From: Leptolyngbya sp. 'hensonii'
GTDB taxonomy: Bacteria > Cyanobacteriota > Cyanobacteriia > GCF-001939115
Reading direction: 5' to 3'
DNA: 64,000 nt
Assembly (NCBI RefSeq): GCF_001939115.1
Contig: NZ_MQTZ01000019.1
Location: forward strand, 124,001 to 188,000
The position numbers and the translations under genes are program-made. Positions 1 through 64,000 of this stretch are shown piece after piece. Below the pieces are notes generated by a model. The model was not told the DNA's origin. It saw nothing but the letters and a program-made list of their open reading frames with translations, and made no database searches. Numbering within the stretch: position 1 is the first letter of the stretch; each line of letters begins with the position of its first letter.

Positions 1-119
1 TGAGAGCAGAGGAAGTTGGGTCTTCATCATTATCCCCCGGGATCGGTAAATGAGGGATGTTTGTTTTTCCCTGCTTGATGATTCGTGGCTTTCCAGATTT
101 GGGATTCAGAAGAAAATCA
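1..119. other. Left-edge intergenic sequence
   Basis: I see no gene in the first 119 bases. The stretch lies downstream of murF, which is on the minus strand. It could hold the end of a transcript from outside the window, but no clear terminator hairpin is visible. Confidence 0.4.
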
Positions 120-1481
120 TTATGGCTGAAGAGCCCTTAAAAACGCCTCCACGACCCGATCGAGTTCAACGGCACGAGATGCTTTGAAAAGCAGCCGATC
201 GCCCGATTCCACGATCTCCACCAGCCTGGCCACCACAGACTCATGGGTGGTAAAGATTTCAGCGGGGACAGGGGCCGCCCCAGCGGCCAAGGCTCCAGCC
301 TCCGGTTCTGAAGCCAAAATCAGAAGTCGCTCCAGCTTGAGTTGCTGGACAACTGCTCCGACTTGGCGATGATACTCAGAGGAGTAGGCTCCCAGTTCCC
401 GCATGGTCCCCAGCACGGCAATGTGACGCTTACCTGGTGTCTGGACCAACAGGTGCAGGGCTGCTGTCATCGATTCCAGCCCTGCATTGTAGGTTTCGTC
501 TAACAGAATGATGTCATTGGGTAAGTCATACCGTCGGGCACGACCGGCGGGTAATTGAACGGTTAAGCCTGCAGTCAGGCAGGATAGATCCAGGTTCAAG
601 GTCTGGGCCACTGCCAGGGCAGCCAGATAGTTGAGGGCATTATGTCGTCCCGGCAACGGTAGTGGCAGGGTCATGCCCTGGAAGGACAGGGTCTGATTAT
701 CGAGTAAGTCAGCGCAAATATCCCCTCCTTCCAGACCAAAGGTAACGGTTTTACCTGACCAGACTTGGGCGGCTGTTTCCATCAGGAGGGGATTGTCCTG
801 ATTCAGGATGGCCACACTGGTGGGGGGCATTTCTGCCAGTAATTCACATTTGGCCTGGGCGATCGCGAGTTCAGAACCCAGACGCTCGATATGGGCTGTT
901 CCCACGTTCGTAATCACGGCAATATCAGGGCGGGCAATTTGGCTGAGCCGGGCAATTTCTCCCCGACCGCGCATTCCCATTTCGATGACGGCATAGTCAT
1001 GCTCTGGCGTTACCTCCAGCAGGGTTTTAGGAACCCCGATTTCATTGTTGTAGTTGGCCTGGGTTTTTAAGACGTTGCCCTTCAGGCCTAAAACAGCAGC
1101 AATTAATTCCTTGGTGGTTGTTTTACCGACAGAACCAGTGACTGCAACCACGGGGATCGACAACTGGGAGCGCCACCAGGCCCCAATTTCCTGATAAGCA
1201 ACCAGGGTATCCTTAACCTGCAGCAGGGGGTGCTTCGAATTCTGGCTGGTGTACTGCTGGTCTACAATAGCAGCCACCGCTCCAGCCGCAAAAGCTGCCT
1301 CCACAAAATCATGACCATCAAACCGCTCTCCTCTTAAAGCAAGGAACATCTGGCCTGGCTCCAGAGTTCGAGTATCGGTGGTAATTCCGACCGCTGGTTT
1401 TGCCTGCTCGGAAGGCGTGAGATGGATGGGGGTAGCAGCCAGAATCGTAACCAACTGACTCAGGAGAATGGAATGGGACAT
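120..1481 (-). CDS. murF: UDP-N-acetylmuramoyl-tripeptide--D-alanyl-D-alanine ligase (MurF)
   Basis: This cytoplasmic ATP-dependent ligase adds D-Ala-D-Ala to the UDP-MurNAc-tripeptide, the last soluble step of peptidoglycan precursor synthesis. At 453 residues it has the family's usual length. The Mur-ligase P-loop GSVGKTTTKE lies near residues 115-125. The central motif EMGMRGRGEIARL follows near 167, the HNALNYLAALAVA segment near 282, and the C-terminal-domain signature DETYNAGLESM near 330. The first ~90 residues match the N-terminal substrate-binding domain (TDTRTLEPGQMFLALRGERFDGHDF). ATG at 1481 gives the expected N-terminus. It stands alone, with a long non-coding stretch upstream. 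Other Mur ligases are unlikely because the DETYNAG block is typical of MurF. Confidence 0.96.
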   Translation of the reverse strand: MSHSILLSQLVTILAATPIHLTPSEQAKPAVGITTDTRTLEPGQMFLALRGERFDGHDFVEAAFAAGAVAAIVDQQYTSQNSKHPLLQVKDTLVAYQEIGAWWRSQLSIPVVAVTGSVGKTTTKELIAAVLGLKGNVLKTQANYNNEIGVPKTLLEVTPEHDYAVIEMGMRGRGEIARLSQIARPDIAVITNVGTAHIERLGSELAIAQAKCELLAEMPPTSVAILNQDNPLLMETAAQVWSGKTVTFGLEGGDICADLLDNQTLSFQGMTLPLPLPGRHNALNYLAALAVAQTLNLDLSCLTAGLTVQLPAGRARRYDLPNDIILLDETYNAGLESMTAALHLLVQTPGKRHIAVLGTMRELGAYSSEYHRQVGAVVQQLKLERLLILASEPEAGALAAGAAPVPAEIFTTHESVVARLVEIVESGDRLLFKASRAVELDRVVEAFLRALQP

Positions 1482-1833
1482 AAGGTTGAAAACTTTACAA
1501 GCCTTTATAAGTTGAGATATATGTAATAAGACATAAATCTAAAGTTATAGAAAGTCCAGAGCCATTTCATACCAAAGTTTTCTGCATTTCGTCCTTAAGA
1601 AGGATGAAATAGCCGGAATAGGAAGAAGGAAATCTGTAGTGAAGTTAGACCCGCCACTCATATAAGTCGCGATTTTAACCTTACCTGATCCGTACTTCTA
1701 TCAGGGGAATTGCTTTAGACGCCTAACCCGTTGCTGAGTCTTGATCCCACTCTTAGTTTTTTCCTGAACACCCATGGGTAAAGGAAAGGCTTCATTAAAT
1801 CTTTAACCTCTCTAAGTCGAAAATTTAAGCTTT

Positions 1834-1851
1834 GGGTGACTTGTGTCACCC
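1834..1851. promoter_or_regulatory. Perfect palindrome, possible operator
   Basis: GGGTGAC and GTCACCC are separated by TTGT, giving 7-bp perfect arms. There is no T-run, so it does not look like a terminator. The size and symmetry suit a dimeric transcription factor, but the factor is unknown and the call is speculative. Confidence 0.25.
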
Positions 1852-2027
1852 CGCCACCTTGATTTAAACAGATAACATCATGTACAAGGTGTATAGGTAT
1901 GTAGGTGCCTGTAATTTTGGGGTTCTAGATCAAGGGTTGAAATGATTCAGGGTAATTTAATTCAAATACCCGAATTGTTTTTTAGTAAGAGCGTTTGATT
2001 CTAAAGATTTTGTTCTCCAGATTCATG

Positions 2028-2083
2028 GCTCAAGGTCAATTTGCTCAAGGTCAATTGCTCAAGGTCAATTTGCTCAAGGTCAG
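2028..2083. repeat. Tandem repeat, unit GCTCAAGGTCAATTT, ~3.8 copies
   Basis: Copies start at 2028 (15 bases), 2043 (14 bases, one T lost), 2057 (15 bases) and 2072 (12 bases, partial). The 14-base copy shifts the reading frame, which argues against a translated repeat. It lies about 240 bases upstream of the next gene. Confidence 0.85.
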
Positions 2084-2324
2084 TGGTGCCTGTTCCCTTT
2101 CGGTGATCTACCCTCAAACCATCAACTTGGCCTTTCGGCTGAGTTCCCTTCTTGAGTCAAACCTGCCTGATTAGGAGATGGGGGTATTCGGGGTTGGAAT
2201 TCAGAGATTGAGTCAGGTGCTAAATGTCAGTTAACTAGATGGTTGTTGGAGTTGGGGTGATAACCCAGACAGCCAGACCGTTTGATTACCTAGACCATCC
2301 AGATGCGGGAGAGTTCATACAACA

Positions 2325-3659
2325 GTGTCTAGTTCATCAGGTAATAATAATTCATCAGGTGGCAACTCCTCAGGCGGTGGTTCATCAGGCGGCGGTAATA
2401 ACCGGCGGATTACGACAGATGAGCAGCGACTGTATGACCATCTGCTTAGTTTGCTTGACGTAGAATCTCCTAGCGATCTGATTGAGCGCTTTAGAGCGCT
2501 ATTTATTGATGGTGTGGGTTATCCGGATCGTCAGACCCCCCTCATTCTGGACAAAATTACGGCAGCTAAGTTTTCGGACCAGGATTTTAAGTTTGTCCTG
2601 AACCGTTGCTGTCACATTTTAATTAACCGATGGCAACAGCGATCGCAGTTTCAAGGCGCTATTCCTGATTTGATTGCCCTATTTGAAACCGATCCCTGCC
2701 CCTCGGTCACTGAGTTTGCTCGGTATAAATCGATTCGCCGATTGCGTGAATTGGTGGCCCAGTTTACCCAAACTGAGCAGTACCACACCCTGCGCCGTCT
2801 AGCTCAGGTGATGGCTCAAGCCAGTGAAGCCAATGGCGGGGTGGATAATCGACCGTTGGGAACGCTGATTCGTCGCTATCCTTACCTCTACGAACATTGC
2901 CTTCTGAGTGATGATTGCGGCTACGAACATCAGCAAACCATTCGCCAGATCCAAACACAGGTGCAGCGCCAGTTTGAGGTTGATCTGTCCCAATATGTCA
3001 CCTACCGTGTCCGGCAATCTCAGATGGTGCGTTTAGCTCCCGCATCCAATGCGGTACGGAACCTGCGAGCGGTCAAGAATCCAACTCTGTTGAATGACAA
3101 TGAGTTGAGCTATGCCCTCAAGCACTTTGTGGGCAAGGTGGAAGGACCGATGACTTACAGGGATCAGGCCCAGCGGTTCCTGAGCCAAAATAGCTATACG
3201 CCTTCTTACAAGACGTTCAAGAACGATCTGTACGAGTACATTACCTCGACGGTGGACTCCAGCTACGCCCGACGGCAGTTTGGCAATCAGTTACACGACC
3301 AGTTGAAGAATATCCTGCCGGATAATAACTCTCAGAAAGTTAGTGATTTTCTCATTGTGCGAACCTGTAGCCAGTTGCTGAATTTTCTGGTTGTGGAAAG
3401 TTCTCAAAAGCCTCAGCACTTTGTCTTCATTGACTTGATTACGAATATTGGCCCAACCTGCACGGTGGGAATTGTCCTCAAGATTGTCTTGATTTGTCGC
3501 AAAGTTAAGCCTTACCTGGAGAAGCGATTCTCCATCCTGTTTAACCACTACGAGTCTTCAACTCGGGATGCAGTGAATTGGTTGATTAAAGCTCTGGAAA
3601 ACTTGAATGTAGCTTTAAGCACTAACTTTGGTAACGTTGATCTCTCATTTATCCGCTAA
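2325..3659 (+). CDS. Conserved-looking hypothetical protein with Gly/Ser/Asn-rich N-terminus
   Basis: I do not recognise the family. The 444-residue protein opens with a low-complexity tract of Ser, Gly and Asn (residues 2-26). A largely helical body rich in Arg, Gln and Leu follows (for example TTDEQRLYDHLLSLLDV and YARRQFGNQLHDQLKN). I see no signal peptide. A moderately hydrophobic patch near residues 375-395 (IGPTCTVGIVLKIVLICRK) could be buried or membrane-associated. The frame is closed upstream, so GTG at 2325 is the first available start. A strong terminator follows, so it is probably monocistronic despite preceding the GTPase gene. The low-complexity start suggests a flexible tether. 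Confidence 0.75.
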   Translation: MSSSSGNNNSSGGNSSGGGSSGGGNNRRITTDEQRLYDHLLSLLDVESPSDLIERFRALFIDGVGYPDRQTPLILDKITAAKFSDQDFKFVLNRCCHILINRWQQRSQFQGAIPDLIALFETDPCPSVTEFARYKSIRRLRELVAQFTQTEQYHTLRRLAQVMAQASEANGGVDNRPLGTLIRRYPYLYEHCLLSDDCGYEHQQTIRQIQTQVQRQFEVDLSQYVTYRVRQSQMVRLAPASNAVRNLRAVKNPTLLNDNELSYALKHFVGKVEGPMTYRDQAQRFLSQNSYTPSYKTFKNDLYEYITSTVDSSYARRQFGNQLHDQLKNILPDNNSQKVSDFLIVRTCSQLLNFLVVESSQKPQHFVFIDLITNIGPTCTVGIVLKIVLICRKVKPYLEKRFSILFNHYESSTRDAVNWLIKALENLNVALSTNFGNVDLSFIR

Positions 3660-3710
3660 AGATGGCGGTAAAGACCTGAAGATCACGGGTGGGAAGCTGA
3701 TGTAGGAGTG

Positions 3711-3744
3711 TAGGAGCGTTGCAGACAACGCTCCTATATTTTTT
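3711..3744 (+). terminator. Rho-independent terminator
   Basis: The arms TAGGAGCGTTG (3711-3721) and CAACGCTCCTA (3726-3736) form a perfect 11-bp stem with a 4-base loop. A T-rich run follows (to ~3744). It lies 50 bases past the stop codon of the upstream gene. Confidence 0.85.
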
Positions 3745-3842
3745 ATCGGTTCACAGCCGAGAGATTTGTTAGCTTAGACTGGTCTGGGAGCGGCTTTCTG
3801 CTTCTGGATCCAAAGTTCGCTTGATGGTATGGGCATAGGGCA

Positions 3843-5366
3843 ATGAGCACAGAGGCTAATGATTTCAATTGGGATGGGGATCAGACTGTGCCTGATTCGT
3901 TGGGCTCTGAGGCAGAACTTCAGGAGATTGTGCAGGGATTTGAGCAGATTCAAGCCGATCTGAACTATAAACAGGCAAAGTACGCCTTGCGTGAACTGGT
4001 GTCCCATCTTGATCTGACTCTGCAAGAACGGGTGGGGCTAGAACCAGAGATTCAAGGACTGGAAACGATGCTGGACAAACTAGAGTCGGAGATCGTTCAC
4101 ATCGCAGTTTTTGGCATGGTGGGACGGGGTAAGTCTTCTCTCTTAAACGCTTTGTTGGGAGAGCAGGTGTTTGAGGTGGGGCCAACCCATGGTGTGACCC
4201 GGCAAATCCACAGTGCCCACTGGATTGTCCAGGAGGGGTTACCCCAGACTCCGGCAGTTGGGTCTGATGTTTTAAGGGTTGTTCTGCATGGTTTGCATGA
4301 CTCTCGCATTGAACTGATTGATACCCCCGGTATTGATGAAGTGGATGGGGAAAAGCGCGAGTTGCTGGCACGACAGGTGGCTCAACAGTCTGACCTGATC
4401 TTATTTGTAATTGCAGGGGATTTGACCCGTGTTGAATATGAGGCGCTCTCAACCCTGCGGGAAGCCAGCAAACCCATCCTGCTGGTTCTAAACAAGGTGG
4501 ATCAATATCCAGAAGCCGATCGACTGGCCATTTATCAGAAAATCCGGGATGAGCGAGTCCGGGAACTTCTGTCTCCAGACGAAATTGTCATGGTAGCGGC
4601 TTCGCCCCTGGTGGCCCAGGCTATCCGTCATCCAGATGGGCGAGTGTCGGCTCATCTGCGGCGAGGGCAGCCCCAGGTGGATGACCTGAAATTGAAGATT
4701 TTGGAGGTTCTGGACCGAGAAGGTAAATCTCTGGTGGCGCTGAACACGATGTTGTTTGCCAGCGATGTGAATGAACAGTTGGTGCAGCGAAAGTTGGTGA
4801 TTCGGGAGGATCGGGCTAATCAGGCGATCTGGAATGCCACGATTACTAAGGCGGTGGCGATCGCACTGAATCCCTTCACGGTGGTTGACCTGCTCGGTGC
4901 AGCGGTGATTGATATTGCCTTGATTCTGACCCTGTCTCGCCTTTATGGCATCGCGATGACGCAGCAGGGAGCTGTTGGATTGTTGCAGAAAATCGTGCTC
5001 AGTACGGGGGGAGTGGGAGCCACTGAGTTTTTGACCACATTGGGCCTCAGTTCTCTCAAAGGATTGCTGGGGGTTTCTGCTCCGATGACAGGGGGGGTGT
5101 CCTTGGGAGCCTATGTGTCGGTTGCTCTGGCTCAGGCTGGGGTGGCTGGGGTTTCCTCCTATGCGATCGGTCAGGTGACCAAGATTTACTTGGCTAATGG
5201 GGCCTCCTGGGGTAACGATGCGCCCAAAACAGTCGTCTCAAAGATTCTGGCTTCCCTGGATGAAGCCTCAATTCTGGCGCGGATTAAAGAGGAATTGAGG
5301 GCCAAGCTGGATTTGAAAGCCCGCGTCGGGGATTCTCCGGATGTAGATCCTGTAACAAAAGATTAG
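3843..5366 (+). CDS. Era/dynamin-like GTPase with DUF697-type C-terminal membrane region
   Basis: A GTP-binding protein of 507 residues. The P-loop is GMVGRGKSS (~residues 92-100). A switch-type Thr segment follows (GPTHGVTRQ), then G3 DTPGIDEVDG (~160) and G4 NKVD (~217). About 80 acidic/helical residues precede the G domain. The C-terminal third (~345-455) is hydrophobic and rich in Gly, Ala and Leu, as in DUF697/YcjF-type proteins, and probably inserts into or touches a membrane. A charged tail ends the protein. ATG at 3843 has AGGG seven bases upstream. Family members are linked to membrane remodelling or transport, but the specific role here is unknown. The upstream gene is separated by a terminator, so transcription is probably independent. 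Confidence 0.85.
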   Translation: MSTEANDFNWDGDQTVPDSLGSEAELQEIVQGFEQIQADLNYKQAKYALRELVSHLDLTLQERVGLEPEIQGLETMLDKLESEIVHIAVFGMVGRGKSSLLNALLGEQVFEVGPTHGVTRQIHSAHWIVQEGLPQTPAVGSDVLRVVLHGLHDSRIELIDTPGIDEVDGEKRELLARQVAQQSDLILFVIAGDLTRVEYEALSTLREASKPILLVLNKVDQYPEADRLAIYQKIRDERVRELLSPDEIVMVAASPLVAQAIRHPDGRVSAHLRRGQPQVDDLKLKILEVLDREGKSLVALNTMLFASDVNEQLVQRKLVIREDRANQAIWNATITKAVAIALNPFTVVDLLGAAVIDIALILTLSRLYGIAMTQQGAVGLLQKIVLSTGGVGATEFLTTLGLSSLKGLLGVSAPMTGGVSLGAYVSVALAQAGVAGVSSYAIGQVTKIYLANGASWGNDAPKTVVSKILASLDEASILARIKEELRAKLDLKARVGDSPDVDPVTKD

Positions 5367-5494
5367 ATTAAGTATTGTTAAATAGTGTAAAGAACTCTAC
5401 TGGAACCGCGACTGGCTGGAATTTCCCCCCCGGATATGATGAGCTGGGAGTCTTCCAGAGGGTTCTGATTGTTAATCTTTAGCGCAAGTGAATT

Positions 5495-5965
5495 ATGCTA
5501 ACTCAACTGGAGCGTTTAACTACTGAAGTTGATGGTCGGTACGCAACAGATACCGAACTGCAGTTTGTCATGGACTATATCCACTCCTACAATCTGCGGA
5601 TGAGTACCTACCTCAAGATCAAAGCTGCTGAAACAGATATGGTCCAGAAAGTGTACAACAAACTGCGGGGCTCATCTCCTGAACTTCTATTTAATGGTAC
5701 GGAAGATATCAGTGGGAAATGGAAGCGAGATACCATCCGAGTTTTGCGTTACTCGGTTGTGGCCATGCTGATCAATGACCCCGAGCGATTGCAGGAACGC
5801 TTTCTGTTCTGGTTTCAGACAATTATGCGAGCTTTTGGAGCCCAACGGAGCTGTAAAGTGACCTATGAAATGATGCAGGAGGTAGTGCAGCAATACCTGA
5901 CACCGGCTGAAGCGTCTCTATTCCTGCCCATCCTGGAGTTGAACCGGAAATTACTAGGAGGATGA
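5495..5965 (+). CDS. Phycobiliprotein-like globin-fold protein without a bilin-binding cysteine
   Basis: The 156 residues fit the allophycocyanin pattern along their length. There is an N-terminal E-x-DGRYATDTEL stretch (compare EADARYLSPGEL in ApcA), helical segments, then KRDTIRVLRYSVVAMLINDP. The last aligns with the chromophore helix ([21 protein letters not shown]). The cysteine that carries phycocyanobilin is missing there, replaced by a Lys/Arg-rich segment; the only Cys is in RSCKVTYEM. It is therefore probably a non-pigmented phycobilisome-superfamily protein, perhaps regulatory or a scaffold. The family call rests on visual pattern matching and is moderate. The reading frame continues past the TGA into the remnant of another gene. 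Confidence 0.6.
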   Translation: MLTQLERLTTEVDGRYATDTELQFVMDYIHSYNLRMSTYLKIKAAETDMVQKVYNKLRGSSPELLFNGTEDISGKWKRDTIRVLRYSVVAMLINDPERLQERFLFWFQTIMRAFGAQRSCKVTYEMMQEVVQQYLTPAEASLFLPILELNRKLLGG

Positions 5966-6196
5966 CCCCGTGTACGCAGTCATGCTTTGAATGATCTGCG
6001 CACAGTGATGGGGTGGATGCATACCTGGGCGATCCCGGAACAGGTTGCGATCGGCCAATCCTGGAGGGCATTTGACCTAGATGGGAATCTGCTGGACGAC
6101 CATCTTGCAAAACGACTGGATGCCTTCGATCATAGCCTGGTGGATAACAGACAGAAATTGGGGAGGGTTTCTCAATGGGAACGGGCCGCTGCATAA
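5966..6196 (+). pseudogene. C-terminal relic of an NAD(P)H-dependent FMN reductase
   Basis: About 76 codons follow directly and in the same frame after the TGA of the phycobiliprotein-like gene. They read like the C-terminus of the NADPH-dependent FMN reductase/azoreductase family: LRTVMGWMHTWAIPEQVAIG, then QSWRAFDLDGNLLDD, then a final helix. Members are normally about 180-200 residues, with an N-terminal flavodoxin-like G-S-x-R nucleotide-binding part that is absent here. The only start is a TTG at 5987, with no convincing ribosome binding site. I infer a deletion that removed the first ~60% of the gene. Expression as a 69-residue peptide cannot be excluded but is unlikely to be functional. 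Confidence 0.65.
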
Positions 6197-6279
6197 GCAG
6201 AGAAGAGGTTAAGCTAGATTAGATAAAGTTCCAATTGCTTCCTGGAAGGCTGAATCGACAGTCTATTTCGGGAGGCCTG

Positions 6280-8250
6280 ATGGCAGTCGTTTGTAAAAGG
6301 CAATCGGATATGAGAGGTCTCCCGAATCAGTCATCCCGGAAACCGTTGGCCCGTAGAAGCTCGACGATCGCGGGCTTTGTCATGGCCAGTTGGATCGTGT
6401 TGCAGGGGGTGACCCTGCCTGTACCTGCCAGAGCAGATGGGGCAGGCAACTCTATGTCCTACAGTGAGCTGTTGAAGAAGCTGGATGATAACCAAGTTGA
6501 GAGTATTGAGTTAGATCCAACTCGCAAAGTGGCTCGGGTTAAGTTAAAAGCGCCAGCCCAGAAGAAACCAGGGCAAGTTTTGGAAGTGCCCCTGCTGGAG
6601 GAAAATCCAGAGTTGATCGCGAAGGCGAGGGAAAAGGTTGATAGTGCTAACTTGCGGTTTGATATTCAACCCACGCCAGATAATAGTGCAGCTGCGAGTC
6701 TACTGGCTAATCTGTTACTGATTTTCCTCCTGATTGCAGGGTTGTTGATGATCCTGCGTCGATCGACCAGCGGTCCCGGGCAGGCGATGAGCTTTGGCAA
6801 ATCCCGAGCCCGCTTCCAGATGGAGGCCAAAACTGGCGTCATGTTTGAGGATGTGGCGGGGATCGAAGAAGCCAAGGAAGAACTGCAGGAAGTGGTGACG
6901 TTCCTGAAGAAGCCAGAGCGATTTACGGCTGTAGGAGCCAAAATTCCCAAGGGTGTGCTGCTAGTGGGGCCGCCAGGAACTGGGAAAACCCTGCTGGCCA
7001 AGGCGATCGCTGGAGAAGCGGGTGTCCCTTTCTTCAGTATCTCTGGCTCTGAGTTCGTCGAGATGTTTGTTGGCGTCGGGGCCTCCCGGGTGCGAGACCT
7101 GTTCCGCAAGGCCAAGGAGAATGCCCCCTGCATCATCTTCATTGATGAGATTGATGCGGTTGGACGGCAGCGGGGTGCTGGCATTGGGGGTGGCAACGAC
7201 GAGCGGGAACAGACCCTGAACCAGTTGTTGACCGAGATGGATGGGTTTGAGGGCAATACAGGCATCATCATCATTGCGGCCACCAACCGGCCTGATGTGC
7301 TGGATACAGCTCTGTTGCGCCCCGGTCGTTTCGATCGTCAGGTGATGGTGGATTTGCCGACCTTCAAGGGCCGACTGAAGATTCTGGAAGTCCATGCGCG
7401 CAATAAGAAACTGGCATCGGAAGTTTCTCTTGATGCTGTCGCTCGCCGCACGCCTGGATTTTCTGGTGCGGACCTAGCCAACCTGCTGAATGAGGCTGCG
7501 ATTCTAACCGCCCGTCGTCGGAAAGAGGCGATCACGCCCCTTGAGATTGATGATGCCCTCGATCGGCTGACCATTGGCCTGAAACTTGCCCCTCGGATGG
7601 ATGGCAAGGTGAAGTGGATGACGGCTTACCACGAAGTTGGACATGCTTTGGTGGCAACGATGCTCAAGCATGCAGACCCGGTGGATAAGGTGACGATTAT
7701 TCCCCGTTCGGGTGGGATTGAGGGATTCACCAGCTTTTTGCCGGATGAGGAGCGTGTGGATTCTGAGGGACTGCTCAGTCGCGCCCTTTTGCTCGATCGC
7801 ATCACGGTGGGTCTGGGTGGAAGAGCTACAGAAGCGGAAGTCTATGGCCAGAATGAGATTGATGCGGGGGCAACCGACGATATTAAGAAAGTGACCGATC
7901 TAGCCCGTAAAATGGTCACCCTGTATGGCATGTCCGATCTGGGTACCCTGGCATTAGAAAATCCCAATAGTGAAATCTTCCTGGGACGAGGATGGCTGGA
8001 TCGGGCTGCGGAGTATTCGGAAGAGATTGCCGCCCGGATTGACCGCCAGGTGAGAACCATTGTGGTGCACTGTTACGAAGATGCCTGTCGGATTATTCAG
8101 GACAATCGGGCTCTGGTGGATCGGCTGGTGGAGCTGTTGCTGGAGCAGGAAACGATCGACGGAGATGAGTTTCGCCGTATTGTGGCTGAATCGACCCAAC
8201 AAAAATTCCACACCGAAGTGAGTGAACACCCGTCAGCAGTAAGGGCCTGA
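6280..8250 (+). CDS. ftsH: ATP-dependent zinc metalloprotease FtsH
   Basis: A membrane-anchored AAA+ protease that extracts and degrades membrane proteins; in cyanobacteria FtsH paralogues handle photosystem II repair and essential turnover. The N-terminal hydrophobic segment is [17 protein letters not shown], followed by a lumen-side domain ([20 protein letters not shown]) and a second TM ([17 protein letters not shown]). Walker A GPPGTGKT is near residue 230 and Walker B is [11 protein letters not shown]. The second region of homology is [19 protein letters not shown]. The zinc site HEVGH is near 450. I chose ATG 6280 because GGGAGG lies just upstream. A TTG at 6235 would add 15 residues without support. 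The length (656) is typical. The paralogue type cannot be decided here. Confidence 0.95.
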
Positions 8251-8261
8251 AGAAACGGGGA

Positions 8262-8954
8262 CTAGCGAGTTGCAAACTGCTGGCCCGTTTGTGCTGCGCT
8301 GTACTGCTGTGCATACATGGCTCGCAGCACCAGAGCTGGATCAACCCACTGGCCGTTATACTTGAGCCCCCAGTGCAAATGGGGGCCTGTTGTCCGGCCT
8401 GTCATGCCCACCCGACCAATCCGGGCTCCAGCTGGGATCATTTGCCCTTCCCAGATCTGAAGTCCTCCTTCCCGATCGAGCATATATTTACCGCCATTCC
8501 CAGTGGCTACATAGCCCTTCATGTGGCAGTAGACATGCTGCCATTCACCCGATTGGATGATCACCGAAGTGCCGCAGGCAGTCTTATCAGAAACCTCAAT
8601 GACTCGTCCGGCCCACCAGTTGCGGACGTAGCTCCCTTCAGGGGCAGCCATATCCAGACCCCGATGAAACTCCTGACTGCGAGATCCATCGGGGGAGGAG
8701 CGATACCCATAGGGTGAAGTGTAAGCTTGAAAATTTTCTACCGGAAATGAACCAGCCTGCCAGCTTTGATTGGTTGCCTGGTTCATTTGGGCCAGAGGTT
8801 GACCCCGACCAGATTCTTCGGCGGTGACCGGCCCAGCGGGGACCCCGACTCCAATGACCCCTGCCGTGATGAGGCTACTGAGAATCAACCTCTGGCCCAT
8901 ACATGCCAGAGTGAACTTGCCCGCTCTGGGGCTCAGGGATTGCTGTTCAGACAC
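8262..8954 (-). CDS. Secreted M23 (LytM-type) peptidase domain protein
   Basis: A probable periplasmic peptidoglycan endopeptidase or regulator of amidases. A hydrophobic export segment (LILSSLITAGVIGVGVPAG) precedes the mature part. The M23 zinc/active-site signatures are HRGLDMAAPEGSYV, the HVYCHMKGY block and GPHLHWGLKYNGQWVDP, so the zinc-binding His and Asp residues look complete and the enzyme may be active. The start is uncertain: GTG 8954 has AGGAG ten bases upstream, while in-frame ATGs at 8972 and 9023 are alternatives. It converges on ftsH with 11 bases between the stop codons. Confidence 0.88.
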   Translation of the reverse strand: MSEQQSLSPRAGKFTLACMGQRLILSSLITAGVIGVGVPAGPVTAEESGRGQPLAQMNQATNQSWQAGSFPVENFQAYTSPYGYRSSPDGSRSQEFHRGLDMAAPEGSYVRNWWAGRVIEVSDKTACGTSVIIQSGEWQHVYCHMKGYVATGNGGKYMLDREGGLQIWEGQMIPAGARIGRVGMTGRTTGPHLHWGLKYNGQWVDPALVLRAMYAQQYSAAQTGQQFATR

Positions 8955-9171
8955 TGATTTTGCACTCCTCATACGATCGAGTCTTGCGAGAGCTAGCCAA
9001 GAATTTGGGTGGACACCCGTCATCTCAGACGCTGGAGAGATTTTATTTGCTCCCCAAGCAAGATGAGCTGAGACTAAATTCCTAAGTTTGACGATGATCT
9101 AGCTAAATTTCCCTCGACCTGTCAACCCTTTCAGTCTCTCTTTATACCGGAAAAATAGAGGATATCACATC

Positions 9172-9735
9172 ATGAACGCTGAAATCCGCATGATCCATCT
9201 TCCAGTAGACAATCAGGCTATGATGCAGCAGATTGCGGTGCTACTGGTAGACAGTTTTCGAGACAACTACCCGGAAGCCTGGCCAGACTTGCAGTCCGCT
9301 CTGGAGGAAGTGCGGGCTTCTCTTTTGCCTGGGCGGCTCAGTCGGGTTGCGGTGAACGATCGGGGCATGGTGCTAGGCTGGGCAGGGGGTATCCGCCAGT
9401 ATGATGGAAACGTTTGGGAATTACACCCCCTGATGGTTCATCCTCAATATCGGTATCGAGGAATTGGTAAAGCCCTGGTTGCGGATTTGAAAGAACAAGT
9501 TCGGCAGCGAGGGGCCTTAACCCTATGGGTGGGCACCGATGATGAAATGGGGATGACTACTTTATCGGGCGTTGATCTATACGGTGATGTGTTGGGGCAT
9601 ATCGCCCACATCAGAAATTTAAAAGGCCATCCCTATGCGTTTTACCAGAAGGTAGGATTTGTCATTGTAGGCGTGATGCCAGATGCTAATGGGCCTGGGA
9701 AACCAGATATCTACATGGCAATGCCCGTAGGTTAA
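9172..9735 (+). CDS. GNAT acetyltransferase resembling aminoglycoside 6'-N-acetyltransferases
   Basis: A 187-residue GNAT-fold acyl-CoA transferase. The acetyl-CoA pyrophosphate loop is HPQYRYRGIGKALV (R/Q-x-x-G-x-G/A type). Family-specific blocks follow: LTLWVGTDDEMGMTTLSGVD, then RNLKGHPYAFYQKVGFVIVG, then PDANGPGKPDIYMA. These resemble the AAC(6') group, in which a GTDDE...TSLSG block and an HPY-FY-K-GY block are shared. Whether it acetylates aminoglycosides or a natural amine is unknown, and genomic relatives of this kind are often not resistance genes. It stands alone between divergent and tandem neighbours, with no mobile-element signature nearby. Confidence 0.8.
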   Translation: MNAEIRMIHLPVDNQAMMQQIAVLLVDSFRDNYPEAWPDLQSALEEVRASLLPGRLSRVAVNDRGMVLGWAGGIRQYDGNVWELHPLMVHPQYRYRGIGKALVADLKEQVRQRGALTLWVGTDDEMGMTTLSGVDLYGDVLGHIAHIRNLKGHPYAFYQKVGFVIVGVMPDANGPGKPDIYMAMPVG

Positions 9736-9811
9736 TTTCTAACTCTTGACTAGCGTGGCTTCCAGGTAGGCTGCATATCCTGAAAAATGTGAGGGTGCCC
9801 CCATTTTAACT

Positions 9812-11422
9812 ATGGCAATATCCACTTCCCTAGCAGCACTCCCTGGGCAGGATAGTCTGTCTGGCCAGGGTAATTCTGCCGAACTGATCACGGCCCTGAT
9901 TATCCTGCTACTGGTTGCCACGGGGGTAGCCCTCCTGTCGCGCCGATTACGCATTCCCTATGTCACTGGGTTGGTTTTGGCAGGACTCGTAATTGCCGAT
10001 TTGCTTCCCCGCCGGATTGGGTTGGATTCTTCCCTGATCCTCAATCTGTTTCTGCCGATTCTGCTGTTTGAAGCCGCCATTAATACGGATGTCAGCCGAT
10101 TACGCAGTACGGTGAAACCAATTACCCTGCTGGCTGGCCCGGGCGTGGCGATCGCCGCTGGGGTCACAGCCACCGTCTTGAAATTTGGCCTGGGTTTGGG
10201 CTGGGTGCAGGCACTACTGACGGGGGTGATTCTGGCAATTACCGATACAGTCTCGGTGATTGCGGTGTTCAAAGAGGTGTCCGTGCCCTCCCGACTGACC
10301 ACGATCGTGGAAGGGGAAAGTCTGTTCAATGATGGCTTTGCCCTCGTGCTGTTTAGTCTGATTCTGCAGGGGCATACCACAGGCTCAGTCAGCCCTCAGG
10401 ATGCGGTGCAGCAATTAATTCTGGTCATTTGTGGGGGGGCCTTGCTGGGAGTTGTTACCGGCTACTTGAGTGCAGGAGTCCTGGTGCGATCGGCGGATCC
10501 CCTCGGTAGTATCTTGCTCACTGTTGCCGTGGCCCTGGGAACCTTTGAAGTCGGGGAACTGCTTCACGTTTCTGGAGTCGTTGCGGTGGTTACGGCTGGG
10601 CTTATGGTTGGGAGTCTGAGCCTTTCCCGAGGGGTTTCTGCCTCCAGCCGCATTACCCTCCTCAGCTTTTGGGAATATGCCGGTTTTGGGGTTAACACGC
10701 TCATTTTCCTGCTGATTGGGCTGGAAATTGACCTAACTTCCCTCTGGCGGAGCTTGCCCGCGATTCTCCTGGCTGTGCTGGCCTATCAAGTGGGACGGGT
10801 CTTAACCGTGTATCCCCTTTCCTTCAGTCTGGGTCGCTTCGATCGACCCATCCCCCTGCCCTGGCAGCATGTGCTCTTTCTGGGTAATATCAAGGGCTCG
10901 CTCTCCATGGCCCTGGCCCTGGGGATTCCGGCTACAGTGATGGGTCGAGGTGAGCTCGTGACCCTGGTATTTGGTTCGGTACTCCTCTCCCTGGTGTTTC
11001 AGGGGCTGAGTTTACCCTGGGCTGTGCGTCGATTGCAGGTGACATCCCAATCGGAATCCCGGCAACAAATTGAGGAGTTGCAGGCTCAATTGATTACGGC
11101 CAAGGCGGCCCAAGATGAGCTGGAAACCCTCTTGAAGAGTGGGATTTTACCTCGAACGGTCTACGAAGAACTGCGATCGACCTATCAAGTTCGGATTGCT
11201 GCAGCGGAAAAAACCTTGCGCGATCTGTTTAACCGTCGGGCCAGCGACATGACGCTGGCTGAGCGCAAGGGCACCCAATTGGATGCCATCCGCCGATATC
11301 TGCTGCTGGCTGAGAAGGGCGCTCTCAATGAGGCGCTGCGGAAGCGAATTCTGACGGAAGAGATCGTGCGGGAACGGGTGCAGACGATCGATAGCCAGTT
11401 GTTAAAACTGGAAGATGATTGA
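9812..11422 (+). CDS. Na+(K+)/H+ antiporter, CPA1 (NhaP-like) family
   Basis: An integral membrane cation/proton exchanger of 536 residues with about twelve hydrophobic segments between residues ~20 and 410. Family hallmarks include ITDTVSVIAVFKEV (transport-site Asp region) and the VEGESLFNDGFALVLFS motif carrying the N-D pair. After the last TM comes a ~120-residue cytoplasmic helical tail rich in Glu, Arg and Leu, which in NhaP relatives modulates activity. ATG 9812 begins the frame. A TrkA-N protein converges on it 30 bases away, which suits ion homeostasis, although the two genes are not co-transcribed. Confidence 0.9.
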   Translation: MAISTSLAALPGQDSLSGQGNSAELITALIILLLVATGVALLSRRLRIPYVTGLVLAGLVIADLLPRRIGLDSSLILNLFLPILLFEAAINTDVSRLRSTVKPITLLAGPGVAIAAGVTATVLKFGLGLGWVQALLTGVILAITDTVSVIAVFKEVSVPSRLTTIVEGESLFNDGFALVLFSLILQGHTTGSVSPQDAVQQLILVICGGALLGVVTGYLSAGVLVRSADPLGSILLTVAVALGTFEVGELLHVSGVVAVVTAGLMVGSLSLSRGVSASSRITLLSFWEYAGFGVNTLIFLLIGLEIDLTSLWRSLPAILLAVLAYQVGRVLTVYPLSFSLGRFDRPIPLPWQHVLFLGNIKGSLSMALALGIPATVMGRGELVTLVFGSVLLSLVFQGLSLPWAVRRLQVTSQSESRQQIEELQAQLITAKAAQDELETLLKSGILPRTVYEELRSTYQVRIAAAEKTLRDLFNRRASDMTLAERKGTQLDAIRRYLLLAEKGALNEALRKRILTEEIVRERVQTIDSQLLKLEDD

Positions 11423-11452
11423 GAAGCCAGGCCATATCTCCAATCCGGTCTG

Positions 11453-12130
11453 TTAGGCACAGCCTTCGACAAAATCGATCGCCTGATGCAAGGATCCCGG
11501 TTTGGTCACCAGCAAAATGGTGGACCCTGGTTCCAGCAGGGTGCTCCCATTGGGGATCTCCAGATCGGCATGGGGATGGGGTTGGTACCCGATAATCAGG
11601 GAGCCTGTGGGAAATCGGGGGTCCTGGGCGATATCGGCGACAGTGCGGTGGACCACATGGCACTGGTTCGGAATGGGCAGTTTGAGCACTTCAATCTGCC
11701 CTTGTTCAAAGTGCATCATGGATTCTACTTCTGGATATTCGATCGCATTGACCATGGTCGAAACTGCCAGATCAATGGTGCTGACAATCCGATGGGCCCC
11801 TGCAATGCGAAAGGGTTCGGCAAAATCTCGATGGCGCATGCGGGCCAGGATGAAGGGGACACCATAATGCTTGGCCAGAGTGACCATAGCCAGATTTAAA
11901 GCATCATTTCGCAAGACGGCAGCAACCGCATCGGCCTTGCGAATGCCAGCCTCCAGCAGGATTTCGGTACTGACCGCGCTCCCTTCAAAAGCCATAGCCC
12001 CGACCTGCTCACGCGCATAGCGACAGGCAATCGGGTCAATATCCACGATCGAAATGGTATGCCCCAACTCCACCAGGCGCTGTGCCAGGTTGATTCCCAC
12101 TAAACCTGCACCCCCTACTAGAACATACAT
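11453..12130 (-). CDS. TrkA-N (RCK) potassium-transport regulatory protein
   Basis: A cytosolic nucleotide-gated regulator of K+ or Na+ channels/transporters, 225 residues. The N-terminus has the Rossmann motif GGAGLVGINLAQRLVELGH and the acidic ribose-binding end of beta-2 (IVDIDP). A TrkA-C-like half follows from about residue 140. I placed the start at ATG 12130 because MYVLVGGAGLVG is the usual N-terminus and GAGG lies nine bases upstream. An in-frame ATG at 12220 would add 30 unusual residues. No TrkG/H or KtrB pore gene is in the window, so the partner may be the adjacent antiporter or a distant transporter. Confidence 0.88.
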   Translation of the reverse strand: MYVLVGGAGLVGINLAQRLVELGHTISIVDIDPIACRYAREQVGAMAFEGSAVSTEILLEAGIRKADAVAAVLRNDALNLAMVTLAKHYGVPFILARMRHRDFAEPFRIAGAHRIVSTIDLAVSTMVNAIEYPEVESMMHFEQGQIEVLKLPIPNQCHVVHRTVADIAQDPRFPTGSLIIGYQPHPHADLEIPNGSTLLEPGSTILLVTKPGSLHQAIDFVEGCA

Positions 12131-12271
12131 GGCTTGCCCCTCTAGTATGTATGAACCGTTGTATGAACGGTCAGTCTTATGGAACCGCCTACAATAAGGT
12201 CTGTAGTTCAATGACATCACAGTCTTTTACAATATTTCACAATCCTTAAGGAAGGGAGTCAAGTCATTCTG

Positions 12272-13891
12272 GTGGAGCAAATTTACAAATGGCTGTCCGA
12301 TCGTACCCATCAAGCGTTGCTGTCTGTCCTGGCTGGAGGATTGCTTTTTAGAATAGTCAGTGCGTGCTATCTCTATCCCGGCTTTGATGAGGCTTACTAC
12401 TACGTTTATACGCTTTATCCCAATTTAAGTTACTTTGACCATCCTCTCCTGGTGGCTCTGACCACTGGGTTGGGGGTTTGGTTGACCGGAGCCGTGAACC
12501 AGTTCACAATCCGCATTGGGACTCTGGGTCTTTACACGGGTAGTCTAATCCTGGTGTATTTGACGGGAGCCCGGTTATTCTCCCGCCAGGCCGGATTCTT
12601 GGCGGTTGTGCTGACTTCCATCATTCCCTTTTTTGTGGTTGGCTTTGGGATTTTGACCCTGCCAGATTCCCCACTGATGTTTTTCTGGACAGCAGCATTG
12701 TATGTGGCTGCGATCGAATTCTTTCCCCAGGCAGGATTGGCCGATGCTCCTCCCCCCTACAGGCCGAGCTATCGTCTTGCTCTGCTGGGAATGCTGGTTG
12801 GGTTGGCCTGTTTAGGGAAGTACCACGGGTTTATTTTGGGGGTGAGTCTGATCGGGTTCTGCCTAACCAGTCCCCGCCATCGGATTGTGTTTTGGTCTCC
12901 CTGGACCGGGGCCAGCCTGGGTCTGTTTGGGTTGACCCTGGCGCCACTGGTGCAGTGGAATGCCCAACATGACTGGATTTCCTTCACCTTTCAGTCAGCC
13001 CGTACCGTGCCGAGCGATCGAGGCTTCAACCTGCTGGATGTCCTGCTGGTATTTCTGATGTATGTGGCCTACCTGTTTCCTACGATCGGCTTTCCCCTCT
13101 GGTGGGCCAGTTGGAAGGCCCTTTGGTCAAAACGGCTCCGGTCTGTGACTGGGGAATTGGGCCAGAAACAGGATCTGTTACTGTGGATTTCCCTCCCCCT
13201 GATGGTTGGATTCACCCTCATGGGGGGCTATAAGCAGGTGTTGCCGAGCTGGCCTATGCCTGGCTTCTGGAGTGCAACCCTCCTGCTCGGGCATCAGGCC
13301 TCGATCTGGCAGCAGCAATCTCCCCGAGGGGTGCGGCGCTGGCTGCGGGGTTCAGCGATCGCTGCCTGCAGTCTGGCTCTGTTTGGTCTTTCCCATGTCG
13401 CCTTTGGGATTGTTCAGAAGCCCGGGAACTACGCTCTTGGGGGTGGATTCTGGGCTCCCAAAGATGACCCCTCAGTGCAACTGTTGGATGTGGTACAAAT
13501 TCGGCAACGCTTTGCAGCCTCACCCCAATTAATGGCAGCACTAGAAGCTGCTGATTTTATGTTCACCAATCGCTACTTTGTTGGGGGACAACTGGCGATG
13601 GCGTTGGTGCCTCTGGCCCATAAGCCCATGACGACTTTTGACACAGACTTAAGGGGATTTGCTTACTGGTCTAAACCGGATGAATGGGTAGGCAAAGATG
13701 GTCTTTACCTAACGACGGAATTGTTCCAGGACGGGGAAGATCTGATGCAAAAGTATGGGGATTACTTCGATACAATTCAAAAGGTTGCAGATGTTCCCCT
13801 ACAACGGGGTGGATCGATCACAGCAGTCGTGACCGTCTATCAGGCACAACACCTGCGTAAACCCTATCCCCGGCCCTATGGAAATTCGTGA
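12272..13891 (+). CDS. ArnT/PMT-type membrane glycosyltransferase (GT39/GT83-like)
   Basis: A polytopic GT-C enzyme (539 residues) that probably moves a sugar from a polyprenyl-phosphate carrier to lipid or protein on the outer face of the membrane. The first luminal loop carries the catalytic acidic motif GFDEAYYYVYTL, followed by YFDHPLLVALTTGLGV, as in PMT_2 proteins. About ten further TM segments and a soluble C-terminal part (~430-539) follow. The GTG start at 12272 follows a GGGAG sequence 13 bases upstream. Its end overlaps the next gene by 14 bases, so the two are likely co-transcribed. Confidence 0.87.
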   Translation: MEQIYKWLSDRTHQALLSVLAGGLLFRIVSACYLYPGFDEAYYYVYTLYPNLSYFDHPLLVALTTGLGVWLTGAVNQFTIRIGTLGLYTGSLILVYLTGARLFSRQAGFLAVVLTSIIPFFVVGFGILTLPDSPLMFFWTAALYVAAIEFFPQAGLADAPPPYRPSYRLALLGMLVGLACLGKYHGFILGVSLIGFCLTSPRHRIVFWSPWTGASLGLFGLTLAPLVQWNAQHDWISFTFQSARTVPSDRGFNLLDVLLVFLMYVAYLFPTIGFPLWWASWKALWSKRLRSVTGELGQKQDLLLWISLPLMVGFTLMGGYKQVLPSWPMPGFWSATLLLGHQASIWQQQSPRGVRRWLRGSAIAACSLALFGLSHVAFGIVQKPGNYALGGGFWAPKDDPSVQLLDVVQIRQRFAASPQLMAALEAADFMFTNRYFVGGQLAMALVPLAHKPMTTFDTDLRGFAYWSKPDEWVGKDGLYLTTELFQDGEDLMQKYGDYFDTIQKVADVPLQRGGSITAVVTVYQAQHLRKPYPRPYGNS

Positions 13892-14411
13892 TGCGATTGA
13901 AGCCGACTTACCGGCGATCGTTGAGATTTACAATGCGACTATTCCAGGTTGCATGGTGACTGGGGACATGGAGCCCGTGTCTGTGGAAAGTCGCATCGCC
14001 TGGTTTTATCAGCATGAACCAGCACAGCGCCCCCTCTGGGTGGTCGAAGTGGACGGAACCGTTGCGGGCTGGCTGGGTTTTCAATCCTTTTACGGTAGAC
14101 CGGCTTACCAGGTCACTGCGGAAATTAGCCTCTATGTTGCTGAAGCCTATCGCCGCCAGGGTTTGGGGCGTCTACTTCTGGAGCAAGCGATCGCTAAAAG
14201 TCCTGGCCTGGGGTTGACAACCCTATTGGGCTTTGTCTTTGGACACAATAAGCCCAGCCTGAAGCTTTTTCAGAGTCTGGGCTTTGAACGTTGGGGCTAT
14301 TTACCGAAAATTGCTGTTCTGAATGGGGTGGAACGAGATCTGGTAATTATGGGCTATCGGGTTAATTCGCCACCTCAGCCATCTCAATCACCCGACTATC
14401 CAGATCCTTAA
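13878..14411 (+). CDS. GNAT acetyltransferase, phosphinothricin acetyltransferase-like
   Basis: A 177-residue N-acetyltransferase of the PAT/Bar-like (MddA/YncA) group. It opens with EIRDAIEADLPAIVEIYN, has the AEISLYVAEAYRRQGLGRLL acetyl-CoA loop and ends its core with LFQSLGFERWGYLPKIAVL. Homologues often act on methionine sulfone/sulfoximine or phosphinothricin, but the substrate is unknown here. The family usually ends near the GYRV at about residue 160, so the last ~17 residues (Pro/Ser/Gln-rich) look like a 3' extension. They run 50 bases into the convergent gene. Confidence 0.85.
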   Translation: MEIRDAIEADLPAIVEIYNATIPGCMVTGDMEPVSVESRIAWFYQHEPAQRPLWVVEVDGTVAGWLGFQSFYGRPAYQVTAEISLYVAEAYRRQGLGRLLLEQAIAKSPGLGLTTLLGFVFGHNKPSLKLFQSLGFERWGYLPKIAVLNGVERDLVIMGYRVNSPPQPSQSPDYPDP

Positions 14412-14964
14412 GCAGAAAATTGAGTGGTTTTTCTCGCCGAATTTTGTGCTTGATTCCTCGGGTCTGGATTCGCATCAGCAATAGGTCCAAACAGGCCCGT
14501 TCAAAGCAAACATGTCGATGGCGGTTCTTTTCGCCGAAACTGGCTCCCGAAATCACATGAAGTTGGGTGTTTTTCTTGAGCTGATACCACAGCCCATCTG
14601 ATCCCTTAACTGTTCGAGTTGCCGCACCACCAGAACCGACCATGGAAGGGGACAGATAGAGGGGATCAACGGCACCCGCTGCTCCCAGAGTCTGATCGTA
14701 ATTGTAGTAGTAGTGCAGTGGGACTTCGGCAGCGGGGAGTCTTAATAACCCCTCATAGATCTGACGGGCTACTTCCAGATCCGTCACCATGATGGTGTAA
14801 ACCTTCGGTGCGCTGGTCAGAAACAGCCACATTGCGACAGCATAAGCTGCCAGCAACATAACCATGACACCCTGGGTGGACAGGATACTATCCAGAGGAA
14901 GAGAGGGTAAGAAGGAAGCGATGGGGAGAGAAGGCAACAAAATCATGAACGCAATCGGAGACAA
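14362..14964 (-). CDS. Membrane-anchored glyoxalase-like conserved protein
   Basis: A 200-residue protein with an N-terminal TM anchor (GVMVMLLAAYAVAMWLFLT, ~32-50). A soluble part then begins YTIMVTDLEVARQIYEGLL. This pattern resembles the first beta-alpha unit of the vicinal-oxygen-chelate (glyoxalase/bleomycin) fold. The region HYYYNYDQTLGA follows, then a Lys/Arg-rich C-terminus. No clear metal-binding triad is visible, so enzymatic activity is doubtful. The start may be ATG 14964 or the ATG six codons in. Its 3' end overlaps the convergent acetyltransferase gene by 50 bases. Confidence 0.7.
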   Translation of the reverse strand: MSPIAFMILLPSLPIASFLPSLPLDSILSTQGVMVMLLAAYAVAMWLFLTSAPKVYTIMVTDLEVARQIYEGLLRLPAAEVPLHYYYNYDQTLGAAGAVDPLYLSPSMVGSGGAATRTVKGSDGLWYQLKKNTQLHVISGASFGEKNRHRHVCFERACLDLLLMRIQTRGIKHKIRREKPLNFLLKDLDSRVIEMAEVAN

Positions 14965-15273
14965 ATTCGCCTAAATGATGATTAGATTTCAGCGTAATCG
15001 AATAGCCCTAGTTTATCAAGTTGGGCTGAAACCTGCTGGGTTCAGAAGGAGATAGCCTTTTGCGGTTCAACCACCCATCCAGAAACTGCGGGGGGGACGT
15101 TGCATGTAAGGCTCTTGCGGCAGGTCTGTCTGGTGGCAGGGCTAAAAAATTAAGTTTCGAGTTTTTGGATTAAGGTCTAACGACAGCAGATTCATCAAAC
15201 TTCTCAAGAATAGGGTGTCAATTCGGAGATCTGTCTGTATATTGGGTGCATTCATCATGCTCAATGAAGAACC
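14965..15273. other. 309-base divergent intergenic region
   Basis: It separates the glyoxalase-like gene from the sigma-factor-like gene. I see no gene, RNA or strong hairpin. It should hold divergent promoters, which I cannot place reliably. Confidence 0.35.
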
Positions 15274-15954
15274 GTGACCAGGAATCTGCATATCCCCAGT
15301 TTTCCCGAATGCAACCATGACATTGTCAAGGCTGTAGCGCATCATAGCGATCAGGAGTTATTGACCCTGTTTCAGCGCTATCCCGATCAAGGACAATACT
15401 TTACGGCCATCTTCTGTCGCTACAGTCCGATCGTCTATACCCTGATCCAGCACTCAGCCCGCTCCCCGGTTCAGGCCGACTATCTATTTGCCCTGACCTG
15501 GCGGCATCTCTATTATGAGCTGGGTGGGCTGGATTTACAGGCCCACGAAAACGTGACGCTCCAAAGTTGGCTGATCAGTTTAACCGCATTCTGTATTAAC
15601 CAGGCTCAACTACCACCGGTTGAGGCGATTCAGTACTCTCTTCAAGCTGCGCCTCCCCCCCTCTGGTGTTATATGGAACAGGCCCTGGATCGCATGCCCC
15701 CCATGATTCGTCTGATGGTTTTGATGGCTCAAACCTTCCACTGGAGCGAAACTCGGATTGCTGCTTATCTGCAAGCTGAAGGAGACGTGGTCTCACCTGC
15801 AGAAGTAAAAGCTCGTTTGCGCGAAGGATATCGTCTGCTAGAGGAGCATTTACCCGCAGATATTCGTAAAATCTATTTAGATGGGGAATGGGAAGAGGAT
15901 CTAAATGCTCAGTCTGATCCAGAACTCGTTTCCCTGGATTCTGGGTTTGAATAG
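15274..15954 (+). CDS. ECF-like sigma-70 family protein
   Basis: A 226-residue protein with sigma-like architecture. The N-terminal half (LTLFQRYPDQGQYFTAIFCR and following helices) resembles region 2. A linker follows, and the C-terminal half (ALDRMPPMIRLMVLMAQTFHWSETRIAAYL) resembles region 4, with a helix-turn-helix. A short acidic tail ends it. Key DNA-contact residues are weakly conserved, so it may be a divergent ECF sigma or a sigma-like regulator. GTG 15274 starts the frame; no in-frame ATG lies nearby. A secreted TPR gene begins 23 bases downstream, so the two are probably one operon, possibly a regulator and its envelope partner. Confidence 0.68.
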   Translation: MTRNLHIPSFPECNHDIVKAVAHHSDQELLTLFQRYPDQGQYFTAIFCRYSPIVYTLIQHSARSPVQADYLFALTWRHLYYELGGLDLQAHENVTLQSWLISLTAFCINQAQLPPVEAIQYSLQAAPPPLWCYMEQALDRMPPMIRLMVLMAQTFHWSETRIAAYLQAEGDVVSPAEVKARLREGYRLLEEHLPADIRKIYLDGEWEEDLNAQSDPELVSLDSGFE

Positions 15955-15977
15955 AGGAGCTACTTCAGGAGGGTCCC

Positions 15978-17039
15978 ATGAAGGGTTTAAGTTTACTGAT
16001 GGCTACGATCGCCTTGGTGCCGCTGGTCTTGCCTGAAATTGCGCTCAGTCGTCCAGGGCTGCAGACCATTCCTGCTCCATCGCTCAATCAGCAACTGAAT
16101 ATTAAGGTTAATAATGGGACCCGTGGCTTTGATCGGGAGGAAGCCGATCGCTTACTGCGATTGGGGGGGCAGCAGCAACTCCAAGGGGACTATGAGGCTG
16201 CGATAGCAACCTGGTTCAAAGCGATGGACCTCTATCGTCGGCTGGGTGATGTCGAGGCAATGGGGATTACCTATGACTATATTGGGATTGCCTATGCCAC
16301 CATGGGTCGCACCTACGAGGCTGAAGATACGCTCCGTCGCCGTCTGGCGATCGCCCGGGATAATCGAGATACGAAAGGGGAGATTTTCGCCCTGAATAAT
16401 ATGGGCACGATGCTTCTGCGGCGGGGCAATGTGCCAGAAGCTCAAAAGACCTTTACGACCGCATACGTTCTCGCTACCCAGGTTAACAGTCCTCAGGGAA
16501 CGGGGCTTTCTCTCAGTAACCTGGCAGTTGCGTCAGCCGGTCAGGGAGACTATGTTCGGGCTATCCAGCAGTACCAGACGGCCCTAGCTCTGCGGCGCGA
16601 AATCGATGACAAGGCAGGGCAGGTGAATACCCTGAATGGTCTGGCAGCAGCCTATCGGATGATTGGCCGCTATCCAGATGCAATCTCCACCTATCGGATG
16701 GCCCTGGACATGGCCAGACAGTCCGAAGATGGGCTCAATCAATTTCGGGCGATCGATGGGCTGATTGCGATCTATCAGACCACGCAAAAGCCTGATCAGG
16801 CTTTTCTCTGGCTGGATCAACGCCTCACCCTGTCCCGGGCAGTCAATAGCCCCCGACAGGAGTTAGAAACCTTAAAGACTCTCGCGAGTCTGTATCGTGC
16901 TACCGGTAATCTCCCAGTCGCCCGCAGCACCTATCAGCAGGCTCTGGTTGTGGCCCGCACCGTTCAGGATACCGAAGCTCAGAACACTATTCTCAGTCAG
17001 TTGAATCAAATTAACCTGTTGCTGGGTTTACGACAGTAG
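15978..17039 (+). CDS. Secreted tetratricopeptide-repeat protein
   Basis: A 353-residue exported protein. A signal peptide (LSLLMATIALVPLVLPEIALS) is followed by about six TPR units from ~residue 55 to the end. Examples are GDYEAAIATWFKAMDLYRRL, the unit starting GNVPEAQKTF, and GDYVRAIQQYQTALALRREI. TPR arrays bind partner proteins, and here that would be in the periplasm or lumen. AGGAGGG seven bases before ATG 15978 fixes the start. It follows the sigma-like gene by 23 bases. No catalytic domain is visible. An anti-sigma role is possible but only suggested by position. Confidence 0.83.
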   Translation: MKGLSLLMATIALVPLVLPEIALSRPGLQTIPAPSLNQQLNIKVNNGTRGFDREEADRLLRLGGQQQLQGDYEAAIATWFKAMDLYRRLGDVEAMGITYDYIGIAYATMGRTYEAEDTLRRRLAIARDNRDTKGEIFALNNMGTMLLRRGNVPEAQKTFTTAYVLATQVNSPQGTGLSLSNLAVASAGQGDYVRAIQQYQTALALRREIDDKAGQVNTLNGLAAAYRMIGRYPDAISTYRMALDMARQSEDGLNQFRAIDGLIAIYQTTQKPDQAFLWLDQRLTLSRAVNSPRQELETLKTLASLYRATGNLPVARSTYQQALVVARTVQDTEAQNTILSQLNQINLLLGLRQ

Positions 17040-17068
17040 ACTCTAGTGGTAATCGACTCACCGATGAC

Positions 17069-17088
17069 CCAGGGGCCTCAACCCCTGG
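17069..17088 (+). terminator. Hairpin downstream of the TPR gene
   Basis: CCAGGGG (17069-17075) and CCCCTGG (17082-17088) form a 7-bp stem with a 6-base loop. Only a weak T-rich tail follows. It lies 30 bases past the TPR stop codon and is a probable terminator or processing hairpin. Confidence 0.5.
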
Positions 17089-17173
17089 TTAGTCTTTCAA
17101 ACCTGTGCAGGATAGGTGGCTTTGCGCCGATGGCTGAGGGCAATTGAAGTGCAACCCGTCAGGGAAGGTATTT

Positions 17174-17491
17174 ATGGCAACTAAGAAAGAGTTCAGTAGT
17201 TTCCAGGATATGTTGACGGAAAGTAGTCAGCCGTTGCTGGTAGATTTTTATGCTCCCTGGTGTGGCCCCTGCCAGATGATGGCAAAAATCCTGGAGCAGG
17301 TTCATGCTCAGATGAAAGACCGTCTCCAAATTGTGAAGATCAATACGGATCACTATCCTGATATTGCCACCCAATATCAGGTTCAGGCGTTGCCGACCCT
17401 GGTGTTGTTTAAGGCAGGACGACCGGTCGATCGCATTGAAGGGGTGCTGCCTCTGGATCAACTGATGCAGCGTCTTCAAGGGCATGTCTAA
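17174..17491 (+). CDS. Thioredoxin
   Basis: A small cytosolic dithiol-disulfide oxidoreductase, 105 residues. It has the canonical active site WCGPC within DFYAPWCGPCQMMAKIL and the conserved cis-Pro loop in QALPTLVLFK. I placed the start at ATG 17174, with AGGGAAGG just upstream. A TTG ten codons earlier is less likely. It stands alone between two hairpin-bounded transcription units. Which target class it reduces (metabolic enzymes or peroxiredoxins) cannot be told from the sequence. Confidence 0.93.
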   Translation: MATKKEFSSFQDMLTESSQPLLVDFYAPWCGPCQMMAKILEQVHAQMKDRLQIVKINTDHYPDIATQYQVQALPTLVLFKAGRPVDRIEGVLPLDQLMQRLQGHV

Positions 17492-17752
17492 TTGGCTTAG
17501 GCTGGCAGGGCTGAAGGGAGGCATGGGCAGGGCCATCTTCCGTAGGGGTTCCATAGGTTGAATCTCTAGAGTCCTGCCGTAGGGAGGGGACAACTACAAG
17601 GTTTTACGTAATCTTTACTGATATGCAGGTATAACATTGCACATCTTTCATGGATAAGCCGGTAGGCTAATAGCAGGGTTGAGTTGTGGCTTGTTGATTC
17701 ACGGCTCAGTTGAATCTTGTTATTAGCCCAGAATTAACGGAGTTTGAAAGAT

Positions 17753-18706
17753 ATGCGTTCCCTGGTTGTTTCGGCATTGTTGAGTGTAACTGGTGCATTC
17801 TACCTACTGTCAAATGGCGTTCAGTCTGCCAGTGCCGGTACTCTCTACAACGGTTGGAATTACAGCATTGATGCCTTCGGAGATGGCTCCCCAGATTCTG
17901 CTCTGAGCTCTATCTACGATATCAAAGGGATTGCGATTAAAAAAGATGGCGGTAAGGTGTATGTTGCAATTAGTGGCAACACGTTGCTGGGAGGGATGGA
18001 AAAGGACAAGGCCGGTGGCACGATCGGTTGGGGCGATCTGTTCTTCAACTTTACGGGTAAGAGCTTTGCTGATGCAAATAAGAACGGTCAGCTTTTCGGT
18101 GTTCACTTTGCCGATGCAAATGACTCTGGTGTGGACGCACTTGGCCTCTATAGCGGCGTCAAGGCTCTTGATAAAGTCACCTATAAGGATGCAAACGGTA
18201 AAAACCAAACTACGACGGTGACCGCCTTAAACAACGGCTATGCTAACCTGAACAGCTACTACAACAATAGCGGTGGCAAGTGGTATAAGGAGGGCACTCA
18301 GGGAGATCTGCAAGATAAAGCGGATACTGATGCCTACTACGGCAATGGTAATCAGATTCTGCCGGTCATCGGCACCGGGACAAAAATTGGGGATATCAAC
18401 CTCCTTAGTGCCACAGAGCTGACAGCTCAGGGAATTAATTTTGGCCATTTCAATGCCAATCCGGTGCAGAAAACCCAGACAAAGCAGAAGGTGACAACAA
18501 TTCTGAATAATCCGCAGATCTTCGGGTTTATGTTCGATGAATCCCTCCTGCCGTCCAGTAACTATATTGCCAACATCTTCCTGGAGTGTGGCAATGATGG
18601 GGTAGCCATCAAGGTCCCTGAACCCTCCGCCATGGCGGGTCTGGCTGTTTTGGGTCTGAGCGCAGGGCTGGGCCTGCGGAAGCGCCGCCGTGGGGTTGTT
18701 GCGTAG
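17753..18706 (+). CDS. PEP-CTERM surface protein, XDD3-like
   Basis: An exported protein of about 317 residues. It has an N-terminal signal (LVVSALLSVTGAFYLLS, cleavage near SASA) and a C-terminal PEP-CTERM sorting tail: VPEPSAM, a hydrophobic stretch, then an RKRRRG basic end. An exosortase would cleave such a tail. The body (YNGWNYSIDAFGDGSPDS, then GWGDLFFNF, then an FGVHFADANDSGV block) resembles the cyanobacterial XDD3-type exosortase-dependent family. It is Asn/Gly/Tyr-rich, as expected of an extracellular protein. ATG 17753 has GGAG ten bases upstream, and a TTG nine bases earlier is rejected. No exosortase gene is in the window. Confidence 0.82.
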   Translation: MRSLVVSALLSVTGAFYLLSNGVQSASAGTLYNGWNYSIDAFGDGSPDSALSSIYDIKGIAIKKDGGKVYVAISGNTLLGGMEKDKAGGTIGWGDLFFNFTGKSFADANKNGQLFGVHFADANDSGVDALGLYSGVKALDKVTYKDANGKNQTTTVTALNNGYANLNSYYNNSGGKWYKEGTQGDLQDKADTDAYYGNGNQILPVIGTGTKIGDINLLSATELTAQGINFGHFNANPVQKTQTKQKVTTILNNPQIFGFMFDESLLPSSNYIANIFLECGNDGVAIKVPEPSAMAGLAVLGLSAGLGLRKRRRGVVA

Positions 18707-18785
18707 AACCTTGACCGTGACAACCCAGGGATGCTGGGGAGTCATGGTGTTGATCGTGGGTTGAGGAAGGTTCAATCTCTGATGC

Positions 18786-18816
18786 AGGGGCGAGGATATC
18801 TCGCTCCTGATTTTTT
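18786..18816 (+). terminator. Rho-independent terminator of the PEP-CTERM gene
   Basis: Bases 18786-18794 pair with 18800-18808 (nine pairs, including one G-T wobble, GATAT loop). Two bases later comes a run of six Ts (18811-18816). It sits between the convergent PEP-CTERM and FecR genes. Confidence 0.75.
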
Positions 18817-18829
18817 GGGGCCAATGTCT

Positions 18830-19978
18830 TTAAAGGGGAGAGAGTCCTGACTGGAAATTCAACTCAAAGCGATGGTTGATAAACAGGGAAGAGCCGGGCA
18901 GGCAACTGGGTAATGGACGGAGTTGCCCCTCTAATGCGAACACCCGTTGAATGGCGGACTGATCGAGGGCAGGGTAGCCGCTAGACTTGACAACAGCCAT
19001 ATTGCTAATTTTCAAATCTCTGGAAATCCGATATTCCAGCAAGGTAATCCACCGTCCAGAGCTAGGCGGCTGAGGGGGCTTCCACCCTTCTTTGACCGCA
19101 AGCTGCAGATTGGTTTTGTAGAGGGATAGCAATTGCTGACAATAGCGCTGGACGATCGGAACCTTAACAGGGCCTAAGGCCTGCTGGTTTTCAGGGCTGA
19201 GCGTCATACCAGGAAAGAGTCTTTGAATGGCGTCATAGAGGTTTTGTCGGGTAGGGAGCGGTTCTGTGTAACCCTTAAGGAAAGGCCCTTCCAGCAACTC
19301 TTCTTGATACTCTTTGCTCCAGCTCATGTTCTGTTGCGTGACCTTGCCCTGGGACAGGTCAATGATGGCCTCCTCCCCCTCATTTAAGGTGAAGGCTGCC
19401 ACCTGCTTGGGAGCAGATGGGTTTTGGGCCATGAGGGGTTGAGATCGGAGCAAAAAGTTGGTGCTACGGAACAACGCCTTGCGATCATCCGTGGCGGCTG
19501 GCAAAGGAGAAACCATCACCTTGCCCTCATAGACCTTAATCACCGTGATTTGCTTCTGATCATCAGCCTCGATCGTATAAGTGGTACCTCGGACACCCGT
19601 GACGATCGTTTGTGTACAGACATTTACCGCTCCACTCACTAGAATAATGCCTTGGCGGAGCTGGGCACATTGGGTATTAACTGTCAGGGAAGAATTTGCC
19701 GTCAGACGAGCGATGGCTCCCGTATTGAAAGTCAACTGGGCTCGGGCCTGTGCTGTGCGGACTCGTTCCCCTGACCGGGCAATATCCTTGAGTTTGGCCG
19801 GATGTTCCTGAATGTAAACCTGAGGACTATCTAAGATTTTGGTGATTTCTGCCCGCGTCACTTCGGCGGCCTGTCCTGGGGCAACCCCGATCGCCCCACC
19901 CATCAAGCAGAGCGCTATCAAATAGGCAAAACCCCTGCCGTGCTGGCCGAAAAACGCTGGACTGGGTTGAGTCACCAT
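18830..19978 (-). CDS. FecR-domain protein with TonB-like C-terminal domain
   Basis: An exported protein of 382 residues with a signal segment (GFAYLIALCLMGGAIGVAPGQAA). The FecR-type sheet domain follows: GERVRTAQARAQLTFNTGAI, then GAVNVCTQTIVTGVRGTTYT, then VKVYEGKVMV. The last ~90 residues look like a TonB C-terminal domain (LLEYRISRDLKISNMAVVKS, followed by YPALDQSAIQRVF). FecR domains are common in cyanobacterial surface proteins. The TonB-type end usually contacts outer-membrane receptors, and the combination is uncommon. The start ATG 19978 is eight bases past the GT2 stop, so GT2-FecR is a likely operon. Confidence 0.8.
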   Translation of the reverse strand: MVTQPSPAFFGQHGRGFAYLIALCLMGGAIGVAPGQAAEVTRAEITKILDSPQVYIQEHPAKLKDIARSGERVRTAQARAQLTFNTGAIARLTANSSLTVNTQCAQLRQGIILVSGAVNVCTQTIVTGVRGTTYTIEADDQKQITVIKVYEGKVMVSPLPAATDDRKALFRSTNFLLRSQPLMAQNPSAPKQVAAFTLNEGEEAIIDLSQGKVTQQNMSWSKEYQEELLEGPFLKGYTEPLPTRQNLYDAIQRLFPGMTLSPENQQALGPVKVPIVQRYCQQLLSLYKTNLQLAVKEGWKPPQPPSSGRWITLLEYRISRDLKISNMAVVKSSGYPALDQSAIQRVFALEGQLRPLPSCLPGSSLFINHRFELNFQSGLSPL

Positions 19979-19986
19979 GGGACCTC

Positions 19987-20934
19987 CTAGGAAACCGAGC
20001 TGACGGGAGGCGGTGGATTGGAGGTCGGTTCGGAAGCCTCAGGTTCTGGGATTTGGGGTGTGGGCATGTGCTTCAATTCCCAGACTTTGAGTAGGATGAG
20101 ATATTCGTAGAAAGTTTGCAAGGTACACCAGGCAAAACCCGGCCCCCCATCCAGGATGCCACCCAATACAAAATACATGTATAAGAAGCGCACAACCGGT
20201 CTCAAGGGTAAACGCAGAGATAAATCTTTAAGTGCCCTGCGTCGATCCACTTCGGTCTTTCCCAGAAAGAGATCCTGCCAGTTGATCTGACCATGTTCTA
20301 ATTGGCGAACGGTTTCTACCGCTTCATCGCTGGAGTAGCGGTTATGCTTGTCAATCCAGCGGCTCAGTCCCTTACTGCAGGTGTAGTGGGGGTAGGTTTC
20401 TTTCAGAAAAGAGGTGGGGCCGTCGCAGACTTCCCGCTCTGTGTGGCCATAGTCAGAGAACCAGACCTTACCATGGCGGAACAGACGCATCTGATAGCGG
20501 GGATATTGAGTACTGTAGCGAATCCAGTGCCCCATGAACATCACCCGTTCCGCTACATAATACCCCACATACTCGCTGCTCTGGATGGCTTGCAGCCCTT
20601 CTTGAAAGAGTTCAGGGGTGATCCGTTCATCCGCTTCCAGGATATACACCCACTCATGTTTGGGGGGAACTTCCTGCAGCATCCAAGTCCGTTGCCGACC
20701 ATGGCTTTCGAAGGCGTGTTGCACCACGCGAATCGGATAGCGTTTAGCAATTTCGACGGTGCGATCGCTGCTGAGAGAGTCAATCACGATGACATCATCT
20801 GACAGCATGGCCGATTCGATACAGGCAGCGATATCGATTTCTTCGTTGTAGGTCAGGATATAAATTGAGAACATACCGGCACTGCTTGAAAGAACTGGAG
20901 GAGATTGCAGGAGTGAGCTTTTTTGAGGATCCAT
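19987..20934 (-). CDS. Family 2 glycosyltransferase, WaaE/KdtX-like
   Basis: A cytosolic GT-A glycosyltransferase using a nucleotide sugar. Diagnostic pieces are IYILTYNEEIDIAACIESAM, then DDVIVIDSLSSDRTVEIAKR (nucleotide-binding), and VYILEADERITPEL with the DxD-like metal site. The loop SHGRQRTWMLQEVPP resembles lipopolysaccharide core glucosyltransferases of the WaaE group. The C-terminus carries one or two hydrophobic stretches for membrane association. The start is uncertain: MFSIYIL at 20874 would be the usual N-terminus. It lies just upstream of the FecR gene and downstream of the HpsJ-like gene on the same strand, which suggests a surface-polysaccharide role. Confidence 0.85.
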   Translation of the reverse strand: MDPQKSSLLQSPPVLSSSAGMFSIYILTYNEEIDIAACIESAMLSDDVIVIDSLSSDRTVEIAKRYPIRVVQHAFESHGRQRTWMLQEVPPKHEWVYILEADERITPELFQEGLQAIQSSEYVGYYVAERVMFMGHWIRYSTQYPRYQMRLFRHGKVWFSDYGHTEREVCDGPTSFLKETYPHYTCSKGLSRWIDKHNRYSSDEAVETVRQLEHGQINWQDLFLGKTEVDRRRALKDLSLRLPLRPVVRFLYMYFVLGGILDGGPGFAWCTLQTFYEYLILLKVWELKHMPTPQIPEPEASEPTSNPPPPVSSVS

Positions 20935-21034
20935 TCCTTAGGTCTGAAAAACCAGAACTCCTGAAAAACCAAATCCTAAAAGAACAGGAGACAGGGCCAT
21001 CCTAAACTTCCCCATCTCCTGCATTGCTCATCGT

Positions 21035-21847
21035 CTAACGAGCCTGTTTGCCTCCGCCAGTATCCATCCCTTTGAGTCCGATCCATCCAGTTGCGATATA
21101 TCCAATGGCCAGTAAGAGACTATTGATCCCGGTCCGGAGGCTGGATTTTAATGTGGCTGTCTGAGCTTGCTTCTCCAACTGGAGTTTACGCTCACGAACT
21201 TTGGTTAAGCCTCGATCCTTGGCTTGTTTCGCCTGTTTCTCCAATGTGGTCGGATCTTGCTTATAACGCAGCAATTCTTCCTGCTGTTTCTGAAGCTGGG
21301 TCAGTTGGTCAGGGGTGAGTTGTCTTCCCTGAGCCTGACCACTTTTAATGACTTTATCCAGTTCTGCAAGACGCTGAGTATCATTCAGCAAGCTAGAAAT
21401 TTGGAGCTGCTGTTGCTGAACCGTAACATCTACCTGGTTCTCAGCGGCTGAAGCTTCCTGGTTAATCCGTTTGACCGTATCATCCCGCTCAATCATGGCA
21501 TTGTTAATGTGGAAGGGAATGATCAACAGGAAAACCAGGCCCATCAAGCTGGCAAACAGAAAGGCAGCCAGACCAACGAGTTTGCCGGGGCCAGGTCTGG
21601 AAGACATACTTCCTGTGGCCCCATCGATCCAAATAGCAACTAATAGAAAAGACAAACCTACCAGCGGTACCACGCCCCGATCGACGAGTTGAGAAACAAA
21701 TCCCAACTGCCATTGACGTTCGAGTACGCTCGAAGGCGTAACCAGAGTCAGAACATCTACGATAAAAGAGAGAATCATAATGCTGCAGATGAGCTTCAGC
21801 AGCAGAGAAATGAGAGGCGCAAATTGGCGGATATCTGTTGCTTTCAT
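21035..21847 (-). CDS. HpsJ-like membrane protein
   Basis: A 270-residue membrane protein. Three N-terminal hydrophobic segments (~15-37, ~58-72, ~88-112) come first. A long Gln/Leu/Lys-rich coiled coil follows (~130-230), then a C-terminal TM (GINSLLLAIGYIATGWIGL). This architecture matches proteins annotated as HpsJ-like, from hormogonium polysaccharide secretion loci and cyanoexosortase-linked genes. That the PEP-CTERM protein and GT2 lie nearby supports a surface export role. The family call is from memory of the layout. Alternatively it is simply a coiled-coil membrane scaffold. Confidence 0.6.
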   Translation of the reverse strand: MKATDIRQFAPLISLLLKLICSIMILSFIVDVLTLVTPSSVLERQWQLGFVSQLVDRGVVPLVGLSFLLVAIWIDGATGSMSSRPGPGKLVGLAAFLFASLMGLVFLLIIPFHINNAMIERDDTVKRINQEASAAENQVDVTVQQQQLQISSLLNDTQRLAELDKVIKSGQAQGRQLTPDQLTQLQKQQEELLRYKQDPTTLEKQAKQAKDRGLTKVRERKLQLEKQAQTATLKSSLRTGINSLLLAIGYIATGWIGLKGMDTGGGKQAR

Positions 21848-22424
21848 GGATCGAAAGTAGGGTTACTAGGGTGTCTTGCCAACAATATTTTCAGGGATTG
21901 TTCCGTAGCTCAGGATACTACTAAACGCCATCCCATATGCGGTTACCGATTTCGCTCTAGCCTAGCTCTTCGGCAGAATAGCGTTGCGCTTAGCCAAACA
22001 CTTGAAGTGCTTGCTGTTAGTAAAGGGAGAACTCGTCATAAACTTGGCGGAACCGCAGTAAATATACCTAAATACACTCAGGTATAAACTGTTATAACTA
22101 AATGGGCAAACAGAAACGGGCGAATAGGTTTGAGCGACGATCTGATTGTTCGATCTTAATTCTGGAAGGCATCAATTGCCTTAATTCTCTCACGACCGTT
22201 ATACCTGAAATCGTCATCCCCTATCGATATCAATCAGTTAATTTAAGAAGCTGGGCTGCTGCAGGAGTTCTGGCTGCTTGATTGGGTTGAGACCCCACTT
22301 TTTGACAGGACTTTTTGACAGGGCTTTCTAGCACGGTGCTTCTGGGGCAGGGGGCTAGCCAAACATCCAAGTTTTAATGAACGGTATTGTTGGTATTGTG
22401 GTTTTTCAGGATATCCCTACCGAG
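21848..22424. other. 577-base intergenic region
   Basis: It separates the HpsJ-like gene from pgl. I see no RNA gene or credible small gene. A 132-codon frame at 21689-22087 is mostly antisense to the HpsJ-like gene and has a random composition. The only structured element is a 13-base tandem duplication (22297-22322) upstream of pgl. Confidence 0.4.
22297..22322. repeat. Exact tandem duplication of ACTTTTTGACAGG
   Basis: Two perfect abutting 13-base copies (22297-22309 and 22310-22322) lie about 100 bases upstream of pgl. TTGACA occurs in each copy and could supply duplicated -35 hexamers, which is inference. Confidence 0.8.
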
Positions 22425-23153
22425 ATGGAAAGAACGATAGAGGTCCTAAGCAATCAGACTGACTTGATTCAGAGAGCCTTCTCTCTGGCTCTGGCTAAAA
22501 TAGAAACGGCAATTGAGGAGAGGGGGCTCTGCACGATCGCACTGGCTGGTGGGAGTACGCCTAAACCGCTCTATGAGGCAATGGCTGAGCAGATCCTACC
22601 CTGGGATAAAATCCACGTCTTTTGGGGGGATGAACGCTATGTTCCCCCCAATCACCCGGACAGTAATCAGGCGATGGCTCGACGGACTTGGTTGGATCGA
22701 GTTCCAATCCCGGCTACCAATATCCACCCCATACCGACTGATGAGGCAGACCCCGCGATCGCAGCAATGAAACATGAAGCTGAGCTGCGGCTGTTCTTTG
22801 GTGATGATAAAAATATTCCCACCATAGATCTGATCCTGTTAGGGATGGGAGATGATGGTCATACAGCTTCATTATTTCCCCATACTGAAGCTCTGCAGGT
22901 TCAGGAGCGTTTGGTTACAGTGGGTAACAAGGATGGGCAACCCCGAATTACCTTTACAGTACCATTGATTAACCAGGCCCGCTGCGTTATGTTCATCGTG
23001 GCTGGGGCTGGTAAACAAGCTGCTTTAGCACAGATTTTTTCTCCTGTGGCCGATCCGATGGCTTACCCTGCGCGGTTAATTCAACCCCAGAGAGAGCTCT
23101 GGTGGTTACTTGATGAAGCTGCTGGACAACAGTTCAAAGCAGCTTCGTCCTGA
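22425..23153 (+). CDS. pgl: 6-phosphogluconolactonase
   Basis: It hydrolyses 6-phosphogluconolactone to 6-phosphogluconate in the oxidative pentose phosphate pathway, the main NADPH route of cyanobacteria in the dark. The DevB-type signature is complete: ALAGGSTPKPLYEAMAEQ, then HVFWGDERYVPPNHPDSN, then LLGMGDDGHTASLFPHT. I prefer ATG 22425 (MERTIEVL), which yields 242 residues, the usual length. An in-frame ATG at 22377 would add 16 atypical residues. It is monocistronic as far as visible; zwf and opcA are not in the window. Confidence 0.93.
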   Translation: MERTIEVLSNQTDLIQRAFSLALAKIETAIEERGLCTIALAGGSTPKPLYEAMAEQILPWDKIHVFWGDERYVPPNHPDSNQAMARRTWLDRVPIPATNIHPIPTDEADPAIAAMKHEAELRLFFGDDKNIPTIDLILLGMGDDGHTASLFPHTEALQVQERLVTVGNKDGQPRITFTVPLINQARCVMFIVAGAGKQAALAQIFSPVADPMAYPARLIQPQRELWWLLDEAAGQQFKAASS

Positions 23154-23238
23154 TTGAGACCTTGCTCAAGATGTCCTGAGGTTGAGGCTTGATCTGGCTC
23201 CCGCCCTTATGATGATTCCGATTGAAGGAAAAATCTCC

Positions 23239-24045
23239 ATGATTGTCTGCCCTAATTGCAACCACCAAAATCCTGATGGCGCAACCCATTGTGAGGCCTG
23301 CTATACACCTCTACCCGCCACAGCCAACTGCCCGAATTGCGGTGCAACCATCCAGACAGATGCTCATTTCTGTGGTCAGTGTGGATTCAATTTGAAAGCA
23401 GTTAGAGGGGATGGAGAAATTACAATCGGCTCATCATCGGTGGGTGGGGCTCAGCCTGCTTCCTTAGGGGTTGTTTCTGGAGAGGCTGAGATCCCTGACT
23501 TGGTTGCCCCTGAACCGCTGGTTGCGCCTGAACCCCTACCTTTGCCCGAACTGACGCCTGTGAACTCAGATTCAGGATCTCATAATGTACCTCAGCCCGT
23601 TTCTTCTTTCTCAACGGGTTCCCTCGCCGGAGGGAATGCTCCTGAGGGGCAGGGTTCTGTCGGAACCCCTGCTTCCGTGGTCTCTCCAGGGAAGGGGTCT
23701 AAGACCCAATTGCAGCAGCAAGTAGCTCGTCTTCTGCATCTTCGAACGGAAACCCTGATAGAATTACCGCCTGGCCTTACGGTGATTCATATTGGTAAGC
23801 CGAACGATCGCATCCCTCCTGATCTGGATGTTTCTGGTTTTCCGGATTCTGACATCGTCTCCCGAATTCATGCTGATATTCGGGTGGAGGGGGACGCTTA
23901 TTATATCGAAGATACGGGCAGCTCTAATGGCACTTATATTAATAACATCCCTCTTCCATCTGGGAACCGTCATCGTTTGAGAGCGGGAGATCGGATTTCC
24001 CTGGGTAAAGGTGACCGGGTTTCTTTCTTGTTCCAAATTTCCTGA
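23239..24045 (+). CDS. Double zinc-ribbon protein with C-terminal FHA domain
   Basis: A signalling adaptor of about 268 residues. Two zinc ribbons occupy the N-terminus (CPNCNHQNPDGATHCEAC at ~4-21, CPNCGATIQTDAHFCGQC at ~31-48). A Pro/Glu/Ser-rich linker runs to ~165, then an FHA domain with the phosphothreonine-binding signature SRIHADIRVEG and GSSNGTYINNIPL. FHA domains bind phosphothreonine made by Hanks-type kinases. The start is ATG 23239 with AAGGA upstream. An FHA-containing kinase starts two bases after its stop, so the two are co-transcribed and the kinase is an obvious partner. Confidence 0.88.
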   Translation: MIVCPNCNHQNPDGATHCEACYTPLPATANCPNCGATIQTDAHFCGQCGFNLKAVRGDGEITIGSSSVGGAQPASLGVVSGEAEIPDLVAPEPLVAPEPLPLPELTPVNSDSGSHNVPQPVSSFSTGSLAGGNAPEGQGSVGTPASVVSPGKGSKTQLQQQVARLLHLRTETLIELPPGLTVIHIGKPNDRIPPDLDVSGFPDSDIVSRIHADIRVEGDAYYIEDTGSSNGTYINNIPLPSGNRHRLRAGDRISLGKGDRVSFLFQIS

Positions 24046-24047
24046 AT

Positions 24048-25493
24048 GTGATTACGCTGACTCTACTACATGCTAATCATCATGATGTCCCGGTTCAAAG
24101 TTGGACCTTTGAGCGGGAGTCAGTCATTCGTATTGGGCGAGCGACAGACAATCATGTGGTGCTCTACAGCGCAGTAGTTTCCCGCCATCATGTAGAACTT
24201 CGGCTCAGCGGAACTTCTACCTGGGAGGTTGTCAGCCTGGGAACCAATGGAACCTATCTGGATGGTAAGCGAATTACCCAGGCTCCAATTTCCGACGGCA
24301 TGATTATTCGATTAGCCCGCTCTGGTCCTAATATTCAGATTAATTTGGGTCAAAATCTGTTGCAACCTCCTGTTTCTCTGGTAGGGGAGGTGACGCTAGG
24401 GCAGCAGCGGGGTAAGAAGTTACCAGAAAATATGGCGACAAGCGACAATCTTTCTACGCCCAGAGAAGATCGGTCGTCCCTGCCCATGGAAGTGTTACAG
24501 GTTGATCCCCATTTGCCAGCTAAGGATACCCATACCGGAGAGCGGCAAAGTGAGGAGCCAGCCAATGACAGCTCTTTAACGGTTCAGGCTGAGGAAAAGG
24601 AGTCGGCTGTGCCGTTGCCAGTGATCCCTGCTCCTGCTTCTGTTGTGGTAGGGCAACGGTTGAGTCCAGGGCAACGGTTTAGCATTGAAACGGGTGAGCC
24701 CCTGCAAGTGAAGCAGGTGATTGGTCCCTATCAGGTGCTGGAAATTCTGGGTCAGGGCGGTATGGGGATTACCTATCTGGCTTGGCGAGATGGCCAGAGT
24801 GTGGTTCTGAAAACCTTGAATCCAGAATGGATTAACCATCCTAAAGCGCTGGAACTCTTCGATCGGGAGATCAAAGTCTTACAGCAACTGACCCATCCTG
24901 GCATTCCGCGACTGCTAGATTCTTTCTCAATTAGCAAGCAACCTTATCTGGTTATGGAAATGATCCATGGTCAGAATTTGTGTCAGTACATAGAAACCCA
25001 AGGGGCGGTTTCTCAGAAGCAGGCGATCGTCTGGATCTTGGAGGTCTGCGACATCCTGGTTTATCTACATAATCAGGTACCACCGATTCTGCATCGGGAT
25101 ATTAAACCTGAGAACTTGATTCGGCGAGCAGTTCCCAGAGGCGATCGAGAAATTGCCGTGGTGGACTTTGGTGCGGTTAAATTTCTGGCCCTGGAGGCCG
25201 GAACCCACATTGGCTCAGCGGGCTATACGGCACCGGAACAACAGGGAGGACATGCCACCTCTGCGTCTGATTTGTATGCCCTAGGGCCGACATTGGTGTT
25301 TCTGCTGACTGGTCAGGATCCCAGCCTCTTTTACAAGTATTCAGGTCAGGAGTTTCGGCTCCAGGTGCAAGAGATTCCGAATTTGACCCCGGAAATGCGG
25401 ATGATTGTTGAAACCCTGACAGAGCCGGATCCGGAGCAACGGTATTATTCGGCAACCGAGGTCGCTGAGGCTTTACGGCGGATCCAGGCTTAG
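24048..25493 (+). CDS. FHA-domain serine/threonine protein kinase
   Basis: A 481-residue Hanks-type kinase with an N-terminal FHA domain (~20-75: IRIGRATDNHVVLYSAVVSR, then GTNGTYLDGKRI). A ~120-residue low-complexity linker leads to the catalytic domain from ~224. It shows the Gly loop GQGGMGITYLA, VVLKTL (ATP Lys), the HRDIKPENLI catalytic loop, DFGAVK and APEQQG. All key residues are present, so it should be active. No TM segment is visible, so it is cytosolic. The GTG start at 24048 sits two bases after the zinc-ribbon/FHA stop, indicating translational coupling. FHA at the kinase's own N-terminus suggests autophosphorylation-dependent recruitment. Confidence 0.93.
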   Translation: MITLTLLHANHHDVPVQSWTFERESVIRIGRATDNHVVLYSAVVSRHHVELRLSGTSTWEVVSLGTNGTYLDGKRITQAPISDGMIIRLARSGPNIQINLGQNLLQPPVSLVGEVTLGQQRGKKLPENMATSDNLSTPREDRSSLPMEVLQVDPHLPAKDTHTGERQSEEPANDSSLTVQAEEKESAVPLPVIPAPASVVVGQRLSPGQRFSIETGEPLQVKQVIGPYQVLEILGQGGMGITYLAWRDGQSVVLKTLNPEWINHPKALELFDREIKVLQQLTHPGIPRLLDSFSISKQPYLVMEMIHGQNLCQYIETQGAVSQKQAIVWILEVCDILVYLHNQVPPILHRDIKPENLIRRAVPRGDREIAVVDFGAVKFLALEAGTHIGSAGYTAPEQQGGHATSASDLYALGPTLVFLLTGQDPSLFYKYSGQEFRLQVQEIPNLTPEMRMIVETLTEPDPEQRYYSATEVAEALRRIQA

Positions 25494-25502
25494 CTATAAG
25501 GT

Positions 25503-25835
25503 TTAGGATTCGATCCGGGGTAAGCCCATGCTGTAATTGAGCACTCGGCTGTCCAGGTTGTAGCTGATGTCGCCCTTCTGGAGGAGCGATCGGACAAAAT
25601 GTTCCAGATCGGAACCAATGCGGCGGAGGTTGTACTCGGTCAGATCCGCCCCAGCATAGTCAGTAATGAGTTCGTCAAACTTACGATAAACCTGTTGCAG
25701 AGCAGTATCATTCCAAACCAGCTCGTTATCTGGATCGACATCCAGGGTGAGCACATCATCCTTCTCCACCAAACTATCCTCTTCAATCTGAGCCGTAAAG
25801 ATATGAATATGGCGGGTTGTGGATTTCAGCATCAT
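25503..25835 (-). CDS. ndhM: NAD(P)H-quinone oxidoreductase subunit M (NdhM)
   Basis: A small cyanobacterial/chloroplast-specific subunit of the NDH-1 complex, on the cytosolic side of the thylakoid membrane. The complex drives respiration and cyclic electron flow from ferredoxin to plastoquinone. The 110-residue protein matches the family closely: KSTTRHIHIFTA, then DNELVWNDTALQQVYRKFDE, then TEYNLRRIGSDLEHFVRSLL, and the end SRVLNYSMGLP. Two adjacent Met codons make the exact start ambiguous by one residue. It converges on the FHA-kinase gene nine bases away and diverges from the phosphatase gene. Confidence 0.95.
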   Translation of the reverse strand: MMLKSTTRHIHIFTAQIEEDSLVEKDDVLTLDVDPDNELVWNDTALQQVYRKFDELITDYAGADLTEYNLRRIGSDLEHFVRSLLQKGDISYNLDSRVLNYSMGLPRIES

Positions 25836-25941
25836 AAGACTTTGCCTGTTTACTTCCTGGAATTTATTGTAAACGCTTGGCGGAATTCCAATAGAGAGAC
25901 TAGAGTTTGGAATGCATCATAGTCTCCCATAAAAATCCTCT

Positions 25942-26679
25942 ATGAAACTTCTGTTCATTCGCCATGCTCAATCGATCGGCAATCAGCAACGACGAATGCA
26001 GGGCCATGGGGACTTTGAATTGTCGGAGGATGGGCGACGACAGGCCGAGAAATTAGCGCAACGGTTGATGGCAGAATTCTGGTGGCCCTCCCATGTTTAC
26101 ACCAGTCCGCTGAAACGGGCTGTCCAAACAACAGAAATCTTACTGAACAACTTTATAACGGTTCCCTTGCCCGCTGCTGTCAGGGATCTGATTGACAGCA
26201 GTTCGGAATTGTCAGGGGTAGGGCTGGATGGAAAACATCCGCATAAACTGCAACTCCATTACGCAGAGGAGCTCAAAGAACACCAAAACGGAATCTTGAC
26301 AGGATTGACCTGGGCTGAAGCGCAGGCTCAGTATCCAGAACTCTGCCAGACACTGGAGACCTCCCTCGACTGGATTCCGATTCCGGGCGCTGAGTCCCTG
26401 CAGGAAGCCCGGGGGCGAACGAAGCAGTTCATTCAGGCCCTGCTGACGCAGCATCAGGATTCAGATCAGATCTGGATTGTGACCCATAGCTGGATTCTGC
26501 AACATCTGATTTCAGAACTGTTAGGGTCGGATCGCTCCTGGCGGATGCATGCTCAAAATACAGCCCTGTTTGAATTCTGGATTAATCTGACCCGCTGGAA
26601 CTGTACGGATCAGAATCTGTGGAACACGGATCTCTGGCAGATTCGTCGTTTCAATGACTATCGGCACCTGTTACCCTGA
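25942..26679 (+). CDS. Histidine phosphatase superfamily protein (phosphoglycerate mutase-like)
   Basis: A 245-residue phosphohydrolase/mutase-fold protein. The catalytic signature is LLFIRHAQSIGNQQRRMQG (R-H-x-x; the usual RHG is RHA here). Family blocks follow (ELSEDGRRQAEKLAQRL, YTSPLKRAVQTTEILL). The second catalytic His lies in IWIVTHSWILQHLI. An insert of about 60 residues in the cap region precedes GAESLQEARGR. Substrates in this superfamily are very diverse, so no specific reaction is assigned. It is divergent from ndhM. Confidence 0.86.
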   Translation: MKLLFIRHAQSIGNQQRRMQGHGDFELSEDGRRQAEKLAQRLMAEFWWPSHVYTSPLKRAVQTTEILLNNFITVPLPAAVRDLIDSSSELSGVGLDGKHPHKLQLHYAEELKEHQNGILTGLTWAEAQAQYPELCQTLETSLDWIPIPGAESLQEARGRTKQFIQALLTQHQDSDQIWIVTHSWILQHLISELLGSDRSWRMHAQNTALFEFWINLTRWNCTDQNLWNTDLWQIRRFNDYRHLLP

Positions 26680-26874
26680 GTCCCGCAGGGGCAAAACTTG
26701 ATGTCTTTGAGCCACGGCCATGGGCATAGAGAGGGGGGGTAAAACTACTGTGAAATCCCTGCTTTTGTAGCAAGGCTGACAAACCCATCTCTAGACTGAT
26801 AGGATTAGGATCACATCATTTGTTAATAAAGTCATAATATTATGGCTGTCAAATAGCCAGTCGCCGAGATCAAT

Positions 26875-27807
26875 ATGGTTAATCCCGCCAACGATATTGC
26901 CAGGCAGGCTCGTCAGGGTAGCGTTGCAGCCATTATTCAGGTTCTTAATGATCAACTGTCCGATCAGGGTGTCAGGACAAGAGCCGTATTCTCAGACCGG
27001 GTGCTGCAGCTTCTTTGTGAAGCAGCCACCACCGATCAGCTCGAGCAGGTGCTCCTCGTTGATCGGGTCAAGCAGATCCTGGAATCCATCTCACCCCGGC
27101 ATGTGCATCGGGTCAATATTAACAGTCGTATTGTTCGGGAACAACAATTGCTCTGGCTGGATGAAATTAACCGGGATCCGGAGAGCCAGCTTTTGTGGTC
27201 TCAGGAAATTACCTTGGCTAAGCCCAACATCCTGAGTCGTTTTCTGCAAGAGCGTAAGGCGCAGCGATCGGGCTATTCCAGATCTGCCCTGCCCCGTCCC
27301 CTCCCCTCTCGACCGTTCCGGGAACAGCGCCAGTTTTGGCGAGGCATGTTGGGGGGGGCTGGCTTGAGCTTTCTGGCTCTGGCTGCCGCTTTTGGTCTTT
27401 GGCACCTATCTGGAATGAGGTCTGGCAGTGAAACCCAGCCCAATACAGCCTTGAACCCGGCCCCCTCTCCGGCCGAGTCCCCCGTGTCTCCGGAGGGGAC
27501 TTCCCATCCGGCTGTGGCAAAACCGGTATCCCAGATCAAGTCTGTGGTGCCTGCTCGCAAAGATGATCCTTTTGTTGAGGCTGTGCGACTGGCAGAGCAA
27601 GCGTCCCAAGAGGGTAAGCAGGCCCAAACTTCAGTAGAATGGTTGCAACTGGCAGCCAAATGGCAAAGAGCATCTGACCTGATGGGCCAGGTTTCTCCTA
27701 AAGACGATCGCTACAAAACGGCTCAATCGCGCCGACAGTTCTATCGCCAAAATAGTGAATCAGCTTTGCAGGAAGCTGAGAAAAAACAGGCCACAATTAG
27801 TGAATAA
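26875..27807 (+). CDS. Hypothetical single-TM protein
   Basis: I do not recognise the family. The 310-residue protein has a cytosolic N-terminal helical half (~1-145) with a basic Pro/Arg-rich juxtamembrane segment, one TM helix (LGGAGLSFLALAAAFGLWHL, ~160-180) and a Pro/Ser/Thr-rich linker. A helical C-terminal segment (FVEAVRLAEQASQEGKQAQT onward) resembles the helical repeats of the 685-residue protein encoded at 29071. The start ATG 26875 is typical. The 3' end overlaps the convergent GT2 gene by 11 bases. The C-terminal half probably lies outside the cytoplasm. No enzyme motif is visible. Confidence 0.75.
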   Translation: MVNPANDIARQARQGSVAAIIQVLNDQLSDQGVRTRAVFSDRVLQLLCEAATTDQLEQVLLVDRVKQILESISPRHVHRVNINSRIVREQQLLWLDEINRDPESQLLWSQEITLAKPNILSRFLQERKAQRSGYSRSALPRPLPSRPFREQRQFWRGMLGGAGLSFLALAAAFGLWHLSGMRSGSETQPNTALNPAPSPAESPVSPEGTSHPAVAKPVSQIKSVVPARKDDPFVEAVRLAEQASQEGKQAQTSVEWLQLAAKWQRASDLMGQVSPKDDRYKTAQSRRQFYRQNSESALQEAEKKQATISE

Positions 27808-28753
27808 CCTGCATAGGGGCTGGTAACTGATGCTGTTTAGTCCGCGCTTGCAACAGGAGCTTCCAGGCCATGAGGAAAGGAACCGAGGGCAGGAGCAGTT
27901 TCAATCCGGTAAAAAGTTGTCTGTCCTTCAGGGCAACAAAACCCCAGTGTAAGTTCAAGTAGTTTTGAATGTCTTTGATGCTGGGAAGTTGCGCCTGATG
28001 CTCAGGACGGATATGAGCGTAGATTTTCTGTTTGATTTTCAGGTTCGTGTTTAGCCGTTCCTGAATCGAATTTTTTCGATTCGACCCACCTTCCCAAACT
28101 GTTCGGTAAGCCAAACCTTGATTGATAAAGATGGCATCCCCAAATTGAGCAATTCTCACCCAGGAGTCAATATCGTCACAAACGGTGAGATGGATGTCCC
28201 ATCCACCTGATTTCAGAAACGCCTCTCGGGAAACCGCAACCTGAACGGGGGTCCCAAAGGCGACTTGCTCTAGCAGCATGCCACGGTGAATATTAACTTG
28301 AGGAATATGAAACACTGGCACAGGCCCGATCGAGGGGGTGCAACCTAACAGATGGCCGCCACTGTTAACCTGAATTGCCTGGCCAGAACAAATAACGGCT
28401 GTGGGATGCAGGGCGATCGCCTGCAACATGACTTCAATACAGTTAGGGGCCAGATAATCATCATCGTCTAAGAATTTGATCCAGGTTCCTGTAGCCTCAG
28501 CCACCCCGACATTAACGGACTGGGAGTGTCCGCAGTTAGACTCGTTGCGCACATATTTTAACCGGGCATCTCCCTGGTCTTGCAGACTGCTGACTAGATG
28601 GCCCATCCGTTGGGCTGTCTCATCTGTAGAGGCGTCATCGATCACAATGACTTCACAGGGGAGGGATTGGTTCAGGGCAGAATCAATGGCTCGATTCAGG
28701 AATCCCCATCGATTGAAGGTTGTGATGACAATAGTAAACGTGGGTGGCGGCAT
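27797..28753 (-). CDS. Family 2 glycosyltransferase
   Basis: A GT-A fold sugar transferase of about 318 residues. The N-terminal core reads FTIVITTFNRWGFLNRAIDS, then VIVIDDASTDETAQRM (nucleotide-binding), then GTWIKFLDDDDYLAPNCIEV with the DDD metal-binding site. The acceptor half carries GGWDIHLTVCDDIDSWVRIA. A hydrophobic C-terminal segment (LKLLLPSVPFLMAWKLLLQ) suggests membrane association. The start is placed at ATG 28753, because the usual N-terminus is just before TFTIVITTFN; ATG 28816 is an alternative. Likely role: surface polysaccharide or glycan synthesis. The sugar is unknown. Confidence 0.87.
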   Translation of the reverse strand: MPPPTFTIVITTFNRWGFLNRAIDSALNQSLPCEVIVIDDASTDETAQRMGHLVSSLQDQGDARLKYVRNESNCGHSQSVNVGVAEATGTWIKFLDDDDYLAPNCIEVMLQAIALHPTAVICSGQAIQVNSGGHLLGCTPSIGPVPVFHIPQVNIHRGMLLEQVAFGTPVQVAVSREAFLKSGGWDIHLTVCDDIDSWVRIAQFGDAIFINQGLAYRTVWEGGSNRKNSIQERLNTNLKIKQKIYAHIRPEHQAQLPSIKDIQNYLNLHWGFVALKDRQLFTGLKLLLPSVPFLMAWKLLLQARTKQHQLPAPMQVIH

Positions 28754-29070
28754 GCGGGATGGCTTATAGCAACTGTCATGGGAATGAGGTGGGGTAGACA
28801 CCCCCTTGTCCCCCATCTGTTAGGGCATCGCTATAGGGATGACTTCCTGATCAGGAGATAGTTCAGTCATCGGAATGGCCAGGGAATTCTTCTTCAGCTT
28901 AACATGCTGACCCAATTTAGCTGGGAGAGCAGTCAAGGTCTGACCAGTCTTGCGAAAGGGTTGTTTTTTAAAAGAAACGGAGTAAGATTGCACTACGTTT
29001 CTCGCCAGGAACCATAGGTGACCAGAGATAGGCAATCAGAGACAGTACTATTGTCATAGGAAAAGTATCT
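28754..29070. other. Divergent intergenic region with a doubtful small frame
   Basis: A 71-codon frame on the minus strand (28820-29035) begins only with TTG and has no clear ribosome binding site. I regard it as doubtful, although its C-terminal residues look more protein-like than random. No RNA gene or terminator was recognised. Confidence 0.3.
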
Positions 29071-31128
29071 ATGACCAGGAACCTTCGCAAAAATAACCTG
29101 CGACCACCCAAAAAAAACAGTTATCCAGTTCCGCCTTCTGGGTTGATCCCGGATCGCTTTCCGGCTGCATCTGAGTCAGTCCCGGGGGGCCAAGGTATGG
29201 CACTGGAAGAAAAATACCCAGACCTGTTACAGACACACTCCGTCATGCGGCCAGCTTCAACGCCATCCGGTCAACCTCCGTTGCGAGAAAGCATCCCAGC
29301 CCGAAATCCTTCCCGTCGTAAGACTCGCAGACTGCCCTCCTGGTTAGTGAGCTGGCATCTCTGGACCACGATCGGCATCCTCAGCTTTGGTGGAGCGGGT
29401 CTGGTTGCGGCCAATTTTCTCTTCCGTCTGCCCATGTTGCCCAACTGCCCAGCGATTTACTGGCCCCTGGCATCGGCTTCTATGCGCCTCTCCTGTGCCC
29501 AAGGCATGGCTGAACGGCGCACCTCCACCGATCTCCTGCAAGCAATCGAACTGGTCAATGCCCTGCCTCTGGACCACCCCATGCGTCCTGCGATCAATCG
29601 CTATATTGAGCAATGGGCGAAGGAGTTGCTGGACCTGAGTGAGCAGGATTTTCAATCAGGGAAACTGGATGAGGCGATCGCCCATGCGCGTAAAATTCCG
29701 ACGAATACCAGTGCCTATCGGTTGGTGAACGATCGGGTGCTGCGCTGGCGTAAAATCTGGTCTCAGGCTGAGGAGATTTACCGTCAGGCTGAAGCTGAGT
29801 TGCGAAAATTGAACTGGCATCAGGCTTTCTGGCAGGCCGTTCGTCTGCAAGCGGTGGGGAATACCTATTGGGAAACGACCCGCTACCAGCAATTTTTAGA
29901 CAGCTTACGACAGACCCGTTCCGAGAGTAATAAGTTATTCGAAGCCCGTGAGCTGGCAGAAACCGGGAATCTGGATAATTTGTTGAAGGCGTTGCAAGTG
30001 GTCAATGGCGTCCGTCCGAACAGCTATTTGTATCAAGAGGCCCGTAGGTTAGTCACTAAGTTTGGCCGTCAATTCATGGATCAGGCGGAGGCTACCCTGA
30101 CTGGGGGCGATCTGCAAACAGCAATTGCTGTAGCCCGCCGGATGCCAGCAGGGGTGGGACTGAAGCGGGAAGTTCAAGACTTTATCAGTTTGGGGCAGGC
30201 TGCGTTGAGGGCTCGTTCTGGGCAGATTGCAGATTTAGAGGCTGCCATCGCCCAAGCTCAGCAATTGGCTCCAGGTCGTCCGCTCTATGGTAAAGCTCAG
30301 GATCTGGTGGCCCGCTGGCAACTGGAGATTGAAGGGGTGAGCTATCTGGAGCGGGCCAGGGAAGTGGCTAAAGGGGGAACGGTGAACGAATTGTTGGCCG
30401 CGATCTCTGAAGCGGAAACCATTCCCCGTTCGAATCCCATGCGCGAAGAGGCGCAGCGGGAAATCAGTCGCTGGTACCGCCAAATCGAAACCATCCAGGA
30501 TCGTCCCTATCTGGATGCGGCACAACAACTGGCTGCTGGTGAGGATATTGCCTCCCTGCAGGCGGCGATCGATCAGGCGCAGAAAATCCGCTCTGGACGG
30601 GCACTCTATGGAGAAGCTCAGGGCAAAATCCAGGAGTGGACAGATCAGATCCAGACGATCCAGGATCAGCCGTACCTGGATCAGGCCGAGCAACTGGCGC
30701 AGGCTGGAGATTACCGGGCAGCCATCGATGCGGCTGAAGCGATTCAGTCTGGAAGGGCACTCTATCGGGATGCCCAGGCTAAGATTCGAGGCTGGAAAGG
30801 CTTTATTGAAGCTCGTCAGAACCTGCAGGAAGCCTATCGGTTAGCCACATCTCAGACACCAGAGGCTTTGGGATCAGCGATTCAGGTGGTGAATCGGATT
30901 CCGGCTGGTAGCGATCTGAGATCGCAGGCTGATACGCTGGTTAATCAGTGGAGCCGCCAATTATTGGCTCTGGCCGAGACGCAGGCCATGTATAACCTGC
31001 TGGATCAGGCGATCGCGATCGCCCAGAAGATTCCCGCCCAGGCCGATGTCTATAGTGCGGCGCAGCAGGATATTACCACCTGGAAACAGCGGAAAGCAGG
31101 CGTACCTGCTGGCAGCCCACCCCAGTGA
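29071..31128 (+). CDS. Membrane-anchored helical-repeat (solenoid) protein
   Basis: A 685-residue protein. A basic, Pro-rich cytosolic N-terminus (~1-90) leads to a TM helix (LWTTIGILSFGGAGLVAANFLF, ~91-113). About eight or nine irregular helical repeats follow to the C-terminus. A recurring pattern is A-I-x-x-A-x-x-I-x-S-G-R-A-L-Y-x-x-A-Q-x-x-I-x-x-W. Two well-preserved copies are near residues 495-530 and 545-575, each preceded by QTIQDxPYLDxA. I do not recognise the family by name. Repeats of this type make protein-binding solenoids, here probably periplasmic. The preceding single-TM protein (26875) shares the layout, so the two may belong together. Confidence 0.8.
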   Translation: MTRNLRKNNLRPPKKNSYPVPPSGLIPDRFPAASESVPGGQGMALEEKYPDLLQTHSVMRPASTPSGQPPLRESIPARNPSRRKTRRLPSWLVSWHLWTTIGILSFGGAGLVAANFLFRLPMLPNCPAIYWPLASASMRLSCAQGMAERRTSTDLLQAIELVNALPLDHPMRPAINRYIEQWAKELLDLSEQDFQSGKLDEAIAHARKIPTNTSAYRLVNDRVLRWRKIWSQAEEIYRQAEAELRKLNWHQAFWQAVRLQAVGNTYWETTRYQQFLDSLRQTRSESNKLFEARELAETGNLDNLLKALQVVNGVRPNSYLYQEARRLVTKFGRQFMDQAEATLTGGDLQTAIAVARRMPAGVGLKREVQDFISLGQAALRARSGQIADLEAAIAQAQQLAPGRPLYGKAQDLVARWQLEIEGVSYLERAREVAKGGTVNELLAAISEAETIPRSNPMREEAQREISRWYRQIETIQDRPYLDAAQQLAAGEDIASLQAAIDQAQKIRSGRALYGEAQGKIQEWTDQIQTIQDQPYLDQAEQLAQAGDYRAAIDAAEAIQSGRALYRDAQAKIRGWKGFIEARQNLQEAYRLATSQTPEALGSAIQVVNRIPAGSDLRSQADTLVNQWSRQLLALAETQAMYNLLDQAIAIAQKIPAQADVYSAAQQDITTWKQRKAGVPAGSPPQ

Positions 31129-31140
31129 GGCAGATTACAA

Positions 31141-31620
31141 TTAGCGGCCAAAAAAGTGAGCCAGCCCTTGCTTGAGGGCATGAATCAAAGATTCATGTTC
31201 CTTCAAGCTCTCCTCAGCAGCCCATTCCACCTGTTGCACGAGATCCTCTGGCAGGGCCAGTAAATCCACCAGGCGGCGATAGGCGGCCTGCTCCTCTGCA
31301 TTAATCAGATCTTCCGTTTCAGAACGGCGGCTGGCCTTGATCACCATATAGCCCAGTTTCAGAACCAGTTCCCGATCGTCGGTGTGGGGCAACTTTGGAA
31401 TCAATTCTTCCAGGGGAATATTCTGAGCCATGTATTCCTGTAATTCTGACTGTAGGGCCTGGCGCTGCTCGCTGTCTTCGGCGAACAGCATCGAGAACTG
31501 CTCCACCATCAAATCTGCTTCCTCTGGAGAGAGTTCTCCATCAGACCAGGCCATAGCGCAGACTGTTCGCAGAATCGTCATCTCGCGGGGAGAAATATGG
31601 GGGGGGATAGGCGGTGTCAT
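31141..31620 (-). CDS. TerB-like (tellurite-resistance) domain protein
   Basis: A 159-residue all-helical cytosolic protein. The TerB signature is visible: MTILRTVCAMAWSDGELSPE, then EADLMVEQF with acidic metal-binding positions, then a repeat of the pattern in LVLKLGYMVIKASRR and INAEEQAAYRRLVDLLALP. TerB-fold proteins bind divalent metal and act in stress or membrane-associated complexes. No other ter genes are present, so tellurite resistance should not be assumed. It converges with the solenoid gene 12 bases away. Confidence 0.85.
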   Translation of the reverse strand: MTPPIPPHISPREMTILRTVCAMAWSDGELSPEEADLMVEQFSMLFAEDSEQRQALQSELQEYMAQNIPLEELIPKLPHTDDRELVLKLGYMVIKASRRSETEDLINAEEQAAYRRLVDLLALPEDLVQQVEWAAEESLKEHESLIHALKQGLAHFFGR

Positions 31621-31741
31621 AATGGGGAAGAATTGATGGGAATAGGCGAAACTAATTTAAAGGTTTCTTCGTCCTGTTTCAAGTTTTGCAACTGATTCCT
31701 TCCATTTGCTGCGCTCTGCCATCCTGGAAAGTGTACCTGCT

Positions 31742-32362
31742 ATGGCTAAAGTCAAGTCTACTCCCCCAACCCCTGAGTGGAGAGACATGACCGTTGGTGT
31801 TCAACCCGAACCTCCTCCAGCCCAACTGGAAAATATTAAAGCCCAACTGGATCTGATTCTCCTCTCTCTGGAGGCATTGGTTGGGATTGGGTCTGAAGCG
31901 ATGCTGCAGGCTGCAGAAACACTGCAATTGGAGTCCGTGTTGAGCGATCGGGTCACCCTCTGGCGACTTCGCCAGTCCAGCCCGCTTCGCAAGGGCCAGG
32001 GCGGTCGGAAAAAGCTGGATGTGGAAGAGGCTAGAGCCCTGGTGTTGATCAGTTGTCATCTGGCCCGCCAGCATGCGGCTGTGATTCGTCAAGCTGTATC
32101 TCTCCTGGAACAGCTCACTGCACAAAACCGCCCACCCCATCAGGCATCCCTGTTGGGCGATTACCTGGATGGGTTCAGCAATACCTATCAGGAGCGGATG
32201 GAAGGGGGTGAGGATCTCCGTGCTGAGCACCTGACGCACCTGGCCCTGAGACTGTTGATTGATCTGCTGTTTTATAGCAGCCCGGGTGGTTCCCGCCGCC
32301 TCTGGCTAGCGTTGTTAGACCGCTCTACCCCTGTTACCGTCCCTCCGGCAGGTCAAGGATAA
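31742..32362 (+). CDS. DUF3038 family protein
   Basis: A cyanobacteria-specific protein of unknown function, ~206 residues. The body from QLENIKAQLDLILLSLEALV through SGVL-type helices to LALRLLIDLLFYSSPGG matches my memory of DUF3038. The adjacent DUF4335 gene supports it, because these two families usually sit side by side. The start is taken at ATG 31742 (MAKVKSTPPTPEW). An in-frame ATG at 31706 would add 12 residues. It is helical and without TM segments. It begins an apparent two-gene operon, with eight bases to the next start codon. Confidence 0.82.
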   Translation: MAKVKSTPPTPEWRDMTVGVQPEPPPAQLENIKAQLDLILLSLEALVGIGSEAMLQAAETLQLESVLSDRVTLWRLRQSSPLRKGQGGRKKLDVEEARALVLISCHLARQHAAVIRQAVSLLEQLTAQNRPPHQASLLGDYLDGFSNTYQERMEGGEDLRAEHLTHLALRLLIDLLFYSSPGGSRRLWLALLDRSTPVTVPPAGQG

Positions 32363-32370
32363 CGTGATCG

Positions 32371-33855
32371 ATGAGAAGTGCTCCTTCTACCCAACGACGG
32401 TTTACCGCTCCCACCTGCGTCCTGGAGATTGCAGGGGAAGAATCTCCCCTGTCTCGCTGGTTAGGGCAGTCAGCCTTGAAGCAGTTGCAGTTTCGTCTCT
32501 GGTTGGTTGATCCAGACTGCCCTAACCAGCAGCAGGTGATTTTGCAGGGCGATCGTACCGAGCTGGAAATGCTGGTGGATCAGGTGGAAGCCTATGTCCA
32601 GACCCTGTTGGGCCATAGTCTGAAGCCAGAGACTGACCTGGAAGTCATCCCTCCAGCTTTCCAGGCTTCAAGCACAGGGTCTATCTCCCTGCAGCCCAGG
32701 GGGCTGCTTTCCCATGAATTAATTCCTGGTTCCCTGGCAGCGGCGGAATCTCCAGCTTCCATTGCTTTGAGTGCGATTCAACTGTCTGATTTGACAACGG
32801 TTCTGGATCTCTATGGGCTAGAAGTGAAGGCGATTCCCCAGTTAGGCCAGCAGCGTCGAGGGGTGGCCTGGCTGGGCCAGTGGCAAATGGCGGCGGTGGC
32901 ACTGGTCACGGTTGGGCTAACAGCAACGACGCTCCGCTTGATGACTTCTTCCAGACCGCCGCTGCAGACTTCCTCTGCCCCCGAGGCGGCGAAGTTGGAT
33001 CAGCCCCAGGAAATTGCCTCTGAGTTGGATCGGCCTCTGTCCTCTCCGTTTCCCTCGGGTTCTGCAGTTCCTGCTTCCCCCGTGAAGCAGACGGCTCAAG
33101 GGGCAACGCCTGCACCCGTACCATCGCCTGGAGCCAAAACACCCAGCCAATTGGCCCCAGCTTTTCCGCCAACGTCCCCCTTCCCGGTGGCTAGCCAGCC
33201 CCAGGTAGCGATCGCGCCAGTCCCTGCATCCTTGCCCTCCACGGCCCTGCCCCCCCTGACCTTACCCCCTCTGAACCAGCCTGAACTCAAGGAGCGTCAG
33301 GGAGCGGTGCCGCCTACGGGAGGGACTTCGGCAGGTCAGATCAGTCCGGCGGCTCCGCCAGCATTGCCTCCAGCCGCCAGAGACTCGGTCGATCGCCTCG
33401 CCCGTCGATCGGAACTGAGTAATGCTCAGCAGGCTCCGGCTGCCTCTGCCCCGATCGCCTCAACCACCACCCCTGATGTTCTGGGCCAGGGAAATTCTCC
33501 CCGACGGGCCGCTCCTGCTGCTCAAGCAGGGAATTTTAGCCAGGGGCGGGCAAGGGAAGAAAACCGGACTGCTTTTGATACCGTGCCCCAGGTGGCTGAG
33601 GTGAGGCAGTATTTTCAGCAACGCTGGCAGCCCCCCGCAGGGCTAGCACGAATTTTGGAATACAGTCTGATTCTGAGCCCGGCGGGCAAGCTGCAACGAA
33701 TTGTGCCCCTGAATCAGGCGGCGATCGACTACTTTGATCAGGCGGAAATCCCCCCTGTAGGGCAAGTGCTGGTCTCACCCTGGCAGGACAAGCAAACCCT
33801 GGTGATTCGCCTAGTGCTGAGCCCAGATGGAAAGGTTCAGGCTTTCTTAGAGTAG
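32371..33855 (+). CDS. DUF4335 family protein with Pro/Ala-rich linker
   Basis: A 494-residue cyanobacterial protein. The N-terminal domain (~9-80: RRFTAPTCVLEIAGEESPLS, then QQVILQGDRTELEMLVDQVE) matches DUF4335. A TM helix (WQMAAVALVTVGLTATTLRL, ~170-190) follows. A very long Pro/Ala/Ser-rich disordered segment (~195-400) leads to a compact C-terminal domain (~408-494: VRQYFQQRWQPPAGLARILE onward) with alternating beta-like residues. The probable topology is a cytosolic N-domain and an external C-domain. It is co-transcribed with the DUF3038 gene. Its function is unknown. Confidence 0.82.
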   Translation: MRSAPSTQRRFTAPTCVLEIAGEESPLSRWLGQSALKQLQFRLWLVDPDCPNQQQVILQGDRTELEMLVDQVEAYVQTLLGHSLKPETDLEVIPPAFQASSTGSISLQPRGLLSHELIPGSLAAAESPASIALSAIQLSDLTTVLDLYGLEVKAIPQLGQQRRGVAWLGQWQMAAVALVTVGLTATTLRLMTSSRPPLQTSSAPEAAKLDQPQEIASELDRPLSSPFPSGSAVPASPVKQTAQGATPAPVPSPGAKTPSQLAPAFPPTSPFPVASQPQVAIAPVPASLPSTALPPLTLPPLNQPELKERQGAVPPTGGTSAGQISPAAPPALPPAARDSVDRLARRSELSNAQQAPAASAPIASTTTPDVLGQGNSPRRAAPAAQAGNFSQGRAREENRTAFDTVPQVAEVRQYFQQRWQPPAGLARILEYSLILSPAGKLQRIVPLNQAAIDYFDQAEIPPVGQVLVSPWQDKQTLVIRLVLSPDGKVQAFLE

Positions 33856-33860
33856 GTCCT

Positions 33861-34238
33861 TCACCCCCGATCGAGGATGGCCATCAGGTCATCGGATAGG
33901 GTGACTGGGTCAAAGGGCTTGGCAAATACGGCTGTAACACCCAGGTCAGCAAACCGACGTTGATCGGCAGCCTGCACTTTAGCGGTTAACAATACGACCG
34001 GGATATTTTGGGTCTGGGGATTGGCACGTAATTGCAGAAAAGCCGTAGGACCGTCAATATCTGGCATCATTACATCCAGAAGAATCAGATCTGGTTTCTC
34101 GGTTTCAGCCTTAGCAATGCCTTCATGCCCAGAGGCTGCGGTAATAACCTCCCAGTCTCCCATGATTTCCAGACTGGCCTGGGCGACAGTCCGGATATCT
34201 GCCTCATCATCCACGATCAGAATGCGCTTAAGAGTCAT
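33861..34238 (-). CDS. Single-domain response regulator (CheY-like)
   Basis: A 125-residue receiver. The acidic pair is in ILIVDDEADIRT, the phosphoacceptor Asp in LILLDVMMPDIDGPTAF, and the conserved Thr and Lys are in VVLLTAK and VFAKPFDP. No output domain is attached, so it probably passes signals by protein contact or phosphotransfer. I place the start at ATG 34238 (MTLKRILIVDDE), which overlaps the stop of the upstream sensor kinase gene by 11 bases. That points to translational coupling, with the kinase as cognate donor. Confidence 0.92.
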   Translation of the reverse strand: MTLKRILIVDDEADIRTVAQASLEIMGDWEVITAASGHEGIAKAETEKPDLILLDVMMPDIDGPTAFLQLRANPQTQNIPVVLLTAKVQAADQRRFADLGVTAVFAKPFDPVTLSDDLMAILDRG

Positions 34239-36084
34239 AACTGCCTGCCTCTGATAACACCTCATCGGGGCCGGAGAGGGGTAGGGTGAAGTAGAATGTA
34301 CTTCCTTTCCCTAGGACACTTTCGGCCCAAATTTTTCCACCATGCTGCTGGATAATGCTACGACAAATTGCCAGTCCTAGACCAGTCCCCCCTTTTTCCC
34401 GGGAATCAGAGGCATCTACCTGTTGGAAACGACCGAAAATCATTTCAATCTTATCGATCGGAATACCCCGTCCCTGATCCTGAATGGAAAAGAGCAGGGA
34501 GGAGCGGGGAGGAGCAGCAGGGAGGTGGTAAGCAGCGGAGGTCGGTGGGGAAAAATGGGCCGATGAGGTAGAGAGTAGCAGGTTATCCCGATCGGCTGTC
34601 TCGGGCTGACTGATGATGGTTGCCTTCACCCAGATCGTGCTTTGGGGCGGAGAGAATTTAATCGCATTGCTTAAGAGATTGGTCAGGGTCTGGATAATGC
34701 GATCGCTATCTGCCCATAGAGGAACCGATAGGGGTGTGACCGACAAAGTAATCCCAGCTTTATCGACCAGGGGATGCATGGTGGCTGCTGCCTGCTGCAT
34801 TAAATCTGCGGCGTCACAGAACCGCTTTTCCATCGTGATTCGGCCAGATTCAATCCGCTCTAGGTCCAAAATATCGTTGACCAGGCGAACCAGGCGATCG
34901 GCATTGGCAACAGCAATCTCCAGCAGATGTTGTCCTCGCTCTGCCAGGGTGCCTAGCTTGCCGGTTGCGATCAACCCCAGGGCTCCTCGAATCGAGGTCA
35001 GGGGAGTCCGCAGTTCGTGACTGACCACTGAGATAAATTCGTCTTTCATCCGATCGATGGATTGCCGCTCGGTGATATCTCGAAAGATAACGACGGTGCC
35101 CACAATTTCATCCTGGAATGCCTCTGATTCGGAGGTTTGTACCAGGGGGGAGAGGGAGGAGGCGTCCCCGACTTCGCCGACTGGATTAATATAGTGGCGT
35201 TCTCGAATGGGCGTACTGATATATTCCACCGGGAAACAGGAACCATCCTGCCGCCAGAACACTTCATTACTGCGGTGCTGGATATTTCCTTCCCGGAGAG
35301 AGGTGTAAATAGGGGATTCCTCCAGGGGATAGGGTGTACCATCCGGTTTATTGTAATAAATCGTGCCGTGCAGGGGTTGGAACAGCAACTCTCCCATCTG
35401 ATAACCCAACATTCGGCTGGCTGCCGGATTCATAAAGGTAATCCGGCCCTGCAGATCAACACCACAAATCCCTTCCCCGGCAGAGTTGAGAATCAGTTCG
35501 TTTTGATGGCTGAGCCGTTCAAAAGCGACTTCAATCTGCTTGCGATCGGTGATGTCGCGCACAATCACCAGAACTTCATCTTGCCCGCTGACGACCACGC
35601 GACCTTCCTGGTAGTAAACCCGGCCATTAATCTGAACCTGGTACTCGTAAACCTGACTCTTACCTGTTTTGAGGGCTTGTTCGATAAAGTGCAGGCGCTG
35701 ATTGGCCAGTTTGGTGGGCATCACCTGGTAGATATTCTTACCGACCTCTGTTTCTGGCCAGGCCACAGTGAAGTCTTTGCCAGGGATAAAATCCAGATAA
35801 CCACCGCTACGGCTCATCCGGATCATCAAATCGGGCATCGCATTGAGTAAGGCCCGATGGGCAGCAGCCTGTTGTTGGGTTGCCAACAGCAGCAGGAGCA
35901 CCAGAACGACCAAGCAAACAACCACCAGGCCCATTCCCAGGAAAATCCCCGCCACGAGCGCCTGACTCATTGCCTTCTGAACCAGAAAAGTGTACCAGAG
36001 CAATAAAACCGCCATGACACCCCCGGTGCCAATCAACATGGGTAGCCACTGCTTCCATTGGCTTTGAACAGGCTCTGGGGTCAT
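34228..36084 (-). CDS. PAS-domain sensor histidine kinase
   Basis: A 618-residue membrane kinase. Two adjacent N-terminal TM helices (~12-32 and ~42-66) have almost no loop between them, so sensing is probably cytosolic or in the membrane. Two PAS domains follow (~75-185 and ~190-340). The second contains a ~25-residue acidic/Ser insert. Then come the H-box SHELRTPLTSIRGAL and the HATPase boxes (N-box LTNLLSNAIKFS, G1 IQDQGRGIP, G2 GGTGLGLAICRSI). A ~30-residue Ser/Pro insert lies before the G1 box. It overlaps the upstream regulator by four bases (ATGA) and the downstream receiver, so all three form one operon. Confidence 0.93.
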   Translation of the reverse strand: MTPEPVQSQWKQWLPMLIGTGGVMAVLLLWYTFLVQKAMSQALVAGIFLGMGLVVVCLVVLVLLLLLATQQQAAAHRALLNAMPDLMIRMSRSGGYLDFIPGKDFTVAWPETEVGKNIYQVMPTKLANQRLHFIEQALKTGKSQVYEYQVQINGRVYYQEGRVVVSGQDEVLVIVRDITDRKQIEVAFERLSHQNELILNSAGEGICGVDLQGRITFMNPAASRMLGYQMGELLFQPLHGTIYYNKPDGTPYPLEESPIYTSLREGNIQHRSNEVFWRQDGSCFPVEYISTPIRERHYINPVGEVGDASSLSPLVQTSESEAFQDEIVGTVVIFRDITERQSIDRMKDEFISVVSHELRTPLTSIRGALGLIATGKLGTLAERGQHLLEIAVANADRLVRLVNDILDLERIESGRITMEKRFCDAADLMQQAAATMHPLVDKAGITLSVTPLSVPLWADSDRIIQTLTNLLSNAIKFSPPQSTIWVKATIISQPETADRDNLLLSTSSAHFSPPTSAAYHLPAAPPRSSLLFSIQDQGRGIPIDKIEMIFGRFQQVDASDSREKGGTGLGLAICRSIIQQHGGKIWAESVLGKGSTFYFTLPLSGPDEVLSEAGSYDS

Positions 36085-38450
36085 ATGGGTTCCCCGACAG
36101 GATAAATGCGCTCTCCACCATCTGCCTTAGCTCGGGTCAGGGCTGCCATGGCCGATCGATAGAGATCCGGGATCTCTTGACCGTGGTTGGGATATTCGCT
36201 AATGCCAGCACTGAACGTCACCTGAAAAGGAGTCTTAGGACCAGAAAAAGCTTGTCGTTTCAGCAACCTCAGGACCTCATTCAGCCGTTCCATCCCTTCT
36301 GGGGCGCTCATCCCATACATTCCAATCACAAAAGCGGCCCCGCCCCAGCGGGCAATAATGTCCTCACTGCGGAAAGTTTGTTTCAGCAGTTTACCTAACC
36401 AGTGCAAGACCCGATCGCCCACCGCGTGGGTATGTTGATCGTTAAGCTGGTTAAAGTGGTCCAAATCCAGCACTGCCAACGTCCAGGGATGGTGGTAGCG
36501 ATCGGACCAGATGCAAAAGCGCTGCAATTCCTGCATGGATTTTTGCTGGTTGGCAGCGCCAGTCAGGGGATCGATTTCGGCCAGATTGCGGATCAGGCGG
36601 GTTCGCTCCAGCCGATTGTGCATCCGTGTTAACAGTTCTGGACCGGTGATCGGCTTACTGATAAAGTCATCGGCTCCAGCCGCAAAGACCCGCCGAATGG
36701 TTTCGGCATCATTGCGGGCAGTTAAAAACAGAATCGGGAGCCAGTTCAACTGAGCATGGTTCCGAATGGTCTGACAGAGCTCAATGCCATCGCGCTGAGG
36801 CATTTCCACATCCAGGACTACCAATTCTGGATTCACGGCCTCCAGAATGGCATCGAATTGCAGGGGATCGGCCAGGGTGGCGACCTGAAATCCCCAGGGT
36901 TCCAGCAGTTGCTGGAGTGTGGTCAGGATAATGGGGTCATCATCCACCACCAGAATCCGAGTCGCGCTGGACCGAGTTTTCTGGTGGACTTGTCGGAGGA
37001 GATCCAGGGTTAAATTCAAGTCGAGGGCGTGGCTGAGCAGGGGGCGTCCTCCCAGACGAGCGATTTCAACCCGATCGACCGGCATGGTTTCGATTGTCAG
37101 GGTGAGTGTAGGGACAGGTGGGGCACAGGCGGTCAATTCACCCACAAAGGGGAGGGCGGCCTCACCCATCTCGGTTTGAGTCAGATCCACCAGGGCCAAG
37201 TCGGGGCGTTCCCCTCGGATCAGATCCCTGGCTACAGAAACGCTCGAAGCTGCCGTGATCCGGAAATCCGCTGCCGGAATTTGGGTCAAGTTTTGTATCA
37301 GTTGGCGATCGGTGGTGACGACCAGCAGATTGGCCTGTTTGGAGGTGGTGGGTTGGGCCCAGGCAGACGGGTCGATCTCCGACTCTCCGGGTGGACTATC
37401 CAACTGGTGGCGCAGGGTGGCGATCTGTTGCCCCAGTTTCGTGGCCTGATCGGGTCCAGGAGATGACTCGGCTTCCAGGATTTCTTCCAGGGATCGAGCC
37501 AGTTTGGTGGCCCCATGGAAACCAAACATACCAGCGGAGCCAGCCAGCTTATGGGCTTCTCGGGCGGCTTGGTACCGCAGTTCATCCGTAAGTTGGCCCT
37601 GGTGCAATTTTTCGATCGCCTGTTCCAGAACGGTGACCCGCTCTAATAGGCTGGGCTTGAAGACCAGCCAGGCTTGAGTGACAGCAACCTGAGTTTTGGC
37701 CTGCCGGGTCGTCTGGGTGGCCTCATCCTTGGGGCTTCCAGGGGCTTTTTCGACAGTGGGGGCTGGTTTTTGGAGGGAATCGAGTTCTCGTAACCGATAT
37801 CCCAGCCCGTAAACCGTTTCAATCAGGTCTGCGGCACCTACGGCCCGCAGTTTCTGACGTAACCCTTTGATGTGGGCTTTAACGGTGTCTTCTCCGGGTG
37901 AGTCGTCAAAAGACCAGAGATGATCCAGAATGGCACTGCGGCTGAACACCCGACGATTGTTGCGCAGGAACAACTCCAGCAAAGAATATTCTTTCGGGCT
38001 CAAGGGTAGAGATTGGGACCCATAGGTCACCTGGCAAGTAGTGGGGTCGAGACAGAGGTCTCCCCATTGCAGAATAGGCGATGAGGGGACTTCTCCCCGC
38101 CGCAGCAGGGCTCGAATTCGGGCGGCTAGTTCGGCAATGTTAAAAGGCTTGACCACATAATCATCGGCCCCGGCATCGAGGCCCATAATTTTGTCGTTGC
38201 TGGTGTCTCTGGCTGTGAGGAGCAGGATAGGCATATGGTAGTTTTTAGCCCGCAACTTGCGACAGAGACTCAGGCCATCCAGCTTGGGTAGCCCCACATC
38301 CATCAGGATTAGGTCATAGTTGACAGATTCTGCTAAATCCAGACCTTCCTGGCCATCTCTGGCCACATCAACAGCATACCGCTGCTCAGTCAAGGCGTCT
38401 GTAAGCACTCCCGCGATATTCTGGTCATCTTCCACCAGTAGAATCCGCAT
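36081..38450 (-). CDS. Multi-domain regulator: REC-wHTH-Hpt-pseudoREC-REC-degenerate GGDEF
   Basis: A 789-residue protein combining parts normally spread over several genes. Residues 1-118 form a receiver with D8/D9 and phosphoacceptor D51. Residues ~123-226 form an OmpR/PhoB winged helix (YSLLELFLRNNRRVFSRSAI). Residues ~255-350 hold an Hpt domain with EAHKLAGSAGMFGF. Residues ~370-490 look like a receiver that lost its acidic pocket. Residues ~495-617 form an intact receiver (VVDDDP, then LVVLDVEMPQRDG). The final part is a GGDEF-fold domain whose signature reads GGAAF, so diguanylate cyclase activity is unlikely. It presumably binds DNA and relays phosphate internally. ATGA overlap links it to the kinase gene. 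Confidence 0.92.
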   Translation of the reverse strand: MRILLVEDDQNIAGVLTDALTEQRYAVDVARDGQEGLDLAESVNYDLILMDVGLPKLDGLSLCRKLRAKNYHMPILLLTARDTSNDKIMGLDAGADDYVVKPFNIAELAARIRALLRRGEVPSSPILQWGDLCLDPTTCQVTYGSQSLPLSPKEYSLLELFLRNNRRVFSRSAILDHLWSFDDSPGEDTVKAHIKGLRQKLRAVGAADLIETVYGLGYRLRELDSLQKPAPTVEKAPGSPKDEATQTTRQAKTQVAVTQAWLVFKPSLLERVTVLEQAIEKLHQGQLTDELRYQAAREAHKLAGSAGMFGFHGATKLARSLEEILEAESSPGPDQATKLGQQIATLRHQLDSPPGESEIDPSAWAQPTTSKQANLLVVTTDRQLIQNLTQIPAADFRITAASSVSVARDLIRGERPDLALVDLTQTEMGEAALPFVGELTACAPPVPTLTLTIETMPVDRVEIARLGGRPLLSHALDLNLTLDLLRQVHQKTRSSATRILVVDDDPIILTTLQQLLEPWGFQVATLADPLQFDAILEAVNPELVVLDVEMPQRDGIELCQTIRNHAQLNWLPILFLTARNDAETIRRVFAAGADDFISKPITGPELLTRMHNRLERTRLIRNLAEIDPLTGAANQQKSMQELQRFCIWSDRYHHPWTLAVLDLDHFNQLNDQHTHAVGDRVLHWLGKLLKQTFRSEDIIARWGGAAFVIGMYGMSAPEGMERLNEVLRLLKRQAFSGPKTPFQVTFSAGISEYPNHGQEIPDLYRSAMAALTRAKADGGERIYPVGEPI

Positions 38451-38495
38451 GGTGGATTTCCTCAGGCTGACAACTTTTTATTGTAGTTAACTCTA

Positions 38496-39890
38496 TTAAA
38501 TCCAATCAAATCCTGGTATGTGCAGCCATTGAGTCCACATTCGTTGATAGAACTGGGCTGAGGAAATGGGTAATCCCAGCCAGATAGGAAGAAAGTATAA
38601 ATAGCACAGTCCGATCGCACCGATTCCGGTTAGGGCGAGATACCGCCAGCGGGGATATCTCAACAACCAGTCACTGACCAGAGCTAGGGCAATAAAGCTG
38701 AAGACAGCAGCACTCATGTAGTGATAGAGAAACAGACAGCGTTTGACGATCAGCCAGGGTAGATAGTTGGCCGCATAGCCAATCAGAACAAAGGCTGTTG
38801 CTGGTTGGATTTGCCGTAGACCCGCAATCGAGAGTGCCCCGATCGCCAGAGTAGAGAGCCACCACAGAATGGGGTTACCCAGGGCATTGATCACCTGGTA
38901 TTGCTCCCCTTGCAGTTGAAAGTAGTAGGTAATTCCTCGGGCCAGAACTGGCCAGGACAAGACTGCCGAACAATAGGGATGAACCGGTTCTGCCCCAGCT
39001 TTGGGGATGACCTCGGTGGAATTATGCCACCAGATCATGTGGATTTGTGCATTCACCAGGGTCTTCCAGAATTGGGGCAGCACTTCAGCTACCGATTGGG
39101 GGGCGAAATAATCAGGACTCTCCAGAATATGAGGCACCCAGACCAGTCCATAGAAGCCGATCGGCATCACACCAAAACAGAGCAGATATTGCCACCAGCG
39201 CAGTTCCGTGAATCTGGCCAGCAACCCCAAGCGTGGTAAAGACTCGGGACGCAGCAGGGCGATGATCCAGACCAGACCCGCCAGCAGGGCGGTCATCAGG
39301 AAGAACCCTAACCCATTCCATTTCACTGAAGCGCTGGCTCCTAGCATCAGGCCGGAGAGGCAGAGAATCAGGGTGCGGGTCTGGCCCTGCCGTTCTAAGC
39401 CAACCAGGAGTAAAATTTGGGCAACCAGGCCACAAGCCACCAGGAAAACATTGATCAGACCGAGACGAGATTCGACCAGGAACAGACCATCAGCCAGGGT
39501 AAAAAATCCTGCCAGGACAGCCACCCGCAGACGACCTGTTAATCGATAGGCCAGGCCCATGACCAGGACGGGGATGATCGCCCCTGTGATGGCACTGGCA
39601 ATCCGATAGCCAATAACGTTCTTGCCCAGGAGCAGAATGGCCAGCAGGATAAAATATTTGGCCAGTGGAGGGTGGCCCTCCCAGGGAGCCTTACCCTGCA
39701 GGTACTCTTCTGCATAGGTGGGGAAATACACTTCATCAAAAACGGGGAATGTTACATAACCCAGCAACCAGAACCGGAATAGAAGAGCGATAGCAAAAAT
39801 CCCCAGGGCACTATAAAGGACTCGCCGATCGCGCTCTTCCTGCAAAGCAGGCTGACTGGGTTCCAGTGCAGTTTGACTTGTCATCCCCAT
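38496..39890 (-). CDS. Dolichyl-phosphate-mannose-protein mannosyltransferase-like (PMT) GT-C enzyme
   Basis: A polytopic glycosyltransferase (464 residues, about ten TM helices). The catalytic first loop reads VFDEVYFPTYAEEYLQGKAP, followed by EGHPPLAKYF. In PMT family proteins the D-E pair and this HPPL block bind the lipid-linked sugar. SRLGLINVFLVACGL in the next loop is also typical. A second PMT-type segment (YYFQLQGEQYQVINALGNPI, WWL) follows. It probably glycosylates exported proteins or lipids. The TVP38 gene ends six bases upstream on the same strand, so the two are likely co-transcribed. Confidence 0.9.
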   Translation of the reverse strand: MGMTSQTALEPSQPALQEERDRRVLYSALGIFAIALLFRFWLLGYVTFPVFDEVYFPTYAEEYLQGKAPWEGHPPLAKYFILLAILLLGKNVIGYRIASAITGAIIPVLVMGLAYRLTGRLRVAVLAGFFTLADGLFLVESRLGLINVFLVACGLVAQILLLVGLERQGQTRTLILCLSGLMLGASASVKWNGLGFFLMTALLAGLVWIIALLRPESLPRLGLLARFTELRWWQYLLCFGVMPIGFYGLVWVPHILESPDYFAPQSVAEVLPQFWKTLVNAQIHMIWWHNSTEVIPKAGAEPVHPYCSAVLSWPVLARGITYYFQLQGEQYQVINALGNPILWWLSTLAIGALSIAGLRQIQPATAFVLIGYAANYLPWLIVKRCLFLYHYMSAAVFSFIALALVSDWLLRYPRWRYLALTGIGAIGLCYLYFLPIWLGLPISSAQFYQRMWTQWLHIPGFDWI

Positions 39891-39896
39891 TTTCCT

Positions 39897-40550
39897 CTAT
39901 GGCTCTGGTGTGCTCATGTACCGTTGTTGAAACCAAGTGCCGCCCCCGATCGCCAGGGCCAGCAAGGCGATCGCCCCCATTAACGGGATGACCTGATGGG
40001 CCGTCACCACCTGTACTCCAGAACTCCCCAACAGGACAAAGGGGGCAACTCCGAAGGGGGTTCCCAGGAGGGTTCCCAGCCAATAATCTTGGCGACGAAT
40101 TGAGCTGAGCCCCCCCACGAAGCTGACCACGCCATAGGGGATGACCGGAAAAAGACGGGCGGCAAAAGTGTAGGGTATACCGCCTGATTGCAACTGTTCG
40201 CCCAGCTCATGCCAGGATTGGGAAAGATAGCGCTGAACGAGTTCCTGTCCCAGGCGACGGGAGAGTTCAAAGGCCAAAATGGCAGAGAGACATCCGCCAG
40301 CGGAGGTCAGAATCAACCCTTCCCACCAGCCATAAATCGCTCCTCCAGCCAGATTAAATGCGGTTGCTGGCAGAATCAACAAGGTTGCTCCAGCATAGGC
40401 CAGCAAGAAAACAACCCGTCCCCAGATACCGGCCTGTTCGACCAGGGTTTCAATCTGATGGAATTGAACAGGATGGGTCAAGAAGAGAATCCCCAGCAGC
40501 AGGCCAGCAATCCCTAAAACTCCCAGTATTAATAGTTGTCTGATGGTCAT
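39897..40550 (-). CDS. TVP38/TMEM64 family (VTT/SNARE-associated domain) membrane protein
   Basis: A 217-residue integral membrane protein with about five to six hydrophobic segments. Hallmarks are AFNLAGGAIYGWWEGLILTS, then GGCLSAILAFELSRRLG, and the conserved re-entrant loop FAARLFPVIPYGVVSFVGGL. Relatives (DedA/VTT superfamily) are lipid or polyprenyl-phosphate transporters/scramblases. Pairing with a polyprenyl-phosphate-sugar-dependent PMT enzyme suggests, as inference, carrier-lipid recycling for glycosylation. Confidence 0.88.
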   Translation of the reverse strand: MTIRQLLILGVLGIAGLLLGILFLTHPVQFHQIETLVEQAGIWGRVVFLLAYAGATLLILPATAFNLAGGAIYGWWEGLILTSAGGCLSAILAFELSRRLGQELVQRYLSQSWHELGEQLQSGGIPYTFAARLFPVIPYGVVSFVGGLSSIRRQDYWLGTLLGTPFGVAPFVLLGSSGVQVVTAHQVIPLMGAIALLALAIGGGTWFQQRYMSTPEP

Positions 40551-41113
40551 AAGTAGGTCGGCTCAATTCAATCGAGGATAAGTCTAGGGGTCTGTCCTCG
40601 TCCCCATCCCCCCTTGGGATCATGCAGCTCACCCACTGACGGAAATTGATGGATGAGTTTTGTAGGCTATTCAGGGTTTCCTGGCAATGGCCTCACAGAG
40701 ATTTGCGAACACCATGAAATTAAGTTGATAGAACAAAAGGATACCTGCATCTTGGGCTAGATTAGTGGCGATGCGAGGGTATTTCTTGATGGACAGGATT
40801 GATCTCTGACAGATCCTTAGGATCGTGGATTTAATAACTCCGAAATTTTCAGCCCTCACCCCCAACCCCCTGCCCCCTCCCCCTCTCCCGCCGGGAGAGG
40901 GGGCAGGGGGGTGAGGGCAATCAGGAGTTTATCGGTGTTATTTAATTCTCATTCCTTAGGAGAGGTGGTCAGCATTTTGCCTGAAGGTCTTGTCCCTGAA
41001 AAATCCTGAACGGATTATTGGTTTTCTTTCTTGTTTAACTTTGCCGTTCTTCTGGCTTCAAGGGATGTAACCCGAATCACACAGAATGTTGTGTCTATAG
41101 TGGAGCGAATGAA
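40551..41113. other. 563-base divergent intergenic region
   Basis: It lies between the TVP38 gene (minus) and the NfeD gene (plus). A GC-rich inverted repeat (40852-40918) is the only clear structure. A 64-codon minus-strand frame at 40671-40865 runs into the repeat and is not credible. Promoters for both flanking operons must lie here. Confidence 0.45.
40852..40918. repeat. GC-rich imperfect inverted repeat
   Basis: The 67 bases begin GCCCTCACCCCC and end GGGGGGTGAGGGC. The inner arms CTCTCCCG and CGGGAGAG meet at the centre. The left arm is about 12 bases longer than the right because a C-rich block is partly duplicated. It resembles dispersed CCCTCACCCCCAACCCC-type intergenic palindromes seen in many bacterial genomes. 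It is not followed by a T-run. Confidence 0.8.
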
Positions 41114-41545
41114 ATGCCCCTCAGTCTAACCCTGCTGTGGCTGATAGCAGGCATTGTGCTTTGTACAGCAGAGTTATTCCTGCCAACGGCTTTTGTCGCC
41201 TTTGTGATGGGGATCAGTGCTCTCCTGACGGCCCTTGTGTCCCTGGTGCTGCCTCAATTTGGTTTGCAGGTGCTCTTATTTATCGGACTGTCTATTGTCT
41301 TAATCTGGGTCAGCCGCCGCTTTATTCCCGATCGCAAAATTTCCCGCAACCTGGATGCCGTTGAAGCCAGAACGCTGACAGAAATTCCTGCCGGGGATGT
41401 GGGCCGCGTCATCTATGAAGGCAACTCGTGGCAGGCTCGTTGTGAAGATGAGCGTCTGGCGATCGGGCCGAATCAAAAGGTGCTCGTAGTGGGTCGTCGG
41501 GGAAATACCTTGTTGGTGATGCCGGAAGCCCTACTCCATTCTTAA
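41114..41545 (+). CDS. NfeD-like family protein
   Basis: A 143-residue membrane protein. Two to three N-terminal hydrophobic helices (~3-75) are followed by a small OB-fold domain (~85-143). The OB part has the pattern LTEIPAGDVGRVIYEGNSWQ, then AIGPNQKVLVVGRRGNTLLV. NfeD proteins partner with stomatin/SPFH proteins in membrane quality control. The stomatin gene starts 34 bases downstream, which is the standard arrangement and strongly supports this call. It is the short form without the protease (ClpP-class) domain. Confidence 0.92.
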   Translation: MPLSLTLLWLIAGIVLCTAELFLPTAFVAFVMGISALLTALVSLVLPQFGLQVLLFIGLSIVLIWVSRRFIPDRKISRNLDAVEARTLTEIPAGDVGRVIYEGNSWQARCEDERLAIGPNQKVLVVGRRGNTLLVMPEALLHS

Positions 41546-41579
41546 CTGTCTTGCTGACTTATATTAGGAGATTACTCAA

Positions 41580-42530
41580 ATGGAAGGATTTTTTTTGTTG
41601 GTTTTGCTAGGACTGGGTAGCGCCACTGTCGCAGGCTCTGTGAAGATTGTGAACCAGGGGAATGAAGCTCTGGTAGAGCGATTGGGCAGTTACAACAAAA
41701 AGCTGACCCATGGCATGAACTTTGTTACCCCCTTTATGGACAAGATTGTTTTTCAAGAGACGATCCGGGAAAAAGTTTTAGATGTGCCGCCCCAGCCCTG
41801 TATTACTAGGGACAACGTTTCGATTACCGTGGATGCGGTGGTCTACTGGCGGATTGTGAATATCGAGATGGCCTATTACAAAGTTCAAAATCTGCAGTCG
41901 GCAATGATTAATACGGTTCTGACCCAGATTCGGGCTGAAGTCGGCAAACTGGAATTAGATGAGACTTTTACCGCCCGAAGTCAAATTAATGAAACCCTCC
42001 TGAGAGAATTGGATGAAATCACAGATGCCTGGGGCGTCAAAGTGGTCCGGGTCGAGCTGCGGGATATTGTACCCGCGAAGGCTGTCCAGGACGCGATGGA
42101 GCTGCAAATGTCAGCAGAACGGCGCAAGCGGGCAGCCATTCTGACCTCGGAGGGCGATCGGGAATCAGCCGTCAACAGTGCCAGAGGAAAGGCTGATGCC
42201 CAGGTCCTGGATGCCGAGGCCCGTCAGAAAGCCGTGATTCTGGAAGCGGAAGCTCAGCAGAAGAGTCTTGTCCTGAAGGCCCAGGCAGAGCGGCAACAGG
42301 AGGTGCTGAAGGCTCAGGCTACGGCGGAGGCGATCCAAATTATTGCCAAGACCGTGGAAAACGACCCCACTGCCCGTGAGGTGCTGCAATTTCTGCTGGC
42401 CCAGCGCTATATGGACATGGGCCTGAAGATTGGCAGTAGCGACAGTAGCAAGGTTATGTTTATGGACCCGCGTAGCATTCCGGCTGCTCTGGAAGGCATG
42501 AAGTCGATCGTTTCCAATCCCAACACCTGA
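41580..42530 (+). CDS. SPFH/Band 7 family protein (stomatin, QmcA-like)
   Basis: A 316-residue membrane scaffold. An N-terminal TM ([20 protein letters not shown]) is followed by the SPFH domain ([20 protein letters not shown], then [20 protein letters not shown]). A long Ala/Glu/Gln-rich coiled coil (~190-265: [20 protein letters not shown]) and a short C-terminal tail complete it. It oligomerises into ring-like assemblies and modulates membrane proteases or microdomains. AGGAG lies nine bases before ATG 41580. It forms an operon with the NfeD-like gene. Confidence 0.94.
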
Positions 42531-42563
42531 TCGGTCCCCATCGTTTTGGGGGGTGTGCTTGCT

Positions 42564-42585
42564 GGGGGCGCGATGGCTTGCCCCC
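42564..42585. terminator. GC-rich hairpin between convergent stomatin and zur genes
   Basis: GGGGGC (42564-42569) pairs with GCCCCC (42580-42585) around a 10-base loop. There is no T-run on either side. A bidirectional terminator or processing structure is plausible from the position between two converging genes. Confidence 0.4.
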
Positions 42586-42599
42586 CAATCAGGCAACCG

Positions 42600-42995
42600 C
42601 TATTCAATGGCCTGGGCCATCTGGCACTGGGTACACAGCCCAAAGAATTCCAGGGTGTGATAGTAAATCTTGAACTGGTAAGAGTGATTCAGTTCGGTTT
42701 CCAGGTCATGAACGGGGCACTCATTGATGGTGATCGATTTGCCACATTGCAGGCAAGTCAGGTGGTGCCTGTCCTCTTGGACAGAACTGTAGAGAGACTC
42801 CCCACTGGGTAAGGTTCTCACCTGAATCACGCCTTCCAGTTTCAGGGCCTCCAGAGCCCGATAGACCGTGGCCAGCCCAACGCTTTGCTCCTGGTTGCGC
42901 AGTTCCACATAGATATCCTGGGCGGAGGCCGCCCTACCCAATGTTTTCAGCAGATTAAGAATTCGATCCTGATTTCGGGTGCGATGAGTCTTCAT
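42600..42995 (-). CDS. zur: Fur-family regulator, Zur/FurB type
   Basis: A 131-residue metal-responsive repressor. A winged helix occupies the first half (RTRNQDRILNLLKTLGRAAS, then SVGLATVYRALEALKLEGVI). The dimerisation domain has two CxxC zinc pairs (CLQCGKS and CTQCQMA), with HH and H residues between them. The wording of the whole protein is close to cyanobacterial FurB/Zur, the zinc-uptake repressor, rather than FurA or PerR. The frame is open to 43127, but ATG 42995 (MKTHRTRNQDRIL) matches the family's start. It is divergent from purS. I see no clear Zur box in the 110-base gap. Confidence 0.85.
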   Translation of the reverse strand: MKTHRTRNQDRILNLLKTLGRAASAQDIYVELRNQEQSVGLATVYRALEALKLEGVIQVRTLPSGESLYSSVQEDRHHLTCLQCGKSITINECPVHDLETELNHSYQFKIYYHTLEFFGLCTQCQMAQAIE

Positions 42996-43105
42996 GAACG
43001 ATTCCGATGGGCGACACCAATTACACCCATAGACATTATCCAGTATTTTTATCCCGTCCCGGTTGGCCCCTAAAATAGAAGGGCTAATTCCATCAGGATA
43101 CTCTT

Positions 43106-43363
43106 GTGGTTCAGAAGTACCAGGCAAAAATCTATGTCACCCTTCGCCCATCCGTGCTTGACCCAGCAGGAACAGCCGTCTTATCAGGCATCCAACATTT
43201 GGGCTATGACAATGTGGGCCAGGTTCGCATTGGTAAGTACATTGAACTGACCCTGGATGCTGCGGATGAGGCCAAAGCCCGTGAGCAGCTCGATCGCCTG
43301 TGTGATCAACTCCTGTCCAACCCAGTAATTGAAAACTACCATTTCGATCTCAGGCCCCAATGA
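43106..43363 (+). CDS. purS: Phosphoribosylformylglycinamidine synthase subunit PurS
   Basis: A small (85-residue) structural subunit of the three-part FGAM synthase (PurS-PurQ-PurL), which converts FGAR and glutamine to FGAM in purine synthesis. Family sequence is clear: AKIYVTLRPSVLDPAGTAVL, then LGYDNVGQVRIGKYIEL. The GTG start at 43106 follows AGGA at 43095. purQ starts three bases after its stop codon, giving the standard operon. purL is not in the window. Confidence 0.95.
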   Translation: MVQKYQAKIYVTLRPSVLDPAGTAVLSGIQHLGYDNVGQVRIGKYIELTLDAADEAKAREQLDRLCDQLLSNPVIENYHFDLRPQ

Positions 43364-43366
43364 CCC

Positions 43367-44074
43367 ATGACTCCTATGAAATTTGGAATTATTGTTTTTC
43401 CTGGCTCCAACTGCGATCGTGATGTAGCCTGGGTGACGGGAGGGTTACTCCAACAGCCCACCCGCATGGTCTGGCATGAGGAGAGTGATATTGCTGACCT
43501 GGACGTGGTTGTGATCCCCGGTGGCTTCAGTTACGGCGACTACCTCCGCTGCGGCGCGATCGCCCGGTTTTCACCAGTCATGCAGGCAGTGGTTGCCCAT
43601 GCCGCTCAGGGGAAATGGGTGTTGGGGATCTGTAATGGGTTTCAGGTATTGACCGAGGCCGGATTACTGCCAGGAGCACTGGTGCGGAATCGGGATCTGC
43701 ACTTTATCTGCGATCGGGTGCCCGTAAGGATCGAACGCACGGACTTGCCCTGGACCCGGCAGTATCAGGTCCGGGAGGTCATTACCCTGCCGATCGCCCA
43801 CGGGGAGGGCAGTTACTATGCGGACTCAGAAACCCTGGCTGCCCTGGAGCAAAATGGGCAGATTCTCTTTCGCTATTGCACGGCTAGGGGTGAACCTGAT
43901 GGAGTGGCAAACCCAAATGGGTCGCTGTCCAATATTGCTGGAATCTGTAATGCTCAGGGCAATGTGCTGGGAATGATGCCCCATCCAGAGCGGGCTGCTG
44001 ATCCCCAGTTGGGGGGGACGGATGGAATGCGGCTGTTTGAAGGGCTGCTGACGGCATTGCCGATCGGGGTTTAG
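43367..44074 (+). CDS. purQ: Phosphoribosylformylglycinamidine synthase subunit PurQ (glutaminase)
   Basis: The class I glutamine amidotransferase subunit supplies ammonia for FGAM formation. Its 235 residues include [13 protein letters not shown] at the N-terminus, [19 protein letters not shown], and the nucleophile Cys in [11 protein letters not shown]. The catalytic His/Glu pair lies in [12 protein letters not shown]. The start is ATG 43367 or the ATG three codons later. It overlaps the convergent PhnD-like gene by four bases. Confidence 0.96.
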
Positions 44075-44952
44075 GGGCTGACCTTCTTCTCTGCTGCAGT
44101 TTTGTAAAGTTGGGCTGGTTTTTGGCTGACCTGATCTTCAATCGGCTTGACCTTGTCAATAAATCCTGTCAAGGTTTGATAGTCTGGAACAGGAGCATTC
44201 GGGATGTAACCTACTTCCTGGGCAATGGACGGCAGCGCCTCATTCATAGCCTGCTGGATCAAATCTCGCTGTCTGCTTTCCACATTAGGGCTAATCAACA
44301 CCGAGCCAGGCGGAATTCGCCGACTGGTCTGCAAAATCCGCAGCGGCATCTCACTGAATTCTGAGCGGTAGCGCTCAAATTCATCTTGGGCCAAGGCTCC
44401 AGCAGTAACTTCCCCTTTAGAGACCTTCTCCAGCACGCCTTTCGGTGTGGCAGAGATGAGAATTTCGGCCAGACTGATACCATAGAGGTCGTAGAGGGGC
44501 ACATAATAACCCGTCGCTGATCCCGGTTGTCCGAGGGCGATCCGTTTACCGTTCAGGTCTGTTAGCTTCTGAATCGGGCTATTTTTGGCTACAACCAGGA
44601 CCGAATGCAAATTGGTGACACCCTGCAGGGAGAACAGCGGCACGTAACGATGGCGTGAAGTCGCGATCGCGGCCAGCCCTGCCGGAGCGAACACCAGAGA
44701 CCAGACCTGGCGTTCGATCTGTTCCAGGGCTTTGACTTCGTTGTAAGCGGGTTCCAGTTCAATTAGGGCTTTCACGCGATTACCCAGATACTGAATAAAT
44801 CGCTGATATTGATCAATCGATTTTGTCCCTTCTCCGTAGGCTACCCCCCCAATCACTAATTTGTCTGACTGATTTTTCTGGGTCGATCGAGTTAGGGCAC
44901 AGCCCCCCAGAAACAGAAGGCTTTGGGCCAGAAACAGACGGCGAGAAACCAT
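44071..44952 (-). CDS. PhnD/SsuA/transferrin-type substrate-binding lipoprotein
   Basis: A 293-residue periplasmic-binding-protein-like lipoprotein. The N-terminus has the [16 protein letters not shown] lipobox, with Cys lipidation, and the first arginines also fit Tat export. The domain pattern ([20 protein letters not shown], then [15 protein letters not shown], then [20 protein letters not shown]) matches PhnD-type phosphate/phosphonate/phosphite binders. No ABC permease or ATPase gene is adjacent, so a sensory rather than transport role is likely (inference). It faces the haem-sensor gene divergently. Confidence 0.85.
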
Positions 44953-45173
44953 AACTGTAAAACTCTGCTATTAGTGGATATTATCGCTACAAAGGTTACC
45001 AAAGTCAGCTATCAGCTCAGGGGTTGTCGCCAGTAGTAGGTTGCCTGTCTCCTTGTCCGTTCTTGACCGCGATCTCTTGAATTCACCGGAAAAGTTGAGC
45101 CTACAGGAGAATATCTTGTTCGGATGGGATCGGTCAGCACTGTTGCAGTCAATATCAAATTCTGGAGAGGAAT

Positions 45174-46073
45174 GTGTTAAACAATTTCAAACTCAGTACG
45201 AAATTTAACCTTCTGCTGTTAGCCGTTTTTCTGGGAGCCGTGATTCTGAGCGGGGTCGCCTTTGCCTCCTTGCTGAGCCGTAATGCGGAGCAGGAAATCA
45301 CGGCCCGAGCTACTCTGCTGCTGAAAACCATGCTCTCCGTGCGCAACTATACCCTGACTCAGATCAACCCGGAACTGGCTCCCCGACTGGAAACAGAAGC
45401 TCAGTTCTTGCCTCAAACTGTTCCGGGTTACTCGGCAAGGGAAATCTTTGAAAATTTGCGGACTAACTCGGAGTACAAAGATTTTTTCTATAAAGAGGCA
45501 ACCCTGAATCCCACCAATCTGCGGGACAAGGCAGACAGTTTTGAAGCAGCCTTGGTAGAACGATTTCGCAACGATGCAGGGTTGAAAGAGCTGACAGGCT
45601 ATCGATCGTCTCCTGCAGGGGATTTATTCTACATTGCCCGCCCGATTCAAATTCTTAAGGAAAGTTGCCTGCGCTGTCATAGCACCCCTGCAGCAGCACC
45701 GAAAAGCCAGTTGGCCAGTTATGGGAGTAGTAATGGTTTTGGCTGGAAGTTGAATGAAATCGTCGGAGCCCAGATTATTTCTGTCCCGGCCAGTGATGTG
45801 ATTGGAAATGCCCGTCAGGCTTTCCTGTTCTTTATGGGGGTGATTGCAGCCGCTTTTGCCTTGGTGCTGCTGGTGATTAACTTCTTACTCCGACGAGCGG
45901 TGATTCATCCCCTGAATCAAATTGCCCAGGTGGCCAACGAAGTCAGTATGGGGAATATGGATGCCGAGTTTGAGCGCCAATCTGCGGATGAAATTGGTAA
46001 GCTGGCTACTGCATTCAATCGGATGAAGACCAGTCTGGTCATGGCCATGAATATGCTAAGAGGTGATCAGTAA
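45174..46073 (+). CDS. Tll0287-like (DUF3365) haem-binding sensor with HAMP domain
   Basis: A 299-residue membrane sensor. An N-terminal TM (FNLLLLAVFLGAVILSGVAF) leads into an extracytoplasmic domain (~40-215) like Tll0287/DUF3365. It carries a c-type haem attachment motif CLRCH within ESCLRCHSTPAAAP. A second TM (FLFFMGVIAAAFALVLLVI, ~219-238) is followed by a HAMP domain (NFLLRRAVIHPLNQIAQVAN, then ADEIGKLATAFNRMKTSL). It ends there, without an output kinase, so it probably signals through another protein. GTG 45174 follows GGAGAGG. The 3' end overlaps the kinase gene by 18 bases on the opposite strand. Confidence 0.88.
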   Translation: MLNNFKLSTKFNLLLLAVFLGAVILSGVAFASLLSRNAEQEITARATLLLKTMLSVRNYTLTQINPELAPRLETEAQFLPQTVPGYSAREIFENLRTNSEYKDFFYKEATLNPTNLRDKADSFEAALVERFRNDAGLKELTGYRSSPAGDLFYIARPIQILKESCLRCHSTPAAAPKSQLASYGSSNGFGWKLNEIVGAQIISVPASDVIGNARQAFLFFMGVIAAAFALVLLVINFLLRRAVIHPLNQIAQVANEVSMGNMDAEFERQSADEIGKLATAFNRMKTSLVMAMNMLRGDQ

Positions 46074-47558
46074 GACCTGACGCAATTCCTCTTTCTTTTT
46101 CAGATCAGGCAGGTGTTGGTTCAAGAGTTCCACCAATTGGCTGCGGGAAAGGTTAGGCTGCTGAGCCACTGTTCGTTGTACGATCAAAGGTGCGATCGGG
46201 CCAATCAGCCTTGCCAGTTCTTGCTCACATCGTTTGACAAAATTGGGGTCAATCGGATCCGTCGTTGCTGTGGATGTCCCAGAGGCACCGGAAGTCCCGG
46301 TTGGGATGCGCGTTGCCTGATTGTACTGGACCTTGGTGGCAGAACCCGTGTCTGGTGCCTGGGTCAGGAGGCGTAGCGTTTGTTCTCGGAAGCGGGGCTG
46401 ATCTTTAGGGGGCAGGGAAGCAACGAGCTGTTCCACCAGATCCTGAATGCTTGGAGCAGTGGTCAGTGCTTTTTTGAGGATGACCCCAGCGATCGGACCA
46501 AAAACCTCTCCAAGAAGCCGTTCCAGGTTTTTGCGCTGGTCTGCAGATAGATTCCGCAGGTCCGTCGCAATCTGACTGGGGTCAGTTCCCCCTAGACCTG
46601 AACCGCTGACAACCCCAGTGGTTTTTCCGGGTGGGGTGGCCTCTTGTGGTGTCGAGTGGGGTGGCGCATAATTTCCCGGTTTGCTGGTTGGGATGGTAGG
46701 TGGCAGAATAGCTGTGGCATAGTTTTCATGGCTGATCAGATCCTGTACGGCCTTGAGGGCTTCCATCGCATTGTCATAGCGTTGCCGATAGTCGTAGCGA
46801 ATCATTCGGTCCAGGATGCTAGTCAGCCCTGAGGTAATTGAGATCCGATCGGGCATGAATGTACAGGAAAACTCTCCAGTTCGAGAATCTCGGGGTAACT
46901 CTTTCAGGGAAAGGCCAGATAGGGCCTGGAGACAGAGCATCCCCACCGCATAAATGTCACTGCTGAACTGGGGATGGAATGCCTGTTGTTCACTGGGCAT
47001 ATAGCCGGGAGAGCCGATCGCCACCGTCAGATTGGTCTGCCCGTGAATATGGGCGGCCTGGCTGCTAACTTCCTTGACTGCTCCAAAGTCAATCAACACA
47101 ATACGGTGATCTCGATTGCGTCGGATCAGATTGGCGGGTTTAATATCCCGGTGGATGACGTTGTTTTGATGTACAAAGGATAAAACTTGCAGAATATCCT
47201 GCAGCAGATCAAGCACAATCAGCTCGCTTAACTGCTTCCCAGGCGCGATTTCCTGGTCTAGACCATGGCCTTCAATATATTCTTGGACCAGATAAAACTC
47301 ATCCTCCTGCTCAAAATGGGCTAGCAGACGGGGAATCTGATCGTGAATGCCTAAGTTGTAAAGGGTCTCTGCTTCCAGATTAAACAGCCGTTTGGCGGTT
47401 TGTAGTGTTTCCGGATCATTGACCTTCGGTTTGAGTTGTTTAACCACGCACAGCGGTGAACCTGGGAGATGACTATCCGTCGCCAGATAGGTCTGCCCAA
47501 ATCCACCTCCCCCAAGGGGTCTGACAATTTGATAATGACCCGCCAGGATTCTTTCCAT
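46056..47558 (-). CDS. Serine/threonine protein kinase with twin GPIA C-terminal repeats
   Basis: A 500-residue cytosolic Hanks-type kinase. The catalytic domain (~10-270) has the Gly loop GGGGFGQTYLA, VVKQLK, the catalytic loop HRDIKPANLI, DFGAVKEV and the PSEQQ P+1 segment, so it looks active. A Pro/Thr/Gly-rich linker (~285-330) leads to two related helical units (~338-400 and ~440-500). Each contains a GPIA motif: FGPIAGVILKKALTTAP and IGPIAPLIVQRTVAQQP. The twin unit resembles the small domain of cyanobacterial kinases (DUF8082-like, from memory). There are no TM segments. It converges on the haem sensor, which lacks an output domain. Confidence 0.9.
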   Translation of the reverse strand: MERILAGHYQIVRPLGGGGFGQTYLATDSHLPGSPLCVVKQLKPKVNDPETLQTAKRLFNLEAETLYNLGIHDQIPRLLAHFEQEDEFYLVQEYIEGHGLDQEIAPGKQLSELIVLDLLQDILQVLSFVHQNNVIHRDIKPANLIRRNRDHRIVLIDFGAVKEVSSQAAHIHGQTNLTVAIGSPGYMPSEQQAFHPQFSSDIYAVGMLCLQALSGLSLKELPRDSRTGEFSCTFMPDRISITSGLTSILDRMIRYDYRQRYDNAMEALKAVQDLISHENYATAILPPTIPTSKPGNYAPPHSTPQEATPPGKTTGVVSGSGLGGTDPSQIATDLRNLSADQRKNLERLLGEVFGPIAGVILKKALTTAPSIQDLVEQLVASLPPKDQPRFREQTLRLLTQAPDTGSATKVQYNQATRIPTGTSGASGTSTATTDPIDPNFVKRCEQELARLIGPIAPLIVQRTVAQQPNLSRSQLVELLNQHLPDLKKKEELRQVLLITS

Positions 47559-47632
47559 TAATCAAAATTTTGTCGGATATTCACATATAGTAGCTACTTC
47601 TCTCTTACTTGATTTACCGGGTATTAACTGCT

Positions 47633-47665
47633 AGATCAGAAGCTTTAAATAAAAAAGCTTGATCT
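47633..47665. promoter_or_regulatory. Inverted repeat with AGCTT motifs in a divergent promoter region
   Basis: AGATCA-GA-AGCTTT (47633-47646) pairs with AAAGCTTGATCT (47654-47665), leaving only the GA bulge unpaired. Further AGCTT copies lie at 47673 and 47685. The element is between the divergent kinase and phosphohexomutase genes, so an operator for one or both is plausible. No known regulator is recognised. Confidence 0.45.
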
Positions 47666-47776
47666 AAAAATTAGCTTTAACTGAAGCTTGTAAGATGTCA
47701 GTAACAATAGCTGGTCAAGCTGGCAATTCCTGGCAAAGAAAATCACAATTAACCTGTACATACAATAGCGAAAGTC

Positions 47777-49240
47777 ATGGCTTACCCTCTATCTGGGCTG
47801 AGCGTCAACCCGATCAAATTTGGGACAGATGGTTGGCGAGGATTAATTGCGGCAGATTTTACTTTTGAACGATTGGCACGAGTGGCTCCTCTGGCGGCGA
47901 AAGTCCTCTCAGACACCTATGGACAGTCTACGGGGAGTAACACGATCGTTGTCGGCTACGATCGACGCTTTCTTTCGGAAGAATTTGCTCGCACAACTGC
48001 TGAAGTGGTGAGTGCTGCCGGGTTTGACGTTTTGCTAAGTGAGGCTTTTGCCCCCACACCAGCATTTAGCTGGGCCGCCAAGCACCAGAATGCCCTGGGG
48101 GCTCTGGTGATCACAGCCAGCCATAATCCTGGCGCATATTCAGGGCTGAAAATTAAAGGGGCTTTTGGGGGGTCTGTGCCGCCAGAAGTGACCAAGCAGG
48201 TTGAGGCTCTCCTGGCTGCGGGAGAGAACGGGCCAGTTGCCACCCCTGGAGCCATTCAATCCTTCAATCCCTGGGAAGGGGGCTACTGTGAAGATCTGCG
48301 TTCTAAGGTCGATATTCCAGTTCTATGCGAGGCCGTGACTCAGGGCAAACTGACGGTCTTCGCAGATGTGATGCATGGAGCGGCGGCTGGGGGACTGGAG
48401 CGACTGCTGGGGGTGCCCGTGCGGGAGATGAACAGCGATCGGGATCCTCTATTTGAAGGAGGAGCCCCGGAGCCTCTGCCCAAATATCTGTCCAAACTGT
48501 TCCAGGCGATTAAAGCCCATGATGAAACGAATCCCCTGGGGCTGACGGTGGGCCTGGTCTTTGATGGGGATAGCGATCGGATTGCTGCGGTGGATGGGCA
48601 GGGCAATTTTCTCAGTTCCCAGGTATTAATTCCCATCCTATTGGAGCATCTGGTGACTCACCGAGGATTGACTGGCGAATTTGTCAAAACGGTCAGTGGT
48701 TCTGACCTGATGCCCAAGGTGGCTGCCCTTTATAACCTGCCAATCTTTGAGACGGCGGTGGGGTATAAGTACATTGCCGATCGCATGCTGGAAACCCAGG
48801 TGTTGTTAGGGGGCGAAGAGTCTGGTGGGATTGGGTATGGTCACCATATTCCCGAGCGGGATGCGTTGCTGTCTGCCCTGTACTTACTGGAAGCGATCGT
48901 CAGATCCAACCGGGATCTGGGGGATCTCTATCGGCAATTACAGACGAAAACGGGCTTTTCCTCGGCCTACGATCGCATTGATTTGCCGCTGGCTGGCATG
49001 GATGTCCGGGCTCGTTTACTGGAGCAATTGCAAAACCACCCCTTGACCGAAATTGCCAGTCAACCCGTGATAGACTGCCTGACAGTAGACGGGTATAAGT
49101 TCCGTCTGGCCGATCAACGCTGGCTGATGATTCGGTTTAGTGGCACAGAGCCGGTGCTGCGGCTCTATTGTGAGGCTTCTACCCCAGATATGGTGCAGGA
49201 AACCCTGACCTGGGCTAGAGACTGGGCCATGCAACAGTGA
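47777..49240 (+). CDS. Phosphoglucomutase/phosphomannomutase family protein
   Basis: A 487-residue alpha-D-phosphohexomutase that interconverts 1- and 6-phosphorylated hexoses for glycogen, nucleotide-sugar or cell-wall synthesis. All four domain signatures are present: FGTDGWRG near the N-terminus, the phosphoserine loop ITASHNPGAYSGLKIKG, the metal site FDGDSDRIAAV and the sugar loop GGEESGGIGYG. The phosphate-binding loop RFSGTEPVLRLY lies near the end. The exact substrate (glucose, mannose or glucosamine) cannot be decided from the motifs alone. A small gene begins nine bases downstream. Confidence 0.93.
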   Translation: MAYPLSGLSVNPIKFGTDGWRGLIAADFTFERLARVAPLAAKVLSDTYGQSTGSNTIVVGYDRRFLSEEFARTTAEVVSAAGFDVLLSEAFAPTPAFSWAAKHQNALGALVITASHNPGAYSGLKIKGAFGGSVPPEVTKQVEALLAAGENGPVATPGAIQSFNPWEGGYCEDLRSKVDIPVLCEAVTQGKLTVFADVMHGAAAGGLERLLGVPVREMNSDRDPLFEGGAPEPLPKYLSKLFQAIKAHDETNPLGLTVGLVFDGDSDRIAAVDGQGNFLSSQVLIPILLEHLVTHRGLTGEFVKTVSGSDLMPKVAALYNLPIFETAVGYKYIADRMLETQVLLGGEESGGIGYGHHIPERDALLSALYLLEAIVRSNRDLGDLYRQLQTKTGFSSAYDRIDLPLAGMDVRARLLEQLQNHPLTEIASQPVIDCLTVDGYKFRLADQRWLMIRFSGTEPVLRLYCEASTPDMVQETLTWARDWAMQQ

Positions 49241-49249
49241 GGTTTAAAT

Positions 49250-49438
49250 ATGACGAGTTCTCCCGAGGAATGGTACATCCTTAAACAGGAAAATGGGCAC
49301 TGTCAAATTTTGCCTGCTTCACAGGTTAATCAGGAGGCAAAGGAGAGTCCGGAACAGTGGGGGCCTTTCACCTCTGAGGCAGAGGCGATCGCCCGTCGAG
49401 TGGGCCTGATTCGCGCCGGTAAATGCCAACCGATGTGA
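49250..49438 (+). CDS. Small conserved-looking protein (62 residues)
   Basis: I do not recognise a named family. The protein opens with a tryptophan-tyrosine beta-like stretch (EEWYILKQENGHCQILP) and ends QWGPFTSEAEAIARRVGLIR-AGKC. The latter has the regularity of a real cyanobacterial small protein that wraps one sheet and one helix. Start ATG 49250 lies nine bases after the phosphohexomutase stop, with GAGG at about eight bases upstream. An operon with that gene is likely. A hairpin follows the stop codon. Confidence 0.65.
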   Translation: MTSSPEEWYILKQENGHCQILPASQVNQEAKESPEQWGPFTSEAEAIARRVGLIRAGKCQPM

Positions 49439-49459
49439 AAGGGATTTCCTACCACGAAA

Positions 49460-49495
49460 CGCCTTAGAGGAATATCATAATGCGTCTCTAAGGCG
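49460..49495. terminator. 10-bp hairpin, likely bidirectional terminator
   Basis: CGCCTTAGAG (49460-49469) and CTCTAAGGCG (49486-49495) pair perfectly around a 16-base AT-rich loop. It lies between the convergent small gene and the protease gene. Neither side carries a strong T-run, so its efficiency is uncertain. Confidence 0.6.
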
Positions 49496-49517
49496 CTCCG
49501 GGGTTGACCGAATGGAT

Positions 49518-50846
49518 TTATTTTTTGGGGACAACCGGTTTTTTCACAGCTGACGGTTTTATGGGCTGGACGGGTGCTCCTTTCGCCGTAGCGATTTTTC
49601 GGGTCAGCACTTCCAGGGCCTTCGAATATTGGGGGTCGGCTGAACTGCCAATCTTATCCCGGTTCTGGGAGAGATACTGACGCTGGGCCTCAGATAACTC
49701 CAGAACGATATCTGGATCGATCCCGTGCTTGTTGATATCCCGGCCTTTAGGAGTCAGATACTTGGCGATCGTCACGGCCATGCCAGAGCCATCACCCAAC
49801 CCTCGGACTGATTGCACCAGCCCCTTGCCAAAGGTCTTGGTTCCCACCAGAACCGCCCGATTATTATCCTGTAGGGCTCCTGACAGAATTTCACTGGCAC
49901 TGGCTGAACCGCCATCGACCAGCACCACCAGTGGCTTGTTAGTAAGGGCTTTGCGATTGGCCTGCTCCAGATCAGTAACCCCCTGTCGATTCACCGTAGA
50001 GACGATCGATCCTTCCTGAATCCACATGCGGGCAATTTCAATGCTGGAATAGAGCAGACCACCCGGGTTAGAACGCAAATCCAGAATGTAGCCCTCTACT
50101 TTCTGTTGTTCCAGTTTCTGAATGGCCTGTCGCATCTCACTGGCGGCGTTGGCGCTGAACTGGACCAGACGGATATAGCCAACTGCACCAGTCGGGGTCT
50201 TCTGATAGGTAAACTTGACGGGATGAATCTCAATCCGATCTCGACGTAGGTCAAAGACCAGTTCTTGTTTGCCTCGCAGAATAGTCAGGGTGACTTTCGT
50301 CCCCACAGGCCCTCGGATCAGGGTGACGGCCTTATCCACGTTCATCCCCTCGGTACTCTGATTGTCAATTTTGATGATGATATCTTTAGCCAGAATCCCC
50401 GCAGTAGCGGCTGGAGAGTCTTCAATGGGAGCAACGACGGTTAGTTTCTTCGTCTTTTCATCCTGGGCCAACTGAATCCCAACCCCGGTCAACTCACCCG
50501 AGGTGTCAATCTGCATGTTTTTGAATTCTTCGGGATCCATAAAGCGGGTATAGGGATCGCCGAGCCGTTTCAGCATTTCCCGAATGGCGCTGTAGGCTTC
50601 TTCCTTATTTTTATAGGTGCGATTCAGGTATTGGGTTCGGATGGCTTTCCAGTCCACCTGATTAAACGTCCCGTCAACATAATTGCGATCGACGATCTGC
50701 CAGACTTCGTCAATGACTTCCTTGGGACTTTCCCGGAGAAAAGATTCACCCTTGGAGATTTGATGGATGCCAGCACCTGTAATGCTAATTGCTGAGAGGA
50801 CAAATGCCGTTGCACCGAGTACGAGGCCACGATTCGATATCACCAT
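49518..50846 (-). CDS. Carboxyl-terminal processing protease (S41 family)
   Basis: An exported serine protease of 442 residues. An N-terminal hydrophobic segment (GLVLGATAFVLSAISITGAG) is followed by a helical N-domain and a PDZ domain (~115-200). The latter is marked GVGIQLAQDEKTKKLTVVAP, then EDSPAATAGILAKDIIIKID. The peptidase core has the LRSNPGGLL loop, catalytic Ser in DGGSASASEILSGALQD and the Lys base in TKTFGKGLVQSV. In cyanobacteria CtpA matures the D1 protein, while CtpB/CtpC have other roles; which one this is cannot be decided by eye. A Pro/Lys-rich C-terminal tail ends the protein. Confidence 0.92.
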   Translation of the reverse strand: MVISNRGLVLGATAFVLSAISITGAGIHQISKGESFLRESPKEVIDEVWQIVDRNYVDGTFNQVDWKAIRTQYLNRTYKNKEEAYSAIREMLKRLGDPYTRFMDPEEFKNMQIDTSGELTGVGIQLAQDEKTKKLTVVAPIEDSPAATAGILAKDIIIKIDNQSTEGMNVDKAVTLIRGPVGTKVTLTILRGKQELVFDLRRDRIEIHPVKFTYQKTPTGAVGYIRLVQFSANAASEMRQAIQKLEQQKVEGYILDLRSNPGGLLYSSIEIARMWIQEGSIVSTVNRQGVTDLEQANRKALTNKPLVVLVDGGSASASEILSGALQDNNRAVLVGTKTFGKGLVQSVRGLGDGSGMAVTIAKYLTPKGRDINKHGIDPDIVLELSEAQRQYLSQNRDKIGSSADPQYSKALEVLTRKIATAKGAPVQPIKPSAVKKPVVPKK

Positions 50847-50996
50847 AGATCCTGTTCAGTTTAGAAGGGAAAGACAACGCCCAAACCTCACACCCTTCAG
50901 CAACCTCCTCCATTATCATGCGGGGTCGCATCATACTGCTGCTCTGGGCACTACCGCCATTTCATGCCATGTTGAATGGTTGCCAGCTCACTCAAG

Positions 50997-51028
50997 CTTT
51001 AAAAGTGAAGAGCTATCCACTTTTAAAG
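50997..51028. repeat. Perfect inverted repeat, 11-bp arms
   Basis: CTTTAAAAGTG (50997-51007) pairs with CACTTTTAAAG (51018-51028) around a 10-base loop. It is AT-rich and without a flanking T-run. It could be an operator or a terminator-like hairpin of ispG transcription. Confidence 0.7.
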
Positions 51029-51099
51029 TATGACGTACCCGACTAAAAATAGCTGTAGTCCAAAACGACAGATCAAGTGCAAAAAAAGTTGCCGACACC

Positions 51100-51127
51100 G
51101 GTTCCTATACCAAGGTTCCTATACCAA
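51100..51127. repeat. Exact tandem duplication of GGTTCCTATACCAA
   Basis: Two abutting copies of 14 bases lie at 51100-51113 and 51114-51127, about 100 bases past the ispG stop codon. Within each copy GGT..ACC is weakly palindromic. Confidence 0.85.
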
Positions 51128-51224
51128 GAGGGCATTTTGACCCAACCGATGAACAAACTATAGCAATTTTGCCCGGCGGGTCTCAACCGAAAACCTACGG
51201 CACTGCACAACAGCAGGGGTGCCA

Positions 51225-52451
51225 TCAGGGTTCAACCCAGCGTCCATCACCCTTGATCAGGTTAATCAGTTCCGCCACACCCTGGTCTTCCGGGACCCGC
51301 TTGATCTCCTCCCGCCCCCGGTAAAGGGAGATATACCCGGCCTGCTTACCCACATAGCCGTAGTCGGCGTCGGCCATTTCCCCAGGGCCATTCACAATAC
51401 AACCCATTACGGCAATATCCAGCCCGGTCAGGTGCTGGGTTGCTGCTCGTACTTTGTGGAGCACCTCTTCCAAATTGAACAGGGTTCGCCCGCAGGAGGG
51501 GCAGGCAACATACTCGACCATGGTTTTTCGCAGCCCCAGAGCCTGGAGGATGCTGTAACAGACCGGAATTTCCTTTTCCGGTGCTTCTGTGAGCGAAACC
51601 CGAATGGTATCCCCAATGCCTTCCGCCAGAAGCGTTCCAATACCGACGGTGGACTTAATCCGTCCATACTCCCCATCCCCCGCTTCTGTTACACCCAGAT
51701 GCAGCGGGTAATCCATGCCCAGTTCATCCATACGTTGGACCATTAAGCGATAAGCAGCCAGCATCACTGGAGCCCGGGACGCTTTCAGGGAGATGACCAG
51801 ATTGCGATAATCCAGGGATTCACAGATTTGAAGAAACTCCAGAGCAGATTCCACCATTCCTGCCGGGGTGTCGCCGTAGGTAAACAGCATCCGCTCTGCC
51901 AGAGAACCATGATTCACCCCGATACGCATGGCTTTTCCCTGATCCCGTAGGGAAACAACCAGAGGTTCCAGAGTATCCCGAATTTTTTCGCCAATTTCAT
52001 CAAATTCGGCCTGAGTATATTCGGTCCGATCGGCCTTGGGCTTCTCAAAAACATACAGCCCCGGATTAATCCGGACCTTATCCACATGCTTGGCTACTTC
52101 CAGGGCAATTTTCATCCCATTGTGATGGACATCGGCAACCAGAGGAACAGGTTGGTAGGTCGCCAGCAGTTTTTGCTTAATTTCAGCAAGGGCATAGGCA
52201 TGGGCCAAGCTGGGAACTGTGACTCGCACGATTTCGCAGCCAATCTCATGCAGGCGACGAATCCCGGCTACAGAGCCATCCACGTCCAGGGTATCTTCGT
52301 TGATCATGGACTGCACTACGACCGGATGACCGCCCCCGATCGTGACTGCGCCTACCTTGACCGGGCGAGTCTGACGACGATGGATGGTGGGATCGGTGGA
52401 TAGTTGGGCACCGAGAGCACTGGGAGCAGTCAGATTAGGCAGGGTCTGCAT
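51225..52451 (-). CDS. ispG: 4-hydroxy-3-methylbut-2-enyl diphosphate synthase (IspG/GcpE)
   Basis: This 4Fe-4S enzyme of the MEP pathway reduces MEcPP to HMBPP for isoprenoids (carotenoids, phytol, quinones); in cyanobacteria ferredoxin is the electron donor. The 408 residues include the family start [20 protein letters not shown], the TIM-barrel signature [20 protein letters not shown] and VRINPGLY. The cluster-binding cysteines lie in [14 protein letters not shown] and [19 protein letters not shown]. No eukaryotic-type insert is present. It stands alone. Confidence 0.97.
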
Positions 52452-52586
52452 AGGAGTGTAGGGGGTGAGATCGGGAAACCTGACAGTGAAATATAACTTT
52501 ACTGCTTTTCAGATTGCCACAGAGTGGTCCCTTTTGACTGGAAGGACGACATAAACTTCTCAATACTGAAGATAGAGGAACCCCGG

Positions 52587-54662
52587 TCAGGGAGAAATCT
52601 GGGTGGGTGGGGGCTGGGTTGAATCAGGCGGGAGGCGATTTTGTTGCCACCAGGCTGCCAAACCCACGGCCCCGCTAACGAGGACGATCGCCAATAAACC
52701 TAACAGAATATAGGTCCTGGCCCGAGGCTGTTCCAATTCTGGCGTTGTCAGGGCTTCTTCTGCCTCGGTCATTTCGCCGTAGAGTAAAGCCCTGGAGGCG
52801 TCGGACAGAGGGACTTCTCGATTGTCAGGGGCCAGCTTTGACTGCCCCTCATCGACTCCCCGCAGATAGGTTGGAGAGACTCGGCAATAGGTCATCACCA
52901 CCGTAGTGTTGTCATACCCGTTTTTCTGATTGCCCAATTCCACTAGAGACTGAACGGCCCATTCCAGAGGTAATTTACCTTCCAGGACCGGTTTGGCGTA
53001 GGTGGCCCAGGATTCTTCAATCCGGCCATTGTCGCTCAGGCCATCGGAGCAGAGTAACAATAACCCATCTTCTTCCAGGATGAATCGTTGCACAGTTGGA
53101 TGTAAAAACTCGGCATCCCGAGTCCCTAAGGCCTGGGTCAGGGCTCCCGAATCATGCCGCTGTAACGCATCGCGATAGAGTCCCCGCCCTAGCTTGACTT
53201 CTCTGGCTGCAACATCATCATCGACGGTCAGAAGGGTGCACTGATGGGCATTAATCCAGTAGGCACGGCTATCTCCGACATGGGCCAGATAAAGCTCATG
53301 GGAGTTATTGAATAAGGCCCCAGAAGCCAGACGCAACTTCTGCGGCAATTGTAGAGCCATAACCAGGGTTGTCCCCATTCGTTGCTTGGCTTCCCGGCCC
53401 TGGACATTGTTTTGAGCCGCGATCAGGTTATTGACTACCCGAATAGCGGCCTGGATCTGACCGATGACCAGATCGGGAGGGAGAGGATGATCCGCTTCAG
53501 TTGCTTCTGTCAACAGGGCCTGCATCTGAAGCTTGAGCGCCTGCACAGCCAACTGGCTGGCCACTTCTCCCCCCTCATGGCCGCCAATGCCATCGCAGAC
53601 CATGGTCAGATAGGGGAGCAATTGACCTTCAGCGTCGATCGTAGAATTCTGTAAGTCCTGCAGTGCGGGATAGCACGTATCTTCATTGTGGGACCGCTGA
53701 GGACCAGGGTCGGAAAGGGCTGAAACCTGCAATTGTAGGGGAAGTTGAGCAGCCTGTTCCAGGAGTAGATGATTCAACTGAGCCCCGATCGACTGCAACC
53801 CTAACTCTGTCTCTTCTAGAGCCTGCATCTGGTGACAAATTTCACGGAGCTGGGTGGCAACAGTAGGCTGGGCTTCTGCCAGCAGGGGAAGCCAGGATTG
53901 GGCCAGACCCTGCAGTTTGGCAGGATAGTCACCGGAGTAGGTTGGCAACAAGTCGATCGACCCTGACTCGGTTAGGGGAGAGAGCCCCAACGTGTTATCC
54001 GCTTCAGTTTCTTCATCCTCATCCTCCATGGAGGCACTCTCTTCAAAAAAATATGGGGCCTCGGGCGGCTCGGCGGCACAGGGTGTTTCGGGATGGATGG
54101 GGTCTACATAGAGTTGATTCAACCGGATCCGCCAGCCTTCAACTCTGATATTTTCGTGAACCAGTAAACTGCCCGCCACACCCAATTGGGCCAGGGGGAA
54201 CCAGAGCTGCAGAACTTGCCAGAGCCAGTAGACCTGTCGGATGGGTGGGGTTTGCCGCCAAACTTGGGCCAAGGAGGGTAACAGGATGCCCTTGCTATCC
54301 AGGGGAATATTTTCCAGCAGTAAGACATTTGCAGCTTTTAATCTGCAGAAGCCAAACACTTCGGGGACGTGTAATCGCTGGGGATAAAGTTGTAAATAGG
54401 GGGTGATCGCCTCAGGTAATGGGGTGGGGATAAGTGCTTGTTCTCCGGGTTCGGTATCCAGCCAGATCTGGGGAGCAACCACGTAATAGCGTTCTGCCAC
54501 AACCTCACCTGCAGGCACCTGAGTTGCTGTGGAACCGCAGGCCCAAAAATAACGATAGGGAAGTCTGGTCTGGCAGGTAGGACAGCTACTGAGGCCGATG
54601 GGAGCCAGAGGACTGGGGCACTCCGGATTAGGGCAGCGAATCAGTGGCTGAGAATTGCTCAT
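52587..54662 (-). CDS. PP2C-type phosphatase with zinc-ribbon and kinase-like N-terminal region
   Basis: A protein of about 691 residues. It opens with a zinc ribbon (CPNPECPSPLAPIG, then CPTCQTRLPYRYFWACG). The next ~200 residues resemble a kinase fold without catalytic motifs: LLLENIPLDSKG at the hinge and GSLLVHENIRVEGWRIRLNQ where the catalytic loop would be. The PPM domain (~355-600) is complete: RSHNED, VCDGIGGHEGGEVASQLA, LCSDGLSDNG and YDNTTVVM metal ligands. A C-terminal TM (YILLGLLAIVLVSGAVGLAA) anchors it. Thus it should dephosphorylate Ser/Thr proteins at the membrane. The frame is open to 54782, but ATG 54662 or 54671 suits the zinc ribbon. Confidence 0.88.
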   Translation of the reverse strand: MSNSQPLIRCPNPECPSPLAPIGLSSCPTCQTRLPYRYFWACGSTATQVPAGEVVAERYYVVAPQIWLDTEPGEQALIPTPLPEAITPYLQLYPQRLHVPEVFGFCRLKAANVLLLENIPLDSKGILLPSLAQVWRQTPPIRQVYWLWQVLQLWFPLAQLGVAGSLLVHENIRVEGWRIRLNQLYVDPIHPETPCAAEPPEAPYFFEESASMEDEDEETEADNTLGLSPLTESGSIDLLPTYSGDYPAKLQGLAQSWLPLLAEAQPTVATQLREICHQMQALEETELGLQSIGAQLNHLLLEQAAQLPLQLQVSALSDPGPQRSHNEDTCYPALQDLQNSTIDAEGQLLPYLTMVCDGIGGHEGGEVASQLAVQALKLQMQALLTEATEADHPLPPDLVIGQIQAAIRVVNNLIAAQNNVQGREAKQRMGTTLVMALQLPQKLRLASGALFNNSHELYLAHVGDSRAYWINAHQCTLLTVDDDVAAREVKLGRGLYRDALQRHDSGALTQALGTRDAEFLHPTVQRFILEEDGLLLLCSDGLSDNGRIEESWATYAKPVLEGKLPLEWAVQSLVELGNQKNGYDNTTVVMTYCRVSPTYLRGVDEGQSKLAPDNREVPLSDASRALLYGEMTEAEEALTTPELEQPRARTYILLGLLAIVLVSGAVGLAAWWQQNRLPPDSTQPPPTQISP

Positions 54663-54750
54663 AGTTGCCATTACACTACAGTTAGACCGAGGGGTAACAT
54701 ACCGGTTTTCTCCAGGTGGAGGTTCATCCCATCCTAACCCCATTTCATCC

Positions 54751-56076
54751 ATGACTATGACGCAGCCCCAGCAGGTACCCACTTCACCACCTCCTGAGCC
54801 AGGATGGAGAATTCTACCGATCGGCCTGACGATCTCAGTTTTCTTACATCTGATCCTGAGCTTTGTGCCCTACTTCTTCAAAATTGATATGGACTCGTTT
54901 CGGGGCTGGTCCAGCTTGCTGGCTCAGGGGGGCATCCCTGCGTTCTACGGCAGCGGATGGTGTGATTATCCGCCAGGGTATCTCTATGTTCTCTGGCTGA
55001 CGGGCAAAGTCTACCAACTCTTCGATGCGAATTTAGCTTATACCAGTGGAGCGTTGTTTCAAGCTCTGATCAAGCTAACCCCCAGTCTGGCAGATATTGG
55101 CTGTGCCGGATTCATTTTTTTCCTGTTGAAGCCTCTGGTACCGCTGACTGTCGCCCGATGGACAGCCCTGGCTTATGTCTTTAATCCCTTTCCAATCCTG
55201 ATTTCAACCACCTGGGGGCAAATTGATAGTGTGGCTGCCCTGCTGATGTTGGGGACAATCTGGCTTTTGTTGCAGGGTAAGTTTGTCCGTGCAGCCCTGA
55301 TTGGGGTGATTGGAGTTTTGGTCAAGCCTCAAGGCTTGTTCCTGGCCCCAGTCTTTTTCCTGTCCCAATGGTTCTATCAACCCTGGTGGAAGTGGGGCGC
55401 ATCTGTGATAGCTAGTCTGGGTTTAATCTGGGGATTGGTAACTCCCTTTTACTGGGAAGAACGAGATTTTTCTTCTCCGCTGGCAATTCTGCTAAATCCT
55501 TACCGCTTCCTGTATGTGCGGATGCTCAATACCGCCAATGGCTATGATTATGCTTCTGTCAATGCCTTTAACCTGTGGGGTTGGGCCAACTGGCAGAAAG
55601 ATAGCCTGATGGTCCTGGGTCTTAGCTATAAAGTCTGGGGGCTTTTGCTCCTGCTTGGCCTGGTTATTGGAGTGGGGGTATTTTTCTACCGCCAGCGCCA
55701 GCCCGCAGCCTTGTTTCTGGGGACTACGATCGTTCTCATCGGGATGTTTATGTTACCCACCCGGATGCATGAACGGTATGTCTTGTATGCCATTCCGTTT
55801 CTGGCGCTGACAGCGGCCTGCTATCCCAGATTGCGATTTGTCTATTGGGGATGGACCTTAACGGGCTGTACCAACACGGTCTACGTTCTACTGATGTACA
55901 ATCACGTACAATTTCTGGATACGGTTCCTGCTACCCTGAAACAGGGTGTGATCACAGGGACAATCCTGGTTAATCTGGTGCTATTTTTGAGTTTGATCGG
56001 TTACGCGATCTGGCTACAGTTTTCCCATCCGGATGGATTACCTGCTGATCCGCCAACCCCAGATGCTTTGGTTTAG
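54751..56076 (+). CDS. GT-C membrane glycosyltransferase, GT87/PIG-M-like
   Basis: A 441-residue polytopic protein (about ten TM segments). The first long extracytoplasmic loop carries DMDSFRGWSSLLAQGGIPAF, then YGSGWCDYPPGYLYVLWLTG, which includes the acidic D-M-D and D-Y-P-P motifs typical of GT-C transferases. A NPFPILISTTWGQIDSVAAL block follows, as in GT87/mannosyltransferase relatives, then KPQGLFLAPVF. It likely moves a sugar from a polyprenyl-phosphate carrier. ATG 54751 (MTMTQPQQ) is preferred over the extension to 54655, which overlaps the start of the divergent phosphatase gene. A terminator follows. Confidence 0.85.
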   Translation: MTMTQPQQVPTSPPPEPGWRILPIGLTISVFLHLILSFVPYFFKIDMDSFRGWSSLLAQGGIPAFYGSGWCDYPPGYLYVLWLTGKVYQLFDANLAYTSGALFQALIKLTPSLADIGCAGFIFFLLKPLVPLTVARWTALAYVFNPFPILISTTWGQIDSVAALLMLGTIWLLLQGKFVRAALIGVIGVLVKPQGLFLAPVFFLSQWFYQPWWKWGASVIASLGLIWGLVTPFYWEERDFSSPLAILLNPYRFLYVRMLNTANGYDYASVNAFNLWGWANWQKDSLMVLGLSYKVWGLLLLLGLVIGVGVFFYRQRQPAALFLGTTIVLIGMFMLPTRMHERYVLYAIPFLALTAACYPRLRFVYWGWTLTGCTNTVYVLLMYNHVQFLDTVPATLKQGVITGTILVNLVLFLSLIGYAIWLQFSHPDGLPADPPTPDALV

Positions 56077-56151
56077 GTTCAGGTTTCAGGACCAAGCATT
56101 GATTCTCTGACTCTCTTGCCGGGGTGTCCTACCATGGTTCGATCGATTTAA

Positions 56152-56187
56152 GCAGGCAAGCCCTATCAGGAGCCTGCGGGTCTTTTT
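56152..56187 (+). terminator. Rho-independent terminator of the GT-C gene
   Basis: GCAGGC (56152-56157) pairs with GCCTGC (56172-56177) around a 14-base loop. A GGG and the T-rich run TCTTTTT follow. It lies 76 bases past the stop codon. Confidence 0.7.
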
Positions 56188-56244
56188 CATGGCGGCAAAG
56201 GGCTTTTTCAGCCCAACTTATCCAGGCATCCCGAAGGTGGTATT

Positions 56245-56970
56245 ATGGCTGACGAAAAGTCTTTGCAGGATCTCCAAGCCCTGATCCAGCGATCTGTAGC
56301 CCAGATGGAACCAGCCCATCAAAAGCTGGTCTTAATGTTGCAACCTGCCAGGTTTCAGGGACAGGTTTGGGAAGCCGCTCTCCTGTCTCAAGGGGTCTCA
56401 GTCATTTGGGAGCCGGGTTATCTGGACCCAACCCAACTTCTGGATCAGATGAAACAGCAACAACTGAATTTGCCAGATTGTCTCTTAATCGAGACGGAAG
56501 TGCTGGGTTCCAATCCCTATGCTTTTTGTCGGTGGTCTCGGGCACAGCATCCAGAAATCAAAGTGGTGCTGATCAGTGCTAACCAGCAAGAAATTTCCTT
56601 GCCGGAACATCACTGGGCGGTCTATCAGGGGGCTCAAGATTTGCTCCCTGGCTTCTCGCCAGAAGCACTTATACCAGACATCATGGCTTCTATCAGTCGC
56701 CTCCTGACTATTCTTAACTGGCGACCACTACAGCAGTCTGAGCTGGAAACTGCATTGCTCCCCCTGTTACCCCAAAAACCGCAGTCTGAGCCTGCCGCTC
56801 TTGAGGCTGCTGCTGCTTCAGTCATATCTCCCAGGGCCGCGACGCTGCTTCCGGCTGACTCCCTGAATTTGAGCAGAACCAATCCAAGATCGGACCCTCC
56901 AGCCGCTACAGAACCTGAAAAACCGGCTAAACCTCCCAGGAAGAGAACCTACCGGGGCGTCACGTATTAA
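56245..56970 (+). CDS. Pseudo-receiver protein with disordered tail ending in YRGVTY
   Basis: A 241-residue cytosolic protein. Residues ~25-155 follow a response-regulator fold (KLVLMLQPARFQGQVWEAAL, then CLLIETEV at the beta-3 end, then IKVVLISANQQEI). The acidic pocket is missing: the usual DD is absent and Glu replaces the phosphoacceptor Asp, so phosphorylation is unlikely. The tail (~175-230) is Ala/Pro/Ser-rich. The protein ends PRKRTYRGVTY, where YRGxxY resembles the core of DUF4278-type motifs in cyanobacteria. No kinase is adjacent. The start ATG 56245 is clear. Its function is unknown. Confidence 0.7.
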   Translation: MADEKSLQDLQALIQRSVAQMEPAHQKLVLMLQPARFQGQVWEAALLSQGVSVIWEPGYLDPTQLLDQMKQQQLNLPDCLLIETEVLGSNPYAFCRWSRAQHPEIKVVLISANQQEISLPEHHWAVYQGAQDLLPGFSPEALIPDIMASISRLLTILNWRPLQQSELETALLPLLPQKPQSEPAALEAAAASVISPRAATLLPADSLNLSRTNPRSDPPAATEPEKPAKPPRKRTYRGVTY

Positions 56971-57312
56971 GGTTCGGTAACCCGTACAGCCGCAAAAGTT
57001 GCGCTCGGTCTCTGGGTCCGTTAAATTAGCACTCAGAGGCTGAGAGTGCTAAGCATCTGCCTGGTAGGTCCACTCGGAACTGCCGGTAAGGCTTCGACAC
57101 AATATCTGGTGTGGCACAGGTGAATGTTGATCTTTAGCCTCATCAGTAAATGGCTTCACGCCTGATTCACCAGTAGCTGAATTTGTCGCTGCAGAGTGAG
57201 CCAGGTCTACAGGGCTAACCCGCCCTGAATTTGGAGATGTTTGAGTTCTCCAAGTTTTCGTGTTGACTGTTTTTTACTCTAACTCGTCTACTTATTCTGG
57301 AGTGTATTCGAT
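56971..57312. other. groESL regulatory region (342 bases)
   Basis: It contains the CIRCE operator at 57026-57052. A TTGCGC (56999-57004) and TTAAAT (57021-57026) pair, spaced 16 bases, just upstream or overlapping CIRCE could be the promoter. The long leader (57053-57312) holds no credible gene and may carry further heat/light control, which I cannot resolve. Confidence 0.6.
57026..57052 (+). promoter_or_regulatory. CIRCE operator (HrcA-binding)
   Basis: TTAGCACTC (57026-57034), nine bases, then GAGTGCTAA (57044-57052): a perfect match to the CIRCE consensus. HrcA binds it and represses groESL until heat or light stress titrates GroEL. It lies about 260 bases upstream of groES. Confidence 0.97.
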
Positions 57313-57624
57313 ATGGCAGCTGTTTCTCTGAGCGTTTCGACCGTTAAACCCCTGGGCGATCGCGTTTTCGTCAAGGTCAGTGCTTCGGAGGAGAAGACCG
57401 CTGGTGGCATTCTCCTGCCCGATACTGCCAAAGAAAAGCCCCAGGTTGGCGAAATCGCCGCTGTAGGCCCTGGCAGACGCAATGATGATGGCACTCGTCA
57501 GGAGCTGGAAGTCAAAGTTGGCGATAAAGTTCTTTACTCCAAGTACGCTGGCACGGATATTAAGCTCGGCACTGATGAGTACGTCCTGTTGTCCGAGAAG
57601 GACATTCTGGCTGTAGTTGCTTAA
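57313..57624 (+). CDS. groES: Co-chaperonin GroES
   Basis: The 10-kDa heptameric lid of the GroEL chaperonin, 103 residues. Signatures are [20 protein letters not shown] at the N-terminus, the mobile loop [19 protein letters not shown] and [17 protein letters not shown]. It is the first gene of the CIRCE-controlled operon, with groEL 119 bases downstream. Upstream control is by HrcA; other cyanobacterial heat regulation (K-box) was not recognised. Confidence 0.98.
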
Positions 57625-57634
57625 ATCGTCAGTT

Positions 57635-57697
57635 GTCATTTGTCACCTGTCATTTGATGAGTTGTGTACCAATGACCGATGACTGATGACAAATGAC
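57635..57697. repeat. TCATTTG-type short repeats and inverted repeat between groES and groEL
   Basis: GTCATTTGTCA (57635-57645) and TGACAAATGAC (57687-57697) form perfect 11-bp arms. Around them are further degenerate copies of TCATTTG or its complement (57650, 57671). Such heptamer-like repeats (STRR) are common in cyanobacterial intergenic DNA. It could form an mRNA hairpin that differentiates groES and groEL expression. Confidence 0.7.
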
Positions 57698-57731
57698 CAA
57701 TCTCTTACACTCTGTACCCTACACAAATTAA

Positions 57732-59378
<1,647 letters not shown>

Positions 59379-59389
59379 TCCAGTTTCCA

Positions 59390-59448
59390 GTTCAGGCATG
59401 CGCCTGAACCATGAGGGGCAATCTCTATCTAGGGGGTTGCCCTTTTTT
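59390..59448 (+). terminator. Two hairpins, the second a rho-independent terminator, after groEL
   Basis: The first is a perfect GTTCAGGC/GCCTGAAC stem (59390-59397 and 59402-59409) with a 4-base loop. The second pairs GGGCAATC (59416-59423) with GGTTGCCC (59435-59442, one wobble), followed by TTTTTT. It is the operon's end. The first hairpin may protect the mRNA. Confidence 0.9.
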
Positions 59449-59559
59449 ATGCCCTGCTTTACTGCGTTTTACAACGGTCCTCTCCCGCCTAACCTTGATT
59501 TGAGATAATGTGCTGTGTTGCAGCCTTGATTTGCAGCCAGATATCCCGGAGTAGTATCG

Positions 59560-60132
59560 ATGGTTAGAGTCCAGAAGCCTCTCTTAGTTCTTCTTCAAGC
59601 CGTTTGTCTATTAGCCCAGGAAGGGGTCGCTGTTGTCTGGCGGCCAAGTTCTCTGTTAGTGACAGCCCTGCTTGCTTTAGGATTTTGTGTCTTGCTGGGG
59701 GGGCTGAATCCTCCTTCTGCTCTGGCTGTGGACTACAATAAGGAGTCCCTGGTAGGAGTTGATTTTTCGGGGCGGGTGTTGACAGATGCCAGTTTCACTA
59801 AGGCCAACATGCGGGGGAGCAATCTAAGCAATACGGACGTACGAGGGGTCAGTTTCTTTGGGGCCAATCTGGAACGGACAAACTTTCAGGGGGCAAACCT
59901 GAGTAACGCCACCTTAGATACCGCCCGAATGGTGAAAGCCAATCTAACCAACGCGATTCTAGAAGGAGCTTTTGCCTTTAATACGAAATTTGATGGGGCG
60001 ATCATTGATGGGGCTGACTTTACGGATGTCGAACTCCGCAAAGATGCCCAGATGATGCTGTGTCAGGTGGCCCAGGGCAGAAATCCAACCACAGGACGAG
60101 AAACTCGGAAAACCCTCTACTGCGATGAGTAA
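59560..60132 (+). CDS. Lumen-type pentapeptide-repeat protein
   Basis: A 190-residue exported protein. A hydrophobic signal/TM (LVTALLALGFCVLLGGLNPP, ending SALAVDYN) targets it across a membrane, probably into the thylakoid lumen. About 14 pentapeptide repeats (A(D/N)LxX type) follow from ~70 to 150, for instance SFTKANMRGSNLSNTDVRGV. These build a right-handed beta-helix that binds partners. The C-terminus contains two Cys (MLCQVAQ and TLYCDE), which may form a disulfide in the lumen, as in plant TL15/TL17-type proteins. The long pre-sequence suggests the start could be downstream of ATG 59560. Its partner is unknown. Confidence 0.85.
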   Translation: MVRVQKPLLVLLQAVCLLAQEGVAVVWRPSSLLVTALLALGFCVLLGGLNPPSALAVDYNKESLVGVDFSGRVLTDASFTKANMRGSNLSNTDVRGVSFFGANLERTNFQGANLSNATLDTARMVKANLTNAILEGAFAFNTKFDGAIIDGADFTDVELRKDAQMMLCQVAQGRNPTTGRETRKTLYCDE

Positions 60133-60149
60133 AAGGGACGGTGAACCTG

Positions 60150-61868
60150 TCAGGTTGATGATCGGCCAAAGCTGAGGGGATCGGGGGTGGTTGGAACGGG
60201 CTCCAGAATTGGCACTAACTTCAAGCCATATTCTGCTTCCAAAGAGCCCTTCTTGTAATCCAGGCTCCACAGTTCCAGGGCACAATCGTCGTTTGGATGG
60301 ACAGCCTTGACCCATAGGTAAAGCTCCCCTTGCTCCGGATGATGTTCGCAGCGAACCTGTTCAATCGCCCCAATTTGTCGCCGATCGAGGGCTACAGCCA
60401 GACGGAGAAGAGGATTGAGCTGCTCGACGGCACGGCGATGAAACTTGCTGGTCAGGTTCCGATAGTTATCGTGTTTCTTCTTGGGTGGGCTTTTGCGGTG
60501 ATAGCGAGCCAGATTGGCGATCGTCTCGATTTCTGTTTCGCTATAACCCAGGAGATCTCCGTGGCGGATGAGATAGTAAGAATGTTTGTGATGGCTGGAG
60601 TGGTTGACGTGGTGTCCGCAATTATGCAGGATGGCTGCGGCCCAGAGCAGGTGTCGCTCTTCCGGACCCAAATCGTGCAGGATTCCCTGGGTTTGATCAA
60701 ACAGACTGAGGGCAAAGATGGCCACCCGTTCGCTGTAGTCCAGATTGACCTGGTATTTTTTCGCAATTCGCATCACACTGCGTTCGCGCACGGAGCTTTG
60801 ATAGCGTAGTCGATCTTCAATCAGCCCGTGGGCAATCATCCAATCGACTATTACCCCTTCCCGTAAGGCCCGTTCGCAGATGATGAGGGCATCTATCTCC
60901 AACAGGATCATGGCCTCCTGCAAGATGAGTGCCCCGGCCAAAATAATTTCCGATCGGCGTTCTGACATGCCAGGGAGAGCCGCTCGTTGGGTGTTATTCA
61001 ACTTGCGTAGCCGGTTCACAATCTCCCGCAATTCTCGCAAGGTCATCTGGTGGCCCTGGAGTGGGGTAGGAACAAAGCCTAGCTTCTCGCGGGCATGGAG
61101 AGTAGCCAGGGTTTCGATCGTGCCGGAGGTGCCGACCAACCGGGGGGATTCTCCGGTTTGTAAATGGGACCTTAGCTCCTCCACCGATCGTTCCAACATG
61201 CCCCGGATGTAGGCTTGTAAATACTGAAATTCGCTGCTGCTGATCGGGTCTGTGGTGATGAACTCACTCGTCAGGCGCACGGCTCCAATTTTGGTGCTAC
61301 TCAGGGTGCGCGGTTCTTGACCATCTCCGAGAATTAACTCCGTGGATCCCCCCCCGATATCAATCACCACATGGGGGTGATGATTAAATTCCATGCCGGA
61401 CAACACGCCCAGATAGATGCGGCGAGCTTCTTCTGGTCCCGAGATCAGGTCCACCGTTAGTGCCAGCTCAGCCTCTACCTGGGCCAGAAACTCTCGCCCG
61501 TTGGCAGCTTCCCGGACTGCGCTGGTGGCAACAGCCAAAATCTGCTCAGCGTTCAAAGTCAGGGCAATTTTCTGGAATCGCTTTAGGGCTGAGATTGCCC
61601 GTTGCATGGCTCCCAGGGTTAAGGCTCCCCTTTCTGTCGTGGCCAGGTGAGTTCCTTCTCCCAGACGCACAGTTTCTTTCTCCCGCGCAATAATGGTAAA
61701 GGCAGGCAGGGTCGGTTGGATACGCGCTACCACCATGTGGACAGAGTTGGTTCCAATGTCGATTGCGGCCAGAATTCGATCTTGACCTGAGGCAAGACTG
61801 ACCGGGCTGTTAGTCGGGGCAGGGAGGTTGCGGATTAACGGATTTCTCTCTGAGGCAGCGTCAAGCAT
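60150..61868 (-). CDS. ppx: Exopolyphosphatase/guanosine pentaphosphate phosphohydrolase (Ppx/GppA)
   Basis: A cytosolic enzyme of ~570 residues that releases phosphate from polyphosphate or converts pppGpp to ppGpp. The actin-like ATPase fold core reads AAIDIGTNSVHMVVARIQP, then VIDIGGGSTELILGDGQ and VGTSGTIETLATLHAR. The C-terminal HD-like half (for example LWAAAILHNCGHHVNHSSHH) carries a His-rich metal-binding stretch. ATG 61868 (MLDAASER) is preferred over ATG 61940. It converges with the pentapeptide gene 17 bases away and diverges from ubiA. Confidence 0.92.
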   Translation of the reverse strand: MLDAASERNPLIRNLPAPTNSPVSLASGQDRILAAIDIGTNSVHMVVARIQPTLPAFTIIAREKETVRLGEGTHLATTERGALTLGAMQRAISALKRFQKIALTLNAEQILAVATSAVREAANGREFLAQVEAELALTVDLISGPEEARRIYLGVLSGMEFNHHPHVVIDIGGGSTELILGDGQEPRTLSSTKIGAVRLTSEFITTDPISSSEFQYLQAYIRGMLERSVEELRSHLQTGESPRLVGTSGTIETLATLHAREKLGFVPTPLQGHQMTLRELREIVNRLRKLNNTQRAALPGMSERRSEIILAGALILQEAMILLEIDALIICERALREGVIVDWMIAHGLIEDRLRYQSSVRERSVMRIAKKYQVNLDYSERVAIFALSLFDQTQGILHDLGPEERHLLWAAAILHNCGHHVNHSSHHKHSYYLIRHGDLLGYSETEIETIANLARYHRKSPPKKKHDNYRNLTSKFHRRAVEQLNPLLRLAVALDRRQIGAIEQVRCEHHPEQGELYLWVKAVHPNDDCALELWSLDYKKGSLEAEYGLKLVPILEPVPTTPDPLSFGRSST

Positions 61869-61987
61869 TCTGAACCGATCGGAACACGATGACCCAATTC
61901 TACTGCGGGTTGGAGCTTCTGCTATGCCCCATTCATTCATGGGACAATAGGAGTCATAGCCAGTCTTTGTAATTAAAGTTTGGACTC

Positions 61988-62872
61988 ATGTTGACCCAGC
62001 CTGAACAAAAGCCAGAACCCACCTGGTTGACCATCATCCGTCTGCTTCGCTGGGATAAACCAGAGGGCCGGTTGATCCTGATGATCCCAGCCCTGTGGGC
62101 TGTGGTGGTAGCCGCTGATGGCAAGCCGCAACCTTTACTGGTAGCCGTGATTGTTTTGGGTAGTCTGGCAACCAGTGCTGCAGGTTGTGTGGTGAATGAT
62201 CTGTGGGATCGGGACATTGATCCCCAGGTGCAACGAACCCGAAACCGACCTCTGGCAGCCCGATCGCTGTCTATCACGACCGGGATTGTGGTGGCGCTGG
62301 TGGCTTTTGCCTGTGCTTGGGGGCTCTCCCTTTACCTGAATCCCCTCAGTTTTTGGCTTTGTGTGGCAGCAGTCCCTGTGATTGTGTTGTATCCTCTGGC
62401 GAAACGGGTGTTCCCGATTCCTCAACTGGTGCTCTCGATCGCCTGGGGATTTGCAGTTCTGATCAGTTGGACAGCGGTAACGGCCCGACTGGAAGTAGCG
62501 ACCTGGCTCCTTTGGGCGGCAACCATCCTGTGGACCCTGGGTTTTGACACGATTTATGCCATGCCTGATCGGGAGGACGATCGCCGCATTGGGGTACGCT
62601 CCAGTGCCCTGTTTTTCGGCCCTTATGCAGCCCTGATGATCGGTAGCTTTTTCTTTGGGACTACCTTTTTCCTGGCCTGGTTAGGGGCATGGTGTCAGCT
62701 CCGAGGAGGATTCTGGGTTGCCCTGGCTCTGGCGGCGATCGTCTGGACGCAACAATACCGCAGACTCCGCTCCCATCATGTGCTGCCCATTCAGTATGGC
62801 CAGATGTTTCGCCAGAATGTCTGGTTGGGATTCATCCTGCTACTGGGCATGATGCTGGGCTCAATTTTTTAA
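61988..62872 (+). CDS. 4-hydroxybenzoate polyprenyltransferase (UbiA family, plastoquinone synthesis)
   Basis: A polytopic prenyltransferase of 294 residues (eight or nine TM helices). It joins a long polyprenyl chain to 4-hydroxybenzoate for plastoquinone. The two Asp-rich diphosphate/Mg sites are clear: NDLWDRDIDPQVQRTRNRPL (residues ~74-93) and YAMPDREDDRRIGVRS in the second half. In cyanobacteria this gene (Slr0926-type) is essential for plastoquinone. The start ATG 61988 is standard. The neighbouring gene starts 132 bases later. Confidence 0.92.
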   Translation: MLTQPEQKPEPTWLTIIRLLRWDKPEGRLILMIPALWAVVVAADGKPQPLLVAVIVLGSLATSAAGCVVNDLWDRDIDPQVQRTRNRPLAARSLSITTGIVVALVAFACAWGLSLYLNPLSFWLCVAAVPVIVLYPLAKRVFPIPQLVLSIAWGFAVLISWTAVTARLEVATWLLWAATILWTLGFDTIYAMPDREDDRRIGVRSSALFFGPYAALMIGSFFFGTTFFLAWLGAWCQLRGGFWVALALAAIVWTQQYRRLRSHHVLPIQYGQMFRQNVWLGFILLLGMMLGSIF

Positions 62873-63004
62873 GCTGCGAAAGATTTATTAAATCTTTAAC
62901 CTGGGGATGAAGTCCTCCTTTTGATGAAGTTCTGGACTTAGAATCGATCCTAATCCTGATGTCAGTTCAGGAGCAGCCGGGACTCCTCACTCCCCAGATT
63001 GGTT

Positions 63005-64000
63005 ATGAAGCTATCAGTTCCTTGTCCATCCTGCTTGACCCCCATGGGAAAAGGGTTTCAGGAGGAGCATTCCCAACTAGCCTGTACCACCTGCGGACGG
63101 GCCTACGGTGTCTTATATGGAAAGTTATCTGGCCGATCTTCGATCGCGGAAGCGGTGATTCACCTGACTGCAAAGCTGCCGACGCTCTATAAACGGCACT
63201 ATGAGTTAAGAATTACCACCCCGGCTCGGAGTCTGAAGGTGCTGAAGTTTTCCGTGGCGGGTAAGGCTGATGAGATTCCGGTGCGTCATGGAGACCTGGT
63301 CTCCGTGCTCTACAGCAGTCGTGGCTACGTGCTGGAAAAACTGGTGGGCATCACTAATCACACCACAGGGCGTAGCTATGCACCTCCCTATCCCATTCCC
63401 AGTTACAGCCGGGCTCTGGTAACCCGAGGAACCATTCTGGGGCTGGCCTTTCTCAGCCTGATGGCCCTTCAGGTTAATCCACTGCTCATTACAGGATTCC
63501 TGTTGGCGATCGGGTTTGTCTGGATGAAAGTCGCTGATGCTGTTAGGATCACGAGTCCACCCCTGCGCCCGCAGGTTCAAGAAGAAGCTCGCCTGATGTT
63601 TGACCAGGAACTATTGACTCAGCAGGTTAAAATCGAACGCCGGGTTGAGGAACTGCGTCATGAATATTACACCAACAACAGTGTGATCGGTCAGTTGGAA
63701 AAGCTCCAACAGAAGATGGCCACCTTTAGTGAAAGCCTCTATCAAGCCAGAATCAGTCGGATTAATCGAGCGATCGAGGTGCTGAAGCAGCAATCTGGCA
63801 GTGCCCAGCGGTTGATCGCCGAATATCGGCAAATGCTGGAGATGATTGAAATTGAAGTAGAAGCCTCTCGGATTACGGAACAGCTCCCCGATGCTGAAGA
63901 TTTTGCCCGCGCTATTCTGATTCGAATTGAAGAAATCAACGAGACTGAAGCGCAAAATCAGAACCTGAGATTTCAGGTGGAAGCCAATGAAGAGGTCAGA
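63005..64000 (+). CDS. Zinc-ribbon, transmembrane and coiled-coil protein (3' end outside window)
   Basis: The frame opens at ATG 63005 and has no stop before the window ends (332 codons visible). The N-terminus has a zinc ribbon (CPSC at 7-10, CTTC at 27-30) followed by LTAKLPTLYKRHYELRITTP. Two close TM helices follow (~138-178: ILGLAFLSLMALQVNPLLIT, then FLLAIGFVWMKVAD). From ~190 a long charged coiled coil extends to the edge (VKIERRVEELRHEYY onward). I do not recognise the family. A zinc ribbon before a short transmembrane hairpin and a coiled coil suggests a membrane scaffold. ATG 63044 is an alternative start but would cut the zinc ribbon. Confidence 0.85.
   Translation, partial: MKLSVPCPSCLTPMGKGFQEEHSQLACTTCGRAYGVLYGKLSGRSSIAEAVIHLTAKLPTLYKRHYELRITTPARSLKVLKFSVAGKADEIPVRHGDLVSVLYSSRGYVLEKLVGITNHTTGRSYAPPYPIPSYSRALVTRGTILGLAFLSLMALQVNPLLITGFLLAIGFVWMKVADAVRITSPPLRPQVQEEARLMFDQELLTQQVKIERRVEELRHEYYTNNSVIGQLEKLQQKMATFSESLYQARISRINRAIEVLKQQSGSAQRLIAEYRQMLEMIEIEVEASRITEQLPDAEDFARAILIRIEEINETEAQNQNLRFQVEANEEVR

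Follow-up and report, generated by a model that had tools for sequence, protein, structure and literature searches.

What kind of signalling device is a 789-residue protein that carries, in a single chain, an N-terminal receiver, a DNA-binding winged helix, an Hpt domain, two further receiver folds and a GGDEF domain with a ruined active site? The gene for this regulator is found, together with genes for a sensor histidine kinase and a CheY-like receiver, in a stretch of 64,000 nucleotides that was analysed as a whole and is here termed the window (Table 1). We consider it quite probable that the three genes encode a phosphorelay of the type known from RcaC, to which a pseudo-cyclase GGDEF tail has been added.

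Table 1. Positions of the three genes and their encoded domains in the window, and of the genes of an rca-type locus (L153) on another contig of the same genome.
Feature	Position	Strand	Details
RcaC-type regulator with C-terminal GGDEF, 789 aa	36081..38450	minus	ORF; ATG at 38450, stop TGA 36081-36083
Regulator REC1, intact receiver	38112..38444	minus	D8, D9, D51, T79, K101; Pfam Response_reg
Regulator OmpR/PhoB-type winged helix	37791..38015	minus	Trans_reg_C, 80 bits, residues 146-220
Regulator Hpt	37410..37667	minus	H300 in HKLAGSAG; residues 262-347; 41 bits, cut-off 24.6
Regulator middle receiver-like fold	36981..37337	minus	Acidic pair and Lys lost; D422, T452 kept
Regulator REC3, intact receiver	36615..36959	minus	D547, T577, K599; Pfam Response_reg
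Regulator GGDEF domain	36111..36581	minus	Pfam, 102 bits, residues 624-780
GGDEF A-site, GGAAF	36330-36344	minus	Residues 703-707
GGDEF I-site, RSED	36360-36371	minus	Residues 694-697
Sensor histidine kinase, 618 aa	34228..36084	minus	PAS, PAS, HisKA (SHELRTPL, H356), HATPase
Single-domain CheY-like receiver	33861..34238 (125 aa) or 33861..34265 (134 aa)	minus	Intact phosphorylation site
rca-type locus L153	contig 17, G000:C17:128538-144448		
L153 kinase	8333-10636		
L153 CheY	7920-8336		
L153 RcaC-like protein	5989-7926		
L153 pcyA	5014-5757		NCBIfam PcyA
L153 cpcB	3803-4321		NCBIfam phycocyanin beta
L153 cpcA	3167-3655		NCBIfam phycocyanin alpha

A Pfam search of the regulator returns Response_reg in three stretches, Trans_reg_C, Hpt and GGDEF, each family above its cut-off. 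Chance or artefactual domain calls were rejected, as curated cut-offs are exceeded by all domains except the middle receiver. The latter, taken alone, falls short of the curated Response_reg threshold (E=0.0032), and its pocket is damaged, the acidic pair being replaced by TT (residues 379-380) and the lysine by H474. In an alignment-based AlphaFold model (mean pLDDT 79.8) residues 373-494 nevertheless adopt the five-fold beta-alpha pattern of a receiver, and the Hpt shows its four-helix pattern. Two receiver folds thus follow the Hpt, REC3 being clear and the middle one weak by sequence. The original prediction, made from the letters alone, had described these six domains within 789 residues, and the Pfam search, including its Hpt and winged-helix matches, a residue check and the model for the middle fold bear out all of them, down to the intact receiver with D51, the HKLAGSAG motif, the receiver without its acidic pocket, the second intact receiver and the GGAAF signature.

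The kinase gene starts within the regulator gene, the overlap with its stop codon being 4 nt (ATGA), and the kinase gene in turn shares 38 nt with the CheY gene if the latter is read from its first ATG (34265), or 11 nt if it starts at the better-placed ATG, 34238. Both overlaps had been predicted correctly; the interval proposed for the system, 34228-38450, spans regulator and kinase but leaves most of the CheY gene just outside. Two hydrophobic stretches at the N-terminus of the kinase are likely membrane segments. Between the N and G1 boxes of its ATP-binding domain, the kinase harbours a low-complexity insert of some 35-40 residues, encoded by a CT-rich stretch (34470-34610); these 141 bases are unique within the genome.

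The closest described counterpart of the regulator is found in chromatic acclimation, where RcaC switches light-harvesting pigments with light colour; RcaC also contains an Hpt domain. Published accounts describe RcaC as a winged-helix protein with three CheY-like receivers that acts in the pathway after the kinase RcaE and RcaF, a CheY-like protein (PMC4390838, PMC8256508). Up to about residue 615 the regulator follows the RcaC plan, with the phosphorylatable Asp in the N-terminal receiver, an OmpR-type winged helix, the Hpt histidine and two later receiver folds, the first of which is degenerate, and it is likewise co-encoded with a kinase and a single CheY protein. Unlike RcaC, it adds a GGDEF domain; moreover, its kinase is a membrane PAS protein rather than one of the GAF/phytochrome type, and the genes are ordered regulator-kinase-CheY instead of kinase-CheY-regulator.

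As an anchor for comparison with RcaC we used the rca-type locus L153 of the same genome, which encodes, in the order kinase-CheY-RcaC, a GAF/PAS kinase, a CheY protein and a 645-aa RcaC-like protein that contains an Hpt. The RcaC-like protein is 41% identical to the regulator over residues 1-619. The L-box consensus, which we take to be TTGCACA-N4-TTGCACA, occurs in this locus exactly at 4679-4696, upstream of the phycocyanin genes, and with one mismatch at 5898-5915, upstream of pcyA. Given a complete rca-type locus with an exact and a one-mismatch L-box, the organism itself probably tunes phycocyanin to light colour. The locus that combines the rcaE-type kinase, pcyA, the cpc genes and L-boxes is not the one in the window, and in the window a GGDEF domain follows the last receiver. 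Since the 64-kb window is devoid of L-boxes, the regulator is a paralogue of RcaC, probably with other targets, rather than RcaC itself. A direct-repeat binding site was also sought upstream of the regulator gene, and none was found there.

The combination of DNA-binding and relay parts had been thought unusual, a view that the comparison across cyanobacteria does not bear out. Relatives of the regulator are encoded at E<=1e-100 in 171 of the 291 cyanobacterial genomes sampled, and further copies exist in its own genome; the layout, RcaC plus GGDEF, is therefore a widespread cyanobacterial one. The GGDEF-bearing form accounts for at least 85 proteins in at least 68 of the 291 genomes, the order regulator-kinase-CheY recurs, and with so many members found by the class-wide search a unique architecture was rejected. 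In the literature searched, where subscription journals are mostly uncovered, we found no description of the six-domain form. The copies in the same genome include, apart from the GGDEF-less protein of L153, a 511-aa copy (L004) and a second full six-domain protein (L037, G000:C59:33434-44764), which is 49% identical, has an intact GGEEF motif and is accompanied by its own kinase and CheY. The L037 protein represents a natural live counterpart of the GGAAF regulator.

About 120 loci of relatives were retrieved for comparison. The residues needed for a relay are almost invariant in the proteins with a GGDEF domain (REC1 Asp in 83 of 88, Hpt His in 84 of 88, REC3 Asp in 86 of 88) and in those without (28/28, 28/28 and 27/28, respectively). 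In the 103 loci for which 3.5 kb or more of downstream sequence was available, the next co-oriented gene after the regulator encodes a kinase in 46, a CheY gene lies within three genes downstream in 54, and the commonest spacing between regulator and kinase is the 4-nt overlap. In four loci (L122, L124, L125 and L129) a PAS kinase is fused to the RcaC-like part in a single chain of 1024-1755 aa, a DNA-binding hybrid kinase adjoined by a separate CheY gene. Operon and fusions together speak for a single pathway made up of kinase, CheY and regulator. The RcaC build is thus not confined to chromatic acclimation but characterizes a large family of cyanobacterial regulators, many of them with a PleD-like tail.

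The resemblance to PleD concerns the C-terminal half of the regulator, which has the order REC-REC-GGDEF. Accordingly, the best fold matches in the PDB are PleD chains, which align over about 450 columns, roughly the whole length of PleD, although the angles between the domains are not reproduced. In PleD phosphorylation occurs on the first receiver and the second serves as an adaptor, whereas in the regulator the first of the pair is degenerate, the second is intact and the cyclase site is dead; the score against the NCBIfam PleD model, 253 bits, lies well below the cut-off of 474. A destroyed A-site next to an intact RxxD motif within a two-component protein is also known from SgmT and PopA. 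SgmT is a hybrid kinase, while the domain here is part of a transcription factor. PopA is a GGDEF protein with two receivers that lacks a DNA-binding domain. Finally, RfpB, which works with RfpA and RfpC in far-red photoacclimation, likewise binds DNA, has a receiver at either end and is encoded together with a kinase and one CheY protein, yet it has been described with two receivers and without GGDEF.

The predicted death of the GGDEF domain is upheld by its residues. In PleD numbering, E370 and E371 are replaced by Ala, K332 by Asn and R446 by Gly, while D327, N335, D344, K442 and the I-site pair R359 and D362 are kept. An active diguanylate cyclase combines GG[DE]EF with the metal and phosphate ligands, a set that is incomplete here, and a sequence check found no working GGDEF motif elsewhere in the domain. 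SgmT, which carries GGGVF, is reported to be devoid of catalysis because the corresponding A-site residues are missing (PMC3509222), and for this reason diguanylate cyclase activity of the regulator appears very unlikely. Variants of the first A-site glycine can stay active (PMC3974145); in nearly all family members scored as dead, it is the acidic third residue that is missing. The GGDEF domain of the regulator is less decayed than that of most dead members, as it retains D327, N335, D344, K442 and RSED, and the label of a passive tail may therefore be too strong. The domain probably plays an accessory role, either structural or ligand-binding.

One such ligand could be c-di-GMP. A dead GGDEF domain may act as a receptor that binds the dinucleotide through the RxxD I-site and thereby tunes oligomerisation, localisation or DNA binding, as has been proposed for SgmT and PopA. 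The regulator shows the expected pattern, an RSED motif (residues 694-697) at I-site spacing ahead of the dead GGAAF; SgmT, with GGGVF and RHPD, has the same pattern and binds c-di-GMP through it (PMC3509222). A dead A-site combined with an intact RxxD also occurs in a supported clade of five members (L035, L036, L040, L075 and L103) and in the nearby L034, and the genome yields 37 GGDEF matches, so that c-di-GMP signalling is very probably present in the organism. Across the family, however, RxxD is kept in only 15 of 53 dead members compared with 23 of 32 live ones (Fisher p=1e-4, relatedness ignored), and this poorer retention speaks against, and weakens the case for, a family-wide receptor role. 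The secondary I-site Arg is Glu in the regulator, yet it is Arg in just 4 of the 32 live members. On balance, a receptor function is possible but somewhat unlikely. More specifically, and a little less likely still, the dead domain might, in a subset including this regulator, have come to feed a c-di-GMP signal into a phosphorelay regulator that binds DNA; if so, a single chain would combine second messenger and kinase relay at a promoter.

For the phosphorelay itself, an internal relay through the Hpt of the regulator is the likeliest mechanism, and the direction of phosphate flow can be proposed by analogy with RcaE-RcaF-RcaC. The membrane PAS kinase would autophosphorylate and pass phosphate to CheY and/or REC3, from where it would reach H300 of the Hpt and finally D51 of REC1, whose phosphorylation would set how the winged helix binds DNA. 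The middle receiver would serve as a non-phosphorylated structural or dimerisation module. Alternatively, the kinase might be an ordinary two-component partner of REC1, with Hpt, CheY and REC3 acting in cross-talk or as a phosphate sink and without any internal relay. Kinases adjoining OmpR regulators usually phosphorylate them directly, a habit which direct transfer to REC1 would fit, and the N-terminal half of the regulator is indeed of the standard OmpR type, scoring above the RppA cut-off in NCBIfam. Against this stand the near-invariance of the Hpt His and the REC3 Asp throughout the family and the co-encoded CheY in about half of the informative loci, which fit a multi-step relay as in RcaE-RcaF-RcaC, and we regard the simpler scheme as unlikely. 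Still, phosphate could pass straight from the kinase to REC1, and the Hpt would then be left for another kinase.

Within such an internal relay the GGDEF tail would be a pseudo-cyclase that keeps the fold and the guanine contacts but could no longer synthesize c-di-GMP, and in the RcaC-type family it would be a dispensable accessory that was inactivated or dropped many times. Of the 85 GGDEF-bearing members compared, the A-site looks live in 32 and is dead in 53. On the best trees, built without the GGDEF domain and containing many weak branches, at least 11 changes are needed to explain the live and dead labels and 13 to explain presence or absence of the domain; the strongly supported branches alone force about 6 changes each. 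Two apparent losses, L094 and L120, were rejected as broken genes or assembly errors with cyclase sequence beyond the stop, and the losses were recounted.

Identity within the GGDEF domain is 0.32 in dead and 0.49 in live members, while the other domains are similarly or slightly more conserved in the dead ones. The third residue of the A-site defines the two classes and was thus left out of the argument on the pattern of loss. Among the 53 dead members, the metal and phosphate ligands are seldom kept (D327 in 7, K442 in 9), as opposed to the guanine contacts N335 (43), D344 (39) or both (36). We read the tail as a pseudo-enzyme under relaxed yet not absent constraint, because most metal and phosphate ligands are lost while guanine contacts and fold residues are mostly kept. 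The ligand might instead be GTP or a different guanine nucleotide, recognized by the base-contact residues, and not c-di-GMP bound at the I-site. The retention of these residues in the regulator and its dead relatives would accord with this reading, which is nevertheless doubtful: neighbouring fold residues are equally conserved, so that the retention may be structural, and a domain that has lost metal and phosphate ligands should bind GTP less well.

The repeated, independent death or loss of the tail, with guanine contacts mostly retained, constitutes a natural experiment on the use of a cyclase domain to a transcription factor after catalysis has ceased. In the 75 loci that have both a GGDEF domain and enough flanking sequence, a kinase is the next gene in 27 of 47 with a dead domain and in 5 of 28 with a live one (Fisher p=8e-4, kinship ignored).
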